This document shows positions 1 to 64,000 of a stretch of DNA of 64,000 nt, one piece after another. The stretch covers positions 2,976,001-3,040,000 of the forward strand of contig NZ_CP150144.1 of the NCBI RefSeq assembly GCF_037963145.1, in the 5' to 3' direction. The notes below the pieces were generated by a model. It was not told the DNA's origin, searched no databases, and was given only the letters and a program-made list of their open reading frames with translations. This stretch comes from Oceanobacillus sp. FSL K6-2867 (GTDB taxonomy: Bacteria > Bacillota > Bacilli > Bacillales > Amphibacillaceae). The number at the start of each line of letters is the position of its first letter. Within the stretch, counting starts at the first letter, position 1. The position numbers and the translations under genes were made by a program.

Positions 1-5
1 TTTCC

Positions 6-36
6 AAGTGCAATGTATTTGCACTTTTCTCTTTCG
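6..36 (+). terminator. Intrinsic terminator of an upstream gene
   Basis: A perfect 8-bp stem (AAGTGCAA / TTGCACTT, loop TGTAT) is followed by a T-rich tail. It closes a transcription unit that lies to the left of the window. Confidence 0.6.
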
Positions 37-44
37 TAAAAATA

Positions 45-60
45 TACCGTACGGGGGAAG
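45..60 (+). promoter_or_regulatory. Candidate CsoR-type copper operator
   Basis: The sequence TACCGTACGGGGGAAG resembles, from memory, the GC-rich CsoR operator of Bacillus copZA (TACCCTACGGGGG-type). It stands just before a GATAAT -10-like element and about 135 bp upstream of a YdhK gene, a family often found with copper-resistance genes. The match is imperfect and the operator assignment is an inference. Confidence 0.35.
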
Positions 61-194
61 AGGATAATGACCAGGGAAAGGTTGTGCAATTTTTATTGTG
101 CTGAAATGGTGGCGAATAGAAAAATGAATTGGACCTAGTAATGCTTAGCGCCTAAAAAATAATTTAGTTGGCAATTATAAAATGGAGGGAAAAA

Positions 195-827
195 ATGATG
201 AATAAGAAATTAATGATAGGAATTGTGGCTTTACTGATGGCTGTTGTATTAGCAGCTTGTGGCGGGAATGAGGAAACTGCCCCTGATAGTAATACGGATA
301 CTGAGAATGGCTCAAGCGAAAGCACGGAAATGAATGAAAAATCTAACTCCGAAGAAGAAAATGATTCTAAAAAATCAGATCATGCAGGTATGGATCATTC
401 AAGTTCAGGTGAAGTTCCTGAGGATTTAGCGAACGCAGAGGATCCAACATATCCTGTGGGAAGTGAAGCTGTGATGAGTGCGGATCACATGAAAGGCATG
501 GATGGAGCTGTTGCAACCATTGAAGGCGCTTATGACACAACAGTTTATGCTGTAACCTATACACCTACAACTGGTGGAGAAGAAGTGGAAAATCATAAAT
601 GGGTTATCCATGAAGAAATTGAAAATCCAGAAGAACAGCCATATGAGCAACGAGATGAAGTTGTGTTAAATGCAGATCATATGGAAGGAATGAAAGGAGC
701 TACGGCTACCATTGATTCGGCAGAAGAAAACAATGTCTACATGGTAAGCTATACAGATTCGGAGACTGGAGAAAAAGTTGAAAATCATAAATGGGTAACG
801 GAAAACGAACTATCACCAGTTGAATAA
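195..827 (+). CDS. ydhK: YdhK family lipoprotein (two DUF1541 repeats)
   Basis: This is a membrane-anchored extracellular lipoprotein. The start is placed at ATG 195 (MMNKK), which follows the site GGAGGG at 184-189; an upstream in-frame ATG at 168 has no ribosome site. A hydrophobic signal segment ends in the lipobox LAAC. A low-complexity Asp/Ser/Glu/Asn spacer with a His-Met patch (HAGMDHSS) follows. Two tandem DUF1541 repeats come next, each with the pattern ADHM-x-GM-x-GA-x-ATI, a Tyr-rich strand and a closing NHKWV. The family is poorly characterised but commonly sits next to copper efflux genes, and the Met/His content fits metal binding. A CsoR-like site upstream supports copper control. 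Function remains inferred. Confidence 0.85.
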   Translation: MMNKKLMIGIVALLMAVVLAACGGNEETAPDSNTDTENGSSESTEMNEKSNSEEENDSKKSDHAGMDHSSSGEVPEDLANAEDPTYPVGSEAVMSADHMKGMDGAVATIEGAYDTTVYAVTYTPTTGGEEVENHKWVIHEEIENPEEQPYEQRDEVVLNADHMEGMKGATATIDSAEENNVYMVSYTDSETGEKVENHKWVTENELSPVE

Positions 828-843
828 TATAATTAGTAAACAA

Positions 844-876
844 AATCCCTCATTTAATAAAGTGAGGGTTTTTTTT
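844..876 (+). terminator. Intrinsic terminator after ydhK
   Basis: The stem AATCCCTCA / TGAGGGTTT is followed by an uninterrupted T run, 17 bases after the ydhK stop. Confidence 0.8.
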
Positions 877-1152
877 GATAAAGGTTTTAAAAAATGGATT
901 CTTGCAGTGGTTAACGTCTTAGCTGCGATTGTATTATAAACTTATTCCATTAACTGGTGAAAAAGTTAGACAAGGCGTTCCAAAAAATTTAAATAGAATA
1001 AGCAATTAAACCATCTTTTTCAATTATACTAAAAAAATAGTCGAGAAATGTAAAACGATTATTAAAGGAATTTCGTTCCCTCTTGTAGAAATGATTAGTA
1101 TAAGGACGTTGTCTCGGGAGCACTAATCGAATATACAAGGAAGGTGAACGAT
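877..1152. other. Gap without a recognisable gene
   Basis: About 275 bases with no supportable gene. One short open stretch near 885-940 would encode a hydrophobic tail (FKKWILAVVNVLAAIVL) with no start, and may be a decayed membrane-protein end. Nothing else was seen. Confidence 0.3.
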
Positions 1153-1710
1153 ATGCTCAAGAAAAATTTTCTTTCAAAAACTTTATTAAGATGGATGCCA
1201 ACTAATGAACAAAGTGTGTATGAAAAAAAGCTTACTGTTGTTATGAAACGTTTAAAGGTTCAAAATTACAAGTTTAATTGGGATCGTACGAGTTGCTTTG
1301 TTGAATTTAGTTACAGTGGGAATCTTTACAGACTAGAACACTCTATTGAAAAGGCAAAGAAAAATGGATTTTTTTTACACAATGGATTGGATTGTTTGAT
1401 GGAGTTAACCCAGTCATTGGAAGATCTATGCGGTATCATTGATAGAGGTATGTATGACTTCGAAACATGGATATCTGGCATGAAACAGTCACCTTCAGAA
1501 GAAATGATGCCTGAATTCCAAGAAGAAGAATTTGAAATAAGATATAAGACATTGGAAAGACACCTTCTTGCGGAATATAACACAGAGGAACTGAAGGAAC
1601 TTTTCCCATTTGGAACGGAACGACCACTAAAAGAATATAAACCAAATCAGATTAATCAACGATCACAAAATAAAAAAGCTAGATTTGAAGAAATAGTAAG
1701 CAAGATATAG
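1153..1710 (+). CDS. Hypothetical protein, possible degenerate J-domain relative
   Basis: A 185-residue cytoplasmic protein with no signal peptide. The start at ATG 1153 is preferred over GTG 1144 because the AAGGAAGGTG ribosome site then has normal spacing. The middle (MKRLKV-x-NYKFNWDR to GMYDFETWISGMK) recalls, from memory, the N-terminal half of Bacillus mobile-element proteins that end in a J domain. The C-terminal segment here (RYKTLERHLLAEYN) sits where such a J domain would be but has no HPD tripeptide. The gene is alone, with no operon partner. I cannot assign a function, and the resemblance is weak. Confidence 0.6.
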   Translation: MLKKNFLSKTLLRWMPTNEQSVYEKKLTVVMKRLKVQNYKFNWDRTSCFVEFSYSGNLYRLEHSIEKAKKNGFFLHNGLDCLMELTQSLEDLCGIIDRGMYDFETWISGMKQSPSEEMMPEFQEEEFEIRYKTLERHLLAEYNTEELKELFPFGTERPLKEYKPNQINQRSQNKKARFEEIVSKI

Positions 1711-1772
1711 GAAATAAACACTTTCTATACGGGAACATCGAGAATATGATGTGGAAAGCATTTGACGTGGCC

Positions 1773-1801
1773 TTTACAATATATGGTACATTAATTATAA
1801 T
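1773..1801 (+). promoter_or_regulatory. Strong sigma-A promoter of a short RNA
   Basis: TTTACA at 1773-1778 and TATAAT at 1796-1801 are separated by exactly 17 bases. No coding region follows before a terminator at 1849-1877. Confidence 0.55.
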
Positions 1802-1807
1802 GAGCAA

Positions 1808-1877
1808 CGTAAATTAATTGCGTTGTCTAACTTAAAATAGGAAAAGTTAAAAGTCGATTAAAATGTCGGCTTTTTTT
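1808..1877 (+). ncRNA. Candidate small RNA of about 70 nt
   Basis: The predicted transcript runs from just after the promoter at 1773-1801 to an intrinsic terminator. It can form three stems: CAACG/CGTTG, AACTT/AAGTT and the terminator AAAAGTCGA/TCGGCTTTT with its T run. The only reading frame is a four-to-five-codon stub. The gene is inferred purely from promoter plus terminator; I do not recognise the RNA. Confidence 0.45.
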
Positions 1878-2088
1878 GTTTCATAACGCATGTGTTATAT
1901 CATATTTTTTAAATGCAAATTTGGTTGGTATAAAATGAAAGCAGCAATTTCCCTGTTATCTAAACTGTTTATCTTATTTAACCCTAAATTCTAATTGAAT
2001 TCTAATATTACGTTCACTTGTTTTTAATCTCAGCCGGCTATATTAAACATGTACCAAAAATAAAGTTGAATTTAGGAGGAGATAGGTA

Positions 2089-2676
2089 ATGAAAAACAAA
2101 ATGTTAATCGGTGTATTGTCAACAGCAGCAATTTTAGGTGGAGCAGTAACAGTAGGAGCTCAAACAGATGACAGCGTACAAACGATTCAAGACAACAATT
2201 TTGTTTCTAAACAACAAGCAATAGAAACTGCTGAAGAGACCGTAAATGGAACAGTTATAGAAGTTGAATTAGATGAAGATGATAACCAATATGTTTATGA
2301 ATTAGAACTGAACACGAATCAAGGAGAAGCAGAAGTAAAAGTTGATGCTGTTACGGGAAAAGTATTAGATAAAGAATATGATCATGATAATGACGAAGAT
2401 GATCGTTATGATGACAAAGAACAAATTCTTCAAGACGACAATTTTATTTCTAAACAACAAGCAATAGAAATTGCAGAAAAAGCTGTAAAAGGAACAGTAA
2501 CAGAAGTTGAATTAGATGAAGATGATAATCAATATGTTTATGAATTAGAACTAGACACGAATCAAGGAGAGGCAGAAGTCGAAGTTGATGGTGCTACAGG
2601 AAAAGTATTAGATAAAGAATATGACGATGATAACGATGATAACGATGATAACGATGATGACGATTTAGATGACTAA
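2089..2676 (+). CDS. Secreted protein with two PepSY domains
   Basis: The start at ATG 2089 follows AGGAGGAGATAGGTA. A Sec signal peptide (MKNKMLIGVLSTAAILGG, probable cleavage near VGA-Q) precedes two near-identical PepSY repeats. Each repeat has the pattern ISKQQAIEIAE, GTV-x-EVELDEDDNQYVYELEL and GKVLDKEYD. The copies are so alike that they point to recent internal duplication. The end is a run of Asp and Asn codons (GATGATAAC repeats at 2629-2660), probably slippage-prone and possibly calcium-binding. PepSY domains are found in peptidase inhibitors and wall-associated proteins; the role here is unknown. The gene is monocistronic. Confidence 0.85.
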   Translation: MKNKMLIGVLSTAAILGGAVTVGAQTDDSVQTIQDNNFVSKQQAIETAEETVNGTVIEVELDEDDNQYVYELELNTNQGEAEVKVDAVTGKVLDKEYDHDNDEDDRYDDKEQILQDDNFISKQQAIEIAEKAVKGTVTEVELDEDDNQYVYELELDTNQGEAEVEVDGATGKVLDKEYDDDNDDNDDNDDDDLDD

Positions 2677-2719
2677 TTTAAATTAGGTAACTTGGATGAG
2701 CTATAACGTTAAAAGTATT

Positions 2720-2758
2720 AAAAAGCTGATTTTCTTGTATAAAGGAAATCAGCTTTTT
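2720..2758 (+). terminator. Intrinsic terminator after the PepSY gene
   Basis: The stem AAAAGCTGATTT / AAATCAGCTTTTT with a T tail lies 44 bases after the stop codon. Confidence 0.8.
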
Positions 2759-3247
2759 CCAGTTCTGGTATTTGGTTTTATTTTCTCTCGAGTATTCACT
2801 TTATCTCAGTAATTTGCGGCTGCATTTCCCATGAAAGAAAAACAGACCTCAAACTTTAAGTGACGGATCAAGGGGAGGAGAGAAAATCTAAAAATATCTA
2901 ATATTTAGGAGTCCAAATATCTTAGCGTTCCGCATTCTTCCTTTCATCGCTATGCTGACATAAAAGGATTTAAATATCTAAATTGTTCAGCAGGAAGCAT
3001 ACTAAAATTTATGTACCACTTTGAATCGGCGTAGAGCATATTCATTAGCTTGTAATTTTATTTCCCCTGGTTTATCCACTCGAGGACAAAATAGTAGCTG
3101 TTGTTTGGAAGGAAAGCTATTAAAATCCCCAACTACCTAAATATAGTAATACATTTATTGCTATTGACGTAATTTTTCAAACAATATAAAGTAGTCATAT
3201 ATTAATTTGCAACTAAGATAGGATGCGTCATGGAAGGGAGTTATAGG
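2759..3247. other. Gap of about 490 bases before nhaC
   Basis: No gene is supported. A promoter-like TTGACG near 3163 with a TATAAA-like box about 15 bases further on could drive nhaC. Short AT-rich dyads (ATATCTAATATT) are present, but nothing is recognisable. Confidence 0.3.
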
Positions 3248-4660
3248 ATGAAGGGAAGAGAACCAAATCTATTACTGGCACTTATTCCGCTTATTATTTT
3301 AATAGGTGCAGCAGCGATGTCGATTTTTTACTGGGATGCAGGAATGTTTATCCCGCTTATAAGTGGAATTGCAGCCGCATGTATCGTTGGGAAAATAATA
3401 GGATACCAATGGGATGACTTGCAAAATGCCCTTTCTAATGGGGTTTCAAAAGCATTGCCAGCTGTTTTTATTTTATTTATTATCGGTACGATTATTGGAA
3501 CATGGATTTTGAGCGGGGTAATTCCAACGCTTATTTATTATGGACTCGCTATTGTGAATCCTGCCTTTTTCGTTCCGCTTGTATGTCTTGTAACGGGGGT
3601 TGTATCCTTAATCCTTGGAAGCTCTTTTACTTCCATTGCCACCGTTGGACTCGCATTTATCGCAATTGGACAGGGGATGGACTTTCCGCTGCCGCTTGTT
3701 GCGGGAGCAGTAATTTCCGGAGCCTTCTTCGGTGATAAATTATCGCCGCTCTCTGATACGACAAACGTAGCGCCCGCAATGGTTGGTGAAAATTTATTTG
3801 CACATGTGCGTCACATGCTTTGGGATACGATTCCTGCGTTTGTATTGTCGATCCTATTATATTGGATGATCGGTCTGAATTATGTGTCCACCGCCGCTAG
3901 TCTTGAAAAAATCGGGGAAATTATGCAGGGGCTGGAAGCACAGTTTGTTATCCATCCATTACTTTTCGTTGTCCCAATTTTTACATTGTTTTTAATGCTA
4001 AAGCAATATCCAGCAATTCCTTCCTTGATGCTTATAGCAGTTCTTGGTGGAGTTACCGCCATGCTTGTACAAGGGAGTAATTTGACAGAGGTCGTACAAG
4101 CAATGACTTCTGGTTACGTATCAGAAAGTGGAATCGAAGAAATTGATTCATTGCTGTCCAATGGCGGCATCAACTCGATGCTCAACACGATTGGACTTAT
4201 TATTATCGCGACAGCACTTGGTGGCGTGCTTGAAGCTACCGGCGTATTTAAAACAATTGTTTCTACCATCGTTGCTAGAATCCGTTCAGTAGGCTCATTG
4301 ATTTTATCAACCATTCTATCAACTTTTATTATAGCTTTTGCCAGTGGGGCACAATTTCTTGCAGTTATTTTGCCTGCAAGGGGATTTCTTGAAACGTATA
4401 AAAAGTTCGGGCTTTCACCATTGAATTTATCGAGAAGTGTAGAGGCCGCAGGAACAGTAGGGATAAACCTTGTTCCATGGGGAGTGCCAGCTGTCTTTGC
4501 CGCAAGTGTGCTTGGTGTTCCGGCAATTGAATTTATTCCGTTTATCTTTTTTGCCTTTCTTGTGCCACTCATAAATATCATATTTGGCTACACAGGATTC
4601 TCGATAAAACGAATTCCCGCGACTTCATCATTGCAAAACACAAAGGAGAAGATCTTATAA
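3248..4660 (+). CDS. nhaC: Na+/H+ antiporter NhaC family protein
   Basis: An integral membrane antiporter expected to expel Na+ in exchange for H+. The start at ATG 3248 (MKGREPN) is chosen because GGAAGGG lies 8-9 bases upstream; ATG 3230 is also in frame. The protein has about 470 residues and around a dozen hydrophobic segments. It carries the family signature region GDKLSPLSDTTNVAPAM and a conserved GTVGINLVPWGVPA block near the C terminus. The stop overlaps the next start (TAATG), so the metallo-hydrolase downstream is translationally coupled. Sodium export fits a halotolerant host; some NhaC relatives exchange organic acids, so the substrate is not certain. Confidence 0.9.
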   Translation: MKGREPNLLLALIPLIILIGAAAMSIFYWDAGMFIPLISGIAAACIVGKIIGYQWDDLQNALSNGVSKALPAVFILFIIGTIIGTWILSGVIPTLIYYGLAIVNPAFFVPLVCLVTGVVSLILGSSFTSIATVGLAFIAIGQGMDFPLPLVAGAVISGAFFGDKLSPLSDTTNVAPAMVGENLFAHVRHMLWDTIPAFVLSILLYWMIGLNYVSTAASLEKIGEIMQGLEAQFVIHPLLFVVPIFTLFLMLKQYPAIPSLMLIAVLGGVTAMLVQGSNLTEVVQAMTSGYVSESGIEEIDSLLSNGGINSMLNTIGLIIIATALGGVLEATGVFKTIVSTIVARIRSVGSLILSTILSTFIIAFASGAQFLAVILPARGFLETYKKFGLSPLNLSRSVEAAGTVGINLVPWGVPAVFAASVLGVPAIEFIPFIFFAFLVPLINIIFGYTGFSIKRIPATSSLQNTKEKIL

Positions 4661-5514
4661 TGTTCGTAAAAGTTCTGGGGACTGCGCAAGACGCAGGAGT
4701 TCCCCACCCAAATTGCTTTTGTGAAAACTGTGAGCAAGCAAGGCAGGATAAAAATTATCGCCGTCTCGCTGCATCGCTATCATTGCATTTTGAGGAAAGT
4801 AATAAGTGGTATATGATCGACCCATCACCAGATTTTAAAGAACAGCTTATGATGGTCCAGCAGCAAAAGCAATGGAGAAAAATGATGGATGGCATTTTTC
4901 TTACACATGCACATATTGGACACTACACAGGTCTGATGTTTCTAGGAAAAGAAGCAGTTTCTACTCACAAGCTGCCTGTTATGGCAGGGGAAAAGATGAA
5001 CGATTTTCTATCCTCTCATTATCCGTGGAAGCAGTTAATTGATTTTAACAATATTGATTTGCACCCATTACAAGCAGGACAAGCTTATGAATTGCCGGAG
5101 GGTGCAAGTATTATTCCACTATCTGTCCCACATCGCAATGAGTTTTCCGAGACGTTTTGCTTCCTTATACAAGGTCCACAAAAACGATTGCTGTATATTC
5201 CAGATATCGACAGATGGGAACAATGGAATATAAAACTCGATGAACTAATGAAAGACATCGACTACTGCTTCATTGATGGGACATTTTACTCGGTTGCAGA
5301 ATTTGAACAGATTGGGCGATCGTATCATGATATTCCCCATCCATTAATAACCGTCTCAATGGAAAAGTTTAAAGCCTATAAAAATAGCTGCAATATCTAT
5401 TTCACCCACTTCAACCACTCCAATCCCGTAATAGGTTTGGATAAAAAATATAGAGAATTAATTGAAACAGCTGGATTTTTTGTATTGGAGGATGGACAGG
5501 AGTTTTATTTGTAG
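4660..5514 (+). CDS. PqqB-like MBL-fold metallo-hydrolase
   Basis: A cytoplasmic metallo-beta-lactamase-fold protein of 284 residues resembling PqqB. An N-terminal Cys cluster (NCFCENC, Cys19/21/24) matches the zinc-knuckle position of PqqB. The metal motif is THAHIGHYTG (His83, His85, His88), with further ligands likely in DIDRW, DGTFYS and HFNHSNP. PqqB acts in pyrroloquinoline quinone biosynthesis, but no pqqA, pqqC, pqqD or pqqE lies nearby, so a PQQ role is not supported. The start codon overlaps the nhaC stop by one base and uses AAAGGAGAA. The tight pairing with an antiporter suggests a linked but unknown role. Confidence 0.8.
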   Translation: MFVKVLGTAQDAGVPHPNCFCENCEQARQDKNYRRLAASLSLHFEESNKWYMIDPSPDFKEQLMMVQQQKQWRKMMDGIFLTHAHIGHYTGLMFLGKEAVSTHKLPVMAGEKMNDFLSSHYPWKQLIDFNNIDLHPLQAGQAYELPEGASIIPLSVPHRNEFSETFCFLIQGPQKRLLYIPDIDRWEQWNIKLDELMKDIDYCFIDGTFYSVAEFEQIGRSYHDIPHPLITVSMEKFKAYKNSCNIYFTHFNHSNPVIGLDKKYRELIETAGFFVLEDGQEFYL

Positions 5515-5522
5515 GATTTTAT

Positions 5523-5558
5523 AAAGAGGGATAGAACTTGGATGTTCTATCCCTTTTA
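5523..5558 (+). terminator. Terminator of the nhaC-hydrolase operon
   Basis: A perfect 11-bp core stem (AGGGATAGAAC / GTTCTATCCCT, loop TTGGAT) flanked by A and T runs lies nine bases after the stop. Confidence 0.85.
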
Positions 5559-5568
5559 ATGTGCACTG

Positions 5569-5820
5569 CCTCAGGCCGAAACAGCACCACGGCCAGAGAA
5601 AACAGCACTACCCCGGGCCGAAACAGCACCACCCAGCCAAGAAACAGCACCATCCCGGGCCGAAACAGCACCACCTCGGGCCAAAACAGCACCACCCCGG
5701 GCCGAAACAGCACCACGGCCAGAGAAAACAGCACCATGGAGCCAAGGAACAGCACCACCCCCGTCCAAAACAGCACCATCAATCCAAGAAACAGCACCCT
5801 CCCCGGCCAAAACACCATCC
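5569..5820. repeat. Phased 21-bp repeat array, copy 1
   Basis: Eleven cores of AACAGCACCA (last ones degenerate) start at 5580 and recur every 21 bases to 5790, with a broken twelfth at 5811. Each core is preceded by an 11-base segment drawn from a few types such as CCCCGGGCCGA, CGGCCAGAGAA and CCCAGCCAAGA. There is no indel in the register. The array is much more GC-rich than its surroundings and lies between a terminator and the next promoter, so it may not be transcribed. A second array of the same family is at 39516-39956. Confidence 0.9.
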
Positions 5821-5835
5821 CCCTAAAGCCAATCT

Positions 5836-5865
5836 TTGATTTCTCCCCCAAATCATGTATACAAT
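5836..5865 (+). promoter_or_regulatory. Promoter candidate for yojN
   Basis: TTGATT at 5836-5841 and TACAAT at 5860-5865 are spaced by 18 bases, directly after the repeat array and ahead of the AGGAAGGAG ribosome site. Confidence 0.5.
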
Positions 5866-5887
5866 GTCCTAGGAAGGAGTTTTTGCA

Positions 5888-6766
5888 TTGAACATAAATT
5901 ATCAGTTACCTGAAAATATAAATCAACAACTAAATGAGACACGGAAAGTAAGACAAGCTGAGGAGTTTCAGGATTTAATTCGACCTGGTGGCTATGTGCC
6001 GCCGCATATGGATTTACTTGCAGATGCTATTACTGCTTTAAGTATGGGGAAAAATGTTTTGTTAAAAGGTCCTACTGGGGCAGGGAAAACGAAATTTGCG
6101 GAGACGCTATCACAGTTGTTTCAGCAGCCGATGTTCAGTGTGAACTGTTCGGTGGATTTGGATGCGGAAAGCTTGCTTGGGTTTAAAACAATTGCTTATG
6201 AGGATGAAAAGCAGGTGATTGAGTTTATCCCGGGTCCTGTGACAAATGCGATGAAAGCTGGTTGCTTCCTATATATTGATGAGGTAAATATGGCTAAGCC
6301 GGAAACATTGCCGCTTATTAATGGGGTGCTTGATTATCGGAGAACAATCACGAATCCATTTACAAATGAAATAATTACTGCCAAAGAAGGCTTTGGCGTG
6401 ATTGCGGCGATCAATGAAGGATACATTGGCACTGTTCCGCTTAACGAAGCATTGAAAAACCGCTTCATAGTTATTGAGGTTCCATATATTGAGGGCGAGC
6501 AGTTAAAGCAGCTTATTGTTTCCAATACAAAATTAACGGATAATACGCTCATTGATTTATTTGTAAAATTATCCAGTGATTTAATTACCGCTGTTTTTCA
6601 AGGGAAGTTGTCTGAGGATGCGGCATCGATTCGTGCGTTGCTTGATGCTTGTGATTTGAGTGTGTTGATTCCTCCGAAACGGGCAATTTTACGTTCGATT
6701 GTTGATAAATTGGATGAAGAACGCGAACGTGAATTTGTGAAAAACCTGGCAGAAACGTTATTTTAG
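5888..6766 (+). CDS. yojN: MoxR/NorQ-type AAA+ ATPase YojN
   Basis: A cytoplasmic AAA_5 ATPase of 292 residues starting at TTG 5888 after AGGAAGGAG. Walker A is GPTGAGKT (residues 61-68), Walker B is LYIDE (about 128-132), and the sensor region is AAINEGY with the downstream arginine block NEALKNRF. NorQ/CbbQ-type ATPases work with a VWA partner to insert metals into, or remodel, target enzymes. The partner yojO follows. B. subtilis carries the same pair under these names. No nitric-oxide reductase or other obvious client is nearby, so the target is unknown. Confidence 0.9.
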
Positions 6767-6796
6767 CAAGCAGGATAATATAAAATATTCCAGCAA

Positions 6797-6835
6797 GGCA
6801 TCCACCCAAAAACCTGGTGGCTGCCAAGTTTTTTT
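6797..6835 (+). terminator. Hairpin with T run between yojN and yojO
   Basis: GGCATCCACC pairs with GGTGGCTGCC (one mismatch) and is followed by AAGTTTTTTT. It may act as a partial terminator that lowers yojO expression relative to yojN. Confidence 0.55.
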
Positions 6836-6850
6836 AAAGGAGAATGCCAG

Positions 6851-8764
6851 ATGAATCGTTTTCATGATTCAAAAGTGGACACCAAACTATTTATGCAGTT
6901 ACAGGACTTAGCGACCGTTTTATCTGGAAATCCAAATCTGGACTTTGAATATAGCTACGGCTCACATATTGATCTAATTGATGAGAGGGTAACAGTGAGC
7001 CAGATTTGGCGCAAGCTGGATCAGGACACGAAGGAAGCTGGGTTTAAAACGGATGTGCTCTTACGGACAATCGGCACGCTGCATTATTCTCATATACCTA
7101 CGTTGCAAGCATATATGGAAAGCATTCAGGAATCCGAGCTGCCTAAATTCGCTACGCAGTTATTCGCACTCCTGGAGGACATCCGTTTGGAAGAAATTGT
7201 GAAAAAGAGCCGCCCGGGAACAGTGGTGATGTTCCAAAAACGGAGAAATTATTTAAGGAATTACTTTGAAATGCAGTTAGCTGCAAATGTGACGAGAAGC
7301 TTTGCGCTCGATGAATTATTCTGCCTGATCTATTTGCTGATTCAGGCAGACAGTCCCGATCCTAATTTCCCGAGGGCGAATGAGGAGCAGCTGTCACATC
7401 TTGAACAGCTGAAGCCGCTGCTTTATTCTGTTTATGAAGCAACAAGTACGGACGCAACGGCAAGAATTTGCGAGCAGATTGTTTTTAAGCTGAATCGCGA
7501 TTATAAGGATTCCATTAATGAATATTTTATTTTTCCAATCGGACACCTCGAGACCTATACGAAAAACACCTTATTTGATGAACTAACTCGAACGGATGAA
7601 TTGGTTAATGATGATGAAGACGAAGTAAATAAAGAAAAAAGCGAATACTTCGATGAGACGTTTTCTACTTGGCACCGTGAAAATAAAAATGAGGATAGGA
7701 AGCAAAACTTCCTGCAATTTGAGCTGGAGCAAGGTTCGAAAACAAGCATGCTAGGCGGTGGAGCACGGGAAACCGAGGATGCTGATCAGGCGATGGCTTC
7801 CATTCAAGGAACGTCCGGCGAAAGTAAGCAGCAAGACTATTCGGAAATGGAGGCACTGGATAAGCAGGAGGCAAAGGACCAGAAGCAAGGTTCGGAAAGC
7901 AGCTATGGGGAAGAAAATGCCGATGCTGTTAAGCTGATAAAAGAAGCGCATGCCCCAACAAGAGAAGATGAGGAGCTTTACCGGGAATATGTAGCGGAAA
8001 TTGATCTATTCCGGCGAAAACTTGCCAATACGATTAAGAAGACGATCGAACATAAGAAAACGACACCGCGAAAAGACCTGCTTGCAGGACGCTTATCGAA
8101 AAATTTACTGCCACTTGTTTTGGATGATACTTCACGGGTATTTTATAAAAAAGATCAGGAATCGAAGGAATTCGATGCGGTTTTTACATTGCTGATTGAC
8201 TGTTCCGCTTCGATGGTCGGAAAAATGGAAGAAACGAAAAAAGGAATTGTGCTGTTTCATGAGGTGCTGAAGCAATTACAAATTCCTCATTCCATCATCG
8301 GATTCTGGGAGGATGCGAATGAAGTGAAGGAAGGCTATCAGCCGAATTATTTCCATATGATTCACACGCACACGGATTCGTTTTATCAAAACAATGGTCC
8401 CAAAATCATGCAGCTCGAACCTGAAGAGGATAATCGTGACGGTTTCAGCATTCGTGTCGCATTAAAGGATTTAGAAGCACGGCGCGAAAAAAATAAATTC
8501 CTTTTAGTATTTTCCGACGGAGAGCCCGCAGCAGCTGGCTATGATCAAAACGGTATTGTCGATACCCATCTCGCTGTATCCGAAGCACGCAAAAAAGGAA
8601 TTGATGTCATCGGAATGTTTTTAGCCGATGGAGAGATTGGCGAGCGAGAAGATGCAACGATGGAAAATATCTATGGCAGGGAACGTGTCATGGTACCAAG
8701 TGTAGCTGAATTACCGGAGCATTTTGCACCGCTTTTGAAAAAGTTATTGTTAAAAGCTATATAG
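6851..8764 (+). CDS. yojO: VWA-domain protein YojO (NorD-like)
   Basis: A cytoplasmic protein of 637 residues, the same size as B. subtilis YojO. An N-terminal helical region with several acidic stretches (for example DDEDEVNKEKSE, DQEAKDQKQ type) is followed by a C-terminal von Willebrand A domain. The MIDAS motif DCSAS is near residue 450, with a later conserved FSDGEPA. NorD/CoxE-type VWA proteins act as adaptors for the partner MoxR ATPase. The start ATG follows AAAGGAGAATGCCAG. The two genes form an operon, possibly with attenuation by the hairpin between them. Confidence 0.9.
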   Translation: MNRFHDSKVDTKLFMQLQDLATVLSGNPNLDFEYSYGSHIDLIDERVTVSQIWRKLDQDTKEAGFKTDVLLRTIGTLHYSHIPTLQAYMESIQESELPKFATQLFALLEDIRLEEIVKKSRPGTVVMFQKRRNYLRNYFEMQLAANVTRSFALDELFCLIYLLIQADSPDPNFPRANEEQLSHLEQLKPLLYSVYEATSTDATARICEQIVFKLNRDYKDSINEYFIFPIGHLETYTKNTLFDELTRTDELVNDDEDEVNKEKSEYFDETFSTWHRENKNEDRKQNFLQFELEQGSKTSMLGGGARETEDADQAMASIQGTSGESKQQDYSEMEALDKQEAKDQKQGSESSYGEENADAVKLIKEAHAPTREDEELYREYVAEIDLFRRKLANTIKKTIEHKKTTPRKDLLAGRLSKNLLPLVLDDTSRVFYKKDQESKEFDAVFTLLIDCSASMVGKMEETKKGIVLFHEVLKQLQIPHSIIGFWEDANEVKEGYQPNYFHMIHTHTDSFYQNNGPKIMQLEPEEDNRDGFSIRVALKDLEARREKNKFLLVFSDGEPAAAGYDQNGIVDTHLAVSEARKKGIDVIGMFLADGEIGEREDATMENIYGRERVMVPSVAELPEHFAPLLKKLLLKAI

Positions 8765-8774
8765 ATAAGAGAAG

Positions 8775-8808
8775 AGCAGGTTGGATAGCATCTCCGACCT
8801 GCTTTTTA
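8775..8808 (+). terminator. Terminator after yojO
   Basis: An 11-bp stem AGCAGGTTGGA / TCCGACCTGCT (one G-U) is followed by TTTTT. Confidence 0.8.
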
Positions 8809-8870
8809 AGTGTAGGTAAAAAATTTTTAATTCGGGAGCGTTCATTCTAAGAGGCACAAACGAGGTGATG

Positions 8871-9179
8871 TTAGGCCATTCCCATCGTTTTCTTGATACG
8901 CTGGATGTCTACTTTATTTGTCCACGTGTCATTGCGCAAAATCTCTTGATTGATGGCAATCGTATTGATTAGCTCCTTTACTTCTCCAAATTCCTTTGCG
9001 CTTGCTAGTTTCATCCCGTCTAACTCTGCTTTTAAATGATCCTGTCCCGCTCGCAATGCAGTTAAAATTTGTCCGTGTTCCTTTAATTGAGAGCCGTGGT
9101 TTTCTAGTGTTTGACTGTGCTCATCCAACTTACTCATCACTTTTCCGAGCATCTCAATAATTTGATCCGACTTGTCCAT
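8871..9179 (-). CDS. Small coiled-coil hypothetical protein
   Basis: A 102-residue soluble protein. The start is set at the ATG at 9179 (MDKSDQII) because GAGGAGGTGG lies 5-10 bases upstream; a longer reading exists but lacks a ribosome site. Nearly the whole length is predicted heptad coiled coil (IIEMLGKVMSKLDEH, TLENHGSQLKEHG, AELDGMKLASAKEF). Such short coiled-coil proteins are common and unassigned in Bacillaceae. It is transcribed alone, convergent with yojO. Confidence 0.75.
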   Translation of the reverse strand: MDKSDQIIEMLGKVMSKLDEHSQTLENHGSQLKEHGQILTALRAGQDHLKAELDGMKLASAKEFGEVKELINTIAINQEILRNDTWTNKVDIQRIKKTMGMA

Positions 9180-9297
9180 TGTTACCACCTCCTCGTTCGT
9201 ATTATAGCATAGAAGATGATGAACATAATATGACATTTTTTTCACGTAGTACGATGTTTCTTACCAGCCATATTCGGTTAAGTTAATGTTATATCCA

Positions 9298-9326
9298 TTG
9301 ACAAATAACAAAATAAATCGTATTAT
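9298..9326 (+). promoter_or_regulatory. Consensus promoter of the dioxygenase gene
   Basis: TTGACA at 9298-9303 and TATTAT at 9321-9326 are spaced by 17 bases. Confidence 0.7.
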
Positions 9327-9329
9327 ATA

Positions 9330-9354
9330 ATTAATTAAAAATAAGTTAATTAAT
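9330..9354 (+). promoter_or_regulatory. Palindromic operator candidate
   Basis: Perfect 9-bp arms ATTAATTAA / TTAATTAAT separated by 7 bases overlap the expected transcription start. This position suits repression. Related mhq genes in Bacillus are controlled by the MarR-type repressor MhqR, but the sequence does not match the MhqR box I remember. Confidence 0.35.
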
Positions 9355-9394
9355 AATAAATGAATTCATAATAAAATCACTGGGAGGAATAGCC

Positions 9395-10363
9395 ATGCAA
9401 TTAAAAGGAATCCATCACGTTTCAGCGATCACTGCCAATGCAAAAGCAAATTATCACTTTTATACAACTGTCCTTGGCATGCGTCTCGTTAAGAAAACCG
9501 TTAATCAGGATGATACATCCATGTACCATTTATTTTATGCAGATGAGGTTGGGAATCCAGGAACAGATCTAACGTTTTTTGAGATCCCAAGAGCGGGGAA
9601 TACGTATCCAGGTGTGAGCAGTATTTCCGGTACATCGTTGCGTGTGCCGAATGATGCCGCACTTACTTACTGGGAAAATCGCTTCAATGAATATGAAGTT
9701 GATCATGATGGGATTATGGAGCAAGGTGGACGTCGTGTCATCCACTTCCGTGACCCAGAGAAACAGCGTTTGACATTAGTTTCCGATGAAATGAATCAAG
9801 GTGTGGCAGGTGGAACACCTTGGAAACGCAGCCCTGTTCCAGTGGATACAGGTATTGTCGGGCTTGGTCCGGTAAAATTAACGGTTCAAGATCCAGCACC
9901 AACAATTAAAGTGCTTAACGAGCTGCTAACATTTACACAGGTAGGCAGCTATCCATCAACGGTTGAGGGGCAGGATGATATTTTAGTTTTTTCAACTGGG
10001 GAAGGTGGAACAGGAGCGGAAATCCATCTAGAAACACGAAATGATCTGCCAAAAGAGCGACCAGGCCGCGGCAGTGTGCATCACGTTGCATTCCGTGTCG
10101 AAAATGAAGAGGAATTGAAAAAATGGCGTGACCGTATTACAGAAGCACGCTTTGGCAATTCAGGAGTTGTGGAGCGCTTTTATTTTAAAGCACTTTATTT
10201 TAGAGAGCCTAATGGCATTTTGTTTGAACTTTCAACAGATGGTCCAGGATTTACTTCAGATGAAGACATTGAACACTTGGGTGAATCATTAGCATTGCCG
10301 CCTTACTTCGAAGATCAGCGTGAAGCAATCGAAGCGCGCTTAGAACCGCTCGATACGAAGTAA
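9395..10363 (+). CDS. Ring-cleaving dioxygenase of the MhqA/MhqO type (VOC family)
   Basis: A cytoplasmic glyoxalase/bleomycin/dioxygenase superfamily enzyme of 322 residues made of two VOC halves. The N-terminal half begins GIHHVSAITANA and the C-terminal half carries GSVHHVAFRVENE; a metal-ligand glutamate is likely in PNGILFELSTDGPG. The Bacillus relatives MhqA, MhqE and MhqO are induced by quinones and catechols and are proposed to open hydroquinone rings. The start ATG follows CTGGGAGGAATAGCC. The gene is monocistronic, with its own strong promoter and terminator and a palindrome at the transcript start that suggests repressor control. Confidence 0.88.
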   Translation: MQLKGIHHVSAITANAKANYHFYTTVLGMRLVKKTVNQDDTSMYHLFYADEVGNPGTDLTFFEIPRAGNTYPGVSSISGTSLRVPNDAALTYWENRFNEYEVDHDGIMEQGGRRVIHFRDPEKQRLTLVSDEMNQGVAGGTPWKRSPVPVDTGIVGLGPVKLTVQDPAPTIKVLNELLTFTQVGSYPSTVEGQDDILVFSTGEGGTGAEIHLETRNDLPKERPGRGSVHHVAFRVENEEELKKWRDRITEARFGNSGVVERFYFKALYFREPNGILFELSTDGPGFTSDEDIEHLGESLALPPYFEDQREAIEARLEPLDTK

Positions 10364-10373
10364 TTTAAAAGAA

Positions 10374-10418
10374 GGGTCTTACTCAAAACCACGAGATTTT
10401 GAGTGAGACCCTATTTTT
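10374..10418 (+). terminator. Terminator after the dioxygenase
   Basis: A 15-bp stem (GGGTCTTACTCAAAA / TTTTGAGTGAGACCC, one G-U) with a T tail. Confidence 0.85.
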
Positions 10419-10480
10419 TAATAGCTTACCTTAGGAAAATATAAAATTCGAATGCTGTGGATAACTTAGTTACCTAATCA

Positions 10481-10690
10481 GCTACGTCCAGCTCCAGCGC
10501 CCAACGACTAGCAAGACTTCCCTCACCTCCGTACGATAAAGAAGACTTGCCGACTGTCAAGACATGAGGCTTAGTCGCACTTATACCCTTGCGGTGAAAG
10601 TCAACATCGACTCCCTTCGATCGCCGTGTTTCCTTTATCTCCTTCGGCTCAGTCCAGTCCGTACGTCGCTAACCGGGCGCTTACGCTTTT
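10481..10690. repeat. Bacillaceae interspersed repeat (CTCCAGCGCC family)
   Basis: The block opens GCTACGTCCAGCTCCAGCGC and closes GGGCGCTTACGCTTTT, sequence I recognise as the ends of a non-coding repeat scattered through many Bacillaceae genomes. The ends can pair (AGCGCCC with GGGCGCT). It is GC-richer than its flanks, has no real reading frame, and lies three prime of both convergent genes. Only one copy is in this window. Confidence 0.65.
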
Positions 10691-10695
10691 GATTA

Positions 10696-10965
10696 CTACC
10701 AGCTCGATTTTTTCACGCCAGGCAGTTGACCTTTATGCGCATATTCACGAAAAGCAATCCGGGACATGCCGAATTTTCGCATATAGCCTCTTGGACGTCC
10801 GGTTACTTCACAGCGATTGTTCAGTCGCGTAGGGGAAGAATCTCTCGGCAGCTTGCGAAGTGCTTCGTAATCTCCTTTTGCTTTTAATTCTCTTCTTAAA
10901 TCAGCATATTTTTCTACAAGTGCTTGTTGCTTCCTTGCTTTAGCAACTTTAGACTTTTTAGCCAT
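10696..10965 (-). CDS. rpsN: 30S ribosomal protein S14, zinc-independent paralogue
   Basis: An 89-residue S14 protein ([14 protein letters not shown] to [12 protein letters not shown]) with the signature [19 protein letters not shown]. It lacks the two CxxC pairs of the zinc-binding S14 form, so it is the RpsN2/YhzA type that replaces the zinc protein in the small ribosomal subunit when zinc is scarce. It lies 39 bases downstream of the COG0523 GTPase gene on the same strand, and both probably belong to the zinc-starvation response. The context supports the assignment strongly. Confidence 0.95.
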
Positions 10966-11004
10966 ATTATGATCTTCCTTTCTTTTAATTTTGTAATAGA
11001 GTGT

Positions 11005-11985
11005 TCATTGCAAACACGCGTAAAACCCTTTTTCCAATTCATATTTATCCAAATCTTTTCCGATAAAGACGATTTCACTTTGCTTCGTTTCCTCTGGCAG
11101 CCATGGACGGTCATTTGTACCGGAAAATAACATATGCACACCTTGGAATACAACACGTTCTTCCATCCCGTCAATATGGAGAATTCCTTTATAGCGGTAC
11201 AGGCTTTCACCTTTTATTTGCACGAGATAGCTGAACCATCTATTGACACGATCCAAATTGAGGGGACGATTGTCGGTAAATACAAAAGAATTCACAGCAT
11301 CATGATGATGGTGGTGCTCGTCCGTTAATAAATTGGGATGTATTTGAAGCTTTTGTCCAAGATCAAATGATTGAATGCCAATAATATCACTTATATCAAT
11401 CGCACAATTAATGGAATGCAACATTTTTGCATTCGGGTTCATTTGTGTAATTCGTGCTTGCAGTTTTTTCAGTTCTACTTCATTTACTAGATCTGTTTTA
11501 TTAAAAATAAGCACGTCCGCAAAAGCGACTTGCTCCTGTAACTCCTCTGAATTAATATGCTGAGGAAGATGCTTCGAGTCAAGCACTGTACAAACACTAT
11601 CCAGTTCAAACCAGCGGGACATGACCTCATCCATTAAAAAGGTTTGAACGACAGGCGCTGGATTAGCAAGTCCTGTCGTTTCAATAATGACCCGATCAAA
11701 TTTCAGCTCGCCATTTAATTGCTGCCGCAGCATAGAGGAAAGAATGGAAATTAAGTCACCTCGAACGTTGCAGCAAATACAGCCGCTGTTGATTTCAATA
11801 ATCTCTTCCTTTGTATTGGTGATCAGCTGACTATCAATCGATAAATCTCCATACTCATTCACAATCACAGCTGTTTTCTGCTGCGAATCCTCGTTCAAAA
11901 TACGATTTAATAAAGTTGTTTTTCCTGCGCCTAAAAAACCGGTGAGAATCGTAACTGGAATTTTATGTTGTCGTAGCAAATTCAT
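11005..11985 (-). CDS. COG0523 (CobW/YciC-like) zinc chaperone GTPase
   Basis: A cytoplasmic G3E GTPase of 326 residues. The P-loop is GFLGAGKT (residues 16-23), the metal-transfer motif is CICC (Cys69-Cys72), the Walker B/Mg region is IETTGLANP, and the guanine-specificity motif is NKTD. A His run (HHHHH near residue 222) separates the GTPase from the CobW C-terminal domain. Relatives such as B. subtilis YciC/ZagA are induced under zinc limitation and deliver zinc to client enzymes. Neighbours rpsN2 and znuA support a zinc role. No clear Zur box was seen directly upstream; the unit could depend on read-through from the znuA promoter across the repeat at 12005-12165. Confidence 0.88.
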   Translation of the reverse strand: MNLLRQHKIPVTILTGFLGAGKTTLLNRILNEDSQQKTAVIVNEYGDLSIDSQLITNTKEEIIEINSGCICCNVRGDLISILSSMLRQQLNGELKFDRVIIETTGLANPAPVVQTFLMDEVMSRWFELDSVCTVLDSKHLPQHINSEELQEQVAFADVLIFNKTDLVNEVELKKLQARITQMNPNAKMLHSINCAIDISDIIGIQSFDLGQKLQIHPNLLTDEHHHHHDAVNSFVFTDNRPLNLDRVNRWFSYLVQIKGESLYRYKGILHIDGMEERVVFQGVHMLFSGTNDRPWLPEETKQSEIVFIGKDLDKYELEKGFYACLQ

Positions 11986-12004
11986 TTTCCCTCCATAAAT
12001 TAGT

Positions 12005-12165
12005 GAGGCATAGACAAAACTGTTTTTGATAAATTAATCCAACCATAACTTGCTCTAGAAATATATTGTGTTTTCCATGGGCGGCTGGTGAGATCCGTTG
12101 TGCTATGCACTTCAGTGTCTTACCTATGCCTTTCCTTCCATGAGAGTCTACGTATATTTCCTCCG
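12005..12165. repeat. Divergent partial copy of the MITE-like repeat
   Basis: The segment GGCGGCTGGTGAG, then GTGTCTTACCTATGCCTTTCC, then AGTCTACGTATATTTCC matches the middle of the element at 35304-35521 in the same order and spacing. The outer parts are strongly diverged. It lies between znuA and the COG0523 gene. Confidence 0.6.
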
Positions 12166-12207
12166 TCCTTCATCTAAACAATTTGATGTCCCTGCCGCAG
12201 CAAATAA

Positions 12208-13626
12208 TTATTTCGTCACATTGTCGAGTATTTCTAAGTTAGATCGCATTAAGGAAATATAGTCTTCTTCATTTTGAATATCTTCATCTGTCAGGACAGA
12301 TAGATTGTGAATCGTTAAAGCTTCCGCGCCAATCTGTTCCTGAATAACCTCGGAAAGCCGGTTCGGGCTGTTTTGTTCATAGAGGATGTAATCCAAATTA
12401 TGTTCCTCAGCCTGGTCAATAACCTCAGTTAATTGTTTTTGCGACGGTTCCTGACTTGATGATAGACCGCTGATTGCAATTTGTTTGACACCATAGCGCT
12501 CTTCCCAGTATCCGTAAGCAGCATGGGGCACCATAATGTATTTGTTTTCTTTTGTCGCTAATAGCTCTGAATACTCCTCATCCAGTGCAAGAAGTTCCGC
12601 TTCCAATGCTTCAAAATTCGCATTGTAATCAGCTTCTCCATCCGGATTTAATGCAATCAGCTCATCTTTAATGATGCGAGAGATCTCAATCATCCGTAAT
12701 GGATCAATCCAAAGGTGCGGGTCATGATCGCCAGTATGATCATCGATTGCGATTGTTACTGGCTCTGATTCTGCTACTACTTCATGATCGTCTCCAAAAA
12801 GGGTAGCCTTAATTTGCTGTCCATCAACAACAGCCTCGCCATCATATGTGGCGGTTCCGTTATCGGGTACCGTTTCCCAATCTTCCGCATCAGGTTCTAA
12901 TGTATACCAATGCCAATGATCATGGTCAGAGTCTTCGCTTAGCTGGGCAGTTAACTGAATCGAATCGCCAGTATGATAATGTCCAGCCAGGCCATCGATA
13001 GTAATGGAAACACTATTTTCATCATTTGTTTCACTAGTGTCTTCGTGACGATGCTCGTCATGCTCGTGGTCATCGTGTTCGTGGTTATCTTCAGAATCGC
13101 TGTGTTCGCTGTCATCATGTGCGTGCTCATCCCCATGCTCATGTTCATGACTGCCTTCTCCATGTTCATGCTCTTTCTCGGCATGACTGCTGTGGCTGTG
13201 CTCATCACCCTCATGATGGTGATGCTCGTGTTCATGTGCTTCTTCACCATGTCCATGGAAAAGCTCTTCGTATTTTCCGATTTCAATTAATTCCACATCC
13301 TGATTAGCAAGCGCGTCTGCTGCACTTGCCGCAAATCCTTCCATACCTTCACCTATAAAAATAAATGCATCACTATCTGCAATTGCAGTCATGTCTTTTG
13401 ATGTAGGCTCATATGTATGTGCGTCTGCGCCAGGGGGATAAACCGTTTTAGCTTCAACAGAATCGCCGCCGATTTTCTCCACAGCATACTGAAATGGATA
13501 GACAGATGTGTAAATAGTAAGCTTATCCGAATCCTTTGCATTCGTTGTACCTTCATCAGTTGAAGAACAGCCAATCAGTAAAAATGTTGTAAAACCTAAA
13601 ATAAATAATGCCTGGATAAATCTCAT
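12208..13626 (-). CDS. znuA: Zinc ABC transporter substrate-binding lipoprotein with inserted domain
   Basis: An extracellular lipoprotein (lipobox LIGC) of the ZnuA/AdcA cluster-9 family, 472 residues against a usual 300-330. The N lobe contains YPFQYAVEKIGGDSVEA and the first metal His (GADAHTYEP); the C lobe contains DPHLWIDPLRM and the third His in VPHAAYGYW. Between them lies an unusually long His/Glu/Asp-rich loop (about residues 125-200). It is followed by an extra beta-rich stretch with DHDHWHWYTLEPD at about 200-290, before the canonical DPHLW. The insert may be an added zinc-buffering module. No permease or ATPase genes are adjacent. Tandem Zur boxes lie directly upstream. Confidence 0.9.
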   Translation of the reverse strand: MRFIQALFILGFTTFLLIGCSSTDEGTTNAKDSDKLTIYTSVYPFQYAVEKIGGDSVEAKTVYPPGADAHTYEPTSKDMTAIADSDAFIFIGEGMEGFAASAADALANQDVELIEIGKYEELFHGHGEEAHEHEHHHHEGDEHSHSSHAEKEHEHGEGSHEHEHGDEHAHDDSEHSDSEDNHEHDDHEHDEHRHEDTSETNDENSVSITIDGLAGHYHTGDSIQLTAQLSEDSDHDHWHWYTLEPDAEDWETVPDNGTATYDGEAVVDGQQIKATLFGDDHEVVAESEPVTIAIDDHTGDHDPHLWIDPLRMIEISRIIKDELIALNPDGEADYNANFEALEAELLALDEEYSELLATKENKYIMVPHAAYGYWEERYGVKQIAISGLSSSQEPSQKQLTEVIDQAEEHNLDYILYEQNSPNRLSEVIQEQIGAEALTIHNLSVLTDEDIQNEEDYISLMRSNLEILDNVTK

Positions 13627-13670
13627 TTATCGTATTCCTTTCCTGTTTAGGATTTTTAATATTTCCTATC

Positions 13671-13691
13671 ATATCGTAATCATTACGATTT
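13671..13691 (-). promoter_or_regulatory. Zur box 1
   Basis: ATATCGTAAT-C-ATTACGATTT is an almost perfect copy of the Bacillus Zur operator consensus (AAATCGTAAT-N-ATTACGATTT), 45 bases upstream of the znuA start. Confidence 0.9.
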
Positions 13692-13693
13692 GT

Positions 13694-13714
13694 AAATAGT
13701 AATCATTCCGATTA
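13694..13714 (-). promoter_or_regulatory. Zur box 2
   Basis: AAATAGTAAT-C-ATTCCGATTA is a weaker second copy, centred 23 bases from the first, allowing two Zur dimers to bind side by side. Confidence 0.7.
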
Positions 13715-13935
13715 ATAGTTTTAATTTAATTTATGAGGAAAGGTGGGGGAATAGAAGTATATCTTGAACAATCGACTAATCGATTAAAAGCGCGCACCTA
13801 ACCACAGGACTGATTACAAATAAAAGAACTGCCTCCATTTAAGTCACGGGTTTACTTGTGAGGTGCAAACAGTCAAATATCATATAAAATCTCATATGTA
13901 ATCACTGACAGAACACACAGTGAATCGCACAAAAT

Positions 13936-13965
13936 AGACCTACTTTTGATAAGTCGGTCTTTTTA
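13936..13965 (+). terminator. Orphan terminator
   Basis: AGACCTACTT / AAGTCGGTCT (one mismatch) followed by TTTT. No intact gene precedes it on this strand; it lies in the roughly 500-base gene-free stretch from 13715 to 14226. Confidence 0.55.
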
Positions 13966-14226
13966 TTACCAATTATTGTCTTATTCAATTAAAGCACCAA
14001 ATATTTCTGGTTGACCTTATTTTATATGGTCTTATGATTATATTGTAGCTGGGGTAAAACGGAATACAAGTGGGAAATGTGATCTCGTCAACTAAACTGT
14101 TCGCCCCCTATTTGTAGAAACATGATTGAGGCTGGTTAGGACAAAAATCTCGTATAACAAGCGAAACTATGATACTGCAAGAAAGATTAGGGATGCCGGA
14201 AAATACTTCCAAGGAGAGGATAATGA

Positions 14227-14370
14227 ATGAATCCAGTAGTTGGTCTCGATGTAGCTAAAAGTGACAGTGGAAGTCAGATTCATGGTTTTCAAGATAAAAA
14301 GAAACCTTACAAAGCTAGTTCTAAAGTTTCGCATACCTTGGAAGGATTAGAAACGTTGCTTCACTTTTAG
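14227..14370 (+). mobile_element. IS110-family transposase, N-terminal fragment
   Basis: The reading frame MNPVVGLDVAKSDSG to LEGLETLLHF matches the start of IS110-type DEDD transposases, including the first catalytic Asp in GLDVAK. It stops after 47 residues, against about 400 normally. An intact ribosome site (AAGGAGAGGATA) and about 100 bases of typical IS110 upstream sequence are retained. It is a dead remnant. Confidence 0.7.
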
Positions 14371-14508
14371 ATGAAGAAGACGATTACCAATTTTATGGCT
14401 ATCGTCCTTTTTTACTTCCTACTGAACAGTATTCTTGTACTGCGTAACTGGAAAGTTGTTCTTCTTAAAGATAAACTCCCTACAGATCAAAAAGAGATAG
14501 TGGGTTAA
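14371..14508 (+). CDS. Short membrane-peptide frame, doubtful
   Basis: A 45-codon frame starting immediately after the IS110 fragment stop encodes one hydrophobic helix (MKKTITNFMAIVLFYFLL) and a charged tail (KDKLPTDQKEIVG). It looks protein-like, but there is no clear ribosome site and no known family. It could be the end of a lost gene. Confidence 0.25.
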   Translation: MKKTITNFMAIVLFYFLLNSILVLRNWKVVLLKDKLPTDQKEIVG

Positions 14509-14659
14509 TCCTTTACATTTTTCTTGCATATTTCACTAACTAGCTGAAATAACGCATTGTTTTCTTTATTTTTCGTTCCAAGCTTATTACACCTTTCATA
14601 TTGAGGCTTTGAATTCCTTTATTTTTTGCATTAAACCCTAATAAATTTTTCAGAGGCAA

Positions 14660-15328
14660 CTAATTATTATGTCGTTTGTTAACTTCAATCGTAATGAACT
14701 CCGGCAAATAGCTGGGAGTACATCCTTTTGCTACTATTTCATCTTTGTAAAGACCCGTTTTCTCACCTAGTTTAATACAACGTGCACGATTTTTTTCATC
14801 ATAAACACCTATCCAGCCTGCGGTGAAATTCATAGCCCATTGCACTTCCGGTTCTTCCTGCGTAATATTAGCTTCTAATGCAGATAGCAAGTCTGGGGTG
14901 TTATCAGGTGGTGTTTGTCCAGTCCATCTCAATCGCCCTTGATAATACCAGAAAGCCCGCCTTTGAAGAGCAGAAGGACTATTTTCCCATGACTCCATCA
15001 ATGCAATTTTCTTCTTATCTTTGGTGAGTTGATTAGCCATTAACCAATCCATTAAGTTATTTCGCTCATCAAAAGTGTGAGTCTGCATATCCTTATCCAG
15101 CTTATTTAGCACATCTTGTGAAAGAAGTTTTTTGTCCATAATTAAGATTACTAATAGTCTGGGCAAAAACGCTTCGGTTGACCAAAGTTCCATAGCTAGT
15201 TCGTGATCTTTTTTAATGTCCTTCGCGATTTTTCGTAAGTCGCCTAGCTTCGTTTTACTATTGATTTGAGATAGAATGTTTTCTGATTTTGAAGAGCGTT
15301 TTATTTCTGTATCTTTTTTTTCATCCAT
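14660..15328 (-). CDS. DNA alkylation repair protein (AlkD-like HEAT-repeat)
   Basis: A predicted cytoplasmic HEAT-like repeat protein of 222 residues, from the ATG at 15328 that lies 9 bases after AAGGAG; an in-frame TTG sits 9 bases upstream. Helical pairs such as LRKIAKDIKKDHELAMELW, FDERNNLMDWLMANQL and SALQRRAFWYYQGRLRW resemble the DNA_alkylation (AlkC/AlkD) superfamily, which excises positively charged alkylated bases. The C-terminal part (AMNFTAGWIGVYDEKNR, CIKLGEKTGLY) also fits that family. The gene is solitary, in a region of broken genes, but appears intact. Confidence 0.75.
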   Translation of the reverse strand: MDEKKDTEIKRSSKSENILSQINSKTKLGDLRKIAKDIKKDHELAMELWSTEAFLPRLLVILIMDKKLLSQDVLNKLDKDMQTHTFDERNNLMDWLMANQLTKDKKKIALMESWENSPSALQRRAFWYYQGRLRWTGQTPPDNTPDLLSALEANITQEEPEVQWAMNFTAGWIGVYDEKNRARCIKLGEKTGLYKDEIVAKGCTPSYLPEFITIEVNKRHNN

Positions 15329-15479
15329 TTTATACAACTCCTTTATTAAAGCACTGATTCAAAATATGTCCTTGACGGGATATATCAAGAACTTAATTTC
15401 GTTATAAGTCTAATTGCAGTGGCGAGCCTCCAATGTTTACCATCTTTAATATAATAATAACATTTACTTTTTTTCAATT

Positions 15480-15619
15480 GGATACGAAGAGAGCATTCCT
15501 TTTTAAAGAAACACACCGATTAGCGTAGTAGCGAACTTTCCGAATACGAGCTTCCATTTTCATACCTAATTTTTCCCCTACACGAATCATACGTTCATTT
15601 CCACAAGTAGTTAAACCAA
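15480..15619 (-). pseudogene. GNAT acetyltransferase, C-terminal remnant
   Basis: Read on the minus strand, the segment gives GLTTCGNERMIRVGEKLGM then KMEARIRKVRYY, the typical last motif of a GNAT acetyltransferase, after which similarity is lost. No N-terminal part is present. Confidence 0.5.
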
Positions 15620-15709
15620 CCCTAACAAGAGGGAAGGTGTTAAAAATATGTTCAACTCAAAGCTCCAGGGTACGAGTTCGAAAGCTTGAAATCTTTTCCA
15701 TCCTTATTA

Positions 15710-15820
15710 TATGGTGCCTGCCATTTCGATTTCAGAAAACCCTTCCTTTGTTAAGCTTGTTTTCATTTATTGGCATAAGTCTTGTTCTTCGTCAATGATA
15801 AGGATACGTGGTCTTTCCAT
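15710..15820 (-). pseudogene. Response-regulator receiver, N-terminal remnant
   Basis: The minus-strand frame MERPRILIIDEEQDLCQ, an in-frame stop, then MKTSLTKEGFSEIEMAGT is the start of an OmpR-type receiver domain. The acidic pair is present, and an in-frame stop follows codon 17. It lies next to and divergent from a BceA-like ATPase fragment, so the two are probably leftovers of a peptide-antibiotic sensing and transport locus. Confidence 0.55.
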
Positions 15821-15984
15821 ATTTACCACCTTTTCATACTTGTTATTATCCCTCTCTATTTATCCTATCTTAACAGGAATTTTGTGCGATGGAACGTATT
15901 TAAGGATTTTGTAAGGTTCATGTGATTGTAGTTTAAGGATGAAGGGATATTGTAAAGACAACATACGAAAGAGGTGAAGGAATA

Positions 15985-16262
15985 ATGGAATCTTTATTAC
16001 AGGTTAAAAATGTTGAGAAAGTCTTTGGAAAAGGAACGAATACATGTAAAGCACTGGAGGACATTTCCTTTACGATAGATCATGGTGAATTTGTAGGAAT
16101 CATGGGACCATCCGGTGCTGGAAAGTCAACATCTTCATGTATTAGCGACATTGATACCCCATCTAAAGGTGATATTTATATAGAAAATGATACTATTGCA
16201 AAAATGAAAGGGGATCAGCTTGCTGATTTTCGCAGGGACCATCCCGAATTTATATTTCAAGA
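15985..16262 (+). pseudogene. Truncated BceA/YxdL-type ABC transporter ATPase
   Basis: The frame begins after GAGGTGAAGGAATA with MESLLQVKNVEKVFGKG, carries Walker A GPSGAGKST and stops being ATPase-like right at the Q-loop (FIFQ). A normal protein has about 250 residues, so the signature motif, Walker B and permease gene are missing. Helical segment ALEDISFTIDHGEF is typical of bacitracin/lantibiotic exporters. The break coincides with the junction to a plasmid Rep remnant. Confidence 0.8.
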
Positions 16263-16328
16263 ACCATGCTGTTGAATAAATTAACAAACGGACACATTAA
16301 CTTAACGATAAACCAGAAAGGAATATGC

Positions 16329-17063
16329 ATGGATAAGAATAGAATTATCATGTTTGCGAGTGATGAAAAGTTGAAAAAAAGGAAACAGCATAAGCTCAAT
16401 TCTTGTCAGATGATTTGTTCCTGGTTTAAAGCAAGAAGGGATGCTTTAGCGCTGGCAATTCAAATGGAATATATCAAACAGAAGTATCAAAAGAAATTCA
16501 TTTTTCTTACGTTGATAGCTCCAAACGTGTTAGCTCATGAATTGGAAAATGAAGTTAAATTGCACAGTAAAGCTTGTGAAAAACTAATGGAACATAAAGA
16601 GGTTAAAAAGAGGATAAAGGGTTATGTGAGAAAATTGGAAGTCATCTACAATAAAGACCGTGATGATTATCAACCACGTATCCATGTGCTGATTGTCGTC
16701 AATAAAAGTTATTTTACAGATAAGAATCATTATATAACATATGATCGTTGGCTTGAATTATGGAAACAAGGGGCGGGCAGCTCTAATAACAAACAAGTTG
16801 ACGTTCTCAAAGTGAGAGAGAATAGCGATAAAGAGATGTCTGAGCTCACCCAAACCTCGGCAAAAGACGATTACCTTGTTAATGAAAAAGTGTTTGAGGT
16901 TTTTTATCAAGCATTGAAAGGTAAACGCTTAATTGTACAGTCAGGACTTTTTAAAGTATCTATGAATCTATGGAAAAGTGGGAAACTAGATAAATATAAA
17001 GAAAGAGATTCAACTCAATATGTCTATGAGCTTTTATACAACTGGGGAAAACTAAACAATTAA
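16329..17063 (+). pseudogene. Decayed rolling-circle plasmid replication protein (Rep_1)
   Basis: A 244-codon frame from ATG 16329 (after AGAAAGGAATATGC) resembles pUB110-type Rep. Recognisable blocks are FIFLTLIAPNV, KRIKGYVRKLEVIYNK, LELWKQGAG, DYLVNEKVFEVFYQALKGKR and YVYELLYNWGK. The metal-binding HUH region reads YQPRIHVLIVV instead of HPHFHVL, and the usual catalytic Tyr before SAKD is Thr. The protein also starts later than normal Rep. It is probably an inactive chromosomal remnant of an integrated plasmid. Confidence 0.75.
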
Positions 17064-17233
17064 TATTTCCATCCTATTATTCGGTAAATTGTTGTAAGGA
17101 AAATTGATGTTGGTTTCCGTGTTTTCCGTCATCATAGCATTATCAATAGGAAAGGTCATCCCGTTCTTTGGATTTATTCTGGCTTCTGATCGAGCACTTT
17201 ACTCAGCTTTATCAATAAGTAAAGGAGGAGTTT
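17064..17233. other. Possible membrane-protein fragment
   Basis: A frame from ATG 17107 reads MLVSVFSVIIALSIGKVIPF and continues into the DUF418 ribosome site without clear similarity. It may be the remains of a membrane gene; no function is suggested. Confidence 0.2.
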
Positions 17234-18214
17234 ATGATGAAACAACGTATTGATACTTTAGATTTCTTGCGAGGGTTTGCTCTATTAGGCATCATATTCG
17301 CGAATATTACACTAATAATATTACCTTCCTCCCTTCAAGCAGACTATTTTTGGAGCCAAATCTTAAATTATGCGGTACACGAGCGATTTTTTATTATCTT
17401 TTCTTTTTTATTTGGAATTGGTTTCTATATTTTCATGACACGAGCAGTAAATCGCGGTGATCAAAGTACAGCCTTGTTTATAAAAAGGTTGATCGTATTA
17501 TCCATGTTTGGATTGATCCATCAATTCTTCCAATTAGGAGAAGCTTTGCTTCCCTATGCGATTTTCGGATTCATCCTTATTCCTTTTTACAAGTTTAAAC
17601 CGAAGATAAACTTTATTATCACTGTCATACTATTAATCCTTGCCGTACTTCTTGGCGGAAGTTATTTTATGATCTTGCCTATGTTTCTACTGGGGTTATG
17701 CATGGGGCAATGGGGCGTTTTTGAAAATATTACAGCACATCAAAAAGCATTCCGTATCGTGCAAATTTCATCTCTTTGCCTCTTGCCTGCAGTATTTTTT
17801 ATTCAATATTTCTTAATGGAAGAAAATGGACAAATCGATCTTGCTGGTGCAATTTCTGCGCCCTTTGTAAGTGCATTCTATGTGACTACTTTAACACTAT
17901 TGCTTCGGCACAATTGGATTCAAAAGTTATTAACACCTCTTAAGTATATGGGAAGAATGGCGTTAACGAACTATCTTGTTCAAACCGCTCTGATTTTAAC
18001 AGCTAGTAGTTTATTCGATTTAAAAGGTCATGTGCATCAAACAACATTAATGAACATTGCCTTCGTAATTTTAATAATCCAAATGATATACAGCACCATT
18101 TGGTTTCAATATTTTAAGATCGGTCCCATGGAATTTATATGGAAAATAGCAACGTACGGTAAGCTGCCCGATCGTTATAAAACCAATGCTAATCATTCAA
18201 AGTTACTCCAATAA
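17234..18214 (+). CDS. DUF418 family membrane protein (YeiB-like)
   Basis: A polytopic membrane protein of 326 residues. The start ATG 17234 (or 17237) follows AAAGGAGGAG. The N-terminal family signature RIDTLDFLRGFALLGI is followed by about 8-10 hydrophobic helices. The C-terminal DUF418 block includes YMGRMALTNYLVQT and the conserved GPMEFIWK. DUF418 proteins are widespread and resemble acyltransferase-3-like membrane enzymes; their substrates are unknown. The gene stands alone after the decayed plasmid region and appears complete. Confidence 0.88.
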   Translation: MMKQRIDTLDFLRGFALLGIIFANITLIILPSSLQADYFWSQILNYAVHERFFIIFSFLFGIGFYIFMTRAVNRGDQSTALFIKRLIVLSMFGLIHQFFQLGEALLPYAIFGFILIPFYKFKPKINFIITVILLILAVLLGGSYFMILPMFLLGLCMGQWGVFENITAHQKAFRIVQISSLCLLPAVFFIQYFLMEENGQIDLAGAISAPFVSAFYVTTLTLLLRHNWIQKLLTPLKYMGRMALTNYLVQTALILTASSLFDLKGHVHQTTLMNIAFVILIIQMIYSTIWFQYFKIGPMEFIWKIATYGKLPDRYKTNANHSKLLQ

Positions 18215-18342
18215 CGGAAAAGTAATGAATCAGGTTAGGAGGTGATCTCCATGTGAAAAAACAGAGAGGTTTATAAGTAAGCGTTTTATGCATCCCTAAA
18301 AGGAATATCTGAATTACAACCAAATTATTTAAGGAGTGAATG

Positions 18343-18951
18343 ATGTTGAAGAAGAAATGGTTATTGGTAGTTCCCGCGATTGTGGTTGCGCTTGTAGGTG
18401 CACCTCATTTTAATCAAACAGTAGATGCAGCCCCAGAAAATGAATCGGTTCAACAAGCAGAATCAGAAATACCAGCAGGATATGAAACAATATTAAATTG
18501 GCCACCTGAACAACAGCCGATCGTCAACCAGGGGAGCCAAGAAAGTTTTGAAGTTGAATTTATTCAAGTGATGTTAAATCACTTTGGATTTGAAACAGAA
18601 GTTGATGGGAATTTTGACTCTCACACAGACCAACAGGTTCGCGGGTTGCAAGCTGAGAATGGGTTAGCCCAAGACGGGATTGTCGGTGTTAATACATGGA
18701 CTGTATTACTTGAAGAATATCAAGCAGAGTTGTTTACAGTAGAATCGGCGGTTGCTTATGCAGAGGCTGCCCTTGATAATGATGATCTAGTGTTTAGCAG
18801 CAATGGTGTACTTTATGAGGACTCAGATGGAAGCGTATTTTATTCTTTGAGAGCACGAAGTCAAGATTATATGGATGACGGAGGTACTGGAACAGTCGGA
18901 TTTTATGATGTGTATCAAAATGGAGACGTTGTAGAATCAAAACCAAGATAG
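18343..18951 (+). CDS. Secreted peptidoglycan-binding-domain protein
   Basis: An exported protein of 202 residues. ATG 18343 is preferred to ATG 18340 because it gives six-base spacing from AAGGAG. The signal peptide (MLKKKWLLVVPAIVVALVG) probably ends at VDA-A. A single PG_binding_1 domain follows (FIQVMLNHFGFETEVDGNF to GIVGVNTWTVLLEEY). The C-terminal 80 residues (ESAVAYAEAALDNDD, then SVFYSLRARSQDYMDDGGTGTVGFYDVYQNGDV) may be a small ligand or stress domain and are not recognised. No catalytic domain is present, so a structural or targeting role in the wall is likely. Confidence 0.85.
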   Translation: MLKKKWLLVVPAIVVALVGAPHFNQTVDAAPENESVQQAESEIPAGYETILNWPPEQQPIVNQGSQESFEVEFIQVMLNHFGFETEVDGNFDSHTDQQVRGLQAENGLAQDGIVGVNTWTVLLEEYQAELFTVESAVAYAEAALDNDDLVFSSNGVLYEDSDGSVFYSLRARSQDYMDDGGTGTVGFYDVYQNGDVVESKPR

Positions 18952-19064
18952 ACATAAAAAAGATCACTTGGCGGAACCAGTTTAGCAGGAGGATTTAAAA
19001 AATCAGCATCTAAAGTAATAAAGGGTTCCGCTTTGAGGTGCATATTAGTTAAATGACACGCTAA

Positions 19065-19096
19065 ATGGCATACGAATTGACGTATGCCATTTTATT
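19065..19096 (+). terminator. Intrinsic terminator
   Basis: A perfect 10-bp stem ATGGCATACG / CGTATGCCAT with loop AATTGA and a TTTATTG tail, 114 bases after the preceding gene. Confidence 0.7.
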
Positions 19097-19164
19097 GTTA
19101 TATCAAGGTATAGACTATATATTATGTTTTTTTTGTCATTCAAATATTCAATATTTTTCAACCA

Positions 19165-19302
19165 GCGACTGGGACATAAGTGTTTCTGTCAAACAAAGTC
19201 CGAACATGGATGGTGCAAATACCCGCTCCGGAAATATACTTCGCTAAGTTTGTGCATCGTTCGTCTTTAACATTAAACACTTTAGTTGTGTCTCAGTCTC
19301 GA
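19165..19302. repeat. MITE-like repeat, internally deleted copy
   Basis: It starts GCGACTGGGACATAAGTG and ends CACTTTAGTTGTGTCTCAGTCTC, imperfect inverted ends. Inside, GGTGCAAATACCCGCTCCGG, AAATATACTTCGCTAAGTTT and GCATCGTTCGTCTTTA match the two outer parts of the element at 35304-35521; the central part is missing. Confidence 0.7.
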
Positions 19303-19309
19303 TGAAAAT

Positions 19310-19471
19310 TAGTTGTCAATTGACGTGTCAAAATCAATGTCAATTTGTGTGTCTATTCTATTGCCATTTAGTAACTTATAAAGAATATTATAAACAAAAT
19401 AAGGACCTCTATTGAGATCATTATCAATATTTTTCTTAAACAAAGCATCAGTTCGTTTAAGAACATCATTT
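19310..19471 (-). pseudogene. Unidentified C-terminal gene remnant
   Basis: On the minus strand a 53-codon stretch (FKKNIDNDLNRGPYFVYNIL, YKLLNGNRIDTQIDIDFD) looks coding but begins directly after a stop and has no start. The rest of the 19472-19645 gap shows nothing recognisable. Confidence 0.3.
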
Positions 19472-19645
19472 CAGAATCTATAAATTTTTTATATTTGAAT
19501 TAATCAGATCCCGTTATTTCAACATTAATCGAACTATTCAGTAATAAGTAGTTAGAAAATAAGCATCTAAAAGGTTAAACCTTCTAATCATTGATATTAT
19601 TTATTATAAGATGTATATACCGGATAGAAACAGGAGGAAAATCAT

Positions 19646-20248
19646 ATGAAAATACTTGCAGTTACAGCCCACCCCAGATCGGATTCACTCACAGCAAACA
19701 TTACAAAAAGGTTCACTGCCGGCCTATCTGAAGGAGGTCATGAATATGAGATTGTCGATTTATACGCAGAACAGTTCAATCCACTCGTATTCCCGGAGGA
19801 TGAGGCTGATTGGGATAATCCGAACAAAGTATACTCTGAAGAAGTAAGACGGGAAATGAAACGAATTGAAGCCAGTGATGCATTGGTTTATATATTTCCT
19901 GTATGGTGGTACAGCATGCCCGCTTTGATGAAGGGGTATATTGATCGAGTCTGGAATTATGGTTTTGCTTATGGTCCGAAAAAATTACCCGTTCAAAAAG
20001 TCAGTTGGATTGCTATGGTTGGCTTTCCAGAGGAAAAATATAAAAAACGAGATTATGACCGAATGATGGAACATCACCTGAACATCGGCTTGGCGGGATA
20101 CTGTGGGGTTAAAGATTCGAACGTACATTTTATGTATAATACACTCGGAGAGTTTGAGGATCTTGCGGAAAAGGAGAAGCATTTTACAGGATTGTTGGAT
20201 GAGGCTTATCAGTTGGGTGCATCTTTTGGTGAAGAGAATCGTGCTTAA
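19646..20248 (+). CDS. NAD(P)H quinone oxidoreductase, flavodoxin-2 fold
   Basis: A cytoplasmic flavoprotein of 200 residues in the KefF/YwrO/MdaB group, expected to reduce quinones by two electrons using NAD(P)H and FMN or FAD. Seen are the flavin phosphate-binding start MKILAVTAHPRSDSLT, the loop VYIFPVWWYSMPALMKGYID and a C-terminal tail with AYQLGASFG. The start ATG follows AGGAGGAAAATCAT. It is alone; the dioxygenase and this enzyme may both serve quinone defence, which is an inference. Confidence 0.88.
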   Translation: MKILAVTAHPRSDSLTANITKRFTAGLSEGGHEYEIVDLYAEQFNPLVFPEDEADWDNPNKVYSEEVRREMKRIEASDALVYIFPVWWYSMPALMKGYIDRVWNYGFAYGPKKLPVQKVSWIAMVGFPEEKYKKRDYDRMMEHHLNIGLAGYCGVKDSNVHFMYNTLGEFEDLAEKEKHFTGLLDEAYQLGASFGEENRA

Positions 20249-20403
20249 ATCTTAGTAGGACGAGTAGGCTTGAAAATTAAAAAGATGACTTATAATAGCA
20301 AAAGTAATGTAAACTGCAATTCTTAAAATTTGTTTACAAAAAACAGGACTTTTTCTCTTACTTTGCCATTAATCTCATTACTATTCATGGCTAAATAATT
20401 AAA

Positions 20404-20455
20404 TAAGCATCAAAAAGCTCTTTTTTTATAATAAACTTTTTGATGCTTACTTTTA
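20404..20455 (+). terminator. Long-loop terminator hairpin
   Basis: A 13-bp stem AAGCATCAAAAAG / CTTTTTGATGCTT with an 18-base loop and ACTTTT tail lies 155 bases past the oxidoreductase stop. The stretch from 20456 to 20797 holds no supportable gene. Confidence 0.55.
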
Positions 20456-20797
20456 TAAATTTTGAGTAAACTCAAATATCGCTTTATTTGGAGTGTGTCA
20501 ATTAGTGTGATTATATTAACAAAAAATTATAGATAACTACTATCAATTCTTGCTTATTCTTATTTTTCAATTTTTATCAGTCTTCTTGTTGTACTAAACT
20601 GCCAGTTAGTATAATACAGTAAACAATGCAACTGGAAATAAATAAAACCAACTTGGGAAATAGAGATGAACAATATAATAGTTCCCTCAGATATTAAGTT
20701 ATCTTGCTTTACAGTATTTATTGGTAATAAATATTCAGCCACTTTAAAGTCCAAGTCGAAATATTGCACGTCATTGACTCCGTCTCTAAAGTCTTTT

Positions 20798-21301
20798 CTA
20801 TTGAATATAAAAACCAGCAATTTGATTGTTATTATCAAAAGCGAGACTAAATACGACATCAGCACTTTCAAAAAGTCCATCGATTAATACAACCTGGTGG
20901 TCATCGACTTCTTCGGTGGAGCTATATTGCTGATCGATAAATCCACCGAGCTGATCCTGGAGGGAAACCCATAATTCATCAAGTGCAACAGGTGTAAGCT
21001 GTACTGCCATCATATCGTTAAAATGCGCTGTTGCTGCTTCGAATTCCTCGTTAGCAAGCTGTTCGATAAATTCCTCAGCAAGTGCAATATTCCCTTCTGA
21101 ATCTGCATCCGTTCCATTCGAATCAGTAGCTGCTGCATGATTCGTTTCATCCGTACCTTCATTGGTAGCTTTGTCATCCGTTTGCTCCCCAGCATCATTT
21201 GCTTCTGTAGTCTGTTCATCTGTTTCTGGTGGTTCGGCTTCGTTCTCATTACATCCAACCAATACAAATAGCGCTAATAAGATAAATAAAAGCTTCTTCA
21301 T
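20798..21301 (-). CDS. DUF3887-type lipoprotein
   Basis: A 167-residue lipoprotein starting at the ATG at 21301 (MKKLLFILLALFVLVGC) after GGTGAGG. The lipobox is LVGC. A Glu/Thr/Asp-rich linker follows, and then a C-terminal DUF3887 domain (IALAEEFIEQLANEEFEAATAHF, ALDELWVSLQDQLGGF, VVFSLAFDNNNQIAGFYIQ). The domain is homologous to the N-terminal domain of the hydrolase encoded 19 bases upstream on the same strand, so the pair looks like a domain duplication. An accessory or immunity-like role at the membrane is possible but unproven. Confidence 0.8.
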   Translation of the reverse strand: MKKLLFILLALFVLVGCNENEAEPPETDEQTTEANDAGEQTDDKATNEGTDETNHAAATDSNGTDADSEGNIALAEEFIEQLANEEFEAATAHFNDMMAVQLTPVALDELWVSLQDQLGGFIDQQYSSTEEVDDHQVVLIDGLFESADVVFSLAFDNNNQIAGFYIQ

Positions 21302-21320
21302 ATTTAGCCTCACCTTTCTA

Positions 21321-22625
21321 TCATTGTGATTTGTTTGTATGTTTGTGAATCCATTCTGCCATATTATCCACTACTTGCTCATCGACAACGCCTGGATGCT
21401 CATATTCGGCAATTGTTCCTGCATCAGGTCCGTCATAGTCAACGAAAAAGTGATTGAGACCAGGGTAGCTAATAAAGGTTGCGTCTTCTTTGTCGGCTAA
21501 GATTTCCTGCCATAACGCAAAATCCTTATCAAAGTAAACTTGGAAATCATCTTCTCCTTGCAACAGCAATAGAGGTTTTTCGGACTCTGCAGCTAAGGCA
21601 CCCGCATTAAAGGAATCCATTTCTTGAAAATAATAGGCAGGCAGACCATACAGCGTTTCTGATAAAGCTTCTTCCTCTGTCAAATCCTTTAACCCTTGTG
21701 CTTTTTCATATTCCGCTTGCACAAACGCTATCTGGTTCTCATCCTCATACATATCCATACCTTGATCATAAATAATCTCCCATAAACTCCTCGGTGAACC
21801 GGCAAGTATAATCAGTCCAGCAAAATCCCCATCCAGATCGATCCTTGGAGCAAGCATTCCGCCAAGGCTATGCCCACCTAAGAAAACGTTTTTCGAATCA
21901 ATGCGCGAATCATTTTTTAACAGATCAGCAGCCCGAACAGCATCTTCCACTGTTTCCTCGTAAACCGTTAACGATTTCAATTCATCGGGGGACATTGTGC
22001 TGCCATAGGTATACGTTCGTTTATCGTACCTTAGAACTGCAATCCCTTGTTCAGCAAGACCCCAAGCAATATCCCGGAACGGCTTATAACCGAAGACAGC
22101 TTCATCTCTATCGCTCGGTCCAGATCCTTGAACAAGTACAACTGCTGGCAAATTATCGGATGCCTGATTTGGCAGTGTTAATGTTCCTTCCAGCTCATAT
22201 TCTGTTCCTTCTCCGACTACAACCTGTTCTTCCGTGAGACTATCCGGTACAGTGACATTGGCTTCATTGCCAGATATATTGATTCCGACCAATTGAAGCG
22301 CTTTATTAAATGTCATCCGTAATTGAAAATTAACATCGCTATATTCGATTTCAGCTTCAACAACTTGATAAGAGTCGCCCCCTTCAGAAGATTCTAAAGT
22401 TCTTGTTTCCATAAATGTTCCACTTATTTCGGATTTCCAAACTTCTTCCAATTCTTTTGCGGACATAGAATCTTGCAGTTTTTCAGCGAAATAATCATCA
22501 TGGACTTTTTCAAAATCTCCATCCACAAGAAGGTCTATCACTTCCTGTGCAGCCTCTTCAACTGTTGGAGACGCGGACGAACAACCTGCCAAAAGAATGA
22601 ATCCGATCAATAGAAATTTCCTCAT
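21321..22625 (-). CDS. Membrane-anchored alpha/beta hydrolase with DUF3887 domain
   Basis: An extracellular lipoprotein esterase-like enzyme of 434 residues (lipobox LAGC). Residues about 20-115 form DUF3887 (AAQEVIDLLVDGDFEKVHDDY). The rest is an alpha/beta hydrolase: oxyanion region VLVQGSGPSDRDEA, nucleophile GGHSLGGM, acid in GEDDFQVYF and catalytic His in PGLNHFF. ATG 22625 gives six-base spacing from GAGGAG; ATG 22628 is also possible. The DUF3887 lipoprotein follows in the same operon. The substrate is unknown; relatives act on small esters or peptides. Confidence 0.87.
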   Translation of the reverse strand: MRKFLLIGFILLAGCSSASPTVEEAAQEVIDLLVDGDFEKVHDDYFAEKLQDSMSAKELEEVWKSEISGTFMETRTLESSEGGDSYQVVEAEIEYSDVNFQLRMTFNKALQLVGINISGNEANVTVPDSLTEEQVVVGEGTEYELEGTLTLPNQASDNLPAVVLVQGSGPSDRDEAVFGYKPFRDIAWGLAEQGIAVLRYDKRTYTYGSTMSPDELKSLTVYEETVEDAVRAADLLKNDSRIDSKNVFLGGHSLGGMLAPRIDLDGDFAGLIILAGSPRSLWEIIYDQGMDMYEDENQIAFVQAEYEKAQGLKDLTEEEALSETLYGLPAYYFQEMDSFNAGALAAESEKPLLLLQGEDDFQVYFDKDFALWQEILADKEDATFISYPGLNHFFVDYDGPDAGTIAEYEHPGVVDEQVVDNMAEWIHKHTNKSQ

Positions 22626-22752
22626 CATATTCTCCTCGCCAAAAGTATTCTTCTAACTTAGCTATACGAATCAATATGGAAAAGGTTCCGTTCTATATTT
22701 GGAATACAACGAAAATTCAGTTATGATAGAGGGGAAATGTTAGGAGTTGATT

Positions 22753-23163
22753 TTGTTGAGGAAAAAACTACATCCATTTTCAATTCGTACAAACGAAAAG
22801 CAATCCTTTACCAATTTAGACCAATACTTAGAAGAAGCATTGGCTGAAAGCAATGTCCAAAATGGAATCATGCTTATCTTCTGTCCGCATACAACAGCAG
22901 CAATTACGATTAACGAAAATGCAGACCCCGATGTAAAAACAGATCTCAAACTCGGTCTGGATGAAACATTTCCGAACAAGCAGGAATACATTCATATGGA
23001 AGGAAACTCGGACGGGCATATGAAATCCTCTGTTGTCGGAGCAAGTGAAACCTTAATCATTTCTGATGGGCAGCTTATATTAGGAACATGGCAAAGTGTT
23101 TATTTTTGTGAATTTGATGGGCCAAGAAATCGGAAGTTTTATGTGAAAATAATTGAGGGGTAA
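22753..23163 (+). CDS. yjbQ: YjbQ/UPF0047 family protein (secondary thiamine-phosphate synthase)
   Basis: A 136-residue soluble protein of the YjbQ family. TTG 22753 is preferred, six bases after AGGAG; other in-frame TTG codons flank it. The signature is GIMLIFCPHTTAAITINENA followed by DPDVKTDLKLGLDE, with HMEGNSDGHMKSS and a closing LGTWQSVYFCEFDGPRNR. E. coli YjbQ has weak thiamine-phosphate synthase activity, and the true role is debated. The gene is divergent from the hydrolase operon and alone. Confidence 0.9.
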   Translation: MLRKKLHPFSIRTNEKQSFTNLDQYLEEALAESNVQNGIMLIFCPHTTAAITINENADPDVKTDLKLGLDETFPNKQEYIHMEGNSDGHMKSSVVGASETLIISDGQLILGTWQSVYFCEFDGPRNRKFYVKIIEG

Positions 23164-23291
23164 AATAGTGTTGCTGTGTGTATAACACAACCTTTCGTTA
23201 ATAGTATTGTCAATTTCCGAAAAATTTAACTAGGTTGTATCAATGAAACTATACTAATCAGAATGATGGATTTAGAAGGTTATTATATGGT

Positions 23292-23483
23292 ATGCAATCA
23301 AGATATAGGGGTATTCAAATTGATCATATTAATAACGATTTTATTGTCTACGATAATGATAAAGCAAGAAAACTTGCTAAAAAAGAAAGAGAGTTAGCTG
23401 AAATCGAATTAATGTATGGATTCTATGAACATGTTCCTGTCGAATCTTTCGAAAATGGTATATTTGCCATCATTCAAAAGTGA
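23292..23483 (+). CDS. Small hypothetical protein
   Basis: A 63-residue charged protein (MQSRYRGIQIDHINNDFIVY, KARKLAKKERELAEIELMYG). The ribosome site is weak (GAAGG at long spacing). Composition and codon use look genuine, but no family is recognised. It could be a leftover of a mobile element, since a toxin module follows. Confidence 0.45.
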   Translation: MQSRYRGIQIDHINNDFIVYDNDKARKLAKKERELAEIELMYGFYEHVPVESFENGIFAIIQK

Positions 23484-23539
23484 GGAATTAAAAAGCTGTT
23501 TAAAAAAGGATAAAAATAAGGTATATATAGATAGTCATA

Positions 23540-23667
23540 CAATATAAAAAACGTTCGGTGCTGTAACACCAAACGGTTCGCAATAGCAAAGGCTCCCTGC
23601 AAGGGGGGCAGCGATTGGCAGAAGTAATCCACCAGAGCCGTTAACTCAAGGGTGGATTATTTTTTTG
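23540..23667 (+). ncRNA. Candidate antitoxin RNA (RatA-like position)
   Basis: A plus-strand RNA is inferred from the strong terminator at 23626-23667, which lies inside the three-prime end of the minus-strand toxin gene. A TACAAT box near 23537 could be its -10. Convergent overlap of the three-prime ends matches the TxpA/RatA arrangement of Bacillus. The five-prime end is a guess. Confidence 0.4.
23626..23667 (+). terminator. Terminator inside the toxin three-prime end
   Basis: AATCCACC / GGTGGATT closes an 17-base loop and is followed by ATTTTTTT on the plus strand. Confidence 0.65.
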
Positions 23668-23740
23668 GGTTACATGACAGCACTGCAACAATTAAACTTG
23701 AAAAAGCTACAGCGAACATAATTGTTTCAAAAACTGTCAT
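23657..23740 (-). CDS. Putative type I toxin (TxpA/BsrG-like, holin-like)
   Basis: A 27-residue hydrophobic peptide, MTVFETIMFAVAFSSLIVAV plus LSCNPKK. The MTVFET start, a single membrane helix and a Lys-rich end are hallmarks of the Bacillus putative holin-like toxins that depolarise or damage the membrane when unopposed. It is preceded on the minus strand by a purine-rich site (AGGAGAGGGGTG). A candidate antisense RNA converges on its end. It is slightly shorter than classic members (about 30-40 residues) and could be a decayed copy. Confidence 0.65.
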   Translation of the reverse strand: MTVFETIMFAVAFSSLIVAVLSCNPKK

Positions 23741-23874
23741 ACAGCAGCACCCCTCTCCTGCTGGGAGTGAGCTGACCACCCTTAAGAAATCCTATACTAT
23801 TGCTATGTTTTATTTAGATCTATATAGACGATAAAATAAATACTTATACTACAACCCCAAAAGGACTGATACAA

Positions 23875-24078
23875 ATGAATAAACCAACTTTTCCACTATC
23901 AGATATATATACAGCTAGTACAGCTTCAAAGGAATTTGAAATCCCTTATAGCACGATCAAGGACGATTTAAACCGGAACCATAAATTTAGTGACCAAATT
24001 AAGCGGGGTTTAGTAAAAAAAGAAGGGCGTGTATGGCTTATCACTAGACAAGCTATTCAAGAAGTATATGATAAATAA
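23875..24078 (+). CDS. Small helix-turn-helix protein
   Basis: A 67-residue protein with a likely helix-turn-helix (DIYTASTASKEFEIPYSTIK then DDLNRNHKFS) and a basic tail (GLVKKEGRVWLITRQAIQEV), a pattern seen in phage-type excisionase or anti-repressor proteins. It has its own terminator. It lies near the type I toxin but on the opposite strand; a functional link is not shown. Confidence 0.6.
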   Translation: MNKPTFPLSDIYTASTASKEFEIPYSTIKDDLNRNHKFSDQIKRGLVKKEGRVWLITRQAIQEVYDK

Positions 24079-24081
24079 TAT

Positions 24082-24113
24082 AATCCCCTAATCGGAATTG
24101 ATTAGGGGATTTA
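24082..24113 (+). terminator. Terminator after the HTH gene
   Basis: A perfect 12-bp stem AATCCCCTAATC / GATTAGGGGATT starting three bases past the stop. The next 420 bases (24114-24535) hold no supportable gene. Confidence 0.75.
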
Positions 24114-24535
24114 TGTAACTTTGTATAAAAGTTTGATTTTAAATACGCTATGAACGGTGATTTGTCAACACAACTAATTTTTGGTCTTTGAAAAAAGATT
24201 GATAAAAACCTTAGATTAGCTACATATCTAAACTTGTATTTTAAAATAAAGTTTGATAAAAAATAAACCTTGTGTGACCGCTTGAAAGAGATGACACAGT
24301 TTTTGCTTGATAAAATGCAACGCTTTTTTTCAGTTAAGGACTTCCCTTTTTTATAGAAGAGTGTGTATGATTGTCTTAACGGTCATGCAACCTCTGTTTG
24401 TTTTTGCAAAATCGATGCTCAAGAAAAATGTATATATACTAATAATTATGCACATTAACGAAGTTGTGCTTGTTGCACTGACTGGCAGGTTAGTTTAATA
24501 AGAGATATTAATTGATATGTCGTATTGAAAATAAT

Positions 24536-24573
24536 AAAAGCCTCTCAAAAATTTTGATGATTGAGAGGCTTTT
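24536..24573. terminator. Bidirectional terminator
   Basis: A perfect 12-bp stem AAAAGCCTCTCA / TGAGAGGCTTTT gives U tails on both strands. It ends the methyltransferase transcript from the minus strand. Confidence 0.8.
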
Positions 24574-24584
24574 GAATTTGTAAG

Positions 24585-25499
24585 TTATTTCTTTACAGCG
24601 TGAATAAAATGAACTGTCTCGAATGCAGATAGATAATCCGTCCTGTTTGTAAAGAGAAGCTCATTTATCTTAGTTGGTGATAAATGTTCATAAATTAGTA
24701 AACCTGATTTTTCTAATATATTCTCAATTTCATTATAAGTGAAACTTGATTTCATTGGTTCTCCACTTGCTGAAGCCAGTTTTACCATATTTTCAACTCT
24801 ATTAGACATTCCTTTTTCTTCAAAGAGTTTTTCATCTGCATAATCAAAAACAATAGAGCTACCTGATGGGACTTTAGCAAATAATTGATTGATCATGGCC
24901 TTATTTTCTTCTTTAGTTAAATAATATGAAACACCCAAAAGGCTAAAGAATGTTTTTTTGGTATCAAACCCTTCATCTGCTAGGTCTTGATGAGAAAACT
25001 CAGTAGTAAAGTCCATAGAAACAAAATGAAGGTTATTCGGGATAGTAAGTTTAGCATCCTCTAATTTTTTCTTTTTAAATTCTTGTGTAGATGGATGATC
25101 AATTTCAAATATCTTTAAGCTGTTTTTCAATTCTGGATATCGAAAAGCGAAAGTATCTAAACCAGCTCCAAGTATGACATATTGTTTTGCTCCTAGCTTA
25201 ACTTCATGAAGTAATACTTTTTCACAATAGGCAGAGCGTGCTAACGGAGTTGGGGAAAGTTGGACTTGTGTAATCCATTTTAAAATTTCCTCTGGATTAT
25301 CTTTAAATCTTTGCCCAATATCTTTGTTGAAAAACTGTATACCGTTAATCATATTCGCACTGATAGCAGAAAACTCTTCTTCGGAAATTAAATTGTCTGC
25401 AATGAAATCATCAAAAATTTTTGGTGTGTCATATTTACTGTGATATGCTCGACCGAAAGCTGATACTAAGGAAGTTAAACTGGACTCATTTTGTTTCAT
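24585..25499 (-). CDS. Class I SAM-dependent methyltransferase, leucine-carboxyl-methyltransferase family
   Basis: A cytoplasmic methyltransferase of 304 residues from the ATG at 25499 (MKQNESSLTSLVSAFGRAYH) after GGGAGG. The SAM-binding motif is VILGAGLDTFAFRYP, followed by the acidic strand-2 segment FEIDHPSTQEFKK and the later FFSLLGVSYYL. This family (LCMT/PPM) in bacteria methylates small molecules and often occurs in secondary-metabolite or resistance contexts. The gene has a perfect consensus promoter and a large palindrome in its leader, so it is probably tightly regulated and strongly expressed when induced. Confidence 0.85.
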   Translation of the reverse strand: MKQNESSLTSLVSAFGRAYHSKYDTPKIFDDFIADNLISEEEFSAISANMINGIQFFNKDIGQRFKDNPEEILKWITQVQLSPTPLARSAYCEKVLLHEVKLGAKQYVILGAGLDTFAFRYPELKNSLKIFEIDHPSTQEFKKKKLEDAKLTIPNNLHFVSMDFTTEFSHQDLADEGFDTKKTFFSLLGVSYYLTKEENKAMINQLFAKVPSGSSIVFDYADEKLFEEKGMSNRVENMVKLASASGEPMKSSFTYNEIENILEKSGLLIYEHLSPTKINELLFTNRTDYLSAFETVHFIHAVKK

Positions 25500-25521
25500 A
25501 CCATTTTCCTCCCAAATAAAA

Positions 25522-25553
25522 AATAAGATTCCCCTGGCCAGGAGAACCTTATT
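25522..25553 (-). promoter_or_regulatory. 32-bp palindrome in the methyltransferase leader
   Basis: Arms of 16 bases meeting at TGG|CCA (AATAAGATTCCCCTGG on one side) pair with only two wobble positions. It lies about +19 to +50 of the predicted transcript. It could be an operator or an RNA hairpin. Confidence 0.6.
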
Positions 25554-25578
25554 ATATACAATAAAATGATAATTGTAA

Positions 25579-25607
25579 ATTATAGCATAAATTAATTTTT
25601 TTGTCAA
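25579..25607 (-). promoter_or_regulatory. Perfect sigma-A promoter of the methyltransferase gene
   Basis: On the minus strand TTGACA (25602-25607), a 17-base spacer and TATAAT (25579-25584) match the consensus exactly. Confidence 0.8.
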
Positions 25608-25689
25608 TTATTTAAGTGGCGTTTTATAGAGAAAAGATGTTATTTAACCAAAATCTAATTCAACAAACTGGTGCTTTAACAGAATAAGT

Positions 25690-25716
25690 AGATCGTCTAT
25701 ACAGCGATCTTTTTTT
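25690..25716 (+). terminator. Orphan terminator
   Basis: AGATCG / CGATCT stem with a seven-T run; no gene precedes it on this strand. Confidence 0.6.
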
Positions 25717-25797
25717 AACGAAAACAGCAAGTTAATGGAATAAGATATGCTAAAATAAAAACAGAATATTTTAATTGCTAAAAAAGGGGTGTTCAAG

Positions 25798-25974
25798 GTG
25801 AAGAGATACCAAAGACGTTCTGTTTATATTTCAATTGTAGCAGTTGCTTTCTTCTTAGTATTATCTTTAATGACACACCAATGGGGATTCTTCTTATGGA
25901 GTTTATTACCTGTTTTTATAGTTTTGATGTCTACGTTTACCACCAAGATTGAGACGGAAAATAATGAAAAATAA
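25798..25974 (+). CDS. Small two-helix membrane protein
   Basis: A 58-residue protein starting at GTG 25798, eight bases after AAGGGG. The start is basic (MKRYQRRSVY) and two hydrophobic helices follow (ISIVAVAFFLVLSLM and FFLWSLLPVFIVLMS). The C terminus is charged. Unassigned small membrane proteins like this are common in Bacillaceae. Confidence 0.6.
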   Translation: MKRYQRRSVYISIVAVAFFLVLSLMTHQWGFFLWSLLPVFIVLMSTFTTKIETENNEK

Positions 25975-26029
25975 AGAAGTCTTATTAAACTGACGGTGCG
26001 TTAGAGTTCAACAACTCTGATATCTAAGA

Positions 26030-26082
26030 GGAGCTAAAATATACATTATTTTATTCATTAGAATGTATATTTTAGCTCTTTG
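26030..26082 (+). terminator. Terminator with 17-bp stem
   Basis: GAGCTAAAATATACATT pairs perfectly with AATGTATATTTTAGCTC and is followed by TTTG. It ends the small membrane-protein transcript. Confidence 0.75.
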
Positions 26083-26318
26083 TTATTCACCTTCACCGTA
26101 TAAACTCAGAGCAATGATTAACAGATGCCTTGTTATTATAGGCTACAATTCACCATAAAAAAGGGAAGATAATTTCCAGTAAAGTGTGTCAGTTATTTTA
26201 GCATTAACTATTTCATTTTACTTGACGGTCACACCTTGATATCAATGTTTCTGTAAAAATTATCTTTGAGAGACTTACTCTGTATAAGATTCATTATGTG
26301 TGCTAAGAGGAACATAAA

Positions 26319-26444
26319 TTACCCCCAATGGTACTTCTCCTTATCTTTTTTTGATTCGATAAAGACATGTTTTATTTGGGCTGTCAGTTTCTGTTTGCGT
26401 TTGGCTCGATAATTATCTTGCCATTTCAGCTGATTTCCTGTCAT
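26319..26444 (-). pseudogene. Possible IS3-type orfB fragment
   Basis: The minus-strand frame NYRAKRKQKLTAQIKHVFIE followed by SKKDKEKYHWG recalls the start of the IS3/IS150 orfB integrase (LLEQIKHVFxESKKxYG), but is truncated at both ends. The surrounding 26083-26660 stretch has no intact gene. Confidence 0.35.
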
Positions 26445-26475
26445 CTTCCACTACCAGTTTCACTGCATGTTTATA

Positions 26476-26513
26476 ATTCAAGGAGTATCTTTAACGATTC
26501 CCTTGAATTTTTT
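26476..26513 (+). terminator. Orphan terminator
   Basis: ATTCAAGG / CCTTGAAT stem followed by TTTTTT, inside the gene-free stretch. Confidence 0.55.
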
Positions 26514-26660
26514 AATTACCAGTTTTTTATATTTTACCTAATAGTACGATTCATCGTGGTAATTTTATTCTATTCATATTTGTAAAACCGCCATTCACTT
26601 CCTCTTTTACCAAGTCTTTTTACAGCTTTACTATTACTGTATAAATTTGGAATTACAATT

Positions 26661-26727
26661 CTGTATAGGGCTTCAATTAACAATTTTCTAAAAACCCCTA
26701 TACAGATAAAAAATTTTTCGATATAAT
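26661..26727 (+). promoter_or_regulatory. Regulated promoter of the Abg-like cluster
   Basis: TATAAT at 26722-26727 has a 17-base spacer to TATACA at 26699-26704. The -35 is embedded in one arm of a 10-bp inverted repeat, CTGTATAGGG (26661-26670) and CCCTATACAG (26696-26705). This geometry suggests a regulator binding over the -35. The following leader of about 330 nt to the first gene contains a TTACGGA/TCCGTAA stem near 26754-26783 and no reading frame. Confidence 0.5.
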
Positions 26728-27064
26728 CTATAAACATAATTTAATTACGGAAGATTAAAGGAAAAAGTCCGTAAATAGAAATGTGTATTTTTAGGCTAAT
26801 TACATGTAATTAATGTGAAGCGGGAAGTTATGGGATGCTGCCTTTGCTGGGAAAACAGTAACATGAAAAGCAGTAATGTAAGCGATTGTAATGAAAATTG
26901 TATGCATCAGATTTTTGGTAAAGTAATCCAGCTGATTTAGACGCTGGGACTAAAATAAATCACCTTCATTTATCTATTACAAAGCAACAAGTTTTATATG
27001 GATTTAATTTTCATGGATGTTTTCACTTATAGATTAAGAATAAATCAGGAGGAAGGTTGATAAA

Positions 27065-28363
27065 ATGAAAGATTTTATAAATCAAATTGCACCACAATTA
27101 GTAAAGTGGCGACGTGATTTTCATCAGTATCCGGAACTTGGCTTTATGGAATATGTAACCACCTATAAACTTGGCAAGGAATTGGAGAGGTTAGGGTTTC
27201 AGATTTATATAGGTGAGGACGCGATGGAGCGTGAAGCACGTTTGGGATTACCAAGCGAAACCGACTTAAAGGAAAAAGAAAATGAAGCAATAAAATATGG
27301 TGTGGAAAAAGAGTGGCTGGATTCAATGCATGGGGGGATGACCGGAGTTGTTGCAACATGGGATACTGGGAAACCAGGTGATCATACTGCCCTTCGATTT
27401 GATATAGATGCATTGCCAATTCAAGAAACCAATCAGGAGTATCACATTCCGAATCAAGAGGCATTTACATCCACTGAGATGCAAGTCATGCATGCTTGTG
27501 GACATGATGGACATATGACGATCGGGTTAGGAGTAGCCAGCTATATTAGCGCTCATCATGAACAGCTGAATGGCAGGTTTACATTGCTTTTCCAGCCGGC
27601 TGAAGAAGGTGGAAGAGGAGCTAGAGCAATGACTGCAAAAGGCTGGCTGGATGATGTTGATTATTTTTACAGTGGACATATCGGGATCAACGATATGCCA
27701 GTTGGAACCATTTCAGCTACTGTGAAAGGATTTCTTTCTTCTACCAAATTTAATGCAACATTTAAAGGTGTTTCCTCTCATGCAGGAATGAAGCCGGAAG
27801 CAGGGAAAAATGCGCTGCTCGCAGCCGCTGCAGCAGCAACAAATCTTTATACAATTCCAAGACATAGTGATGGTGTAACAAGGGTGAATGTTGGAAAACT
27901 TCTTGCAGGAAGTGGACGTAATATTATCCCGGAAGATGCTCATTTAGAGGTAGAAACACGTGGGGAAACAAAAGAGATTGGTGCATACATGCATGAGGAA
28001 GCCATCCGAATCACTAAGGCAGCTGCAATGATGCATCAGGTAGAATGTAAGATTGAAAATGTTGGTGTAACAGAGTCTATCTTTTGTGATGAATCATTAA
28101 TTCCTCGCGTTCAAGAGGCTTGCAGGGAAAGTGTTTTTGTAAAAGAAGTTTTGCCTGTTGCAAGGGTTTCCGGATCAGAGGATGCAAGCTTTATGATTAA
28201 TCGTGTTCAAGAAAAAGGCGGGAAAGCAACCTACATGCTGTTTGGTACAAAATTAAATTACCCGCATCATCACCCAGCATTTGATTTTCAGGAAGAAGTA
28301 CTACCTGTGGCGGTCGAAGCTTTGACGAAGGTAATTGGAAGGGGACATGGCAATGTCTATTGA
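27065..28363 (+). CDS. abgA: M20 amidohydrolase, AbgA-like (first copy)
   Basis: A cytoplasmic zinc amidohydrolase of 432 residues, close in size to AbgA, the A subunit of p-aminobenzoyl-glutamate hydrolase. It opens WRRDFHQYPELGFMEY. It has the AbgA-type insertion (REARLGLPSETDLKEKE) before GMTGVVATWD, the metal motif MHACGHDGHM, the PAEEGGRGARAM glutamates and a dimerisation domain (SSHAGMKPEAGKNAL). The start follows CAGGAGGAAGGTTGATAAA. The product would act with the abgB product to release glutamate, or a related amino acid, from an aryl-amide. It overlaps the next gene by 11 bases. The exact substrate is inferred. Confidence 0.85.
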   Translation: MKDFINQIAPQLVKWRRDFHQYPELGFMEYVTTYKLGKELERLGFQIYIGEDAMEREARLGLPSETDLKEKENEAIKYGVEKEWLDSMHGGMTGVVATWDTGKPGDHTALRFDIDALPIQETNQEYHIPNQEAFTSTEMQVMHACGHDGHMTIGLGVASYISAHHEQLNGRFTLLFQPAEEGGRGARAMTAKGWLDDVDYFYSGHIGINDMPVGTISATVKGFLSSTKFNATFKGVSSHAGMKPEAGKNALLAAAAAATNLYTIPRHSDGVTRVNVGKLLAGSGRNIIPEDAHLEVETRGETKEIGAYMHEEAIRITKAAAMMHQVECKIENVGVTESIFCDESLIPRVQEACRESVFVKEVLPVARVSGSEDASFMINRVQEKGGKATYMLFGTKLNYPHHHPAFDFQEEVLPVAVEALTKVIGRGHGNVY

Positions 28364-29603
28364 TAGAGCATGGCTAGAGGAAAAACTGTTAGAACTAAAC
28401 CTAACGGACAGAATGGATGTTCCAGAAGGATTTTCCCGATTAAGTTTTTCACAAGAGGAAAAACGCGCACATCAGCAATTCATCAATATTGCACAAGAAC
28501 TCGGTCTGGAAACGCATCAGGATGAAGCGGGAAATCAGTGGGCCATTTGGAAAGCGGCTGGTGATGACCAACCAAATATTGCAGTAGGCTCCCATCTTGA
28601 CACGGTCTATTCAGGTGGTGGATATGATGGGGTTGCAGGGGTATTGACAGGCTTAGCTGCAATAAAGCAATTGAAAGATTTAAAGTTTAAGCCTGAAAAA
28701 AATATTGCTATCATTTGTTTTGTTTCAGAGGAGTCTGCCAGATTTGGAGTTTCTACCGTTGGAAGTAAGGCTATTGCAGGTATGCTGGATAAAGAAGAAA
28801 TTGCCTCATTAGAGGATAAAGATGGAGTAACGTTTAAACAAGCCATCGATTCATTTGGAGTTGACTGGGAATCAATAGAAAAGGCGGAAGTCCCAACTGA
28901 TAAAATAGAAAGTTTTCTGGAATTACACATTGAACAGGGAAGTATTCTGGAAGAGGCTGGTGTATCTATTGGTATTGTTAATGGCATTGCCTGTCCCGTT
29001 CGATTGAAAGTGAATGTGAAAGGAATGGCTAACCATACAGGAACAACCCCAATGGATCGCAGGAAAGATGCGCTTGTTATATGTGCACCACTTTTCAATT
29101 TTGTGCATGATAAAGCTTTAGAAGTGAATAAACAAGCAGAAGTACCACTGGTAGCAACAGTAAGCACGGTCAAATTGAAGCCGAATGCTATGAATGTCAT
29201 TCCAGGAGAAGTGGAACTAGGAATTGATATTCGCAGTGTTGATGATACACGAAAGCGAAATTTTGCAGATGATATTCGAGCTTACTGCAGAGATTTAGCA
29301 GAAAAGCATGGGGTTACTGTCGAAGTTGCTACATTAGTGGACAATGATTCGGTCTTATTGGATGGTCAGATACATGAAAAAATAGAAGCAGCTTGTCAAT
29401 CTGCTGGGTTAACTTATATCTCGATGAATAGTGGAGCAGGACATGATGTCATGAATATGGCAGCCAAATGGCCTTCAGGACTTCTCTTTATTCCTTGCAG
29501 AGATGGATTGAGTCATCATCCAAAAGAACATACAGAAGTGGATGACTTAGCAAAAGGGACAGCCATCATCGTCAACTATTTGCAAGCAGAAGCAGGTGCA
29601 TAA
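28353..29603 (+). CDS. M20 hydrolase of the hydantoinase/carbamoylase (HyuC/AllC) type
   Basis: A cytoplasmic binuclear zinc amidase of 416 residues. ATG 28353 is chosen because GGAAGGGG lies 8 bases upstream. Metal and substrate motifs are VGSHLDTVYSGGGYDGVAG, FVSEESARFG, LHIEQGSILEE, the lid-domain GMANHTGTTPMDRRKDAL and the C-terminal GAGHDVMNMA with SHHPKEH. Family members hydrolyse N-carbamoyl-amino acids or ureido-glycolate-type compounds. Its place between abgA and a regulator suggests the pathway handles an N-carbamoyl or formamide derivative in addition to an aryl amide. It is translationally coupled to abgA. Confidence 0.87.
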   Translation: MSIDRAWLEEKLLELNLTDRMDVPEGFSRLSFSQEEKRAHQQFINIAQELGLETHQDEAGNQWAIWKAAGDDQPNIAVGSHLDTVYSGGGYDGVAGVLTGLAAIKQLKDLKFKPEKNIAIICFVSEESARFGVSTVGSKAIAGMLDKEEIASLEDKDGVTFKQAIDSFGVDWESIEKAEVPTDKIESFLELHIEQGSILEEAGVSIGIVNGIACPVRLKVNVKGMANHTGTTPMDRRKDALVICAPLFNFVHDKALEVNKQAEVPLVATVSTVKLKPNAMNVIPGEVELGIDIRSVDDTRKRNFADDIRAYCRDLAEKHGVTVEVATLVDNDSVLLDGQIHEKIEAACQSAGLTYISMNSGAGHDVMNMAAKWPSGLLFIPCRDGLSHHPKEHTEVDDLAKGTAIIVNYLQAEAGA

Positions 29604-29604
29604 C

Positions 29605-30903
29605 ATGAAGGTACGCATTGGAATTATTGGACCTGCTGACTCAGTAGAGAAAATTATGTACATTGTAAAAGAATTTCCTGATGCCGTGTTTGATGCATAC
29701 ACGTATGAAAATGCTGAGGAAATAGACAAGATTATGGCAGAAAATGGGCATACGTATGATCAATGGTTTTTTTCGGGGGAAGTAAATTATTCCTACGCTA
29801 TCGAAAAGAAATTAATAGAGGAAGATCGAGCAAGTTTTCCGCAATTGTATGGATTCAGTTTTTTTGGAACATTATTAGAGGCACAGTTTGAAGGAGATAG
29901 GGTTTATAACAGTTTTAGTATTGATACCGTGAAAAAAGAGAAAATGGACAAGATATTATCGTTTTTCCAATTTGATAGACTTAACTATTACAATAGTCCA
30001 TTAACAGGATATCAATACATTTCCGATTTAGTTGATTTTCATAAAAAGCATTATGAAAATGGTCAAACCGATATTGCTTTAACACCATTGAGAAAAGTGT
30101 ATACGAAGTTAAAAGAACTAGAAATTCCAGTATACAGGGTTAAACCTTCCTATTTAGCAATCAAGCTTTCCCTGCAAATACTAATCGAACGTGCTCAAAC
30201 CAATCGTTATAAAAAAGCACAAATGGCAGTAATTGGATTTCAAGCGGGCTTTAATTCGAATGCGGAAGATGATTTGCATTACTCATTTAAATTGAAGCAT
30301 CGAGAATTGGAATTAAGACGGGTTCTGCTGCATCTTACGGAAAAAGTGAATGGTTCTCTTATGCAAATAGGAGACGGATTATTTTTTATTTTCACAACTA
30401 GAGGAGAAATGAAATTACAGACAGAGAATGATTTATCCTCTCTTATAGTGGATATGAAAGCCCAGGCTAATATTCATTTACTTATATCCATTGGATATGG
30501 TGAAACGGTTTCGCAAGCGGAACAGCATGTGCGTTTCGGATTTCGCAATCATAAGCATGAGGAGCAGTCTATCATTGTTGTGGAGGATGATTATTCCATC
30601 TCTGTAAAAGACGCATCCAATCAAACCCTTTCCTATCAAACGATTCAGTTAGGGGAAGAATGGAAGGGAAAAATAAAGAACATTAGCCCTGGAGTGGTAT
30701 CGAAAATAGCGGCATATGCTAACCAATCTGGTAAACCCGAATTTACAACTAATGATGTAGCCCGCTGGATTCATAGTACGGAGCGTAATGGCAGAAGAAT
30801 TATTAGGGAAATGGAAAAATACGGTATTGTCGAACAATGCGGGGAAGTGCAATCAGGAGCACGTGGCAGACCAAGAAGAGTGTTCCGGTTCAAAAAACCT
30901 TAA
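29605..30903 (+). CDS. One-component transcriptional regulator with cyclase-like core and winged helix
   Basis: A cytoplasmic protein of 432 residues starting at ATG 29605, one base after the upstream stop. The N-terminal third (VRIGIIGPADSVEKI, FSGEVNYSYAIEKKL) looks like a PrpR-N-like ligand sensor. The centre (about 195-320: AVIGFQAGFNSN, SLMQIGDGLFFIFTTRG, LLISIGYGETVSQAEQHVRFG) has the spacing of a GGDEF/GTP-cyclohydrolase-III-like fold but lacks the catalytic GGDEF signature. The C-terminal 75 residues form a winged helix (TTNDVARWIHSTERNGRRII, GARGRPRRVFRF). It is the likely regulator of this cluster, with the inverted repeat at 26661 as a candidate target. Confidence 0.75.
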   Translation: MKVRIGIIGPADSVEKIMYIVKEFPDAVFDAYTYENAEEIDKIMAENGHTYDQWFFSGEVNYSYAIEKKLIEEDRASFPQLYGFSFFGTLLEAQFEGDRVYNSFSIDTVKKEKMDKILSFFQFDRLNYYNSPLTGYQYISDLVDFHKKHYENGQTDIALTPLRKVYTKLKELEIPVYRVKPSYLAIKLSLQILIERAQTNRYKKAQMAVIGFQAGFNSNAEDDLHYSFKLKHRELELRRVLLHLTEKVNGSLMQIGDGLFFIFTTRGEMKLQTENDLSSLIVDMKAQANIHLLISIGYGETVSQAEQHVRFGFRNHKHEEQSIIVVEDDYSISVKDASNQTLSYQTIQLGEEWKGKIKNISPGVVSKIAAYANQSGKPEFTTNDVARWIHSTERNGRRIIREMEKYGIVEQCGEVQSGARGRPRRVFRFKKP

Positions 30904-30924
30904 ATTTGATATGGAGGTAATTAC

Positions 30925-32361
30925 ATGGCTACAGAAAATTTTGTGAATAATTACTTAATAAATAAAAGCGCTGATTTTGAAAAAATTAGTGAATATATTT
31001 TCAATCATCCTGAAACGAGATTTCAAGAATATAAATCTTCCGCATTTCTAGCATCTGAATGTGAAAGGGAAGGTTTTTCAGTAGAACGTGGTGCAGGAAA
31101 TATTGAAACAGCCTTTGCTGCTACTTATGGCAATGGATCCCCGGTTATCGGATTTTTAGGAGAATATGATGCATTATCTGGTTTAAGCCAAGAGCCAAAT
31201 AAGACATCCTATGAGCCGTGGGAAAGAAATATTGGTCATGGCTGCGGTCATAATTTACTAGGAACTGGTGCATTCGCAGCAGCCTGTGCCACTAAAGATT
31301 ATCTGGAAAAAAACAATTTGCCTGGAACGGTGAAATTCTTTGGATGTCCAGGCGAGGAAGGCGGTTCAGGCAAAACATTTATGGTAAGAGATGGTGTTTT
31401 TGATGGTGTTGACATTGCACTAACATGGCATCCTTCTCCAGCAAATGCAGTGATGAGCCTTTCCAGTCTAGCAAACTATCAAGTCAGCTTTAAATTTAAG
31501 GGACTAACCTCTCATGCAGCTAACTCTCCTCACTTAGGTCGAAGTGCATTAGATTCAGTTGAACTTATGAATGTTGGAGTCAACTATTTAAGAGAACATA
31601 TTATACCAGAAGCAAGAATCCATTATGCAGTTACCAACACAGGTGGAATTTCACCAAATGTTGTTCAGGCAGATGCCGAAGTGTTATATCTAATCCGCGC
31701 ACCGAAAATCGATGTAGTTGATGACATTTATAAACGTGTTTGTAAGATTGCTGAAGGAGCGGCATTAATGACTGAAACAGAGGTTGAAGTCAAATTTGAA
31801 AAAGCTTGCTCGAACTATGTTCCGAATCGATCACTTGAACAAATACTTCATAACAGTTTGCAAACAGCTGGAGCAAATAGTCCTACACCCGAGGAGATTT
31901 CTTTTGCTAAAGAAATGTGGTCTACATTAACCAAAGGCGAGCAAGAAGGCTATTTGGAACTTATGGAAGGCTTTGGCTATAACGGTGATGGCAGCGAACT
32001 CGAAGGAAAGTATTTAACGGAATCGATTTCTCCGTATCAAGCATCTGATAAGATCTTATCCGGTTCTACTGATGTAGGTGACGTAAGCTGGATTGTGCCA
32101 ACAGCACAACTAACTGCCGCTACCTCGGTACTTGGTACACCATTACACACATGGCAAATGACAAGCCAGGGCATCAGCAGTTTTGCCCATAAAGGCATGT
32201 TAAGAGCTGCAGAGGCCATGTCATTAACTGCCATACATTTATTGAATAACAAGGAAGACTTGAATAACGTACAGCAGGAATTTAAGGCATTTAAAGCAAG
32301 GCGGCCATATACATGTCCAATTCCTGAACATGTACATCCTTCGAAGCTAAATACAGTGTAA
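30925..32361 (+). CDS. abgB: M20 amidohydrolase, AbgB-like
   Basis: A cytoplasmic zinc amidohydrolase of 478 residues, matching the 480-residue AbgB subunit. It starts after ATGGAGGTAATTAC. Motifs are GFLGEYDALSGLSQEP, the metal site HGCGHNLLGTGAFAAA, CPGEEGGSGKTFMVRDG, the dimerisation-domain His (GLTSHAANSPHLGRSAL) and STDVGDVSWIVPT. AbgA and AbgB together hydrolyse p-aminobenzoyl-glutamate in E. coli. It is 31 bases ahead of the transporter gene. Confidence 0.88.
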   Translation: MATENFVNNYLINKSADFEKISEYIFNHPETRFQEYKSSAFLASECEREGFSVERGAGNIETAFAATYGNGSPVIGFLGEYDALSGLSQEPNKTSYEPWERNIGHGCGHNLLGTGAFAAACATKDYLEKNNLPGTVKFFGCPGEEGGSGKTFMVRDGVFDGVDIALTWHPSPANAVMSLSSLANYQVSFKFKGLTSHAANSPHLGRSALDSVELMNVGVNYLREHIIPEARIHYAVTNTGGISPNVVQADAEVLYLIRAPKIDVVDDIYKRVCKIAEGAALMTETEVEVKFEKACSNYVPNRSLEQILHNSLQTAGANSPTPEEISFAKEMWSTLTKGEQEGYLELMEGFGYNGDGSELEGKYLTESISPYQASDKILSGSTDVGDVSWIVPTAQLTAATSVLGTPLHTWQMTSQGISSFAHKGMLRAAEAMSLTAIHLLNNKEDLNNVQQEFKAFKARRPYTCPIPEHVHPSKLNTV

Positions 32362-32392
32362 ACATCTTAGAATAACAATTGGGAGGTATTAG

Positions 32393-33916
32393 ATGAAGAA
32401 TTCAAATAAAACACAAAAAGATGGTATATTTTCCAAGTTTTTAACTGGTATTGAAGTTCTAGGCAATAAGCTTCCAGACCCTTTTATGCTCTTTGCACTT
32501 TTAGCAGGAATCGTTATTCTTGCATCCTATATACTGAATTTGTTAGGTGCAGCAGTACTTCACCCTGGTACAGGAGAGGAGCTGCCAATTGAGAATTTGG
32601 CTTCAGGTGAAGGTATACAATTTATGCTAACCTCGATGCTGGAAAACTTTACTGGATTTGCACCGCTAGGTTTAGTATTAGCGATGATGCTGGGTGTTGG
32701 ACTGGCTGAGAAAGTCGGTTTGCTTGATTATGCGATCCGTAAAACGATTTTAAATGCTCCTAGAGCATTAGTTACGTATGCAGTTATTTTTGTCGGGATT
32801 ATGGGGAACATTGCTTCAGATGCTGCAATGATTCTAATACCTCCTTTAGCAGCAATGGTATTTTATAAAATTGGGCGTCACCCAATTGCTGGTTTAGTAG
32901 CAGGGTTCTCAGCAGCCGGTGCTGGTTTTACTGCCAACCTGCTTATTGTTGGAACAGATGCATTACTTTCAGGAATATCAACAGAAGCTGCAGCGATTAT
33001 CGATAATTCAATTGTTGTAACACCGGTAGATAACTGGTATTTTAATATTGTTTCTGTATTTTTATTAACTGTAGTGGGTGCTCTTGTTACAGAAAAAATA
33101 GTGGAACCAAGACTAGGAAAATATGCAGGGGAAGAAGTAGAAAAAGAGACAGAAGATGATTCGAAAGCTGGAAAGGCTTTTCGAAATGCGATAATTGCTG
33201 GGCTTGTGTATATTGCAATTCTAGTAATTGCTATCTTCATTCCAAATAGTCCATTGACCAATGAAAACGGTGGGATTATTCCATCCCCATTCTTAGATGG
33301 TATCATTCCAATTATTCTATTCTTTTTCTTAACAATTGGGATTACCTATGGTATTACAATAGGTAATATCAAGTCTGGGAAAGATATCACTAAATTCATG
33401 GCGGAATCGATTAAAGAATTATCTGGATATATTGTGTTAATCTTTGCTATTGCTCAATTTATTGCTTATTTCAATTGGTCCAATATTGGAATTTGGATTG
33501 CCGTAAACGGTGCAGACTTTTTAACTTCGATCAATTTTACTGGAATATGGCTAATTATCGGGTATATTGTTCTGACTGCTGTATTGGAATTCTTTATTAC
33601 ATCCGGTTCTGCCAAATGGGCGCTTGAAGCACCTATTTTTGTACCGATGTTTATGCAATTAGGATATCATCCAGCATTTACACAGGCTGCCTACCGTGTA
33701 GCTGACTCATCGATGAGTATTATGACACCACTTAACCCGTATATAATTATTGTCTTATCATTTATGCAAAAATATGATAAAAAAGCTGGACTCGGAACTC
33801 TAATGGCTTTTATGTTACCATACGCATTTATCTTCTTAATCGTATGGATCCTTTTAATCATGGTATTCTACTTCTTTAATTTACCATTAGGGCCAGGAGT
33901 AACACCGTTTTTATAA
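32393..33916 (+). CDS. abgT: AbgT family transporter
   Basis: A polytopic membrane protein of 507 residues, the size of E. coli AbgT and MtrF. The N terminus (GIEVLGNKLPDPFMLFALLA) and the re-entrant motifs (GNIASDAAMILIPPLAAMVF, AAGAGFTANLLIVGTDALLSG, and C-terminal FFITSGSAKWALEAPIFVPM) are typical. AbgT proteins import p-aminobenzoyl-glutamate; others export sulfonamides in a proton-driven way. Its place between abgB and abgA argues for uptake here. The start follows TTGGGAGGTATTAG. Confidence 0.92.
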   Translation: MKNSNKTQKDGIFSKFLTGIEVLGNKLPDPFMLFALLAGIVILASYILNLLGAAVLHPGTGEELPIENLASGEGIQFMLTSMLENFTGFAPLGLVLAMMLGVGLAEKVGLLDYAIRKTILNAPRALVTYAVIFVGIMGNIASDAAMILIPPLAAMVFYKIGRHPIAGLVAGFSAAGAGFTANLLIVGTDALLSGISTEAAAIIDNSIVVTPVDNWYFNIVSVFLLTVVGALVTEKIVEPRLGKYAGEEVEKETEDDSKAGKAFRNAIIAGLVYIAILVIAIFIPNSPLTNENGGIIPSPFLDGIIPIILFFFLTIGITYGITIGNIKSGKDITKFMAESIKELSGYIVLIFAIAQFIAYFNWSNIGIWIAVNGADFLTSINFTGIWLIIGYIVLTAVLEFFITSGSAKWALEAPIFVPMFMQLGYHPAFTQAAYRVADSSMSIMTPLNPYIIIVLSFMQKYDKKAGLGTLMAFMLPYAFIFLIVWILLIMVFYFFNLPLGPGVTPFL

Positions 33917-33927
33917 TTTGAAAGTGC

Positions 33928-33973
33928 AACGAAGGCTATCTCTAAAATAGTTAAGTGGTAGCCTTCGTTTTCT
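33928..33973 (+). terminator. Terminator between abgT and the second abgA
   Basis: An 11-bp stem AACGAAGGCTA / TAGCCTTCGTT with a TTTTCT tail. It should reduce expression of the last gene relative to the rest. Confidence 0.75.
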
Positions 33974-34001
33974 AATCAATTAATCATAAGGAGCTGACAA
34001 T

Positions 34002-35297
34002 GTGCGTGTATTTGTAAATGATGATTTAATGGAAAAAATAATTAGCTGGCGACGAGATTTTCATAAATACCCTGAAACGGGCTTCTTAGAAATGAGAACG
34101 GCTTCTATTGTTGCTTCCTATCTTGATGAACTAGGCTTCGACCTTAAAATGGGGTCAGAGGTTATGGCTAAAGAATATTGCATGGGGAAACCTGATGATG
34201 GAGAAACAGAAGCACATTATAAATGGGCATTAGAAAATGGCGCAAATAAAGAGTTTATTTCCTATTTTTCGGAAGGATATACTGGTATTGTTGCTACGAT
34301 GGAAACTGGAAAAGAAGGTCCAACGATTGCTTATCGTTTTGATATGGATGCATTAGATATTCATGAAGAAGAATCATCCAGCCATGTCCCTCAAAGAGAG
34401 GGTTTCCGTTCCAAGCTTTCAAATAAGATGCACGCATGCGGGCATGATGCCCATACATCAATAGGTTTAGGGTTAGCAACAGTAATATCGGAAAACAAAG
34501 ATAAACTAACAGGCACGATCAAGCTGATTTTCCAGCCGGCAGAAGAAGGAACTAGAGGTGCGAGATCCATGGTGGAAGCCAAAGCAGTTGATGAGGTGGA
34601 TTATTTTATTGCCATTCATATCGGAACAGGAGTACCGCATGGGAACTTCGTAGCTGCTAATAACGGATTCCTTGCTACTTCAAAGGTTGATATTACTTTT
34701 AAAGGAAGGGCTTCCCACGCTGGTGGTAATCCTGAAGAAGGACGAAATGCATTATTGGCCGCTGCATCAGCTTCCCTTAATATACATGCAATTTCCAATC
34801 ATTCTGGCGGTGCTACTAGAATTAATGTGGGAGAATTTCATGCAGGCTCAGGCAGAAATATAATTCCAGATCGCGCCCATTTAAAGGTGGAAACACGAGG
34901 AGAAAACACGTCAATTAATGAATATTTAGAAGAACAGTTGAAATCCATTATTGCTGGTTCCGCTCAAATGTACCGAGTAGATTATGAAATTGAAACGGTC
35001 GGCAAAGGCATAAACTGTCACTGTTCCAAGGAACTGGCCAGCATTCTTCATGAGACTGCCGAACAATCACCATTCATTAAGGAGAGTATTAATGAATCGA
35101 ATGTACCAGCAGGTTCTGAGGATGCTACGTATTTTATGGAGCGAGTGAAACAACGTGGAGGCTTAGCAACTTACTGTATCTTTGGTACAGATTTAGCAGC
35201 TGGACATCATAATGAAGCTTTTGATATTAATGAGGAAACCTTGCCAGCAGCAGTTGAGGTTTTATTCCAGACAGTGCAAAAATTAGTGAATAAATAG
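34002..35297 (+). CDS. abgA: M20 amidohydrolase, AbgA-like (second copy)
   Basis: A 431-residue paralogue of the first AbgA with the same architecture: WRRDFHKYPETGFLEM, insertion KEYCMGKPDDGETEAHY, metal motif MHACGHDAHTSIGLG, PAEEGTRGARSM and SHAGGNPEEGRNALLAAASAS. The start is GTG 34002, eight bases after AAGGAG; an overlapping ATG at 34000 is out of frame. It lies past a terminator and may be expressed at a different level. Two A subunits with one B subunit may give alternative heterodimers with different specificity, which is an inference. Confidence 0.85.
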   Translation: MRVFVNDDLMEKIISWRRDFHKYPETGFLEMRTASIVASYLDELGFDLKMGSEVMAKEYCMGKPDDGETEAHYKWALENGANKEFISYFSEGYTGIVATMETGKEGPTIAYRFDMDALDIHEEESSSHVPQREGFRSKLSNKMHACGHDAHTSIGLGLATVISENKDKLTGTIKLIFQPAEEGTRGARSMVEAKAVDEVDYFIAIHIGTGVPHGNFVAANNGFLATSKVDITFKGRASHAGGNPEEGRNALLAAASASLNIHAISNHSGGATRINVGEFHAGSGRNIIPDRAHLKVETRGENTSINEYLEEQLKSIIAGSAQMYRVDYEIETVGKGINCHCSKELASILHETAEQSPFIKESINESNVPAGSEDATYFMERVKQRGGLATYCIFGTDLAAGHHNEAFDINEETLPAAVEVLFQTVQKLVNK

Positions 35298-35303
35298 TTC
35301 GAA

Positions 35304-35521
35304 GAGACTGGGACAAAAGTATTTTTATGAAGTAGGTGCAAATAATCCGCTCCGGAAATATACTCCGCGCACCTTAGGACGGCTGGTGAGCCACCTTGTG
35401 CTATCGCACTTCGGTGTCTTACCTATGCCTTTCCTCCCGCAGGAGTCTACGTATATTTCCTACGCTAAGTTTATGCATCATTCGTCTTTACCATTAAACA
35501 CTTTAGTTATACCCCAACCTC
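35304..35521. repeat. MITE-like non-coding repeat, full-length copy
   Basis: A 218-bp element starting GAGACTGGGACAAAAGT and ending ACTTTAGTTATACCCCAACCTC, imperfect terminal inverted repeats. Inner landmarks are GCTCCGGAAATATACTCCGC, GGACGGCTGGTGAGCC, GTGTCTTACCTATGCCTTTCC and GAGTCTACGTATATTTCC. Derivatives are at 19165-19302 (centre deleted) and 12005-12165 (centre retained). No reading frame is supported. It directly follows the second abgA. Confidence 0.75.
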
Positions 35522-35918
35522 TTTTGATTGCCTAGGTGGGTAACAAAAGTTCAATCTTCCAATTTTGTTTTTTATGTGATCGTGAATAAAGTTGTCTGCT
35601 GAGCCATAAATTTTATAGGTTGTGTGCATTCATACATGTTGGGAGTAATAAAACTCCACAGATAAATTGGATTTACTCGTAAAGCTGTATGAGTAAGAAT
35701 ACGTATGGCTATCGCTTCACAGGTAAGCTTTTTTGTTGTTAGAATAAAATATAAGCTCAACTGGAGGTGATATCAAGGAATCAAGAAAAACAACGGAAAT
35801 GAACGTCTCTTTAATTGGGAATAAAGGTATTTTATATAGATTGAAAAGGGTATAAGTCTAAAAGAGCTGACTATAAACTTTGGACGATTTAAAGCTAAAT
35901 TGAAAGGAGTAATTAAAT
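35522..35918. other. Gap without a recognisable gene
   Basis: About 400 bases. A strong ribosome-like site CTGGAGGTGATATCAAGG near 35761-35778 is followed by a short frame with no usable start, possibly the end of a decayed gene. Nothing else was recognised. Confidence 0.3.
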
Positions 35919-36083
35919 ATGTCCAAAAGAAAAAGAAATTATCTTGAAACACTTGCAGTTATTTTTATTTTTATACTTGTTATATTTATTTTTGATTTGC
36001 CTAAAATGCTTTTACTAACAGCTGGCATAGGTGCTCTTGTTAGTATCTTTCTTTATGAGATGTTTGGTTTTAGAAGTAAATAA
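35919..36083 (+). CDS. Small two-helix membrane protein
   Basis: A 54-residue protein starting at ATG 35919, nine bases after GAAAGGAG. The start is strongly basic (MSKRKRNYLET) and two hydrophobic helices follow (LAVIFIFILVIFIF and LLLTAGIGALVSIFLYEMF). No family is recognised. It ends just before a hairpin shared with the convergent gene. Confidence 0.6.
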   Translation: MSKRKRNYLETLAVIFIFILVIFIFDLPKMLLLTAGIGALVSIFLYEMFGFRSK

Positions 36084-36086
36084 TAA

Positions 36087-36120
36087 AACAAGACTGTTCC
36101 AAATAACAGCCCTGTTTTTT
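36087..36120. terminator. Bidirectional terminator between convergent small genes
   Basis: AACAAGACTGTT / AACAGCCCTGTT (two mismatches) with T run on the plus strand and A/T-rich tail on the minus strand. Confidence 0.5.
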
Positions 36121-36128
36121 ATTATTAT

Positions 36129-36605
36129 TTACGCAGGATTAATACTCATACCAGTAGCTTCATACCACTTATCCTGATCGCGAGTACCTTTTTCATATTT
36201 AATCGTAACGTTAAAATTTTCCGCTGTAGATTCGTTTAAAACCTTCTGAATATTTTCTGAACCTAAATCTTTATTGATCATAAGGTAAGAAATAATGCCA
36301 GAACCAAGAGAAGCTCCAACACTGTATTTAAGTGTTTGCGTAATTGGGTGCGTTATTACTGCCGAAACGATAGAAAAACGAGCAGTATTCAGAGCATCCT
36401 CACTTGACTCCGCAAATTTTACTTCATCAAGAAATTCAACTAATTCACTTCTGCTAATCGTTTCTGTAGTTTTAAATTCATATCCCACATCATCTGCTGA
36501 CCCAGGTCCTATAGCAATTACTCGACTCGCTGCTGATATTTCAACAGTAGTAAGCGATACCAGCAATATTCCCATCATCACAATTAATAATCCTTTTTTT
36601 AAAAT
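36129..36605 (-). CDS. Secreted hypothetical protein, probable ATT start
   Basis: An exported protein of about 158 residues. Reading from the ATT codon at 36605 gives a complete signal peptide (ILKKGLLIVMMGILLVSLTT, cleavage near ISA-A). It places AGGAGG exactly 8 bases upstream. The first conventional starts are GTG at 36584 and ATG at 36581, which remove the basic n-region. The mature part (SRVIAIGPGSADDVGYEFKT, SRSELVEFLDEVKFAE) ends with a polar domain (NFNVTIKYEKGTRDQDKWYE). No family is recognised. The start choice is an inference. Confidence 0.6.
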   Translation of the reverse strand: MLKKGLLIVMMGILLVSLTTVEISAASRVIAIGPGSADDVGYEFKTTETISRSELVEFLDEVKFAESSEDALNTARFSIVSAVITHPITQTLKYSVGASLGSGIISYLMINKDLGSENIQKVLNESTAENFNVTIKYEKGTRDQDKWYEATGMSINPA

Positions 36606-36787
36606 ACTACATTCCTCCTTTTTTTATTTTGTAAATCAATTCCACATCGGAAGAATCGTTAAACTAAGAATTATCTAAAAATTCATCTAAAGGGGTAATA
36701 GCCGTTGAGTATGCGATAGCATGGGACACAGAAAACCATCTGCTATTTAGGTGGTCACAAATAAAAGCCAAAATAAGGAGAAAAAAC

Positions 36788-37870
36788 ATGAATACTTTAC
36801 TACGAATGACAAAGGATAACTACGAAGAAAAGTTATTTTACAATAATGGAGGGTTTTGTGTGGATCAGGAAAAACAAATAAGGCTGACTTCGGGAGAAAT
36901 ATCACAGCTTAATTATCAATATATGGAAGAGAGTGCGAGTGTATGCGCATTAAGCTATTTTCTTGAAAAGGCTGAAGATGAGGAAATTAAGTCAGTAATT
37001 GAACATGCTTTGAAATTATCTCAATCCCATGTACAAAAAGTCAGTTCGATTCTTACAGAGGAAAAGCATAAAATCCCTCTTGGCTTTTCAGTTGAGGGAG
37101 ATGTTGATTTAAACGCGCCAAGATTATATTCGGATGGCTTTGTATTAAGCTTTATCGAACAAATGGCTGGAATTGGACTTACGCTTTTATCAAATAGCTT
37201 GTACACTTCTGTAAGGTCAGATATTACAGCTTATTATAAAGAATGTCTAACGGAGACAATGGAATTATTCGATATGTCAAAGGATTTATTGTTATCAAAG
37301 GGCTTATATATCAGAGCACCATACGTGGCTAAAAATAATGAAATTGAATTTGTGAAAAAACAAGCTTTTATGTGGGACGTTATTGGAGAGAAAAGACCAT
37401 TAATAGCATCAGAAGTGGCTTCTCTTTATTCAAATATCCAAAGAAATGCTTTAGGAACAGCTACATTAACTGGCTTCAGCCAAGTATCTCAATCAAAAGA
37501 GGCCACAAAATTTATGCTAAGGTGTATAGAAGTTGCTAAAAAGCATATTGAATTATTTAGTGGAAAATTAAAGGAAAGCAATTTGCCTGTTGCGATGACA
37601 TGGGATGCCGATATAACAACTAGTACATCATACACATTTTCGGATCGATTAATGATGTACTATACAACCGCATTAATTTCTTTGAGTGTTGGTTTTTATG
37701 GGACAAGTACTTCCGTAAGCCCCAGAATGGATTTGGGTGCAATGTATAACAGATTATCACTTGAAATCCAGAAGCTTTCAGAGGACGGGGCCAATATCAT
37801 GATCAAAAACCAATGGTTAGAACAGCCTCCAATGGCTCCAAACCGTAAAGATTTGGCAAAAGATAATTGA
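36788..37870 (+). CDS. DUF3231 family protein (two ferritin-like domains)
   Basis: A soluble protein of 360 residues made of two similar halves, each predicted to be a four-helix, ferritin-like bundle (for example LNYQYMEESASVCALSYFLE and ALGTATLTGFSQVSQSKEA). The repeated sequence ESNLPVAMTWDADITTSTSY, DRLMMYY and the earlier DLNAPRLYSDGFVLSF are typical of DUF3231, a Bacillales family often linked to sporulation. ATG 36788 follows AAGGAG at good spacing. The short membrane-protein gene downstream is 25 bases away and probably in the same operon. Confidence 0.85.
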   Translation: MNTLLRMTKDNYEEKLFYNNGGFCVDQEKQIRLTSGEISQLNYQYMEESASVCALSYFLEKAEDEEIKSVIEHALKLSQSHVQKVSSILTEEKHKIPLGFSVEGDVDLNAPRLYSDGFVLSFIEQMAGIGLTLLSNSLYTSVRSDITAYYKECLTETMELFDMSKDLLLSKGLYIRAPYVAKNNEIEFVKKQAFMWDVIGEKRPLIASEVASLYSNIQRNALGTATLTGFSQVSQSKEATKFMLRCIEVAKKHIELFSGKLKESNLPVAMTWDADITTSTSYTFSDRLMMYYTTALISLSVGFYGTSTSVSPRMDLGAMYNRLSLEIQKLSEDGANIMIKNQWLEQPPMAPNRKDLAKDN

Positions 37871-37895
37871 TGGCAAGGTGGTGCAATGAGATGTT

Positions 37896-38357
37896 ATGGC
37901 AGATAAGGGCGCAGTGGAGAAACTATTATGGAGTATTGCATTTCCGGGATTTGGTCAGTTATTAAATAAAAAATACTTCAAAGGAATCATGGTTATTTTT
38001 TTAGAGATTTTGATTAATTTGCAGGGACATCTTAATAATGTTGTCGTGCTAAGCTACCATGGAAAAATAGAACAAGCAATTCAGCAAGCGGATTATCAAT
38101 GGATCTTGTTTTATCCTTGTGTATATTTCTTTGCGATGTGGGATGCATATAAAGATGCGGGAGGAGGAAAGCGACCCTTTTCCTTTTTGCCCTTTGTATT
38201 TTCCGCCTATTTTGTGACCTTGGCATGTATGTTTTCAGCTAAAGTAACGCTATTTGGAGTACTATTAGGTCCCATCTGGTTTTCCGCTTTAGGTATTATC
38301 CCAGGTTTGATTGTGGGATTTTTATTGCAGAGAATGATGCTCAAAACCACTAGTTAA
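37896..38357 (+). CDS. Small polytopic membrane protein
   Basis: A 153-residue membrane protein with about four helices. The N-terminal segment (LLWSIAFPGFGQLLNKKYFKG) resembles the TM2-type opening of Bacillales membrane proteins where a Pro-Gly-Gly/Leu hairpin enters the membrane (AFPGFGQL). The C terminus (GIIPGLIVGFLLQRMM) is hydrophobic. No enzyme motif is visible. It probably shares a transcript with the DUF3231 gene. Confidence 0.65.
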   Translation: MADKGAVEKLLWSIAFPGFGQLLNKKYFKGIMVIFLEILINLQGHLNNVVVLSYHGKIEQAIQQADYQWILFYPCVYFFAMWDAYKDAGGGKRPFSFLPFVFSAYFVTLACMFSAKVTLFGVLLGPIWFSALGIIPGLIVGFLLQRMMLKTTS

Positions 38358-38372
38358 GCAGAACAAAAACAC

Positions 38373-38402
38373 CTTCGAAATGCTTTCTCGGAGGATTTTT
38401 TG
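38373..38402 (+). terminator. Terminator after the DUF3231 operon
   Basis: CCTTCG / CGGAGG stem with a TTTTTT run. Confidence 0.6.
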
Positions 38403-38560
38403 TGTGGGAACACAGATATTAATTAATTCAATCATTCAATTTTAAATTTCCTGTAGAGAATTATTAGATTTTCACGATCGAAATAGAACCATATTTTAAA
38501 TTTTGGCCTTTTGTCTCCATTGCTTATTCCGTATATATTAAGGAGGAGAGGGGGAGCAGG

Positions 38561-39508
38561 ATGATTATTAGGAAGCGGATGAAACCTTTGATACTTCGTA
38601 AATATGAAATACTCCGCACACGCTTAAAAAGAGATTTTACTGGATTTCAACAGATTGAGAGAGAATATGGAAAATACCTGAAAGGCTACATGGGTGAGGT
38701 AAAGGTCGATTATTACCTGCAATTTCTGGAGCCAATGTCTACGATTCTCCAGGATGTCTGCTTAAAAGTCGACGGGACAAGTGTTCAGCTAGATAATATT
38801 ATCATTTCGCAGCACGCAATTTATATTGTGGAAGTGAAGAACTACAGTGGCACAATTATTTTTGATACAGCACTTAACCAGTTTATTCGGGATGATAGCA
38901 GGAAGGAGACAGGATTTAGTCACCCAATTGCCCAGACAGAGCTGCAAAAACTGAAACTTCAAAACTGGCTTCATCATCACGGATTCGCCAACATTCCCAT
39001 TTATACTTTCATCGCAATAAGCGAACCTTCAACCGTAATAAAAGTTCTTGGAGACACAGAGCCAATAGCTAAAGTAGCTGTCCATGGTGAACGAATTCCC
39101 CACATCATACTAAACATTGAAAAACAGCTTGAGCACACGAATAAATTCATGCATCAAAAAATTGGACATGCCATAGCAAGGAAATGCATCGATTTTGATA
39201 AGGAAATTATAAAAGAGCATGGAATTAAAAGAGAGGATATCATGAACGGTGTAAAGTGCACAAACTGTAATATGCTAGGAATGAAGCGAATCCCCAAAAG
39301 CTGGCAGTGCCCAAAATGCAATCATAAAGACCAACGCGCACATTACCAGACGATAAATGAATATTTATTCCTGTTCCCCTGGATAACAAATAAAGAATGT
39401 AAAAACTTCCTCCAAGTAGACTCCCGGCATATGGTATCCAAAACATTAAAGAACGCGAACCTAACCTACGACCCAACACATAAAAGATGGATGGCTATAA
39501 GGAAATGA
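38561..39508 (+). CDS. NERD-domain protein with zinc ribbon
   Basis: A cytoplasmic protein of 315 residues. Residues about 35-150 form a NERD (nuclease-related) domain. Its start is EYGKYLKGYMGEVKVDYYL, its catalytic-type core is LDNIIISQHAIYIVEVKNY (Asp, Glu and Lys of the PD-(D/E)xK fold), and it ends GFSHPIAQTELQKLKL. A four-Cys zinc ribbon follows (CTNCNM and CPKCNHK near 230-250), then a C-terminal basic region. NERD proteins are predicted nucleases or nucleic-acid processing factors. The start ATG follows AAGGAGGAGAGGGGGAGCAGG. The gene has no terminator before the repeat array. Confidence 0.85.
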   Translation: MIIRKRMKPLILRKYEILRTRLKRDFTGFQQIEREYGKYLKGYMGEVKVDYYLQFLEPMSTILQDVCLKVDGTSVQLDNIIISQHAIYIVEVKNYSGTIIFDTALNQFIRDDSRKETGFSHPIAQTELQKLKLQNWLHHHGFANIPIYTFIAISEPSTVIKVLGDTEPIAKVAVHGERIPHIILNIEKQLEHTNKFMHQKIGHAIARKCIDFDKEIIKEHGIKREDIMNGVKCTNCNMLGMKRIPKSWQCPKCNHKDQRAHYQTINEYLFLFPWITNKECKNFLQVDSRHMVSKTLKNANLTYDPTHKRWMAIRK

Positions 39509-39515
39509 ACTACTG

Positions 39516-39956
39516 TTCAATCTAGATTCAGCACCACTGACCGAAAAAACAGCACCATCCCGGGCCGAAATAGCACCACCGCCCAAGCAAACAGCACCAT
39601 CCCGGGCCGAAACAGCACCACCGCCCAAGAAAACAGCACCATCCCTGGCCGAAATAGCACCACCGCCCAAGCAAACAGCACCATCCCGGGCCGAAACAGC
39701 ACCACCGCCCAAGAAAACAGCACCATCCCTGGCCGAAATAGCACCACCGCCCAAGCAAACAGCACCATCCCCGGCCGAAACAGCACCACCGCTCAAGAAA
39801 ACAGCACCATCCCAGGCTGAAGTAGCACCACGGTCCAAGAAAACCGCACCATCCCGGGCCGAAACAGCACCATCACCCAAGAAAACCGCACCATCCCGGG
39901 CCGAAACAGCACCACCGCCCAAGAAAACCGCACCATCCCAGACCAAAACAGCACCA
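39516..39956. repeat. Phased 21-bp repeat array, copy 2 with higher-order structure
   Basis: Twenty-one cores of AACAGCACCA type start at 39527 and recur every 21 bases to 39947 without any indel. The 11-base segments alternate between TCCCGGGCCGA-like and CCGCCCAAGAA-like forms. This gives a 42-bp period, and for several cycles an 84-bp period (AATAG then AACAG cores, and GCA then GAA ends). Early and late units are more degenerate. It is GC-rich against AT-rich flanks and directly follows the NERD stop. Confidence 0.92.
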
Positions 39957-39969
39957 ACACCAAACAAAA

Positions 39970-39998
39970 AAACTCCAGCCCATGCTGGAGTTTTCCTA
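39970..39998. terminator. Bidirectional terminator
   Basis: A perfect 10-bp stem AAACTCCAGC / GCTGGAGTTT with loop CCAT. A/T runs on both sides end the LysM gene from the minus strand and any read-through of the array from the plus strand. Confidence 0.85.
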
Positions 39999-40015
39999 TC
40001 TATCCATCTATCATC

Positions 40016-41095
40016 CTAGTAAAAACGTTTAAAGCTATCGAAATGTTTCTTCCAATATGAGTTGTCTAGGCTTGTAATGGTTACACCCGTTGATGTTCCT
40101 GCGTGAATAAATTGGTTGTTTCCGAGATAGATTCCCATGTGAGAAATACCTGATCTATATGTACCTGAAAAGAATACTAGGTCTCCTACTTGTGGAGTGT
40201 TCACGTAATAGGAACGGTCGAAATAGCCATCAGTAGAAGTTCGAGATATGTTCATTCCAGCTTGTTTATATACGTAGTAGATAAAGCCGCTGCAGTCGAA
40301 TCCGCTTGGTGTAGCACCGCCCCATACATATTTAATGCCGCTCATGCTTTTAGCTGAGCTGATAAGCTTGTCTACATTGTAGCTGACATTAGCTGATGGT
40401 GCTTTGCTTGAACTTGAACTGCTTGAACTACTGCTGCTGCTTGAGCTTGATCCGGAAGATGCTTTGCCGTTAATGCTTAGCTTTTGGCCGATTAAAATTA
40501 GATCAGAGCTTAAGTTGTTCCATTTCTTCAAGTTGCTGACTGAAACACCGTGCAATGAAGCGATACGTGATAGTGTGTCGCCTGACTTAACTGTGTAAAC
40601 AGAAGATGAGCTGGATGAACTAGACCCAGAAGAGCTTGATCCTGAAGTTGATGATCCAGTAGACGTTCCGCTTTTACTTACAGCCAGCTTATTCCCTGGG
40701 TAAATTAAGGTTGTGTTTAAGTTGTTCCATTTCATCAAGTTAGATAGTGAGATTCCATGCTTGGAGGCGATGCCGCTTAATGTATCTCCTCGTTTTACTG
40801 TATATGTAGATTTATTTGTGGAAGTTTGTTTTTTGCTTGTATTCGTACTTGATGATCCCGTGCTCGAAGAAGATTTCGTAGTCTGAATCACTTGATTCGG
40901 GAAAATTAAATCTGATGACAAATTATTAATCGATCTCAGTTCAGATACGTTTGTACCATATTGCTGTGCAATCTTCCATAGTGAATCTCCACTCTTAACC
41001 TTGTGTGATGCTGCTTCTGCTTCTTCAGCTGCAAAAATAGCTGATGCAATCGCCGCACTTGCAGTAACCGACATAACAATTTTCTTATTTGCCAA
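40016..41095 (-). CDS. LysM (x3) - NlpC/P60 cell-wall endopeptidase
   Basis: A secreted D,L-endopeptidase of the LytE/CwlS type, 359 residues, starting at TTG 41095 after AGGGGG. A signal peptide (cleavage near AEA-A) is followed by three LysM domains (each ending like SDLIFPNQ, TTLIYPGNKL, SDLILIGQKL). These are separated by Ser/Thr-rich linkers, including an almost pure Ser stretch. The C-terminal NlpC/P60 domain has the catalytic Cys in GFDCSGFIYYVY, His in ISHMGIYLG and the third polar residue in QFIHAG. It cleaves peptidoglycan stem peptides. Regulation by WalR is suggested by a box at 41278. Confidence 0.93.
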   Translation of the reverse strand: MANKKIVMSVTASAAIASAIFAAEEAEAASHKVKSGDSLWKIAQQYGTNVSELRSINNLSSDLIFPNQVIQTTKSSSSTGSSSTNTSKKQTSTNKSTYTVKRGDTLSGIASKHGISLSNLMKWNNLNTTLIYPGNKLAVSKSGTSTGSSTSGSSSSGSSSSSSSSVYTVKSGDTLSRIASLHGVSVSNLKKWNNLSSDLILIGQKLSINGKASSGSSSSSSSSSSSSSSSKAPSANVSYNVDKLISSAKSMSGIKYVWGGATPSGFDCSGFIYYVYKQAGMNISRTSTDGYFDRSYYVNTPQVGDLVFFSGTYRSGISHMGIYLGNNQFIHAGTSTGVTITSLDNSYWKKHFDSFKRFY

Positions 41096-41277
41096 TTTTT
41101 TTATCCCCCTGTTTGTAATCTATATAGTATATTAATTCCAGTAACTACTGGCTTGTTCGGCAGATTATGTTTTTATCTTGGTAAATTCGCCAAATTATTT
41201 CTGTATATCCAAGTTCTAACAGAAACTAACACTATTATAGCTATTATTTCAAAATTATTATAGATTAATAGGACATT

Positions 41278-41294
41278 TGTAATACGATTGTAAT
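41278..41294 (+). promoter_or_regulatory. WalR box candidate
   Basis: TGTAAT-ACGAT-TGTAAT is an exact direct repeat with 5-base spacing, the WalR consensus form. It lies between the LysM hydrolase and the capsule operon, 183 bases from the former start and reversed relative to it. Confidence 0.55.
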
Positions 41295-41500
41295 GTAAAG
41301 ATTTTGTTAAGGGTTGAAAACAGTGATAATATCGCACTATTCCCTTGGTTTATCAAAACAATGAATCTATCATTTAACAAACTCTTTAAACTAATTTAAA
41401 ATAACGTCATTATTTCCATGAAAACCTATCATCTCTACCTCCCAAAAAGTCATCTGACAATTGCTACACCAAAATTTATTTCTGAAAAGTTATGGAAATA

Positions 41501-41521
41501 TGTTATAATTCCCTTTATAAT
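41501..41521 (+). promoter_or_regulatory. Extended -10 promoter(s) of the capsule operon
   Basis: TGTTATAAT (41501-41509) is a perfect extended -10; a second TATAAT lies at 41516-41521. The first gene starts at 41639. No good -35 is visible. The gap 41104-41500 holds no gene. Confidence 0.5.
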
Positions 41522-41638
41522 GTCGAAATAGATATAGGGTAAAATAATTATAGTTTAGAAATAGCACTCATTATCCGAAACCCAAAAACACATCCGCTCA
41601 CCAAAAAAGGGTGGAGCAAATACAATGGAGGTTCAGCA

Positions 41639-42403
41639 ATGGAGGAAACGATTTCCCTCAAGGAGATTTTTGAGGTCATCAAGAAGCGTTTGTTACTGAT
41701 TATTGCCTTAATGTTGGGGGCAGCACTGGTAGCGGCAATCATTAGTTATTTTGTATTAACACCAACATATCAAAACAGTTCTCAATTTCTTGTAACGCAA
41801 AGCAACAATACAGACATGAATGCACAGCTTACGCAGGCTGATGTCAGGACGAATGTAGAGTTAATTAATACATACAACGTAATAATAACAAGTCCAGCAA
41901 TCCTCGAACCTGTTATAGAAGAATTGAATTTAAACATGAACAGTGGACAATTAGCGGGCAAACTTCAAGTTGCGAGTGCTGATAATTCACAGGTTGTAAC
42001 CGTGACGGCGACAGATCCAGATCCAGCATTAGCAACAGAAATTGCAAATACGACAGTTGAAGTCTTTCAGGAAAATATCCCAGATTTAATGAATGTGGAT
42101 AACGTCTCGATTTTATCGGAAGCACAATTATCGGAAAATCCATCTCCAGTAGCACCGAATCCAATTCTGAATATTGCAATCGCAATTGTGCTTGGTGCCA
42201 TGATCGGTGTTGGAATTGCATTCCTGCTAGAATACTTAGATAACACGATTAAATCAGAAGAGGATATTGAACAGAAACTTGGAATTCCTGTGCTTGGAGT
42301 CATCTCTCATATTGATGAAAAGGATATGCGGATGGAGAATTTCGAAGCTCGTGAAATTAGATCGGTAAGGAGTGGTTTAGATGGCGCGAAAAAAACAATT
42401 TAA
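41639..42403 (+). CDS. Wzz/CapA-type tyrosine-kinase modulator
   Basis: A membrane protein of 254 residues, like B. subtilis YwqC/TkmA and EpsA. One helix lies near the N terminus (LLLIIALMLGAALVAAIISY) and one near residue 185 (IAIAIVLGAMIGVGIAFLLEY). Between them is the extracellular Wzz domain (TYQNSSQFLVTQ, VRTNVELINTYNVIITSPAIL). The cytoplasmic tail activates the kinase encoded next, whose start overlaps by 23 bases. It controls glycan chain length together with the kinase. The start ATG follows ATGGAGGTTCAGCA. Confidence 0.92.
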   Translation: MEETISLKEIFEVIKKRLLLIIALMLGAALVAAIISYFVLTPTYQNSSQFLVTQSNNTDMNAQLTQADVRTNVELINTYNVIITSPAILEPVIEELNLNMNSGQLAGKLQVASADNSQVVTVTATDPDPALATEIANTTVEVFQENIPDLMNVDNVSILSEAQLSENPSPVAPNPILNIAIAIVLGAMIGVGIAFLLEYLDNTIKSEEDIEQKLGIPVLGVISHIDEKDMRMENFEAREIRSVRSGLDGAKKTI

Positions 42404-43073
42404 GAATAATAAAATGCGTCACTTAATTACGAAAATAAGTCCACGCTCACCTATTTCGGAACAGTATCGTACTGTTCGTACAAACCTGCAATTTGCTTCT
42501 GCAGATGAAGAAATTCAAACATTGCTGTTAACCTCTGCTGGTCCATCTGAAGGGAAGTCGATGACGACAGCGAATCTTGCAGTTGTATACGCGCAGCAAG
42601 GGAAAAAGGTGCTTTTAATTGATGCGGACTTACGTAAACCGACGATCCATTATACATTTCGCTTGGATAACCTGAAAGGACTTAGCAATGTGCTAGTTGG
42701 AGACATTCCTTTACAGGAAGCAATCGTCCCAAATGCGGTACAGGACTTAGACTTAATCTCTTGCGGCCCAATCCCGCCAAATCCTTCTGAGCTGCTCGGT
42801 TCAAAGCGGATGCAGCGGATGATTGCGGAAGCGCGTGAGCTTTATGATGTCATTATTTTTGATACACCACCAGTGCTTGCAGTAACAGATGCACAAATTC
42901 TATCTGCTCTAGTTGATGGATCCATACTTGTAGTACGAAGCAAGAGTACGGAAACAGAATCAGCGCAAAAGGCAATTGAATCACTAAGAGCAGTGAATGC
43001 AAAAGTACTTGGAACGGTATTAAATGACCGGGATAAGAAAGAATCCAATCAGTATTACTATTATGGCAGTTAA
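42381..43073 (+). CDS. BY-type protein tyrosine kinase (CapB/YwqD)
   Basis: A cytoplasmic kinase of 230 residues. Motifs are SPISEQYRTVRTNLQFA, Walker A SAGPSEGKSM (about 52-61), Walker A-prime LLIDADLRKP and Walker B VIIFDTPP. A C-terminal Tyr cluster (QYYYYGS) is the autophosphorylation site. It phosphorylates itself and sugar-nucleotide enzymes such as the Ugd cut off at the window end. The start follows AAGGAGTGGTTTAG. The phosphatase gene at 43554 reverses its action. Confidence 0.93.
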   Translation: MARKKQFKNNKMRHLITKISPRSPISEQYRTVRTNLQFASADEEIQTLLLTSAGPSEGKSMTTANLAVVYAQQGKKVLLIDADLRKPTIHYTFRLDNLKGLSNVLVGDIPLQEAIVPNAVQDLDLISCGPIPPNPSELLGSKRMQRMIAEARELYDVIIFDTPPVLAVTDAQILSALVDGSILVVRSKSTETESAQKAIESLRAVNAKVLGTVLNDRDKKESNQYYYYGS

Positions 43074-43083
43074 CAAAAATATG

Positions 43084-43126
43084 AAACTCCTTATCACCCA
43101 AGATGTGCTGGTAAGGAGTTTTTTCA
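43084..43126 (+). terminator. Terminator after the kinase gene
   Basis: AACTCCTTA / TAAGGAGTT stem with TTTTTT, eleven bases after the kinase stop. Confidence 0.75.
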
Positions 43127-43370
43127 TGAAAAAATATGACTAAAGTTTAATTTTACTTTGTTTTTATGACTTTTTCATGACTTGAGTCACCTATATTTTT
43201 ACATTTTGATGTGATAAAATATTAGTAGGTATTTATGCTTAGTTAACTTCCATGAAAATACATCATAAATAGTAAACATCAATGAGATACATGATATAAT
43301 CCATTAGTTTTTAATCTTTGGCAATAGAGCAAATAAAACATTTAACATAAGTTTTGAACCCCATATGATT

Positions 43371-43407
43371 GGACTCCTTAACGTATGATGTTAGGAGCCT
43401 TTTTTAT
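43371..43407 (+). terminator. Second terminator in the capsule leader
   Basis: CTCCTTAAC / GTTAGGAG stem (one bulged base), extended by GG/CC, with a TTTTTT run. A TATAAT box near 43292 lies about 80 bases upstream. The 43127-43553 stretch has no gene and may be a regulatory leader for the phosphatase and downstream genes. Confidence 0.65.
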
Positions 43408-43553
43408 CATGTGCTTACATATCATTATCTGATTAAAGCTTTATGTTATTAAAGTGTTCATTCAATAGGGTTTAATTGTAAACTTTTAGCGTATCTTGTA
43501 TAATTTTAACTAATTAATTTTTTCGAAAAATAAGACGGAGAGGGAGTGACAAT

Positions 43554-44318
43554 GTGATTGATATACATTCTCACATCTTACCTGGAGTAGATGATGGAGC
43601 TAAAACAGAAGAAGACAGCTTAGAAATGGCAAGAGCAGCAGTGGCTCAAGGGATAACGACAATAATCGCAACCCCTCACCATAGAAACGGAAAATATGAT
43701 AATGACGCACATTCTATCCTAAATCATGTAGCAATTTTAAATGAACTGTTTGCAAAAGAAAATATTGATTTGCAAGTACTGGCAGGTCAGGAAACACGCA
43801 TCAATGGAGATATGGTGGAAGACATTGAAAAGGGAGAACTCTTGCCTTTAAACGGATCCAAATATTTATTCGTGGAATTTCCGTCAGGTCAGGTTCCGAG
43901 ATATGCTAGTCAAATGCTATTTGATATTCAGGTCGCGGGCTATACGCCAATTATCGTTCACCCGGAACGAAATCAAGAGCTGATTGAGCATCCTGCAAAG
44001 CTCTATGAATTTGTCAAAAAGGGTGCTTTAACACAGGTGACGGCAGCGAGCCTGTTAGGGAAATTTGGAAAAAATATTCAAAAGTTCTCAAATCAGCTGA
44101 TTGAATCAAATCTTACACATTTTATTGCATCCGATGCACATAATACAAATTCACGTGGTTTTGTAATGGATGAAGCATTCCAGCAATTAAAGCGCACATA
44201 TGGCAGTGATTATCACTATATGTTTTTGGAAAACAGTCAGCTGTTAGTTGAAAACAGCAATGTGAACCGTATGGAGCCAGTAATGATAAAGAAAAAGAAA
44301 TTTCTTGGCTTGTTTTAA
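43554..44318 (+). CDS. PHP-type tyrosine-protein phosphatase (CapC/YwqE)
   Basis: A cytoplasmic manganese-dependent phosphatase of 254 residues that dephosphorylates the BY-kinase. It starts at GTG 43554, after GGAGAGGGAGTGACAAT. Metal ligands are in DIHSHILPGVDDGA (His4, His6), IATPHHRNG, AGQETRI, VHPERNQEL and SDAHNT. It follows two terminators, so its expression is probably separated from that of the modulator and kinase. Confidence 0.93.
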   Translation: MIDIHSHILPGVDDGAKTEEDSLEMARAAVAQGITTIIATPHHRNGKYDNDAHSILNHVAILNELFAKENIDLQVLAGQETRINGDMVEDIEKGELLPLNGSKYLFVEFPSGQVPRYASQMLFDIQVAGYTPIIVHPERNQELIEHPAKLYEFVKKGALTQVTAASLLGKFGKNIQKFSNQLIESNLTHFIASDAHNTNSRGFVMDEAFQQLKRTYGSDYHYMFLENSQLLVENSNVNRMEPVMIKKKKFLGLF

Positions 44319-44383
44319 CGAGAAAAAAGCTGAACAAATAGGGGAAGAATAGAGAAAAATATCTATATAAAGGGGTTAATCAG

Positions 44384-45037
44384 GTGATACATGTTCTCAT
44401 TGTAGAAAATCAGAGGTTACTCCGAGATGGCATTGAAGCCATTATCGAGAGAACGGACGATATAAAAGTTATCGGGGCAGTGGATAACGGAGAAATTGCG
44501 ATCAAGCAGATGGAACACCTTAAACCGGATATTGTCATCATGGATATTCAACTGCCGCAAATGGGCGGGATTCGTACCACGAAACATATAAAAGAGAAGT
44601 ATCCTGAAGTAAGTGTGATTTTACTTACATCAAAAGTGGATGATTGCGTTATTTCGGGAATTAATGCTGGGGCAGATGGCTTTCTAGTAAAAGCGTTGTA
44701 TGCTGAGCGCTTGCTGGAAGCCATTCGAATCGCCTATCGCGGAGAACCAGTTCTCTCAGGTGAAGTAGCCCGTATGCTTGCCAGCAGAATACGTGAATTG
44801 ACGATGAATAATAAGCAAATATTTACATTACGACTAGAACGTTTAGGCTATTCTTTTACGAAGCGTGAGATTGATATTGCATTTTTATTAAAGGACAACT
44901 ATACGAACCAGCAAATTGCCAACAAGCTTTTTCTTGGCGAAGGTACGGTGAAAAATTATATTAGTGAGATCTACAATAAACTGAATATACGCAATCGCGC
45001 AAAGGTTGTCGAATTTTTCTGTAATGTTATCAGGTGA
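44384..45037 (+). CDS. NarL/LuxR-family response regulator
   Basis: A cytoplasmic regulator of 217 residues starting at GTG 44384 after AAGGGG. The receiver has the phospho-acceptor in DIVIMDIQLPQMGG, the Thr in ILLTSK and Lys in FLVKAL, but the first acidic pair is weakened (VENQRL). A linker and a GerE/LuxR helix-turn-helix follow (YSFTKREIDIAFLLKDNYTN, LGEGTVKNYISEIYNKL). No histidine kinase is adjacent. Its location inside the capsule locus suggests local control of polysaccharide expression. Confidence 0.88.
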   Translation: MIHVLIVENQRLLRDGIEAIIERTDDIKVIGAVDNGEIAIKQMEHLKPDIVIMDIQLPQMGGIRTTKHIKEKYPEVSVILLTSKVDDCVISGINAGADGFLVKALYAERLLEAIRIAYRGEPVLSGEVARMLASRIRELTMNNKQIFTLRLERLGYSFTKREIDIAFLLKDNYTNQQIANKLFLGEGTVKNYISEIYNKLNIRNRAKVVEFFCNVIR

Positions 45038-45062
45038 AATTTTAATAGGAAAATTTGCCTAA

Positions 45063-45090
45063 TAGTGACTTTTATTGTAAAAAGTCACTA
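45063..45090 (+). promoter_or_regulatory. Perfect inverted repeat between the two regulators
   Basis: TAGTGACTTTT and AAAAGTCACTA (11 bp, 6-base loop) are followed by a third copy of the motif (AAAAAAGTGACT). No U run follows, so it is more likely an operator or RNA hairpin than a terminator. Confidence 0.5.
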
Positions 45091-45178
45091 AAAAAGTGAC
45101 TCCTTATATAGTAGAATAGAATCTTGTTAGTACATGTCGCTAAGACAGTAAAAATGAAAGAATAGGCAGGAAATTTGA

Positions 45179-45868
45179 ATGACGACTGTTTTATACATAA
45201 GTAAGGCTCCATTTACTGAATTGATTATACAGAGCATTGAGGAACATTCAGATATGGAGTTAATTGGATATGTATCGTATCAAACTGCCGGTCTTGAAAT
45301 GAACATGCAGCCGGATGTTGTTTTACTGGATACGGAACTAATACCAATACCTGAAGTGACGGGTGCTATTAAATATTTAAAAGATGCTAACCCCTTTGTG
45401 AAGATTATCACATTAGTAGCTGTTCCACAGCTGGATGATACTATTCCACTTATTGAAGCTGGCAGTGACAGTATCATCGAGAAGCAAAAGGACTTCGAAA
45501 CGAGAGTAATTCCAATCATACTTACTATCCAAAATGCACATTTTTTTATTCCTTCCAGTGTACTCATAAATCTATTAAAAAGTCTGGATGAATTAAAGAA
45601 AGACAACTTTGACCTGTTTCAGAAACGACTCTCAGAAAATGCTATTCATATTTCTACGAAAGAATCGCTTGTTGCTTACTTACTCAAGCAAAATTTACGA
45701 AATAGCGAAATCGCAGAGCGTATCCAGTTAAAAGAGGGGACTGTAAAGGTACATATTAGTCAAATTTATAAGAAAATTAACATTAAAAAGAGGAAAAATG
45801 TGGTACACTATTTAAATAAAATTATGTCGAATCGTGTACGTAACGAAGAATCAGGTCAAATGGATTAA
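45179..45868 (+). CDS. LuxR-family regulator with atypical receiver domain
   Basis: A cytoplasmic protein of 229 residues related to the preceding regulator. The receiver keeps a possible acceptor Asp (DVVLLDTELIP) but lacks the acidic pair at the N terminus (VLYISKAPFTE) and the usual Lys loop. It may therefore work without phosphorylation. The C-terminal LuxR helix-turn-helix (LRNSEIAERIQLKEGTVKVH) is well conserved. It is 29 bases from the epsC-like gene and likely co-transcribed with it. Confidence 0.83.
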   Translation: MTTVLYISKAPFTELIIQSIEEHSDMELIGYVSYQTAGLEMNMQPDVVLLDTELIPIPEVTGAIKYLKDANPFVKIITLVAVPQLDDTIPLIEAGSDSIIEKQKDFETRVIPIILTIQNAHFFIPSSVLINLLKSLDELKKDNFDLFQKRLSENAIHISTKESLVAYLLKQNLRNSEIAERIQLKEGTVKVHISQIYKKINIKKRKNVVHYLNKIMSNRVRNEESGQMD

Positions 45869-45897
45869 ATTCAATACATCATAAAGGAGCGTGTACG

Positions 45898-47727
45898 ATG
45901 TCCTATCGTAAGAGACTAACATTCCTGATCTTACTAGATTCCGTAATTGTCAGTACTGCTATATTTATAGCTACTTGGGTCGTTTATCCAGCGCATACTG
46001 AAATTTTGCGGAATGAAGCAATCTTATGGAGCGCAATTGCACTATTAATTTTTCATCATTTATTTGCATCCATCTATAAGCTCTATAATAAAGTCTGGGC
46101 ATATGCGAGTGTTGGAGAATTAGTAACGATTGTTAAGGCAATTACCTTCTCGATCATTGGAGCAGGGATTGTGCAATATTTTATCAATGATTTTTCACTT
46201 TATTCACGAGCATTGCTGGTTACATGGATGCTCCATATTTTATTAATCGGTGGATCACGCTTTGTGTGGCGAATCTTCCGAGACAGTTACATAAAGAATG
46301 AAACCGAGCAAAAGAAAACCTTAATTGTGGGGGCAGGGGCAGCCGGAGCAATGATTGCTCGCCAGCTGAAAAATGAGCATAACTCAGAATTAAAACCAAT
46401 TGCCTTTGTTGACGATGATATGAGCAAACAAAAAATGCAAGTCTATGATTTACCTGTAGAAGGAACAACGAGAGATATTGCAGCAGTTGTTGAAAACTTG
46501 CAAATCGAGCACATCGTTATTGCCATTCCATCCTTACGTAATGGTGAATTAGAGAAAATTGTCGCAGAATGCAATAAAGCAAACGTAAAGGTCCAAATGA
46601 TTCCCAAAATCGAGGACCTTATGACTGGAAAAATATCTGTCAGTCATTTAAAAAATGTCGAGGTCGAGGATTTGCTCGGTCGAGAACCTGTAAAACTTGA
46701 TATTGGTGCAATTTCTGAATATGTGACAGGAAGCACGGTTATGGTTACGGGGGCAGGTGGATCGATTGGGTCTGAAATATGCCGCCAGTTGATGCGTTTT
46801 TCACCGAAAAAGATTTTGTTAGTTGGTCATGGAGAATTCAGCATTTATTCAATTGATATGGAACTTAAAAACAAATACCATGATACAGAAACAGAAATCA
46901 TTCCAATTATCGGTGATGTCCAAGACCGTGAGCGTATGTTCAACATCGTTGAAGAGCATCAACCTAGAATCATTTACCATGCGGCAGCACATAAGCACGT
47001 ACCATTGATGGAATATAACCCTCATGAAGCAGTCAAAAATAATGTGATTGGCACGAAGAATGTGGCGGAAGCTGCGGATACATTTGGTGTCCAAACGTTT
47101 GTGATGGTCTCGACAGATAAAGCAGTAAACCCAACAAATGTAATGGGGGCAACAAAACGAGTTGCCGAAATGGTTGTCCAGCATATGGCACAGCAAAGTA
47201 AAACAAAATTTGTCGCTGTCCGATTCGGCAATGTACTTGGAAGCCGTGGCAGTGTTATTCCTTTATTTAAGAAGCAAATTGAAAAAGGCGGCCCAGTGAC
47301 TGTAACGGATCCAGAGATGACACGCTATTTTATGACGATTCCTGAAGCTTCTAGACTTGTGATTCAAGCTGGAACACTTGCTAAAGGTGGCGAAATATTC
47401 GTGCTTGATATGGGTGAGCCTGTTAAGATTGTTGACCTTGCTAAAAATCTTATTAAACTATCAGGTTATACCGCAGAAGAGATTCCAATTGAATTTTCGG
47501 GGATTCGTCCAGGTGAGAAGATGTATGAAGAGCTATTAGGTGAAGATGAGGTTCATCCTGGTGAGGTTTATGAGAAGATTTATGTTGGTCGAACAGTTGA
47601 AGTGGATACGGAAATGGTGCTTAATTTGATTAAGCAGTTTGATAGTTATGAACAGTCACGCTTGAAAGATGAGCTAATGAATATTGTTTATGCAGAACGA
47701 AAAATGCTAGCTGTAAAAGGCTTTTAA
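45898..47727 (+). CDS. Membrane nucleoside-diphosphate-sugar dehydratase (EpsC/CapD/PglF type)
   Basis: A membrane-bound dehydratase of 609 residues. Four N-terminal helices are followed by a CoA/nucleotide-binding Rossmann domain (VGAGAAGAMIARQL). The SDR domain comes next (TGAGGSIGSEICRQL, HAAAHKHVPLMEYNP, MVSTDKAVNPTNVMGATKR). It most likely converts UDP-GlcNAc to a UDP-4-keto-6-deoxy sugar, the first step to bacillosamine- or fucosamine-type sugars. The start follows AAAGGAGCGTGTACG. After this gene base composition becomes clearly more AT-rich. Confidence 0.93.
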   Translation: MSYRKRLTFLILLDSVIVSTAIFIATWVVYPAHTEILRNEAILWSAIALLIFHHLFASIYKLYNKVWAYASVGELVTIVKAITFSIIGAGIVQYFINDFSLYSRALLVTWMLHILLIGGSRFVWRIFRDSYIKNETEQKKTLIVGAGAAGAMIARQLKNEHNSELKPIAFVDDDMSKQKMQVYDLPVEGTTRDIAAVVENLQIEHIVIAIPSLRNGELEKIVAECNKANVKVQMIPKIEDLMTGKISVSHLKNVEVEDLLGREPVKLDIGAISEYVTGSTVMVTGAGGSIGSEICRQLMRFSPKKILLVGHGEFSIYSIDMELKNKYHDTETEIIPIIGDVQDRERMFNIVEEHQPRIIYHAAAHKHVPLMEYNPHEAVKNNVIGTKNVAEAADTFGVQTFVMVSTDKAVNPTNVMGATKRVAEMVVQHMAQQSKTKFVAVRFGNVLGSRGSVIPLFKKQIEKGGPVTVTDPEMTRYFMTIPEASRLVIQAGTLAKGGEIFVLDMGEPVKIVDLAKNLIKLSGYTAEEIPIEFSGIRPGEKMYEELLGEDEVHPGEVYEKIYVGRTVEVDTEMVLNLIKQFDSYEQSRLKDELMNIVYAERKMLAVKGF

Positions 47728-47771
47728 TAATTAAATATAATATTAATCTAAAAAAGAAAGAAGTTGTTGAA

Positions 47772-48809
47772 ATGAATTTTGCAATTGTAGGCTGTGGTTT
47801 TATTGCTAAAAAACATGCGAATGCCATAAAAGAGGTTGAAAATGCTAATTTAGTAGCTGTAAGTGATAAGTTGCCTTCAGCAATGCAACAATATGTTGTA
47901 GAATATGGTGCAAACGCATATGAAGATTTAGATGAAATGTTACTTAGAGAGGACATAGATGTCGTTTCTGTATGTACACCAACAGGTTTACACGCCCCAC
48001 TAGCTATTAAAGTAGCTAATGCTAATAAGCATGTTATTTTAGAAAAGCCCATTGCGATGACTTTAGAAGAAACAGATAAGATTATTGATGCTTGTAATCT
48101 AAATGATGTAAAACTCTCGATTGTACATCCTAACCGTTTTAGACCAGTAGTGAAGGAATTACGTAAAATACTCAATCAAAATCTACTAGGTAAAATTAGT
48201 CATGCAAACGCAATCGTAAACTGGAATAGAAATCAGGAGTATTATGACCAAGCTTTATGGCGCGGTACAAAAGAGTTTGATGGAGGAGCATTGATGAACC
48301 AAGCAATTCATAATCTTGATTTACTATTATGGTTTATGGGTGAACCTGAACAAATATTTAGTATGGAGGCAACAAGATTACGTAAAATCGAGGCAGAGGA
48401 TGTTTCTGCTGGTGTTATTAGATTTAAATCTGGTGCCTTAGGATTAGTAGAGGCTTCCACTACAGCTTATGGGCAAAATTTCGAGGAGTCAATTACGTTG
48501 TTTGGTGAAAAAGGTACTGTAAAAATTGGTGGGAAAAATGCTATATACTTCGAACATTTAGAGATTGAGGGGATGGACGAAAGTGAAATAAGTAAGATTA
48601 AAGAAAAAATAAAAGAAGATCCATTCGGTATACCGGGTCACCAATGTATTATTGATGATATGGTAAAGGCAATTGTGGAGAACAGACAACCTGCAGTTTC
48701 AGGTGAAGAAGGTAGAAAATCGTTGGAATTAGTACTTTCATTCTACGAATCTGCAAAAAATAATCAACCAATCCAACTAACAAAGGAGAAAGAATATGTT
48801 AACAACTAA
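47772..48809 (+). CDS. wbpB: UDP-GlcNAcA 3-dehydrogenase (WbpB/WlbA type, Gfo/Idh/MocA)
   Basis: A cytoplasmic oxidoreductase of 345 residues. The Rossmann motif is VGCGFIAKKHANAI, the central block is SVCTPTGLHAPLAIKVANANK, with EKPIAMTLEETD and the catalytic region GGALMNQAIHNLDLLLW (Lys in EKP; His in NQAIHNLD). In the Pseudomonas and Bordetella pathways this family oxidises C3 of UDP-GlcNAcA. The neighbouring UDP-GlcNAc 6-dehydrogenase overlaps by 14 bases, and the aminotransferase, acetyltransferase and epimerase of the same route are in this locus. Confidence 0.85.
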   Translation: MNFAIVGCGFIAKKHANAIKEVENANLVAVSDKLPSAMQQYVVEYGANAYEDLDEMLLREDIDVVSVCTPTGLHAPLAIKVANANKHVILEKPIAMTLEETDKIIDACNLNDVKLSIVHPNRFRPVVKELRKILNQNLLGKISHANAIVNWNRNQEYYDQALWRGTKEFDGGALMNQAIHNLDLLLWFMGEPEQIFSMEATRLRKIEAEDVSAGVIRFKSGALGLVEASTTAYGQNFEESITLFGEKGTVKIGGKNAIYFEHLEIEGMDESEISKIKEKIKEDPFGIPGHQCIIDDMVKAIVENRQPAVSGEEGRKSLELVLSFYESAKNNQPIQLTKEKEYVNN

Positions 48810-50136
48810 AGAAAAAGGAAATCAACTTGCAGAAAAATTAATTGAAAAACTAAATAATAAAACTGCTGTAATAGGTGTTGTAGGATTAGGTTATGTAGGT
48901 TTGCCTTTAGCAGTTGAAAAAGCAAAAGCTGGCTATAATGTAATTGGATTTGATGTACAAGAATCAAAAGTGGATGAAGTTAATCAAGGGGTTAATTACA
49001 TTGGAGATGTAGTTGATGAAGAACTTCAAGAATTAGTAACAAAGAAAAAGCTAAAAGCAACAACTGATTATTCGTTTATTAAAGAAGTAGATGCGGTTGC
49101 TATTTGTGTACCAACACCTTTAGATATATATAAACAACCAAATACAAATTATGTTGAAAGTTCTGCGCATGAAATCTCTGATCATCTTCATGAAGGAATG
49201 TTAGTAGTACTTGAGAGTACTACTTATCCAGGAACTACAGAAGAATTATTAAAGCCTATATTAGAACAAAGTGGACTAAACTGTGGAGAGGACTTTTTCT
49301 TAGCTTATTCTCCAGAGCGAGTTGATCCAGGTAACAAACAATTTAAGACGAAGAATACTCCAAAAGTTGTCGGGGGAATGACTGAGAACTGCACTAATGC
49401 AGCTGCGACTCTATATGGTAATGTATTAGAGAGTGATATTCATCGAGTTTCTAGCCCAGCGGTTGCTGAAATGGAAAAAATTCATGAGAATACATTCCGA
49501 AATATTAACATTGCTTTAGCTAATGAAATGGCTGTTTTATGTAATAAAATGGGCATTGATGTTTGGGAGGTAATCGATGCAGCTGCTACAAAGCCATATG
49601 GATTTATGCCCTTTTATCCGGGACCAGGATTGGGCGGACACTGTATACCAATCGATCCATGGTATCTGACTTGGAAGGCGCGTGAGCATAGCTATCATAC
49701 AAAGTTAATTGAAACAGCTGGTGAAATAAATAATGATATGCCTGATTATGTTGTGAAACGTATTATGGAGATTTTAAATAAAGATAAAATTGCATTAAAT
49801 GGGGCTAACATATTAGTACTTGGTGTTGCTTATAAGAAGGATATTGATGATTATAGAGAATCACCTGTACTTCCTATTTTAGAGAAACTAGATGTTGCAG
49901 GTGCAGATTGGAAAGTAGTTGATCCGTATGTGAAGGAGTTTAAATATAAAAATAGTATTCAATCACCTATAGAAAATGTAACAACTGAAATGTTAGAAAG
50001 TGCGGATTTAGTGTTAATTGCTACTGACCACAGTGATTTTAATTATGAGGAAATATTACTAAATTCAAAAGCTATATTTGATACCAGAAATTCTTTTAGA
50101 CATGAAGTAAATAATAATAGCTATTTTAGATTGTAA
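48796..50136 (+). CDS. wbpA: UDP-GlcNAc 6-dehydrogenase (WbpA type)
   Basis: A cytoplasmic NAD-dependent nucleotide-sugar dehydrogenase of 446 residues. Seen are GVVGLGYVGLPLAVEKAKAG, ESTTYPGTTEE, the active-site block KIHENTFRNINIALANEMAV, the catalytic Cys in GPGLGGHCIPIDPWYL and the C-terminal LGVAYKKDIDDYRESP. It differs from UDP-glucose dehydrogenases in this pattern and fits WbpA/WecC-like enzymes that oxidise C6 of UDP-HexNAc. It is the first step of the mannuronic-acid route here. Confidence 0.9.
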   Translation: MLTTKEKGNQLAEKLIEKLNNKTAVIGVVGLGYVGLPLAVEKAKAGYNVIGFDVQESKVDEVNQGVNYIGDVVDEELQELVTKKKLKATTDYSFIKEVDAVAICVPTPLDIYKQPNTNYVESSAHEISDHLHEGMLVVLESTTYPGTTEELLKPILEQSGLNCGEDFFLAYSPERVDPGNKQFKTKNTPKVVGGMTENCTNAAATLYGNVLESDIHRVSSPAVAEMEKIHENTFRNINIALANEMAVLCNKMGIDVWEVIDAAATKPYGFMPFYPGPGLGGHCIPIDPWYLTWKAREHSYHTKLIETAGEINNDMPDYVVKRIMEILNKDKIALNGANILVLGVAYKKDIDDYRESPVLPILEKLDVAGADWKVVDPYVKEFKYKNSIQSPIENVTTEMLESADLVLIATDHSDFNYEEILLNSKAIFDTRNSFRHEVNNNSYFRL

Positions 50137-50153
50137 TTCGAGTTGGCTAAAAA

Positions 50154-51416
50154 ATGTTAAAGCAATTTATGTCAAATGAATTTAATAAAAATGTACTTAA
50201 GTTAATGACTGGAGCTACTATTGCCCAAGCGATACCAGTAGCAATATCGCCAATATTAACTCGCTTATATACCCCAGAGGATTTTGGGGTTTTAACTATA
50301 TTTATTGCATTGACAGCCATATTTGGATCAATTGTTAATGCCAGGTATGAGTTAGCAATTGTTTTACCTGAAAAAGAAGAAGATTCAATTAATCTTGTTG
50401 CTCTATCAATTTTAATAGCGATATTTATAAGTTCCCTCTTGCTAGTAGCTATTTTGTTGTTTAAGAATAGCATTATATTATTATTAGGAAATGATCAAAT
50501 TGGCTTATGGCTATATTTTGTTCCTTTGACTGTTTTATTTATTGGTATTTTTAATTCGTTAAATTACCTTAATACTAGATTGAAAATGTTTGGTGTTATT
50601 GCTAAAGTTAAGGTGGTAAAATCAGTATCTTTGGCTATTGTACAACTTGGTCTAGGTTTTTTGAAAGTGGGCGCAGGGGGCCTAGTAAGTGGACAAATTG
50701 TGTCACATGTATTTGCTAATGGGAAATTAGCAAAGGAAGTATTTAGCAATAAAGCGCTCCTTTCATATATAAGAATAAAGGATATGGTTCGATTAGGAAA
50801 AAGATACTCTAGTTTTCCTAAATATTCGATGGGAGCGGTTTTGGCTAATAATTTATCTCAGCATTTAATAAGTTTTTTCCTACCAGCATTGTACAGTATC
50901 TCTAGTGTAGGTTTCTATGGATTAGTGAACAGAATACTTGGGATGCCATCAACTATTATAGGAAACTCAGTTGGACAAGTGTTTTTTCAACGGGCCTCTG
51001 AGGAGAAATTAATTCATGGTAATGCAAAAGCTACTTTCAATTCTACTTTAAAAAAGTTATTAATAATTTCTACTCCATTATTTATAATATTTTTTATTGC
51101 GGCAGAGGATTTAGTTGCATTTGTCTTTGGAGAAGATTGGAGAGAAGCAGGTTTATATTCTTCTATATTGGCGCCTTTATTTATGATTCGTTTTATTAAT
51201 ACACCATTAAGTACTATAACCAGTATTTTTGAAAAAAATCACGTAGCATTGATAATGCAGTTATCGTATCTAATTGTTACTATAGTTTTATTCTTGATTG
51301 CATATTATTTTAGGATGAGCATTATTCATTTTTTGGTTATGTATTCAGTAGTTCTATTTCTATATAACTGTGTAAGATTATTTATATTTAAAAGAATAAG
51401 TACAGGTGAAGAGTAA
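50154..51416 (+). CDS. Polysaccharide flippase (Wzx-like)
   Basis: An inner-membrane flippase of 420 residues with about 12 helices. The N-terminal signature VLKLMTGATIAQAIPVAISP then LTRLYTPEDFGVLTIF is typical of the MATE/MVF-type polysaccharide biosynthesis family, as is GKRYSSFPKYSMGA in the middle. It would carry undecaprenyl-linked repeat units across the membrane. The ribosome site is weak (GAGTTGGC). It is followed closely by a GNAT gene (two bases). Confidence 0.9.
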   Translation: MLKQFMSNEFNKNVLKLMTGATIAQAIPVAISPILTRLYTPEDFGVLTIFIALTAIFGSIVNARYELAIVLPEKEEDSINLVALSILIAIFISSLLLVAILLFKNSIILLLGNDQIGLWLYFVPLTVLFIGIFNSLNYLNTRLKMFGVIAKVKVVKSVSLAIVQLGLGFLKVGAGGLVSGQIVSHVFANGKLAKEVFSNKALLSYIRIKDMVRLGKRYSSFPKYSMGAVLANNLSQHLISFFLPALYSISSVGFYGLVNRILGMPSTIIGNSVGQVFFQRASEEKLIHGNAKATFNSTLKKLLIISTPLFIIFFIAAEDLVAFVFGEDWREAGLYSSILAPLFMIRFINTPLSTITSIFEKNHVALIMQLSYLIVTIVLFLIAYYFRMSIIHFLVMYSVVLFLYNCVRLFIFKRISTGEE

Positions 51417-51418
51417 TT

Positions 51419-52036
51419 ATGATTAAATACATGAATAAGTATATACAAACCTATTTTTTTAAGACTAGGGTTGTATATTCGTTGGGTAAAGTCAAGGAGC
51501 AATTCCATTCAGATTACAAAATAATTAAAATAGACGAAGAAGTTGTAAAAGAATATTGTGATTTTTTCAACAAACACTTTGAGAAAGATAAGTTAATTTG
51601 GAGAGTTAATAATCCAGATTGTACCGGTTTTTTAGCAATTCACAGAATATCTAACCAACCAGTAGGTTTTGAGTGGTCAATTGTATCCCAAACACATGAA
51701 TATAGACACGATAATTTTTTATTACCACTAAACAATGGTATGTTGTTTAATGCGTTTGTTGTCAAAGCACATAGAGGAAGAGGAGTATTTCGATCTTTAA
51801 AACTAAAAGCAACTATGTTTTTATATGATCAAAAAGAATGTGAACATGTTCTGTCCGTGGTAGAGGTATTAAATTATCCATCAATTAATGCTAATAATAA
51901 AATAGGCTCTATAGTTGTAGGGAGAAATTTTTTGATAAAAGTTTTGAGAAGGAACTTATTTTCTATAACAAAATTAAACAAAAAGAGATTAAAAATAGAC
52001 TATGTATTGACTGGTTCTAAGAAAGTTAGAATTTAA
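51419..52036 (+). CDS. GNAT-family acyltransferase in the glycan cluster
   Basis: A cytoplasmic protein of 205 residues. The acyl-CoA-binding loop is visible as FVVKAHRGRGVFRSLKLKA (RGRG), followed by the typical last helix-strand region (LSVVEVLNYPSINANNKIGS). The N-terminal part (YKIIKIDEEVVKEYCDFFNK) is less conserved. It starts two bases after the flippase stop. It may add an acyl or aminoacyl group to an amino sugar, probably together with the ATP-grasp protein encoded next. No closer family is recognised. Confidence 0.7.
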   Translation: MIKYMNKYIQTYFFKTRVVYSLGKVKEQFHSDYKIIKIDEEVVKEYCDFFNKHFEKDKLIWRVNNPDCTGFLAIHRISNQPVGFEWSIVSQTHEYRHDNFLLPLNNGMLFNAFVVKAHRGRGVFRSLKLKATMFLYDQKECEHVLSVVEVLNYPSINANNKIGSIVVGRNFLIKVLRRNLFSITKLNKKRLKIDYVLTGSKKVRI

Positions 52037-52055
52037 ACGAATTTGAGGTTATAAA

Positions 52056-53084
52056 ATGAAATATATAGTATTTTCAAATGCTATTAACGCATGGACACTA
52101 AAAAAAGGATTAAAAAAGCTAAATATAGAATTAGATGTCTATCATGAACAGAAGAAAAATAATGTTGTAAAACATAGCATTTCGAAGGTTCCATTGAATA
52201 GCACATTGTTTTTTACAGAAGAGAATAGCTTAAAAAAATATGTTAAATCGAATTCATATCAATTTCATCCTAGATTTTTCTCTGAGGAATTATTAGACGA
52301 TAAATATAATTTTGCTGAATTTTTATGTGGAATTGGTGAAAAACCTATACCGTATTCTGATATAGCTTCAGTATTAGACTATCCTTTCTTCCTTAAAGCA
52401 AAACACTCTTGGAAAAATAATATAAAGTTACCAAGAGGGTTTATTTGTGAAAACGAGCATAAGCTAAATTCAAGTCTTAATAGATTAAAAAAAGAAAATT
52501 TGAATGAAAACTGGTTTTTTAAACAAAAGTTATTAACATCTCCTCTAGAAAATAATATATCAACTTCAGGTTTTTTTGATCACAAAAACAATAAGAGGAA
52601 TATTATGATAGTTACAAAAAAAACATTAGGAAATGAAGAGAAAATTGCCACAGGAGTAGTTGTTGAAACGATTAGAGATCCAAATGGTCTAATTCCAAGA
52701 ACAATTAAACTTTTAAATGCATTAGAATATACAGGACCATTTGAATTAGAATTCTTTTATGAAGAGAGTGATAACGAGTATTACATATTAGAATTAAACC
52801 CAAGATTTTGGATGCAACATGGAATTTTTGTAGACTATTATGACAATGCAATTATAAGAAGATATCTAAGTATTGATCAACCTAAGGATTGGGTAGAAAA
52901 CGGTATACCCTTATTTAAAAAGATAGTTTGGATAGATAATATACACTATATGAGATGCTATTTGAATTTAAAACTAGACTCACTAAAGAAATTCCGACAA
53001 CTTGAAGGTGCAAAGGTGTTTTATCCAAGCAGAGTTAGAACACTGAAATTTTACTTCAATTTATTATTAAAGAAAATATTTTGA
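52056..53084 (+). CDS. ATP-grasp domain protein in the glycan cluster
   Basis: A cytoplasmic protein of 342 residues. An N-terminal pre-ATP-grasp region (AINAWTLKKGLKKLNIELDV, then KYVKSNSYQFHPRF) is followed by an ATP-grasp core with a phosphate-binding stretch (PFFLKAKHSWKNNIKLPRGF). The Mg-binding end motif is GPFELEFFYEESDNEYYILE-LNPRFWMQH, with the paired Glu/Asn. ATP-grasp enzymes ligate carboxyl to amine groups through acyl-phosphates. In a polysaccharide locus this suggests attachment of an amino acid or small acid to an aminosugar. The exact reaction is unknown. Confidence 0.72.
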   Translation: MKYIVFSNAINAWTLKKGLKKLNIELDVYHEQKKNNVVKHSISKVPLNSTLFFTEENSLKKYVKSNSYQFHPRFFSEELLDDKYNFAEFLCGIGEKPIPYSDIASVLDYPFFLKAKHSWKNNIKLPRGFICENEHKLNSSLNRLKKENLNENWFFKQKLLTSPLENNISTSGFFDHKNNKRNIMIVTKKTLGNEEKIATGVVVETIRDPNGLIPRTIKLLNALEYTGPFELEFFYEESDNEYYILELNPRFWMQHGIFVDYYDNAIIRRYLSIDQPKDWVENGIPLFKKIVWIDNIHYMRCYLNLKLDSLKKFRQLEGAKVFYPSRVRTLKFYFNLLLKKIF

Positions 53085-53407
53085 AGAAGTAACATTATAA
53101 TCTTCTAAAATAAACAAACTCCCTAAATTAGTGTTTATAACTTTAAATCTTGAGTGAGTGGTATTCTGTTTACTGGTTCTTGTTTTTTGCTGATGAGTGG
53201 CATATCCTAGTAAATGCTAAGAATGATTTGTCTATGATGGCCATTCTCTTCAAGTGAAAAACTCATAAAACACTTTATTTGTAAAACAAAAAGTATCTTT
53301 GCAAAATGTCAAACTTTGCTAATACTAATAATGAGAACCTAAATTTGAAATACTTTAATTTAGAAGAGGCTTTTTGATTTTAAAAAAATGAAGATAGAGG
53401 TTTTAGT
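53085..53407. other. Gap of about 320 bases within the glycan cluster
   Basis: No gene is supported. The sequence is AT-rich and has no clear terminator or promoter. A short rearranged or decayed segment is possible. Confidence 0.3.
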
Positions 53408-54757
53408 ATGCTAGAAATTTCGATACCTAACTCGTATAAAGAAGAAAGAAATTATATTATTAAAGTGTTACTAGAAGAGTTTTTAGGTTTAAAAATGAAA
53501 ATTTTTTATGTGGATCATCAGGATTATACTTTGAAATTAGAGAATGGAAAACTTTTAATTATAAAGGATGCTTTTTTTTCAACTTTATCTAAGGGAGAAA
53601 GTTATTTAAATGAGAACCAAATTCCTGAAGAAGTACTGAGAGCAGTTAATCCATTTATCATTGAAAAAGATATTCCGGTTATCTTTGGTACAGATAAATT
53701 TGAAGTAACTGAGGAAGAGGTTATATGCGGTATTGATATTTTTGCATCTTCATATTTTATGCTATCTAGATGGGAGGAATACGTCAATAGAAGACGTGAT
53801 TTTCATAACCGTTTCTCAGCAAAATCTAGTGTTGCATATAAAAATAACTTTCTAGATAGACCTATAGTAAATGAATATGTAGAAATGCTTTGGAATATTT
53901 TGGAATCATTGGGAATAGAGCAAGAAAGAAAAGAAAGAGCATTTCGATTTATACCGACACATGATATAGATCATTTACGATATTGGAAAGGGCCTTATTC
54001 ATTATTAAGAAGCTTAGCTAGTAGCTTAAAGAAAAAGGAATTCAAGCAAATTCCAATAAAAATTACTGATTACCTATTAACTAAGACTGGAAAGAAAAAG
54101 GATCCATACGATACATTTGAGGAGATAATGAGCATATCCGAAAGTCAAGATATTCAGTCTAGGTTTTATTTCATGACAGGTGGAAATAGTAAATTTGATG
54201 AGAAATATAATATTGATAACAAGATGTTTGTAAATCTCATAGAAAGTATTAACGAGAGAGGCCATATAATAGGTATTCATCCAAGTTATAATACATATAC
54301 ATCAGTAGAAATGTGGTCTAATGAAAAAAGGCTACTTGAAAGTATCTATAGCAATTCCATTATTGAAGGAAGACAACATTATTTACGTATTGCTATGCCA
54401 GAAACTTTAAATATATGGGAAGATAACAAAATGAAAGTTGATTCTACACTTGGTTATGCAGATTATTCAGGTTTTAGATGTGGCGTTTGCTATGAATTTC
54501 CTGTTTTTGACTTTTTGAATAAAAAAGAATTAAATATTAAAGAACGTCCTTTAATAGTAATGGAAGGAACCCTAATAAATTATAACAAATTGACTCCTAA
54601 AGAGGTTTATTTGCAAACTAGTGAATTGATTAAAACAGTAAAAAGGTATGATGGTGATTTTGTGTATTTATGGCATAATTCTAGTTATCATATCAATGGT
54701 TGGGAAGATTATAAGCAGGTCTACTATAATATTTTAAAAAATTATAAAAAAATATGA
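53408..54757 (+). CDS. Polysaccharide-deacetylase-like protein
   Basis: A protein of 449 residues without signal peptide. Residues about 1-170 form an N-terminal module (FGTDKFEVTEEEVICGIDIF, SSYFMLSRWEEYVN). The deacetylase-like part follows: metal motif THDIDHLRYW near 180, RFYFMTGGNSKFDEKYN, the second motif GHIIGIHPSYNTYT and the closing VYLWHNSSYHI. This architecture is seen in capsule and O-antigen loci, where it probably N-deacetylates an amino sugar or processes a lipid-linked intermediate. The function is inferred. Confidence 0.78.
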   Translation: MLEISIPNSYKEERNYIIKVLLEEFLGLKMKIFYVDHQDYTLKLENGKLLIIKDAFFSTLSKGESYLNENQIPEEVLRAVNPFIIEKDIPVIFGTDKFEVTEEEVICGIDIFASSYFMLSRWEEYVNRRRDFHNRFSAKSSVAYKNNFLDRPIVNEYVEMLWNILESLGIEQERKERAFRFIPTHDIDHLRYWKGPYSLLRSLASSLKKKEFKQIPIKITDYLLTKTGKKKDPYDTFEEIMSISESQDIQSRFYFMTGGNSKFDEKYNIDNKMFVNLIESINERGHIIGIHPSYNTYTSVEMWSNEKRLLESIYSNSIIEGRQHYLRIAMPETLNIWEDNKMKVDSTLGYADYSGFRCGVCYEFPVFDFLNKKELNIKERPLIVMEGTLINYNKLTPKEVYLQTSELIKTVKRYDGDFVYLWHNSSYHINGWEDYKQVYYNILKNYKKI

Positions 54758-54778
54758 TTATTGTATTGGAGTTACAGT

Positions 54779-56041
54779 ATGTTAAAGTTAACACCTTTAA
54801 AAGAGATTACAATATTATTATTAATTAAAGCATCCCTTGAAATATCTTATATTTTTTATGTGTACCCTAAATATCAATATATGGGATTTTATTTAGATAT
54901 TAGTGTTTCGAAATGGGTTTTGTCAAACTTTCTTCTTATTTTTTTATTTTATACTTTAAGGAGTACAGAGAAAAACTTTTCAAGTATTCTTTTAAAAATT
55001 TTATTAATTGTTATGATAATCCCAACTTTAAGTTTATACGGACTAAAAGGAGAGAGCACTCTCTTTTTGTTGTTTTTTGTATTCTCATTTGCGTTAACAA
55101 GTTTAATTGTAAGGTTACCATTGATTTCAATTTGGTCAATCAATATTAATATCCGTTACATATATATGTTATTAGGATTCCTAATATTAATTGTATTTGT
55201 TAATTTGTTAGTTTTTAATGGTCTACCTTCTTTAACAGCAATTAATCTATTTGATGTTTATGACGTTAGGAAAAGTGTTAACTATGGGTTACCTTTAATG
55301 GGCTACTTAGTTCCCTGGCTAGGTAAAGTTATTAATCCATTTCTAATAGGGATGTTTTTATATAAGAAAGAAATTAGATGGAGTATCTTTTTTCTATTTT
55401 TACAGATTCTATTATATCTATATACGGGTCATAAATCATTTTTATTTTCCCCCTTAATAATAATTAGTTTTATCTATTTTCAACGTAAGGGGCGAGTATA
55501 CCTAAAATTAAGTACTTCTATATTGCTAGTAATTATTATATCTTTAATACTAGCTGTTTATGGAATGAATACAGGAGCCACACTTTTTATTAGGCGTACT
55601 TTTTTTCTGACTGCTCAAAATTATTATTACTATTTTGACTTTTTCTCCCATAATGAATTTGTTAAGTTATCACATTCTATTTTTGAAGGGCTGTACACAT
55701 ACCCCTATTCATTACTCCCACCTAATCTTATTGGAGAAGCTTATTATCATAACCCTGAGGGTTGGGTTAATACTGGATATTTAGCAGATGCTTACATGAA
55801 TTTTGGTTTTCTTGGAATGATAGTATTTTCATTATTATTTGGATTCTTGTTACTAATTATTGACTCTATAAAAACACCGTTAGTTCTTAAAGTTGCTGCA
55901 TTACTTATTCCCATGTATGCCCTTAGATCAGGGGCGTTTTTCACATCATTGTTAACAGGGGGAATTTTATTAGGAATTGTTATTACTTATTTATACAGTA
56001 TCTTAGAAAAGAAGTTACTAGAAAAGGGAGATCAGGAATGA
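54779..56041 (+). CDS. O-antigen/polysaccharide polymerase (Wzy-like)
   Basis: An inner-membrane protein of 420 residues with about 11 helices. ATG 54779 is chosen seven bases after GGAG. A long extracytoplasmic loop near residues 290-340 (EFVKLSHSIFEGLYTYPYSL, GEAYYHNPEGWVNTGYLADA) precedes the last helices (YMNFGFLGMIVFSLLFGFLL), as in Wzy oligosaccharide-repeat polymerases. Sequence conservation in this group is low, so topology and context carry the call. Its stop overlaps the next start (ATGA). Confidence 0.82.
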   Translation: MLKLTPLKEITILLLIKASLEISYIFYVYPKYQYMGFYLDISVSKWVLSNFLLIFLFYTLRSTEKNFSSILLKILLIVMIIPTLSLYGLKGESTLFLLFFVFSFALTSLIVRLPLISIWSININIRYIYMLLGFLILIVFVNLLVFNGLPSLTAINLFDVYDVRKSVNYGLPLMGYLVPWLGKVINPFLIGMFLYKKEIRWSIFFLFLQILLYLYTGHKSFLFSPLIIISFIYFQRKGRVYLKLSTSILLVIIISLILAVYGMNTGATLFIRRTFFLTAQNYYYYFDFFSHNEFVKLSHSIFEGLYTYPYSLLPPNLIGEAYYHNPEGWVNTGYLADAYMNFGFLGMIVFSLLFGFLLLIIDSIKTPLVLKVAALLIPMYALRSGAFFTSLLTGGILLGIVITYLYSILEKKLLEKGDQE

Positions 56042-57156
56042 AAGTTACTCATTTAACATCTGTACATAAGTATAATGATACAAGAATCTTTCTTAAAGAG
56101 TGTACTACCATAGCGAAACATGATTATGAAGTATCTCTAGTTGCTCCGCAAGCTATTGAGGGAGTTTACAATAACGTTAATGTTTATAGTTTAAATTTAA
56201 TTTATAAAAATCGTATTGAACGATTTTTTAAGTCTACAAAACTTATAGTTGAAAAGGCAATGGAAATAGATTCGGATATTTATCACTTTCATGATCCCGA
56301 ATTAATTCCAGTAGGAATCGAGTTAAAGAAACGTGGAAAAAGAATAATTTACGACATCCATGAAGATGTTCCAAGACAAATATTGAATAAACATTGGATA
56401 CCAGGCCCGTTAAGAAAGATTATCTCTTTTTTATTTGAAAAATATGAAGATAGTATGGTAAAAAAATTCGACGCTATAATAGCGGCGACCCCACATATAG
56501 AACAAAGATTTAAAAAAAATAATAATTTAGTTGTAAATGTGAGTAATTATCCAATTCAAGAAGAGTTAATTAGTAGTAGAAACCAGATGAAGAAGGAAAA
56601 TACTGTAGTCTATATTGGTGGTATTACGGAAGAACGAGGAAGCATAACTATGCTTAATGCAATAAATAAAACTTCAGGAGCGCTAAACCTTGCTGGTAAA
56701 ATAATAAATAGTGAAGAAGAATACAAATTAAAAAGTCATAGTGTATGGCAAGCAAAGGTAAATTATTTAGGTTTTTTAGATAGAAACCAGATAAAAAGTA
56801 TACTTGCTACGTCAAAAGCTGGTTTAGTAGTTTTAGAGCCAAGGCTTAATTTTATTGATTCTTTACCTATTAAAATGTTTGAATATATGTCAGCTGGCAT
56901 TCCGGTTATAGCATCAAATTTCCCTTTATGGAAAGAAATTATAGAAGGTAACAATTGCGGCATCTGTGTAGATCCCTTTAATGTTGACGAAATTGCTACA
57001 GCAATTCAATGGGTCCTAGACAATCCAGATGAAGCGGAAAAAATGGGGGAAAATGGTAGAAACGCTGTGGAAAGAAAGTATAATTGGGAAACAGAGAGTA
57101 AAAAATTAATAAAAGTATATAGTTCATTAGTTTACAAAGGGAACATGGAGGAATGA
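56038..57156 (+). CDS. Glycosyltransferase family 4
   Basis: A cytoplasmic, membrane-associated GT-B glycosyltransferase of 372 residues. N-terminal domain: SVHKYNDTRIFLKECTTIA and YHFHDPELIPVGIELKKRGK. C-terminal nucleotide-sugar domain: VYIGGITEERGSITMLNAI, LPIKMFEYMSAGIPVIASNF with the E-x7-E motif. Start and stop codons overlap with the upstream polymerase, giving translational coupling. It adds one sugar of the repeat unit; donor and linkage cannot be read from sequence. Confidence 0.9.
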   Translation: MKVTHLTSVHKYNDTRIFLKECTTIAKHDYEVSLVAPQAIEGVYNNVNVYSLNLIYKNRIERFFKSTKLIVEKAMEIDSDIYHFHDPELIPVGIELKKRGKRIIYDIHEDVPRQILNKHWIPGPLRKIISFLFEKYEDSMVKKFDAIIAATPHIEQRFKKNNNLVVNVSNYPIQEELISSRNQMKKENTVVYIGGITEERGSITMLNAINKTSGALNLAGKIINSEEEYKLKSHSVWQAKVNYLGFLDRNQIKSILATSKAGLVVLEPRLNFIDSLPIKMFEYMSAGIPVIASNFPLWKEIIEGNNCGICVDPFNVDEIATAIQWVLDNPDEAEKMGENGRNAVERKYNWETESKKLIKVYSSLVYKGNMEE

Positions 57157-57179
57157 GGAGGAACAGTAGAGATGCTAGA

Positions 57180-57345
57180 CCTACCAAAATATTACAAATG
57201 AATAGGTATAAAAAAGATAATCTCTCTAAAACGGAGAAAGTTAAAGCTAATAAGGAAATTTTATCATTACCTATGTATCCAGACTTAATCAAGAAGATCG
57301 AGCTTATATTGCGGGAAGTATGGCAAAATTTTATTAAAATGGGTG
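57180..57345 (+). pseudogene. Remnant of a DegT-type aminotransferase C terminus
   Basis: The frame after the glycosyltransferase reads LSKTEKVKANKEILSLPMYP then DLIKKIELILREVW, the characteristic last segment of DegT/DnrJ/EryC1/StrS aminotransferases (compare CDTVLSLPMHPYL in the intact gene at 62280). The rest of the enzyme is absent. It marks a deletion or recombination event between glycan-gene sets. Confidence 0.55.
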
Positions 57346-57351
57346 GTATTT

Positions 57352-58425
57352 ATGAAGCTATTAACAATTGCAGGAACTCGTCCCCAATTGGTGAAGGTTG
57401 CTGCTGTATCCAGAGAATTAAGAAAGTATTTTACAGAAGTGTTGGTAAATACAGGACAACATTATGATTATAATATGGCAGGTATCTTTTTTGATCAACT
57501 TCAGATACCAAAACCAGAATATAATTTAGGTGTTGGCTCAATGTCTCATGGTAGGCAAACCGGTAATATGGTGATTAGGATTGAAGAAGTGATTGAAAAA
57601 GAGAAGCCCGATGCTATTGTTGTTTATGGGGATACTAATTCTACTTTAGCCGGAGCGCTTGTAGCTTGTAAGTTACATATTCCTATCATGCATATTGAGG
57701 CAGGGCTTAGAAGTTACAATAAGAAAATGCCAGAAGAAATAAATCGTGTTATGACAGACCATGTATCTGAACTATTATTTGCTCCAACGAATCTTGCTGT
57801 TGAAAATCTAAAAGTGGAAAACATTACAAAAGGAGTTCATCAAATAGGTGATGTAATGTATGACGCTGTTTTATATAACATGGACATAGCCGAAGAAAAT
57901 CATTCATTGAGTGATTTTCAATTGTCATCCAAAGAATACATTTTAGGTACAATTCATCGCGCTGAAAATACGGATGATGTGGAACGAATGACTGCTATTA
58001 TAAATGCGTTTTTATCACTTGATTATAAAGTATTCTTACCTTTACATCCTAGGACAAAAAATAAGTTAAATGAATATAGTTTGTTAGCTAAGCTAGAATG
58101 TGCATCAAATATAATTTTATCTGAACCTGTATCCTACTTAGAAATGCTTTTGTTAGAGAAACATGCTTCTGCAATAGTAACTGACTCTGGAGGGGTACAG
58201 AAAGAAGCTTATTTTGCGAAAGTCCCTTGTTTTACATTACGAGATGAAACAGAGTGGTTAGAGACTGTAAAAATTGGGTGGAATCAATTAGTAAATCCAC
58301 TAAATGATAATCTAGTAGATTTAATTAATTCCTTTGAGAAAAAGAACTATGAAGAAAACCTTTATGGCGATGGAAAAGCAAGCGAAAAGATAGTTCAAAT
58401 TATAAAAAACTATTTTCAGGAATGA
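57352..58425 (+). CDS. wbpI: UDP-N-acetylglucosamine 2-epimerase family (WbpI type)
   Basis: A cytoplasmic non-hydrolysing UDP-HexNAc 2-epimerase of 357 residues. ATG 57352 lies after GGGTGG. Motifs are MKLLTIAGTRPQLVKVAAVS, YGDTNSTLAGALVACK, MHIEAGLRSYNKKMPEEINR and VTDSGGVQKEAYFAKVPC. The WecB/WbpI family inverts C2 to give manno configuration; with WbpA, WbpB, WbpE and WbpD present, the WbpI role (final step to UDP-ManNAc3NAcA) is most likely. The alternative is plain UDP-ManNAc formation. Confidence 0.85.
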   Translation: MKLLTIAGTRPQLVKVAAVSRELRKYFTEVLVNTGQHYDYNMAGIFFDQLQIPKPEYNLGVGSMSHGRQTGNMVIRIEEVIEKEKPDAIVVYGDTNSTLAGALVACKLHIPIMHIEAGLRSYNKKMPEEINRVMTDHVSELLFAPTNLAVENLKVENITKGVHQIGDVMYDAVLYNMDIAEENHSLSDFQLSSKEYILGTIHRAENTDDVERMTAIINAFLSLDYKVFLPLHPRTKNKLNEYSLLAKLECASNIILSEPVSYLEMLLLEKHASAIVTDSGGVQKEAYFAKVPCFTLRDETEWLETVKIGWNQLVNPLNDNLVDLINSFEKKNYEENLYGDGKASEKIVQIIKNYFQE

Positions 58426-58440
58426 GCTAGGAGGATAAGA

Positions 58441-59157
58441 ATGAATAGCCCTCAAATAGGAAAAAACGTAATTATTGAAGAAGGCGTAATCTTTGGCGAA
58501 AATGTTGTGGTAGGTCATAATGTTATTATTTATGCGGGAACTGTAATAGGTGACAATGTAATCATACAAGATAATGCAGTGATTGGAAAACAGCCAACCA
58601 GGGCAAAAGCCTCAATTCTACCCGAAACTAATCAACTGCCCGCAGCTCAAATTGGATCTGAAGTTACTATAGGAACTTCTTCAGTAATTTATGCTAATTG
58701 TCATATTAAAGATAATGTATTTATTGCTGATATTGCAACTGTAAGAGAGCGTGTAAGTATAGGTGAATATACAATTATTGGGCGAGGAGTCGCAATTGAA
58801 AATGATTGTAATGTAGGTAAAAGGTGTAAATTAGAAACGAACTGTTATATTACTGCTTATTCAGAACTTGGCGATTATGTGTTCGTCGCACCTTGTGCGG
58901 TAACCACTAATGATAATTACATGGGAAGAAGCAAGGAACGATTTAGCAAATTTAAAGGTGTTACTATTAAAACAGGGGGAAGAGTTGGAGCAAACGCAAC
59001 AATCTTACCTGGAAAAATTATTGAAGAAGATGGTACTGTTGGAGCTGCAAGTGTTGTAACTAGAAATGTAGAAATTGAAGAACTTGTTTTAGGTTCACCT
59101 GCGAAGAAATTTAAAGATGTTGATGACAATCAGTTGCTGCGCAATCAAGAAAGGTAG
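58441..59157 (+). CDS. wbpD: Hexapeptide-repeat N-acetyltransferase (WbpD type)
   Basis: A left-handed beta-helix acyltransferase of 238 residues. It has many hexapeptide turns (IGKNVIIEEGVIFGENVVVG, IGDNVIIQDNAVIG, LGDYVFVAPCAVTTNDNYMG) and a closing GAASVVTRNVEIEELVLGSPAK. It probably acetylates the 3-amino group produced by the WbpE-like aminotransferase. It is longer than typical WbpD (about 190 residues), so another aminosugar acetyltransferase is possible. The start ATG follows GAGCTAGGAGGATAAGA. Confidence 0.78.
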   Translation: MNSPQIGKNVIIEEGVIFGENVVVGHNVIIYAGTVIGDNVIIQDNAVIGKQPTRAKASILPETNQLPAAQIGSEVTIGTSSVIYANCHIKDNVFIADIATVRERVSIGEYTIIGRGVAIENDCNVGKRCKLETNCYITAYSELGDYVFVAPCAVTTNDNYMGRSKERFSKFKGVTIKTGGRVGANATILPGKIIEEDGTVGAASVVTRNVEIEELVLGSPAKKFKDVDDNQLLRNQER

Positions 59158-59163
59158 ATTTAT

Positions 59164-60405
59164 GTGAATATATGGATATATAATCATTATGCAGTAGGTC
59201 CGAATTCTAATGGTATTACAAGACATTTTGATCTAGCTAAGTATTTAGTTAAAAAAGGACATAATGTAACAATTTTTGCTTCCTCTTTTAATCATCAGGC
59301 ATTAGAAGAGGAGCATTTAAAGGACTCCCCAGAAAAATACATTGAAAAAGAGTATGAGGGGGTTAAGTTTGTTTGGTTAAAGACTTTTCCTTATAGGAAA
59401 AATAATTGGCGCAGGGTCATAAATATGCTCAATTATACGCTAAAAGCATATTTATTTGGTAACAAGAGTAAGGGTAATCCTGATATAGTTATAGGATCAC
59501 TTGCTCATCCACTTGCCGCTTATGTTGGTTACTTAATAGCGAAAAGAAAAAAAGCTTTATTTTATTTTGAGGAAAGAGACCTATGGCCACAATCATTAAT
59601 TGATTTAGGAAAGATGTCCCCTAAAAACCCAGCAATCATTGTCCTAAGTTGGTTAGAAAAATATTTGTATAAAAGATCACAACGTATTATTTTACTCTTT
59701 GATAAAGCAATAAATTATGTTGAAAGTAAAGGAATTAATAAAAGCAAAGTAGTGTATTTACCAAATGGAGTAGACTTTACTAGATTCGATAAATTTACTG
59801 AACTGCCGAAATTTATATCTAAAGAACTTAGTGATATAGAAGATAAAATAATTGTTGCATATACTGGAACATTAGGTTTAGCAAATAATATTGATACAGT
59901 TTTGGACGCAGCAAAATTGATTATGAACGCTAACCCACAAGTCCATTTCATTTTCGTTGGCGGCGGTCCTCAGAAACAACACTTAATAAAACGAAAAGAA
60001 AATGAAAGAATAGATAATGTTTCATTTTTTGATCCACAGCCTAAAGAATATATACCAACTATTTTAAAAAAGTCAACTATTGGCCTTCTACCATTAAAAG
60101 AGTCTCCAGTATTTAAATGGGGAATTAGCCCAAATAAACTTTACGATTATATGGCTGCATCCTTACCTGTATTATTAATGTGTGATTTAGATGATACTCC
60201 AGTAGAAAAATATCGAGCGGGTGAAGTATTTAAAAAGGAATTTACTCGGAACTTAGTTAACTTTTTAGGCGATGTTAATTTAAAAGATTTATATCTAATG
60301 GGAGGGAACGGACATAAATATGTTCATGAAAACCATGATTGGGAAGTATTAGCTAGTAATCTAGAGCAAATCATGTTGGAGGATACAAGAAAGTTAGTTA
60401 AATAA
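59164..60405 (+). CDS. Glycosyltransferase family 4 (WbuB-like)
   Basis: A GT-B glycosyltransferase of 413 residues from GTG 59164. N-terminal motifs NHYAVGPNSNGITRHFDLAK and KKGHNVTIFASSFNHQ, plus YFEERDLWPQSLIDLG, are typical of WbuB-type L-FucNAc transferases. The C-terminal domain shows YLPNGVDFTRF, VAYTGTLGLANNIDTVLDA and GISPNKLYDYMAASLPVLL. It is seven bases from the acetyltransferase gene. Which sugar it adds is not clear. Confidence 0.87.
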   Translation: MNIWIYNHYAVGPNSNGITRHFDLAKYLVKKGHNVTIFASSFNHQALEEEHLKDSPEKYIEKEYEGVKFVWLKTFPYRKNNWRRVINMLNYTLKAYLFGNKSKGNPDIVIGSLAHPLAAYVGYLIAKRKKALFYFEERDLWPQSLIDLGKMSPKNPAIIVLSWLEKYLYKRSQRIILLFDKAINYVESKGINKSKVVYLPNGVDFTRFDKFTELPKFISKELSDIEDKIIVAYTGTLGLANNIDTVLDAAKLIMNANPQVHFIFVGGGPQKQHLIKRKENERIDNVSFFDPQPKEYIPTILKKSTIGLLPLKESPVFKWGISPNKLYDYMAASLPVLLMCDLDDTPVEKYRAGEVFKKEFTRNLVNFLGDVNLKDLYLMGGNGHKYVHENHDWEVLASNLEQIMLEDTRKLVK

Positions 60406-60448
60406 TTACAACGTATTTATTATTAAATTATGTTTAAGGGTGTTTTAA

Positions 60449-61459
60449 ATGGACATTGAAAAATTGTTAATAGTTGAATTAGACTATTTGAATAGGTATA
60501 AAAAAAAATCAATTACTATTAGTACAACGGCTAAACATGCATTAGACTTTCGTATACTTCCTAGACGAATGGTTTCTAGTATGGCTATGTCTTGCTTTAT
60601 GATTAGTAGTGAAGAATATTTAAAGAAGACTCTTTCTTTTTTTGATGGGAAAGTGGATTTTATATACATAGATGTAGAACAAAAACAAAATATTAACTTA
60701 TTTAAAATAACTAGAGCTATTGTTAAAGAGTCACTAATAGTAAATGTTAAACCAAATGATACTACACTAGAATCGTGTGACTTATTAATTCGCAACTATT
60801 ATAAAGATGACTTGGTTAATAAAAAAGTAGTAGTAATAGGGACAGGTAACCTAGCAAGTAAAATTGCACTTAGGCTTGCAGAGAGGCAAGCGCATGTATA
60901 TATCAAAGGAAGAAAGTTTGAAAAAGAACAAGTGATAATTAATAGTCTAAATCTCATTCTACCAAAGTATAATTATCCGATACAATCGTTTACTCAAATA
61001 CAGAAACATGAAAATGTTGATGTAATTGTATCATTTTTATCAGGACAATTTAAAGAAGAGGAATCCTTGCTATCACATATTGGTGAATATACTCTTATAA
61101 TTGATGGCGGAATAAATAACTTTACCAGTGATTTCATACAAAAGTTGTTAGATAAAAATATTAACATCACTAGACTTGATACAAGAATAGCACTGCCATA
61201 TCAAATGCTATCCAGTCATGATTATACTCTAAGCTTTTTTAAAAAAGTATTTGGTACAGCCGAAATTCAAGGTGTTAAAGTAGCTTCTGGAGGTTATATT
61301 GGCTCCGAAGGCACGGTTATTGTCGATAATATAAAACAACCAAATCAAGTGATTGGTATTGCAGATGGTAGGGGAGGAATCAAATCAAGTGAGCAGCTCA
61401 GTGAAACGGACAGAACTAGAATACAGAAAATCCAACAAACCTTTACAAAGCATTGTTAA
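60449..61459 (+). CDS. Rossmann-fold protein of unknown role in the glycan cluster
   Basis: A cytoplasmic protein of 336 residues. The N-terminal half (ISTTAKHALDFRILPRRMVS) is not recognised. The middle carries a clear NAD(P)-binding motif (KVVVIGTGNLASKIALRLAE, then HVYIKGRKFEKE), as in shikimate-dehydrogenase or ornithine-cyclodeaminase-like proteins. The C-terminal part contains GGYIGSEGTVIVDNIKQPNQ. It may be a dehydrogenase acting on a sugar- or amino-acid-type substituent of the polymer. The gene overlaps the sugar transferase start by about 70 bases. Confidence 0.6.
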   Translation: MDIEKLLIVELDYLNRYKKKSITISTTAKHALDFRILPRRMVSSMAMSCFMISSEEYLKKTLSFFDGKVDFIYIDVEQKQNINLFKITRAIVKESLIVNVKPNDTTLESCDLLIRNYYKDDLVNKKVVVIGTGNLASKIALRLAERQAHVYIKGRKFEKEQVIINSLNLILPKYNYPIQSFTQIQKHENVDVIVSFLSGQFKEEESLLSHIGEYTLIIDGGINNFTSDFIQKLLDKNINITRLDTRIALPYQMLSSHDYTLSFFKKVFGTAEIQGVKVASGGYIGSEGTVIVDNIKQPNQVIGIADGRGGIKSSEQLSETDRTRIQKIQQTFTKHC

Positions 61460-62063
61460 AAGAATTTTTGATATAATTCTTAGTTTTATTGCATTGCTAA
61501 TCCTCACACCAATATTTCTCGCTTTATCGATTCTAATCATAAAGGAAGATGGTCGACCAGTATTTTTTAGACAAAAAAGAAGCGGACTAGATGATAAAGT
61601 ATTTGAAATGTATAAGTTTCGCTCAATGAAAAATAAACAAGTCCCTATTCCATCTAATTCTCACAATGAATATAACTGGAAAAGTGGCGTACCAGATGAT
61701 TTTGTGTTTAAAACAAGTTCGGAGAGCAATCCGAATATCACAAAAATAGGTGTTTATATAAGAAAGTATAGTCTGGACGAATTACCACAGTTTTATAATG
61801 TTTTAAAAGGTGATATGAGTATAATAGGTCCACGGCCAGAAATTATTGCAATATCTCGTTGTTATAATAAACATCAAAAAAGAAGATTAGAGGTTAAACC
61901 AGGTATTACAGGTTGGGCTCAGGTAAATGGTAGAAGTGAAATGGACCATGGAAAGAAAATCGAATATGATTTGTATTACGTAGATAATTTCAGCTTATGG
62001 ATGGATTTAAAAGTGTTTTTTATAACGATTGTACAGGTCATTAGAGGTAAAGGTTCAGTTTAA
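61389..62063 (+). CDS. Undecaprenyl-phosphate sugar-1-phosphate transferase
   Basis: A membrane-bound initiating transferase of 224 residues (WcaJ/PglC/EpsL group). GTG 61389 is preferred because GGGGAGG lies 11 bases upstream; GTG 61401 is an alternative. One N-terminal membrane helix (FDIILSFIALLILTPIFLAL) is followed by the conserved core: FFRQKRSGLDDKVFEMYKFR, RKYSLDELPQFYNVLKGDMS, IGPRPEI, KPGITGWAQVNGR and YDLYYVDNFSLWMDLKV. It transfers the first sugar phosphate to undecaprenyl phosphate, starting the repeat unit. Confidence 0.9.
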   Translation: MSSSVKRTELEYRKSNKPLQSIVKRIFDIILSFIALLILTPIFLALSILIIKEDGRPVFFRQKRSGLDDKVFEMYKFRSMKNKQVPIPSNSHNEYNWKSGVPDDFVFKTSSESNPNITKIGVYIRKYSLDELPQFYNVLKGDMSIIGPRPEIIAISRCYNKHQKRRLEVKPGITGWAQVNGRSEMDHGKKIEYDLYYVDNFSLWMDLKVFFITIVQVIRGKGSV

Positions 62064-62279
62064 CTTTATTAAAGTTTAATATAATATAGCTATTAAACAA
62101 AAACTTAATAAAATACTTTAATTACCTCTAAATTTCAGATTGATCTAGAATAATAATATGATGAAGTATGTATAGGCAATTTTTGTATAAATAATAAGAA
62201 TAAAGTTTTCCAAAGTTCTAAGGTAAAATATTTAAAGGAAATAGTTAAATTTAATTTAAAAGCATGGAGGATGTCTAAT
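62064..62279. other. AT-rich gap before the aminotransferase
   Basis: About 215 very AT-rich bases with no gene; probably holds a local promoter, but no good box pair was found. Confidence 0.3.
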
Positions 62280-63407
62280 ATGCAATTTAGAGATTTAAAA
62301 ACGCAATATACTACATATAAAGATGAAATTGACTTAGCGGTTCAAGAAGTAATGAATAATGCCAGCTTTATTGGTGGTTCAATAGTGAAAGAGCTTGAGG
62401 AAGAACTAGCAGCTTATGTAGGTGTCAAACATTGTATTTCTTGTGGAAATGGTACAGACGCTTTATCCTTAGTGTTGATGGCTTGGGATGTAAAAGAAGG
62501 CGATGCTGTATTCGTGCCCGATTTTACTTTCTTTTCAACTGGCGAAGTGGTTTCCTTAAATGGAGCAACACCTGTATTTGTTGATGTAGATGAAATCACT
62601 TTTAATATTGATACGAATAAACTTGACAAAGCTATCCAAAAAACGATTGAAGAAGGAAAGTTATCTCCCAAAGTAGTTATTCCTGTAGATCTTTTTGGTT
62701 TACCCGCTAACTACCAAGAAATTGAAAAAGTAGCTAAAAAGTATAATCTATTAGTTCTTGAAGACGGGGCTCAAGGATTTGGAGGAAATATTGATGGTAA
62801 AATGGCATGTAGCTTTGGAGACGCTGCTACAACCTCTTTCTTTCCAGCTAAGCCACTAGGATGCTTTGGTGATGGTGGAGCCATTTTTACGAACGATGAT
62901 GAATTAGCAGCATTATTAAACTCTTTAAAAATTCATGGAAAAGGCGAAAATAAATATGATAATGTTAGAATTGGAGTAAATTCAAGACTTGATACAATAC
63001 AAGCAGCAATATTGAAGATTAAGCTCAGAGCCTTTACAGAACATGAGTTAGATGATGTTAATCGGGTATATGAATTGTATAACAATAAACTAGCGGATTA
63101 TATAGTAAAGCCAGTGATTCCAAATGGTTATTATTCTAGCTTCGCACAGTATACGATACAGTTAGAATCTAAAGAGCAACGTGATAGTTTGCAAAGCTAT
63201 TTAAAAGAACAAGGAATTCCAAGTATGGTATACTATGTAAAACCAATGCATAAACAAGAAGCATTTTCTAATTTGAGTTTTAACGAGAGTGATTTTGAGG
63301 TTACCAATAAATTGTGTGATACTGTTCTTTCCTTGCCAATGCATCCTTACTTAAAGGAAAAAGAGATTGAAGAGGTATCTAAGGTCGTGAATGATTTCTT
63401 GAAATGA
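62280..63407 (+). CDS. wbpE: WbpE-type PLP-dependent aminotransferase
   Basis: A cytoplasmic DegT/DnrJ/EryC1/StrS aminotransferase of 375 residues. ATG 62280 lies nine bases after GGAGG; ATG 62271 is too close to that site. Motifs are HCISCGNGTDALSLVLMAWD, DFTFFSTGEVVSLNGATPVF, LEDGAQGFGG and the PLP-lysine region TSFFPAKPLGCFGDGGAIF. NSRLDTIQAAIL and LSLPMHPYL follow. The pattern agrees closely with WbpE, which makes the 3-amino group of UDP-3-amino-GlcNAcA. A terminator follows. Confidence 0.9.
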   Translation: MQFRDLKTQYTTYKDEIDLAVQEVMNNASFIGGSIVKELEEELAAYVGVKHCISCGNGTDALSLVLMAWDVKEGDAVFVPDFTFFSTGEVVSLNGATPVFVDVDEITFNIDTNKLDKAIQKTIEEGKLSPKVVIPVDLFGLPANYQEIEKVAKKYNLLVLEDGAQGFGGNIDGKMACSFGDAATTSFFPAKPLGCFGDGGAIFTNDDELAALLNSLKIHGKGENKYDNVRIGVNSRLDTIQAAILKIKLRAFTEHELDDVNRVYELYNNKLADYIVKPVIPNGYYSSFAQYTIQLESKEQRDSLQSYLKEQGIPSMVYYVKPMHKQEAFSNLSFNESDFEVTNKLCDTVLSLPMHPYLKEKEIEEVSKVVNDFLK

Positions 63408-63445
63408 GTTTTATTTGGTTTTTAAACTTATTAAATTAATGAAAT

Positions 63446-63492
63446 ATAAGTGCAAGTTTGTATGAAGAATGCAAACTTTGCACTTATTTAAT
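63446..63492 (+). terminator. Terminator after the aminotransferase
   Basis: ATAAGTGCAA-GTTTG pairs with CAAAC-TTTGCACTTAT (one bulge) and is followed by TTAATTTAAT. Confidence 0.7.
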
Positions 63493-63569
63493 TTAATATA
63501 TTAATATAAATGATATTCAAGTTTTAACGAATATTAATCTTATTGATACGATATAGTAAGTGACCTTAA

Positions 63570-63686
63570 TGGTTTAAAGAAATCGCGGTACGTTTTTGGG
63601 ATGCGTCAGAAGAAGAACTTGCGATTTATATTAGGTATTTTGATATTGAAGGTTTTTATTTTGGTTATCCTATAGGTAAGTATTAG
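63570..63686 (+). pseudogene. Unidentified C-terminal gene fragment
   Basis: A frame without start reads WFKEIAVRFWDASEEELAIY then IRYFDIEGFYFGYPIGKY and stops. It appears protein-like and opens directly after a stop codon. No family is recognised; it may be the end of a lost gene. The rest of 63493-63857 shows nothing. Confidence 0.3.
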
Positions 63687-63857
63687 AATTTATATGTAAT
63701 AAGAAATTTATTGATGTACATAATTAGATTCTTTATAAATTTAAACCAATGTTTATTAAAGAATTTTGTACGAGTTATCAAAAAGGTTTCAGATAATAAT
63801 CCAGTAAATCGTAAAACTTTTCAAATGCTAACTAGACATAAGGAGATGGAGTTTTTT

Positions 63858-64000
63858 ATGAAAATAACCGTAGCAGGAACCGGCTACGTCGGCCTATCCA
63901 ACGCAGTACTTCTAGCACAACACAACGAAGTAACTGCACTAGATATCATCCAAGAAAAAGTCGACATGATCGACAATAAGAAATCCCCAATTGTAGACGA
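63858..64000 (+). CDS. ugd: UDP-glucose 6-dehydrogenase, N-terminal part (cut by window)
   Basis: The first 47 codons, starting at ATG 63858 after AAGGAGATGGAG, read [20 protein letters not shown] then [17 protein letters not shown] and SPIVD. This is the NAD-binding start of Ugd-type enzymes that make UDP-glucuronate. The gene runs off the right edge. Its codons are richer in G and C than those of the preceding genes, so the AT-rich insertion probably ends before it. BY-kinases commonly phosphorylate this enzyme. Confidence 0.85.

Follow-up and report, generated by a model that had tools for sequence, protein, structure and literature searches.

A 21-bp tandem array beside a NERD-domain gene of Oceanobacillus is one locus of a genome-wide satellite whose orientation largely follows replication

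Introduction

What kind of DNA is a long, regular array of 21-bp repeats between two convergent genes of an Oceanobacillus chromosome, and does its arrangement say anything about its role? The array lies at 39527..39967 (+ strand) of the 64-kb stretch analysed here (the window), which belongs to a genome of 4.40 Mb in one contig (G000). Satellites of constant unit size, 20-21 nt, are described in Bacillus; in the accessible text of that study they are species-specific, have a common short core and have no known function (PMC8161180). A nucleoid protein or small RNAs were put forward by its authors, who also remarked that 21 nt corresponds to two helical turns (Subirana & Messeguer, IJMS 2021). 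We analysed the structure of the array, its relatives in the same and other genomes, and its orientation relative to genes and replication.

Results

Structure of the array and its neighbourhood

We cut the array every 21 bp starting at 39527, which gave 21 units, each made of a core, AACAGCACCA, and an 11-bp spacer. The first-pass annotation had described 21 cores in exact 21-bp phase, and the aligned units bear this out (39527-39956): GCACCA is identical in all 21, while the first core and the core at 39821 each have two mismatches to AACAGCACCA. Core identity remained at 0.91-0.96 at lags of one to eight units. Spacer identity, on the other hand, was 0.29 at lag 1, 0.83 at lag 2 and 0.86 at lag 4, and the lag-2 and lag-4 values were reached by none of 5000 shuffles of unit order. 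The 42-bp alternation of two spacer types, which the annotation had also noticed, is therefore real. Whole-unit identity at lag 4 was reached in 3 of 5000 shuffles performed within odd and within even units, and thus the suggested 84-bp cycle of four units, repeated about three times, exists in addition to the 42-bp one (blocks at 39548-39631, 39632-39715 and 39716-39799, + strand). In agreement, Tandem Repeats Finder (TRF) reported a period of 42 bp with 10.2 copies, 89% matches, 0% indels and a score of 660. The edges are more degenerate, as proposed: relative to its own class consensus the first unit has two core and four spacer mismatches and the final two units have three and four spacer mismatches, while the left-central units show lower divergence, which is compatible with a younger age of central units. 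The unit-lag analysis thus supports a higher-order repeat that expanded by blocks of 42 or 84 bp.

The array lies downstream of, and its core runs on the same strand as, a gene for a 315-aa NERD domain protein (38561..39508, +; PF08378, E 3.3e-18). An intrinsic-terminator-like hairpin (39972-39991) with a T run directly follows the array (39972..39994, +) and has an A run on its other side. The convergent neighbour encodes a protein with three LysM stretches and an NlpC/P60 domain (40016..41095, -; PF01476, PF00877). A sister array at 5574..5814 (+) has the same core and mostly different spacers, with spacer TCCCGGGCCGA in common. It is preceded by a terminator-like hairpin (5528..5553, +), placed between the end of the upstream gene at 5514 and the array, and is separated from an AAA-ATPase gene (5888) by a putative promoter, TTGATT-N16-TATACA, identified by eye (5836..5863, +). 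Allowing one mismatch, AACAGCACCA occurs 39 times in the window (shuffle mean 3.6; none of 100 shuffles reached 39), and 30 of these matches are in the two arrays, 11 in the sister array and 19 in the array at 39527; exact copies are confined to the two.

At Rfam gathering thresholds the only family listed in the window was BsrG (23553-23803, - strand, 112 bits), an RNA of a type I toxin-antitoxin pair, and the array matched no known RNA family. The window also holds a 243-bp repeat (2186-2633; 1.8 copies, 89%) within an ORF at 2089-2676 that ends in GATGAT-rich short repeats.

A family of arrays in the genome

Among the matches listed, G000 contains 14 arrays with the core (A)AACAGCACCA, all between genes and with mostly different spacers, at about 0.606, 1.121, 1.493, 1.556, 2.225, 2.471, 2.654, 2.680, 2.816, 2.822, 2.969, 2.982, 3.016 and 3.189 Mb. 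The exact pair AACAGCACCA-N11-AACAGCACCA occurs 70 times (43 forward, 27 reverse; control 0), and a looser pair with up to two mismatches 146 times (reversed-pattern control 0); the 2.680-Mb array came from the looser search. We compared units between arrays in the five of 13 arrays that have an unbroken phase and at least four units, cut by phase without a core filter. Over 1465 unit pairs, core identity was 0.94 and spacer identity 0.44, the latter against 0.35 expected from spacer composition, which supports the constraint on the core claimed in the annotation. Exact 11-bp spacers are occasionally common to several arrays, as in two arrays from opposite arms, at 1.12 and 2.82 Mb, and copying between loci therefore also homogenises the family. 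In 10 of the 13 arrays the period that scores best is close to 42 bp or to a multiple of it, so that growth usually proceeds by steps of two units or more. A constraint on exact phase, also claimed, agrees with the 21-bp phase of the present array and is less well supported elsewhere, because other arrays of the genome show single 18-, 19-, 20- or 43-bp steps, the sister species have 41-bp dimers and further genomes contain 20/40-bp arrays. The spacing is therefore about two helical turns and not always 21 bp.

On arms of about 2.2 Mb, none of the 14 arrays is more than 1.47 Mb from the origin (KS test against a uniform distribution, p 0.008; terminus assumed opposite the origin).

Arrays at corresponding sites in related species

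The exact AACAGCACCA core pair was absent from all 158 other genomes of the family searched, 27 of them congeners. Among named genomes, in a search from which near relatives were possibly excluded, the exact pair was found in 101 stretches: with overlaps counted, 95 had one match, four had two, L119 had three and L082 nine. The repeats of L082 sit in overlapping ORFs, one of 691 aa. L036, L037, L092, L119 and L124, from genomes outside the family, have two or three overlapping matches. A phage or plasmid origin was rejected, since blastn of the array gave no match in phages or plasmids. Viral contigs contained the AACAGCACCA pair in 27 stretches, with a single match each, and no exact pair of the related core AAATCGAGCGA.

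Two sister species, G017 and G018, have an array in the gap between the same NERD and LysM genes, built of 41-bp dimers with cores like CTAAAGCACCA and CTAAGACACCA. Downstream of the NERD homologue, G001 (core AAATCGAGCGA) and G013 (core TTTTCGCGCGA) also carry an array, and in G004 a short degenerate stretch was seen there by eye. In total, five G000 loci with both flanking genes matchable are paralleled by an array at the equivalent position in one or both sister species, a number that is not a rate because the compared stretches were fetched for containing arrays or the NERD gene. These are the 39527 locus and L137 (both species), L134 (G017), the sister array at 5574 (matched by both genes in G017 and by one in G018) and L140, whose counterpart was matched via the G018 array and whose gap in G000 holds one extra ORF. 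At each shared site the core of the sister species differs from that of G000. Conversely, the G018 gaps that match two G017 arrays contain none, and an array common to G017 and G018 is missing from the window, where the matching genes are 7.2 kb apart; gain and loss of arrays therefore occur as well. The recurrence of arrays at corresponding places, in separately assembled genomes, argues against the possibility, raised in the annotation as a refuting condition, that the array is an assembly artefact, and we rejected it.

Spacer descent gave no general signal in corresponding arrays (shared 8-mer index 1.84 for nine corresponding pairs, 1.74 for 225 others), the exception being CCGCCCAAGC at the 39527 locus. 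The AAATCGAGCGA pair, with at most one mismatch, was present in 13 of 156 family genomes and 6 of 46 genera, and cores are therefore not always limited to one species. TRF found no 20-21- or 40-42-bp array in five 20-kb stretches each of G008, G015, G021 and G027; G008 has one weak 22-bp repeat of 3.0 copies, and G027 one core pair unreported by TRF. A 52-bp array lies about 2 kb from the NERD homologue in G008 (L189:12902-13258), whose sampled stretches hold no 21-bp array. In G002, G020 and G078, 20-21-bp families with different cores occur side by side (L188, L283, L284, L287, L289, L292, L293).

Orientation relative to replication

In G000 dnaA is at 2.08 Mb, and the seven 16S genes (six on the - strand at 0.47-1.99 Mb, one on the + strand at 3.24 Mb) all point away from it. 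The core runs in the direction of the fork in 13 of the 14 arrays listed; the one at 3.19 Mb runs against the fork and against its genes. For relatives we read the fork direction off the GC skew of each fetched stretch after masking its arrays, so that in draft genomes it is inferred; genes came from a simple ORF caller, stretches were chosen for certain cores or the NERD gene regardless of strand, and some of the arrays counted are orthologous. Of 91 TRF arrays, 58 had a usable core strand (33 with fewer than three core words, or less than 75% of them on one strand, were left out), and in 48 of these the core strand was the GC-skew strand. Agreement was found in 21 of 22 convergent arrays, 22 of 26 tandem with the fork, one of four tandem against it, two of three divergent and two of three at edges. 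Since neither neighbour sets the strand between convergent genes, the convergent class is the best test. By the mapped origin, its sole exception, with a skew of -0.006, does fit; another G000 case, with a skew of 0.000, was scored as agreeing and is likewise consistent with that origin.

By genome, agreement was 11/13 in G000, 8/9 in G018, 8/9 in G017, 10/10 in G001, 6/7 in G078, 3/3 in G087, 1/1 in G004, 1/1 in G020, 0/4 in G013 and 0/1 in G047. The strand in G013 is internally consistent; its core is near-palindromic and its reading direction was chosen, so that the disagreement vanishes if the core is read the other way. We reversed the G013 strand for the terminator and RNA-folding counts and kept it for the comparison of core strand with skew.

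A test that does not use the core gave a similar picture. The array's own A-T skew and the local GC skew had the same sign in 81 of 91 arrays and in 65 of the 70 not flagged as coding (13 genomes), with A exceeding T on the leading strand. The 70 arrays are those outside longer ORFs, and the flag also dropped the core-bearing G000 arrays L134 and L138. Agreement was complete (22/22) in arrays not flagged as coding that lack a clear core strand and reached 23 of 24 in convergent ones, against 226 of 381 array-free gaps of at least 100 bp and 26 of 55 convergent array-free gaps. The five exceptions are L137 (skew -0.006), L141, the array common to G017 and G018 (two rows) and one array of G047; the common array follows its genes and opposes the fork. 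Where genes run against the fork, one of four arrays by core strand, or four of seven by A-T skew with coding flags included, follow the fork. Gene strand may therefore contribute, and array-free gaps of all classes lean weakly to the same side. Arrays of G002, G020 and G078 that lack a clear core strand always have the A-over-T strand leading.

Position between genes, terminators and RNA folding

The 55 arrays with two called neighbours comprised 30 tandem, 22 convergent and three divergent cases, compared with 219, 56 and 108 of 383 array-free gaps. Arrays are thus rarer in divergent gaps (Fisher p 1e-4) and commoner in convergent ones (p 3e-5). Among 48 arrays whose core is codirectional with the upstream gene, a terminator was located ahead of the array in 22 cases, behind it in three and nowhere in 23. 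The array at 39527 is one of the three, and the order of NERD stop codon, array and terminator is also found in G017; given this position, the array is probably transcribed.

The sense RNA of the array plus terminator folded like its shuffles (z -0.8), as did the core strand of 13 G000 arrays (mean z -0.4). The opposite strand, read as RNA, folded far better than shuffles in the same 13 arrays (mean z -4.7) and in the array at 39527 (z -6.2). Across genomes the folding was limited to the first 260 bases, with 30 shuffles: in eight of nine other genomes neither strand differed much from shuffles, and G013 had low z on both. RNA structure as a shared principle was rejected on this basis. The foldable strand is kept off the lagging template in 42 of 70 arrays (p 0.26), and in 25 of 29 arrays of G000, G017 and G018. 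Hairpin-dependent slippage as the cause of the polarity is hence not supported over all genomes.

Discussion

The array at 39527 belongs to a satellite that is spread over the genome and is of the known species-specific kind with 20-21-nt units. It and its relatives have the unit size with at least four repeats, apparently code for no peptide repeat, occur as several arrays in species-specific families and contain a short conserved sequence; the BsrG match hints that the host, too, is a Bacillus in the wide sense. They resemble the Bacillus satellites, as far as the available text describes them, in the ~21-bp non-coding unit, in the presence of several arrays per genome, in a short signal common to the arrays of a species and in related 40-41-nt forms (PMC8161180). 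The polarity, the placement at gene ends, the shared sites and the different core at each of these sites go beyond that description. In the accessible text we found no mention of orientation, leading strand, convergent or intergenic location, no replication polarity, no scarcity in divergent gaps and no contrast of kept cores with drifting spacers, and replication is named only in the remark on two helix turns. Titles and abstract openings likewise gave no replication polarity of such repeats, though a J. Bacteriol. 2020 paper by the same authors may mention it. The 52-nt Bacillus repeats, in the same partial text, share a constant unit size, a variable sequence and common short signals with the present arrays and differ in unit length, the G008 array being the one 52-bp array seen here.

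Other repeats are less similar. REP/BIME elements are intergenic, placed at gene ends and present in many copies, with palindromic 20-40-bp units; our arrays share the location and copy number, whereas their units are direct tandem repeats, show no palindromic unit, and have a core strand that folds no better than shuffles. Plasmid iterons are protein-bound direct repeats of about 21 bp. Our arrays have repeats of this size but are chromosomal and dispersed over 14 sites, and none of eight window proteins scanned has a replication-initiator domain.

What could such a satellite do? A reading in which each array is a tandem site for a putative sequence-specific factor that acts with fork polarity, and grows by blocks of 42 or 84 bp, is the one we tentatively prefer. 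A non-functional satellite with fork-biased turnover, in which replication slippage makes the arrays, ectopic exchange spreads them and one orientation survives through turnover dependent on the lagging template, is a real rival, possible though in our view doubtful. It would account for the ~42-bp or multiple periods of most G000 arrays and the 84-bp cycle, for spacers common to arrays of both arms and for a position at gene ends, where insertions are least harmful; fork polarity is also expected from it, because orientation-dependent instability of repeats yields such polarity. It leaves unexplained, however, why between-array identity is 94% in the core and 44% in the spacer, and why the unit is nearly constant at 20-21 bp. 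Its simple form based on the foldable strand fits G000 and the two sister species, yet not the arrays as a whole. Against a factor, 10 of 58 arrays by core strand and five of 70 by A-T skew disagree with the skew, the spacing departs from exactly 21 bp in some arrays and species, and exact spacers are shared between arrays.

It is unlikely that the array works as RNA, be it as part of a 3' untranslated region or as a small RNA. The order of NERD stop codon, array and terminator, the strongly folded opposite strand in G000 and the transcription of the 52-nt repeats of B. coagulans, which the accessible text reports (Subirana & Messeguer, PMC8161180), are consistent with this reading; against it, the terminator far more often precedes an array than follows it, the sister array is flanked by a terminator-like hairpin on one side and a promoter-like site on the other, and neither the sense RNA nor most other genomes depart from shuffles. 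We consider it very improbable that the core is a Chi-like recombination signal or an FtsK/SpoIIIE-like translocase signal clustered in arrays. Such signals are fork-polar and vary between species, but they are scattered through genes, whereas exact cores in the window are found only in the two arrays, and the core is unlike the Bacillus signals AGCGG and GAGAAGGG. A heptapeptide-coding repeat or an assembly artefact is scarcely credible. A unit length that is a multiple of three, the open frames and a 168-aa ORF on the - strand speak for coding, and the annotation had attributed the openness of both strands to the multiple of three only. That is part of the cause; the T-poor + strand (T 0.07 in G000 arrays) contributes as well, and one + frame of the present array is interrupted by five stops. 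The same-gap arrays of G017 and G018 have 41-bp periods and five to ten stops in each of the six frames, on which ground we rejected coding, while the recurrence in independent assemblies speaks against an artefact.

We return to a sequence-specific factor acting with fork polarity. Cores that are kept while spacers drift over unlinked loci, together with a different core at shared sites, argue that the core is recognised in trans, and the polarity argues that replication is linked either to this recognition or to the renewal of the arrays. The putative binding site would be the core (AAACAGCACCA, 11 bp when the leading A is included), and the factor may load on many such sites about two helical turns apart. 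It would act with polarity relative to the fork, for example in fork passage, in read-through of head-on transcription or in chromosome organisation. Arrays would grow and renew by exchange of 42- or 84-bp blocks, with units occasionally moving between loci, and changes of the core may spread through the set of arrays as the specificity of the factor drifts. A broader form, in which the arrays are a bacterial satellite read by a fast-evolving, replication-polar DNA-binding factor, with sites that outlast species while factor and core change together, is rather unlikely; its logic would be comparable to that of eukaryotic satellites and their binding proteins.

For the constant-size satellites of Bacillus, the literature in its accessible parts offered no testable lead to function. 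A rule that ties array strand to replication, a position at gene ends, and sites that sister species share and at which their cores differ make that function experimentally approachable, and the direction of the arrays along the copying of the chromosome is a clue to the role of a known but unexplained kind of bacterial DNA.
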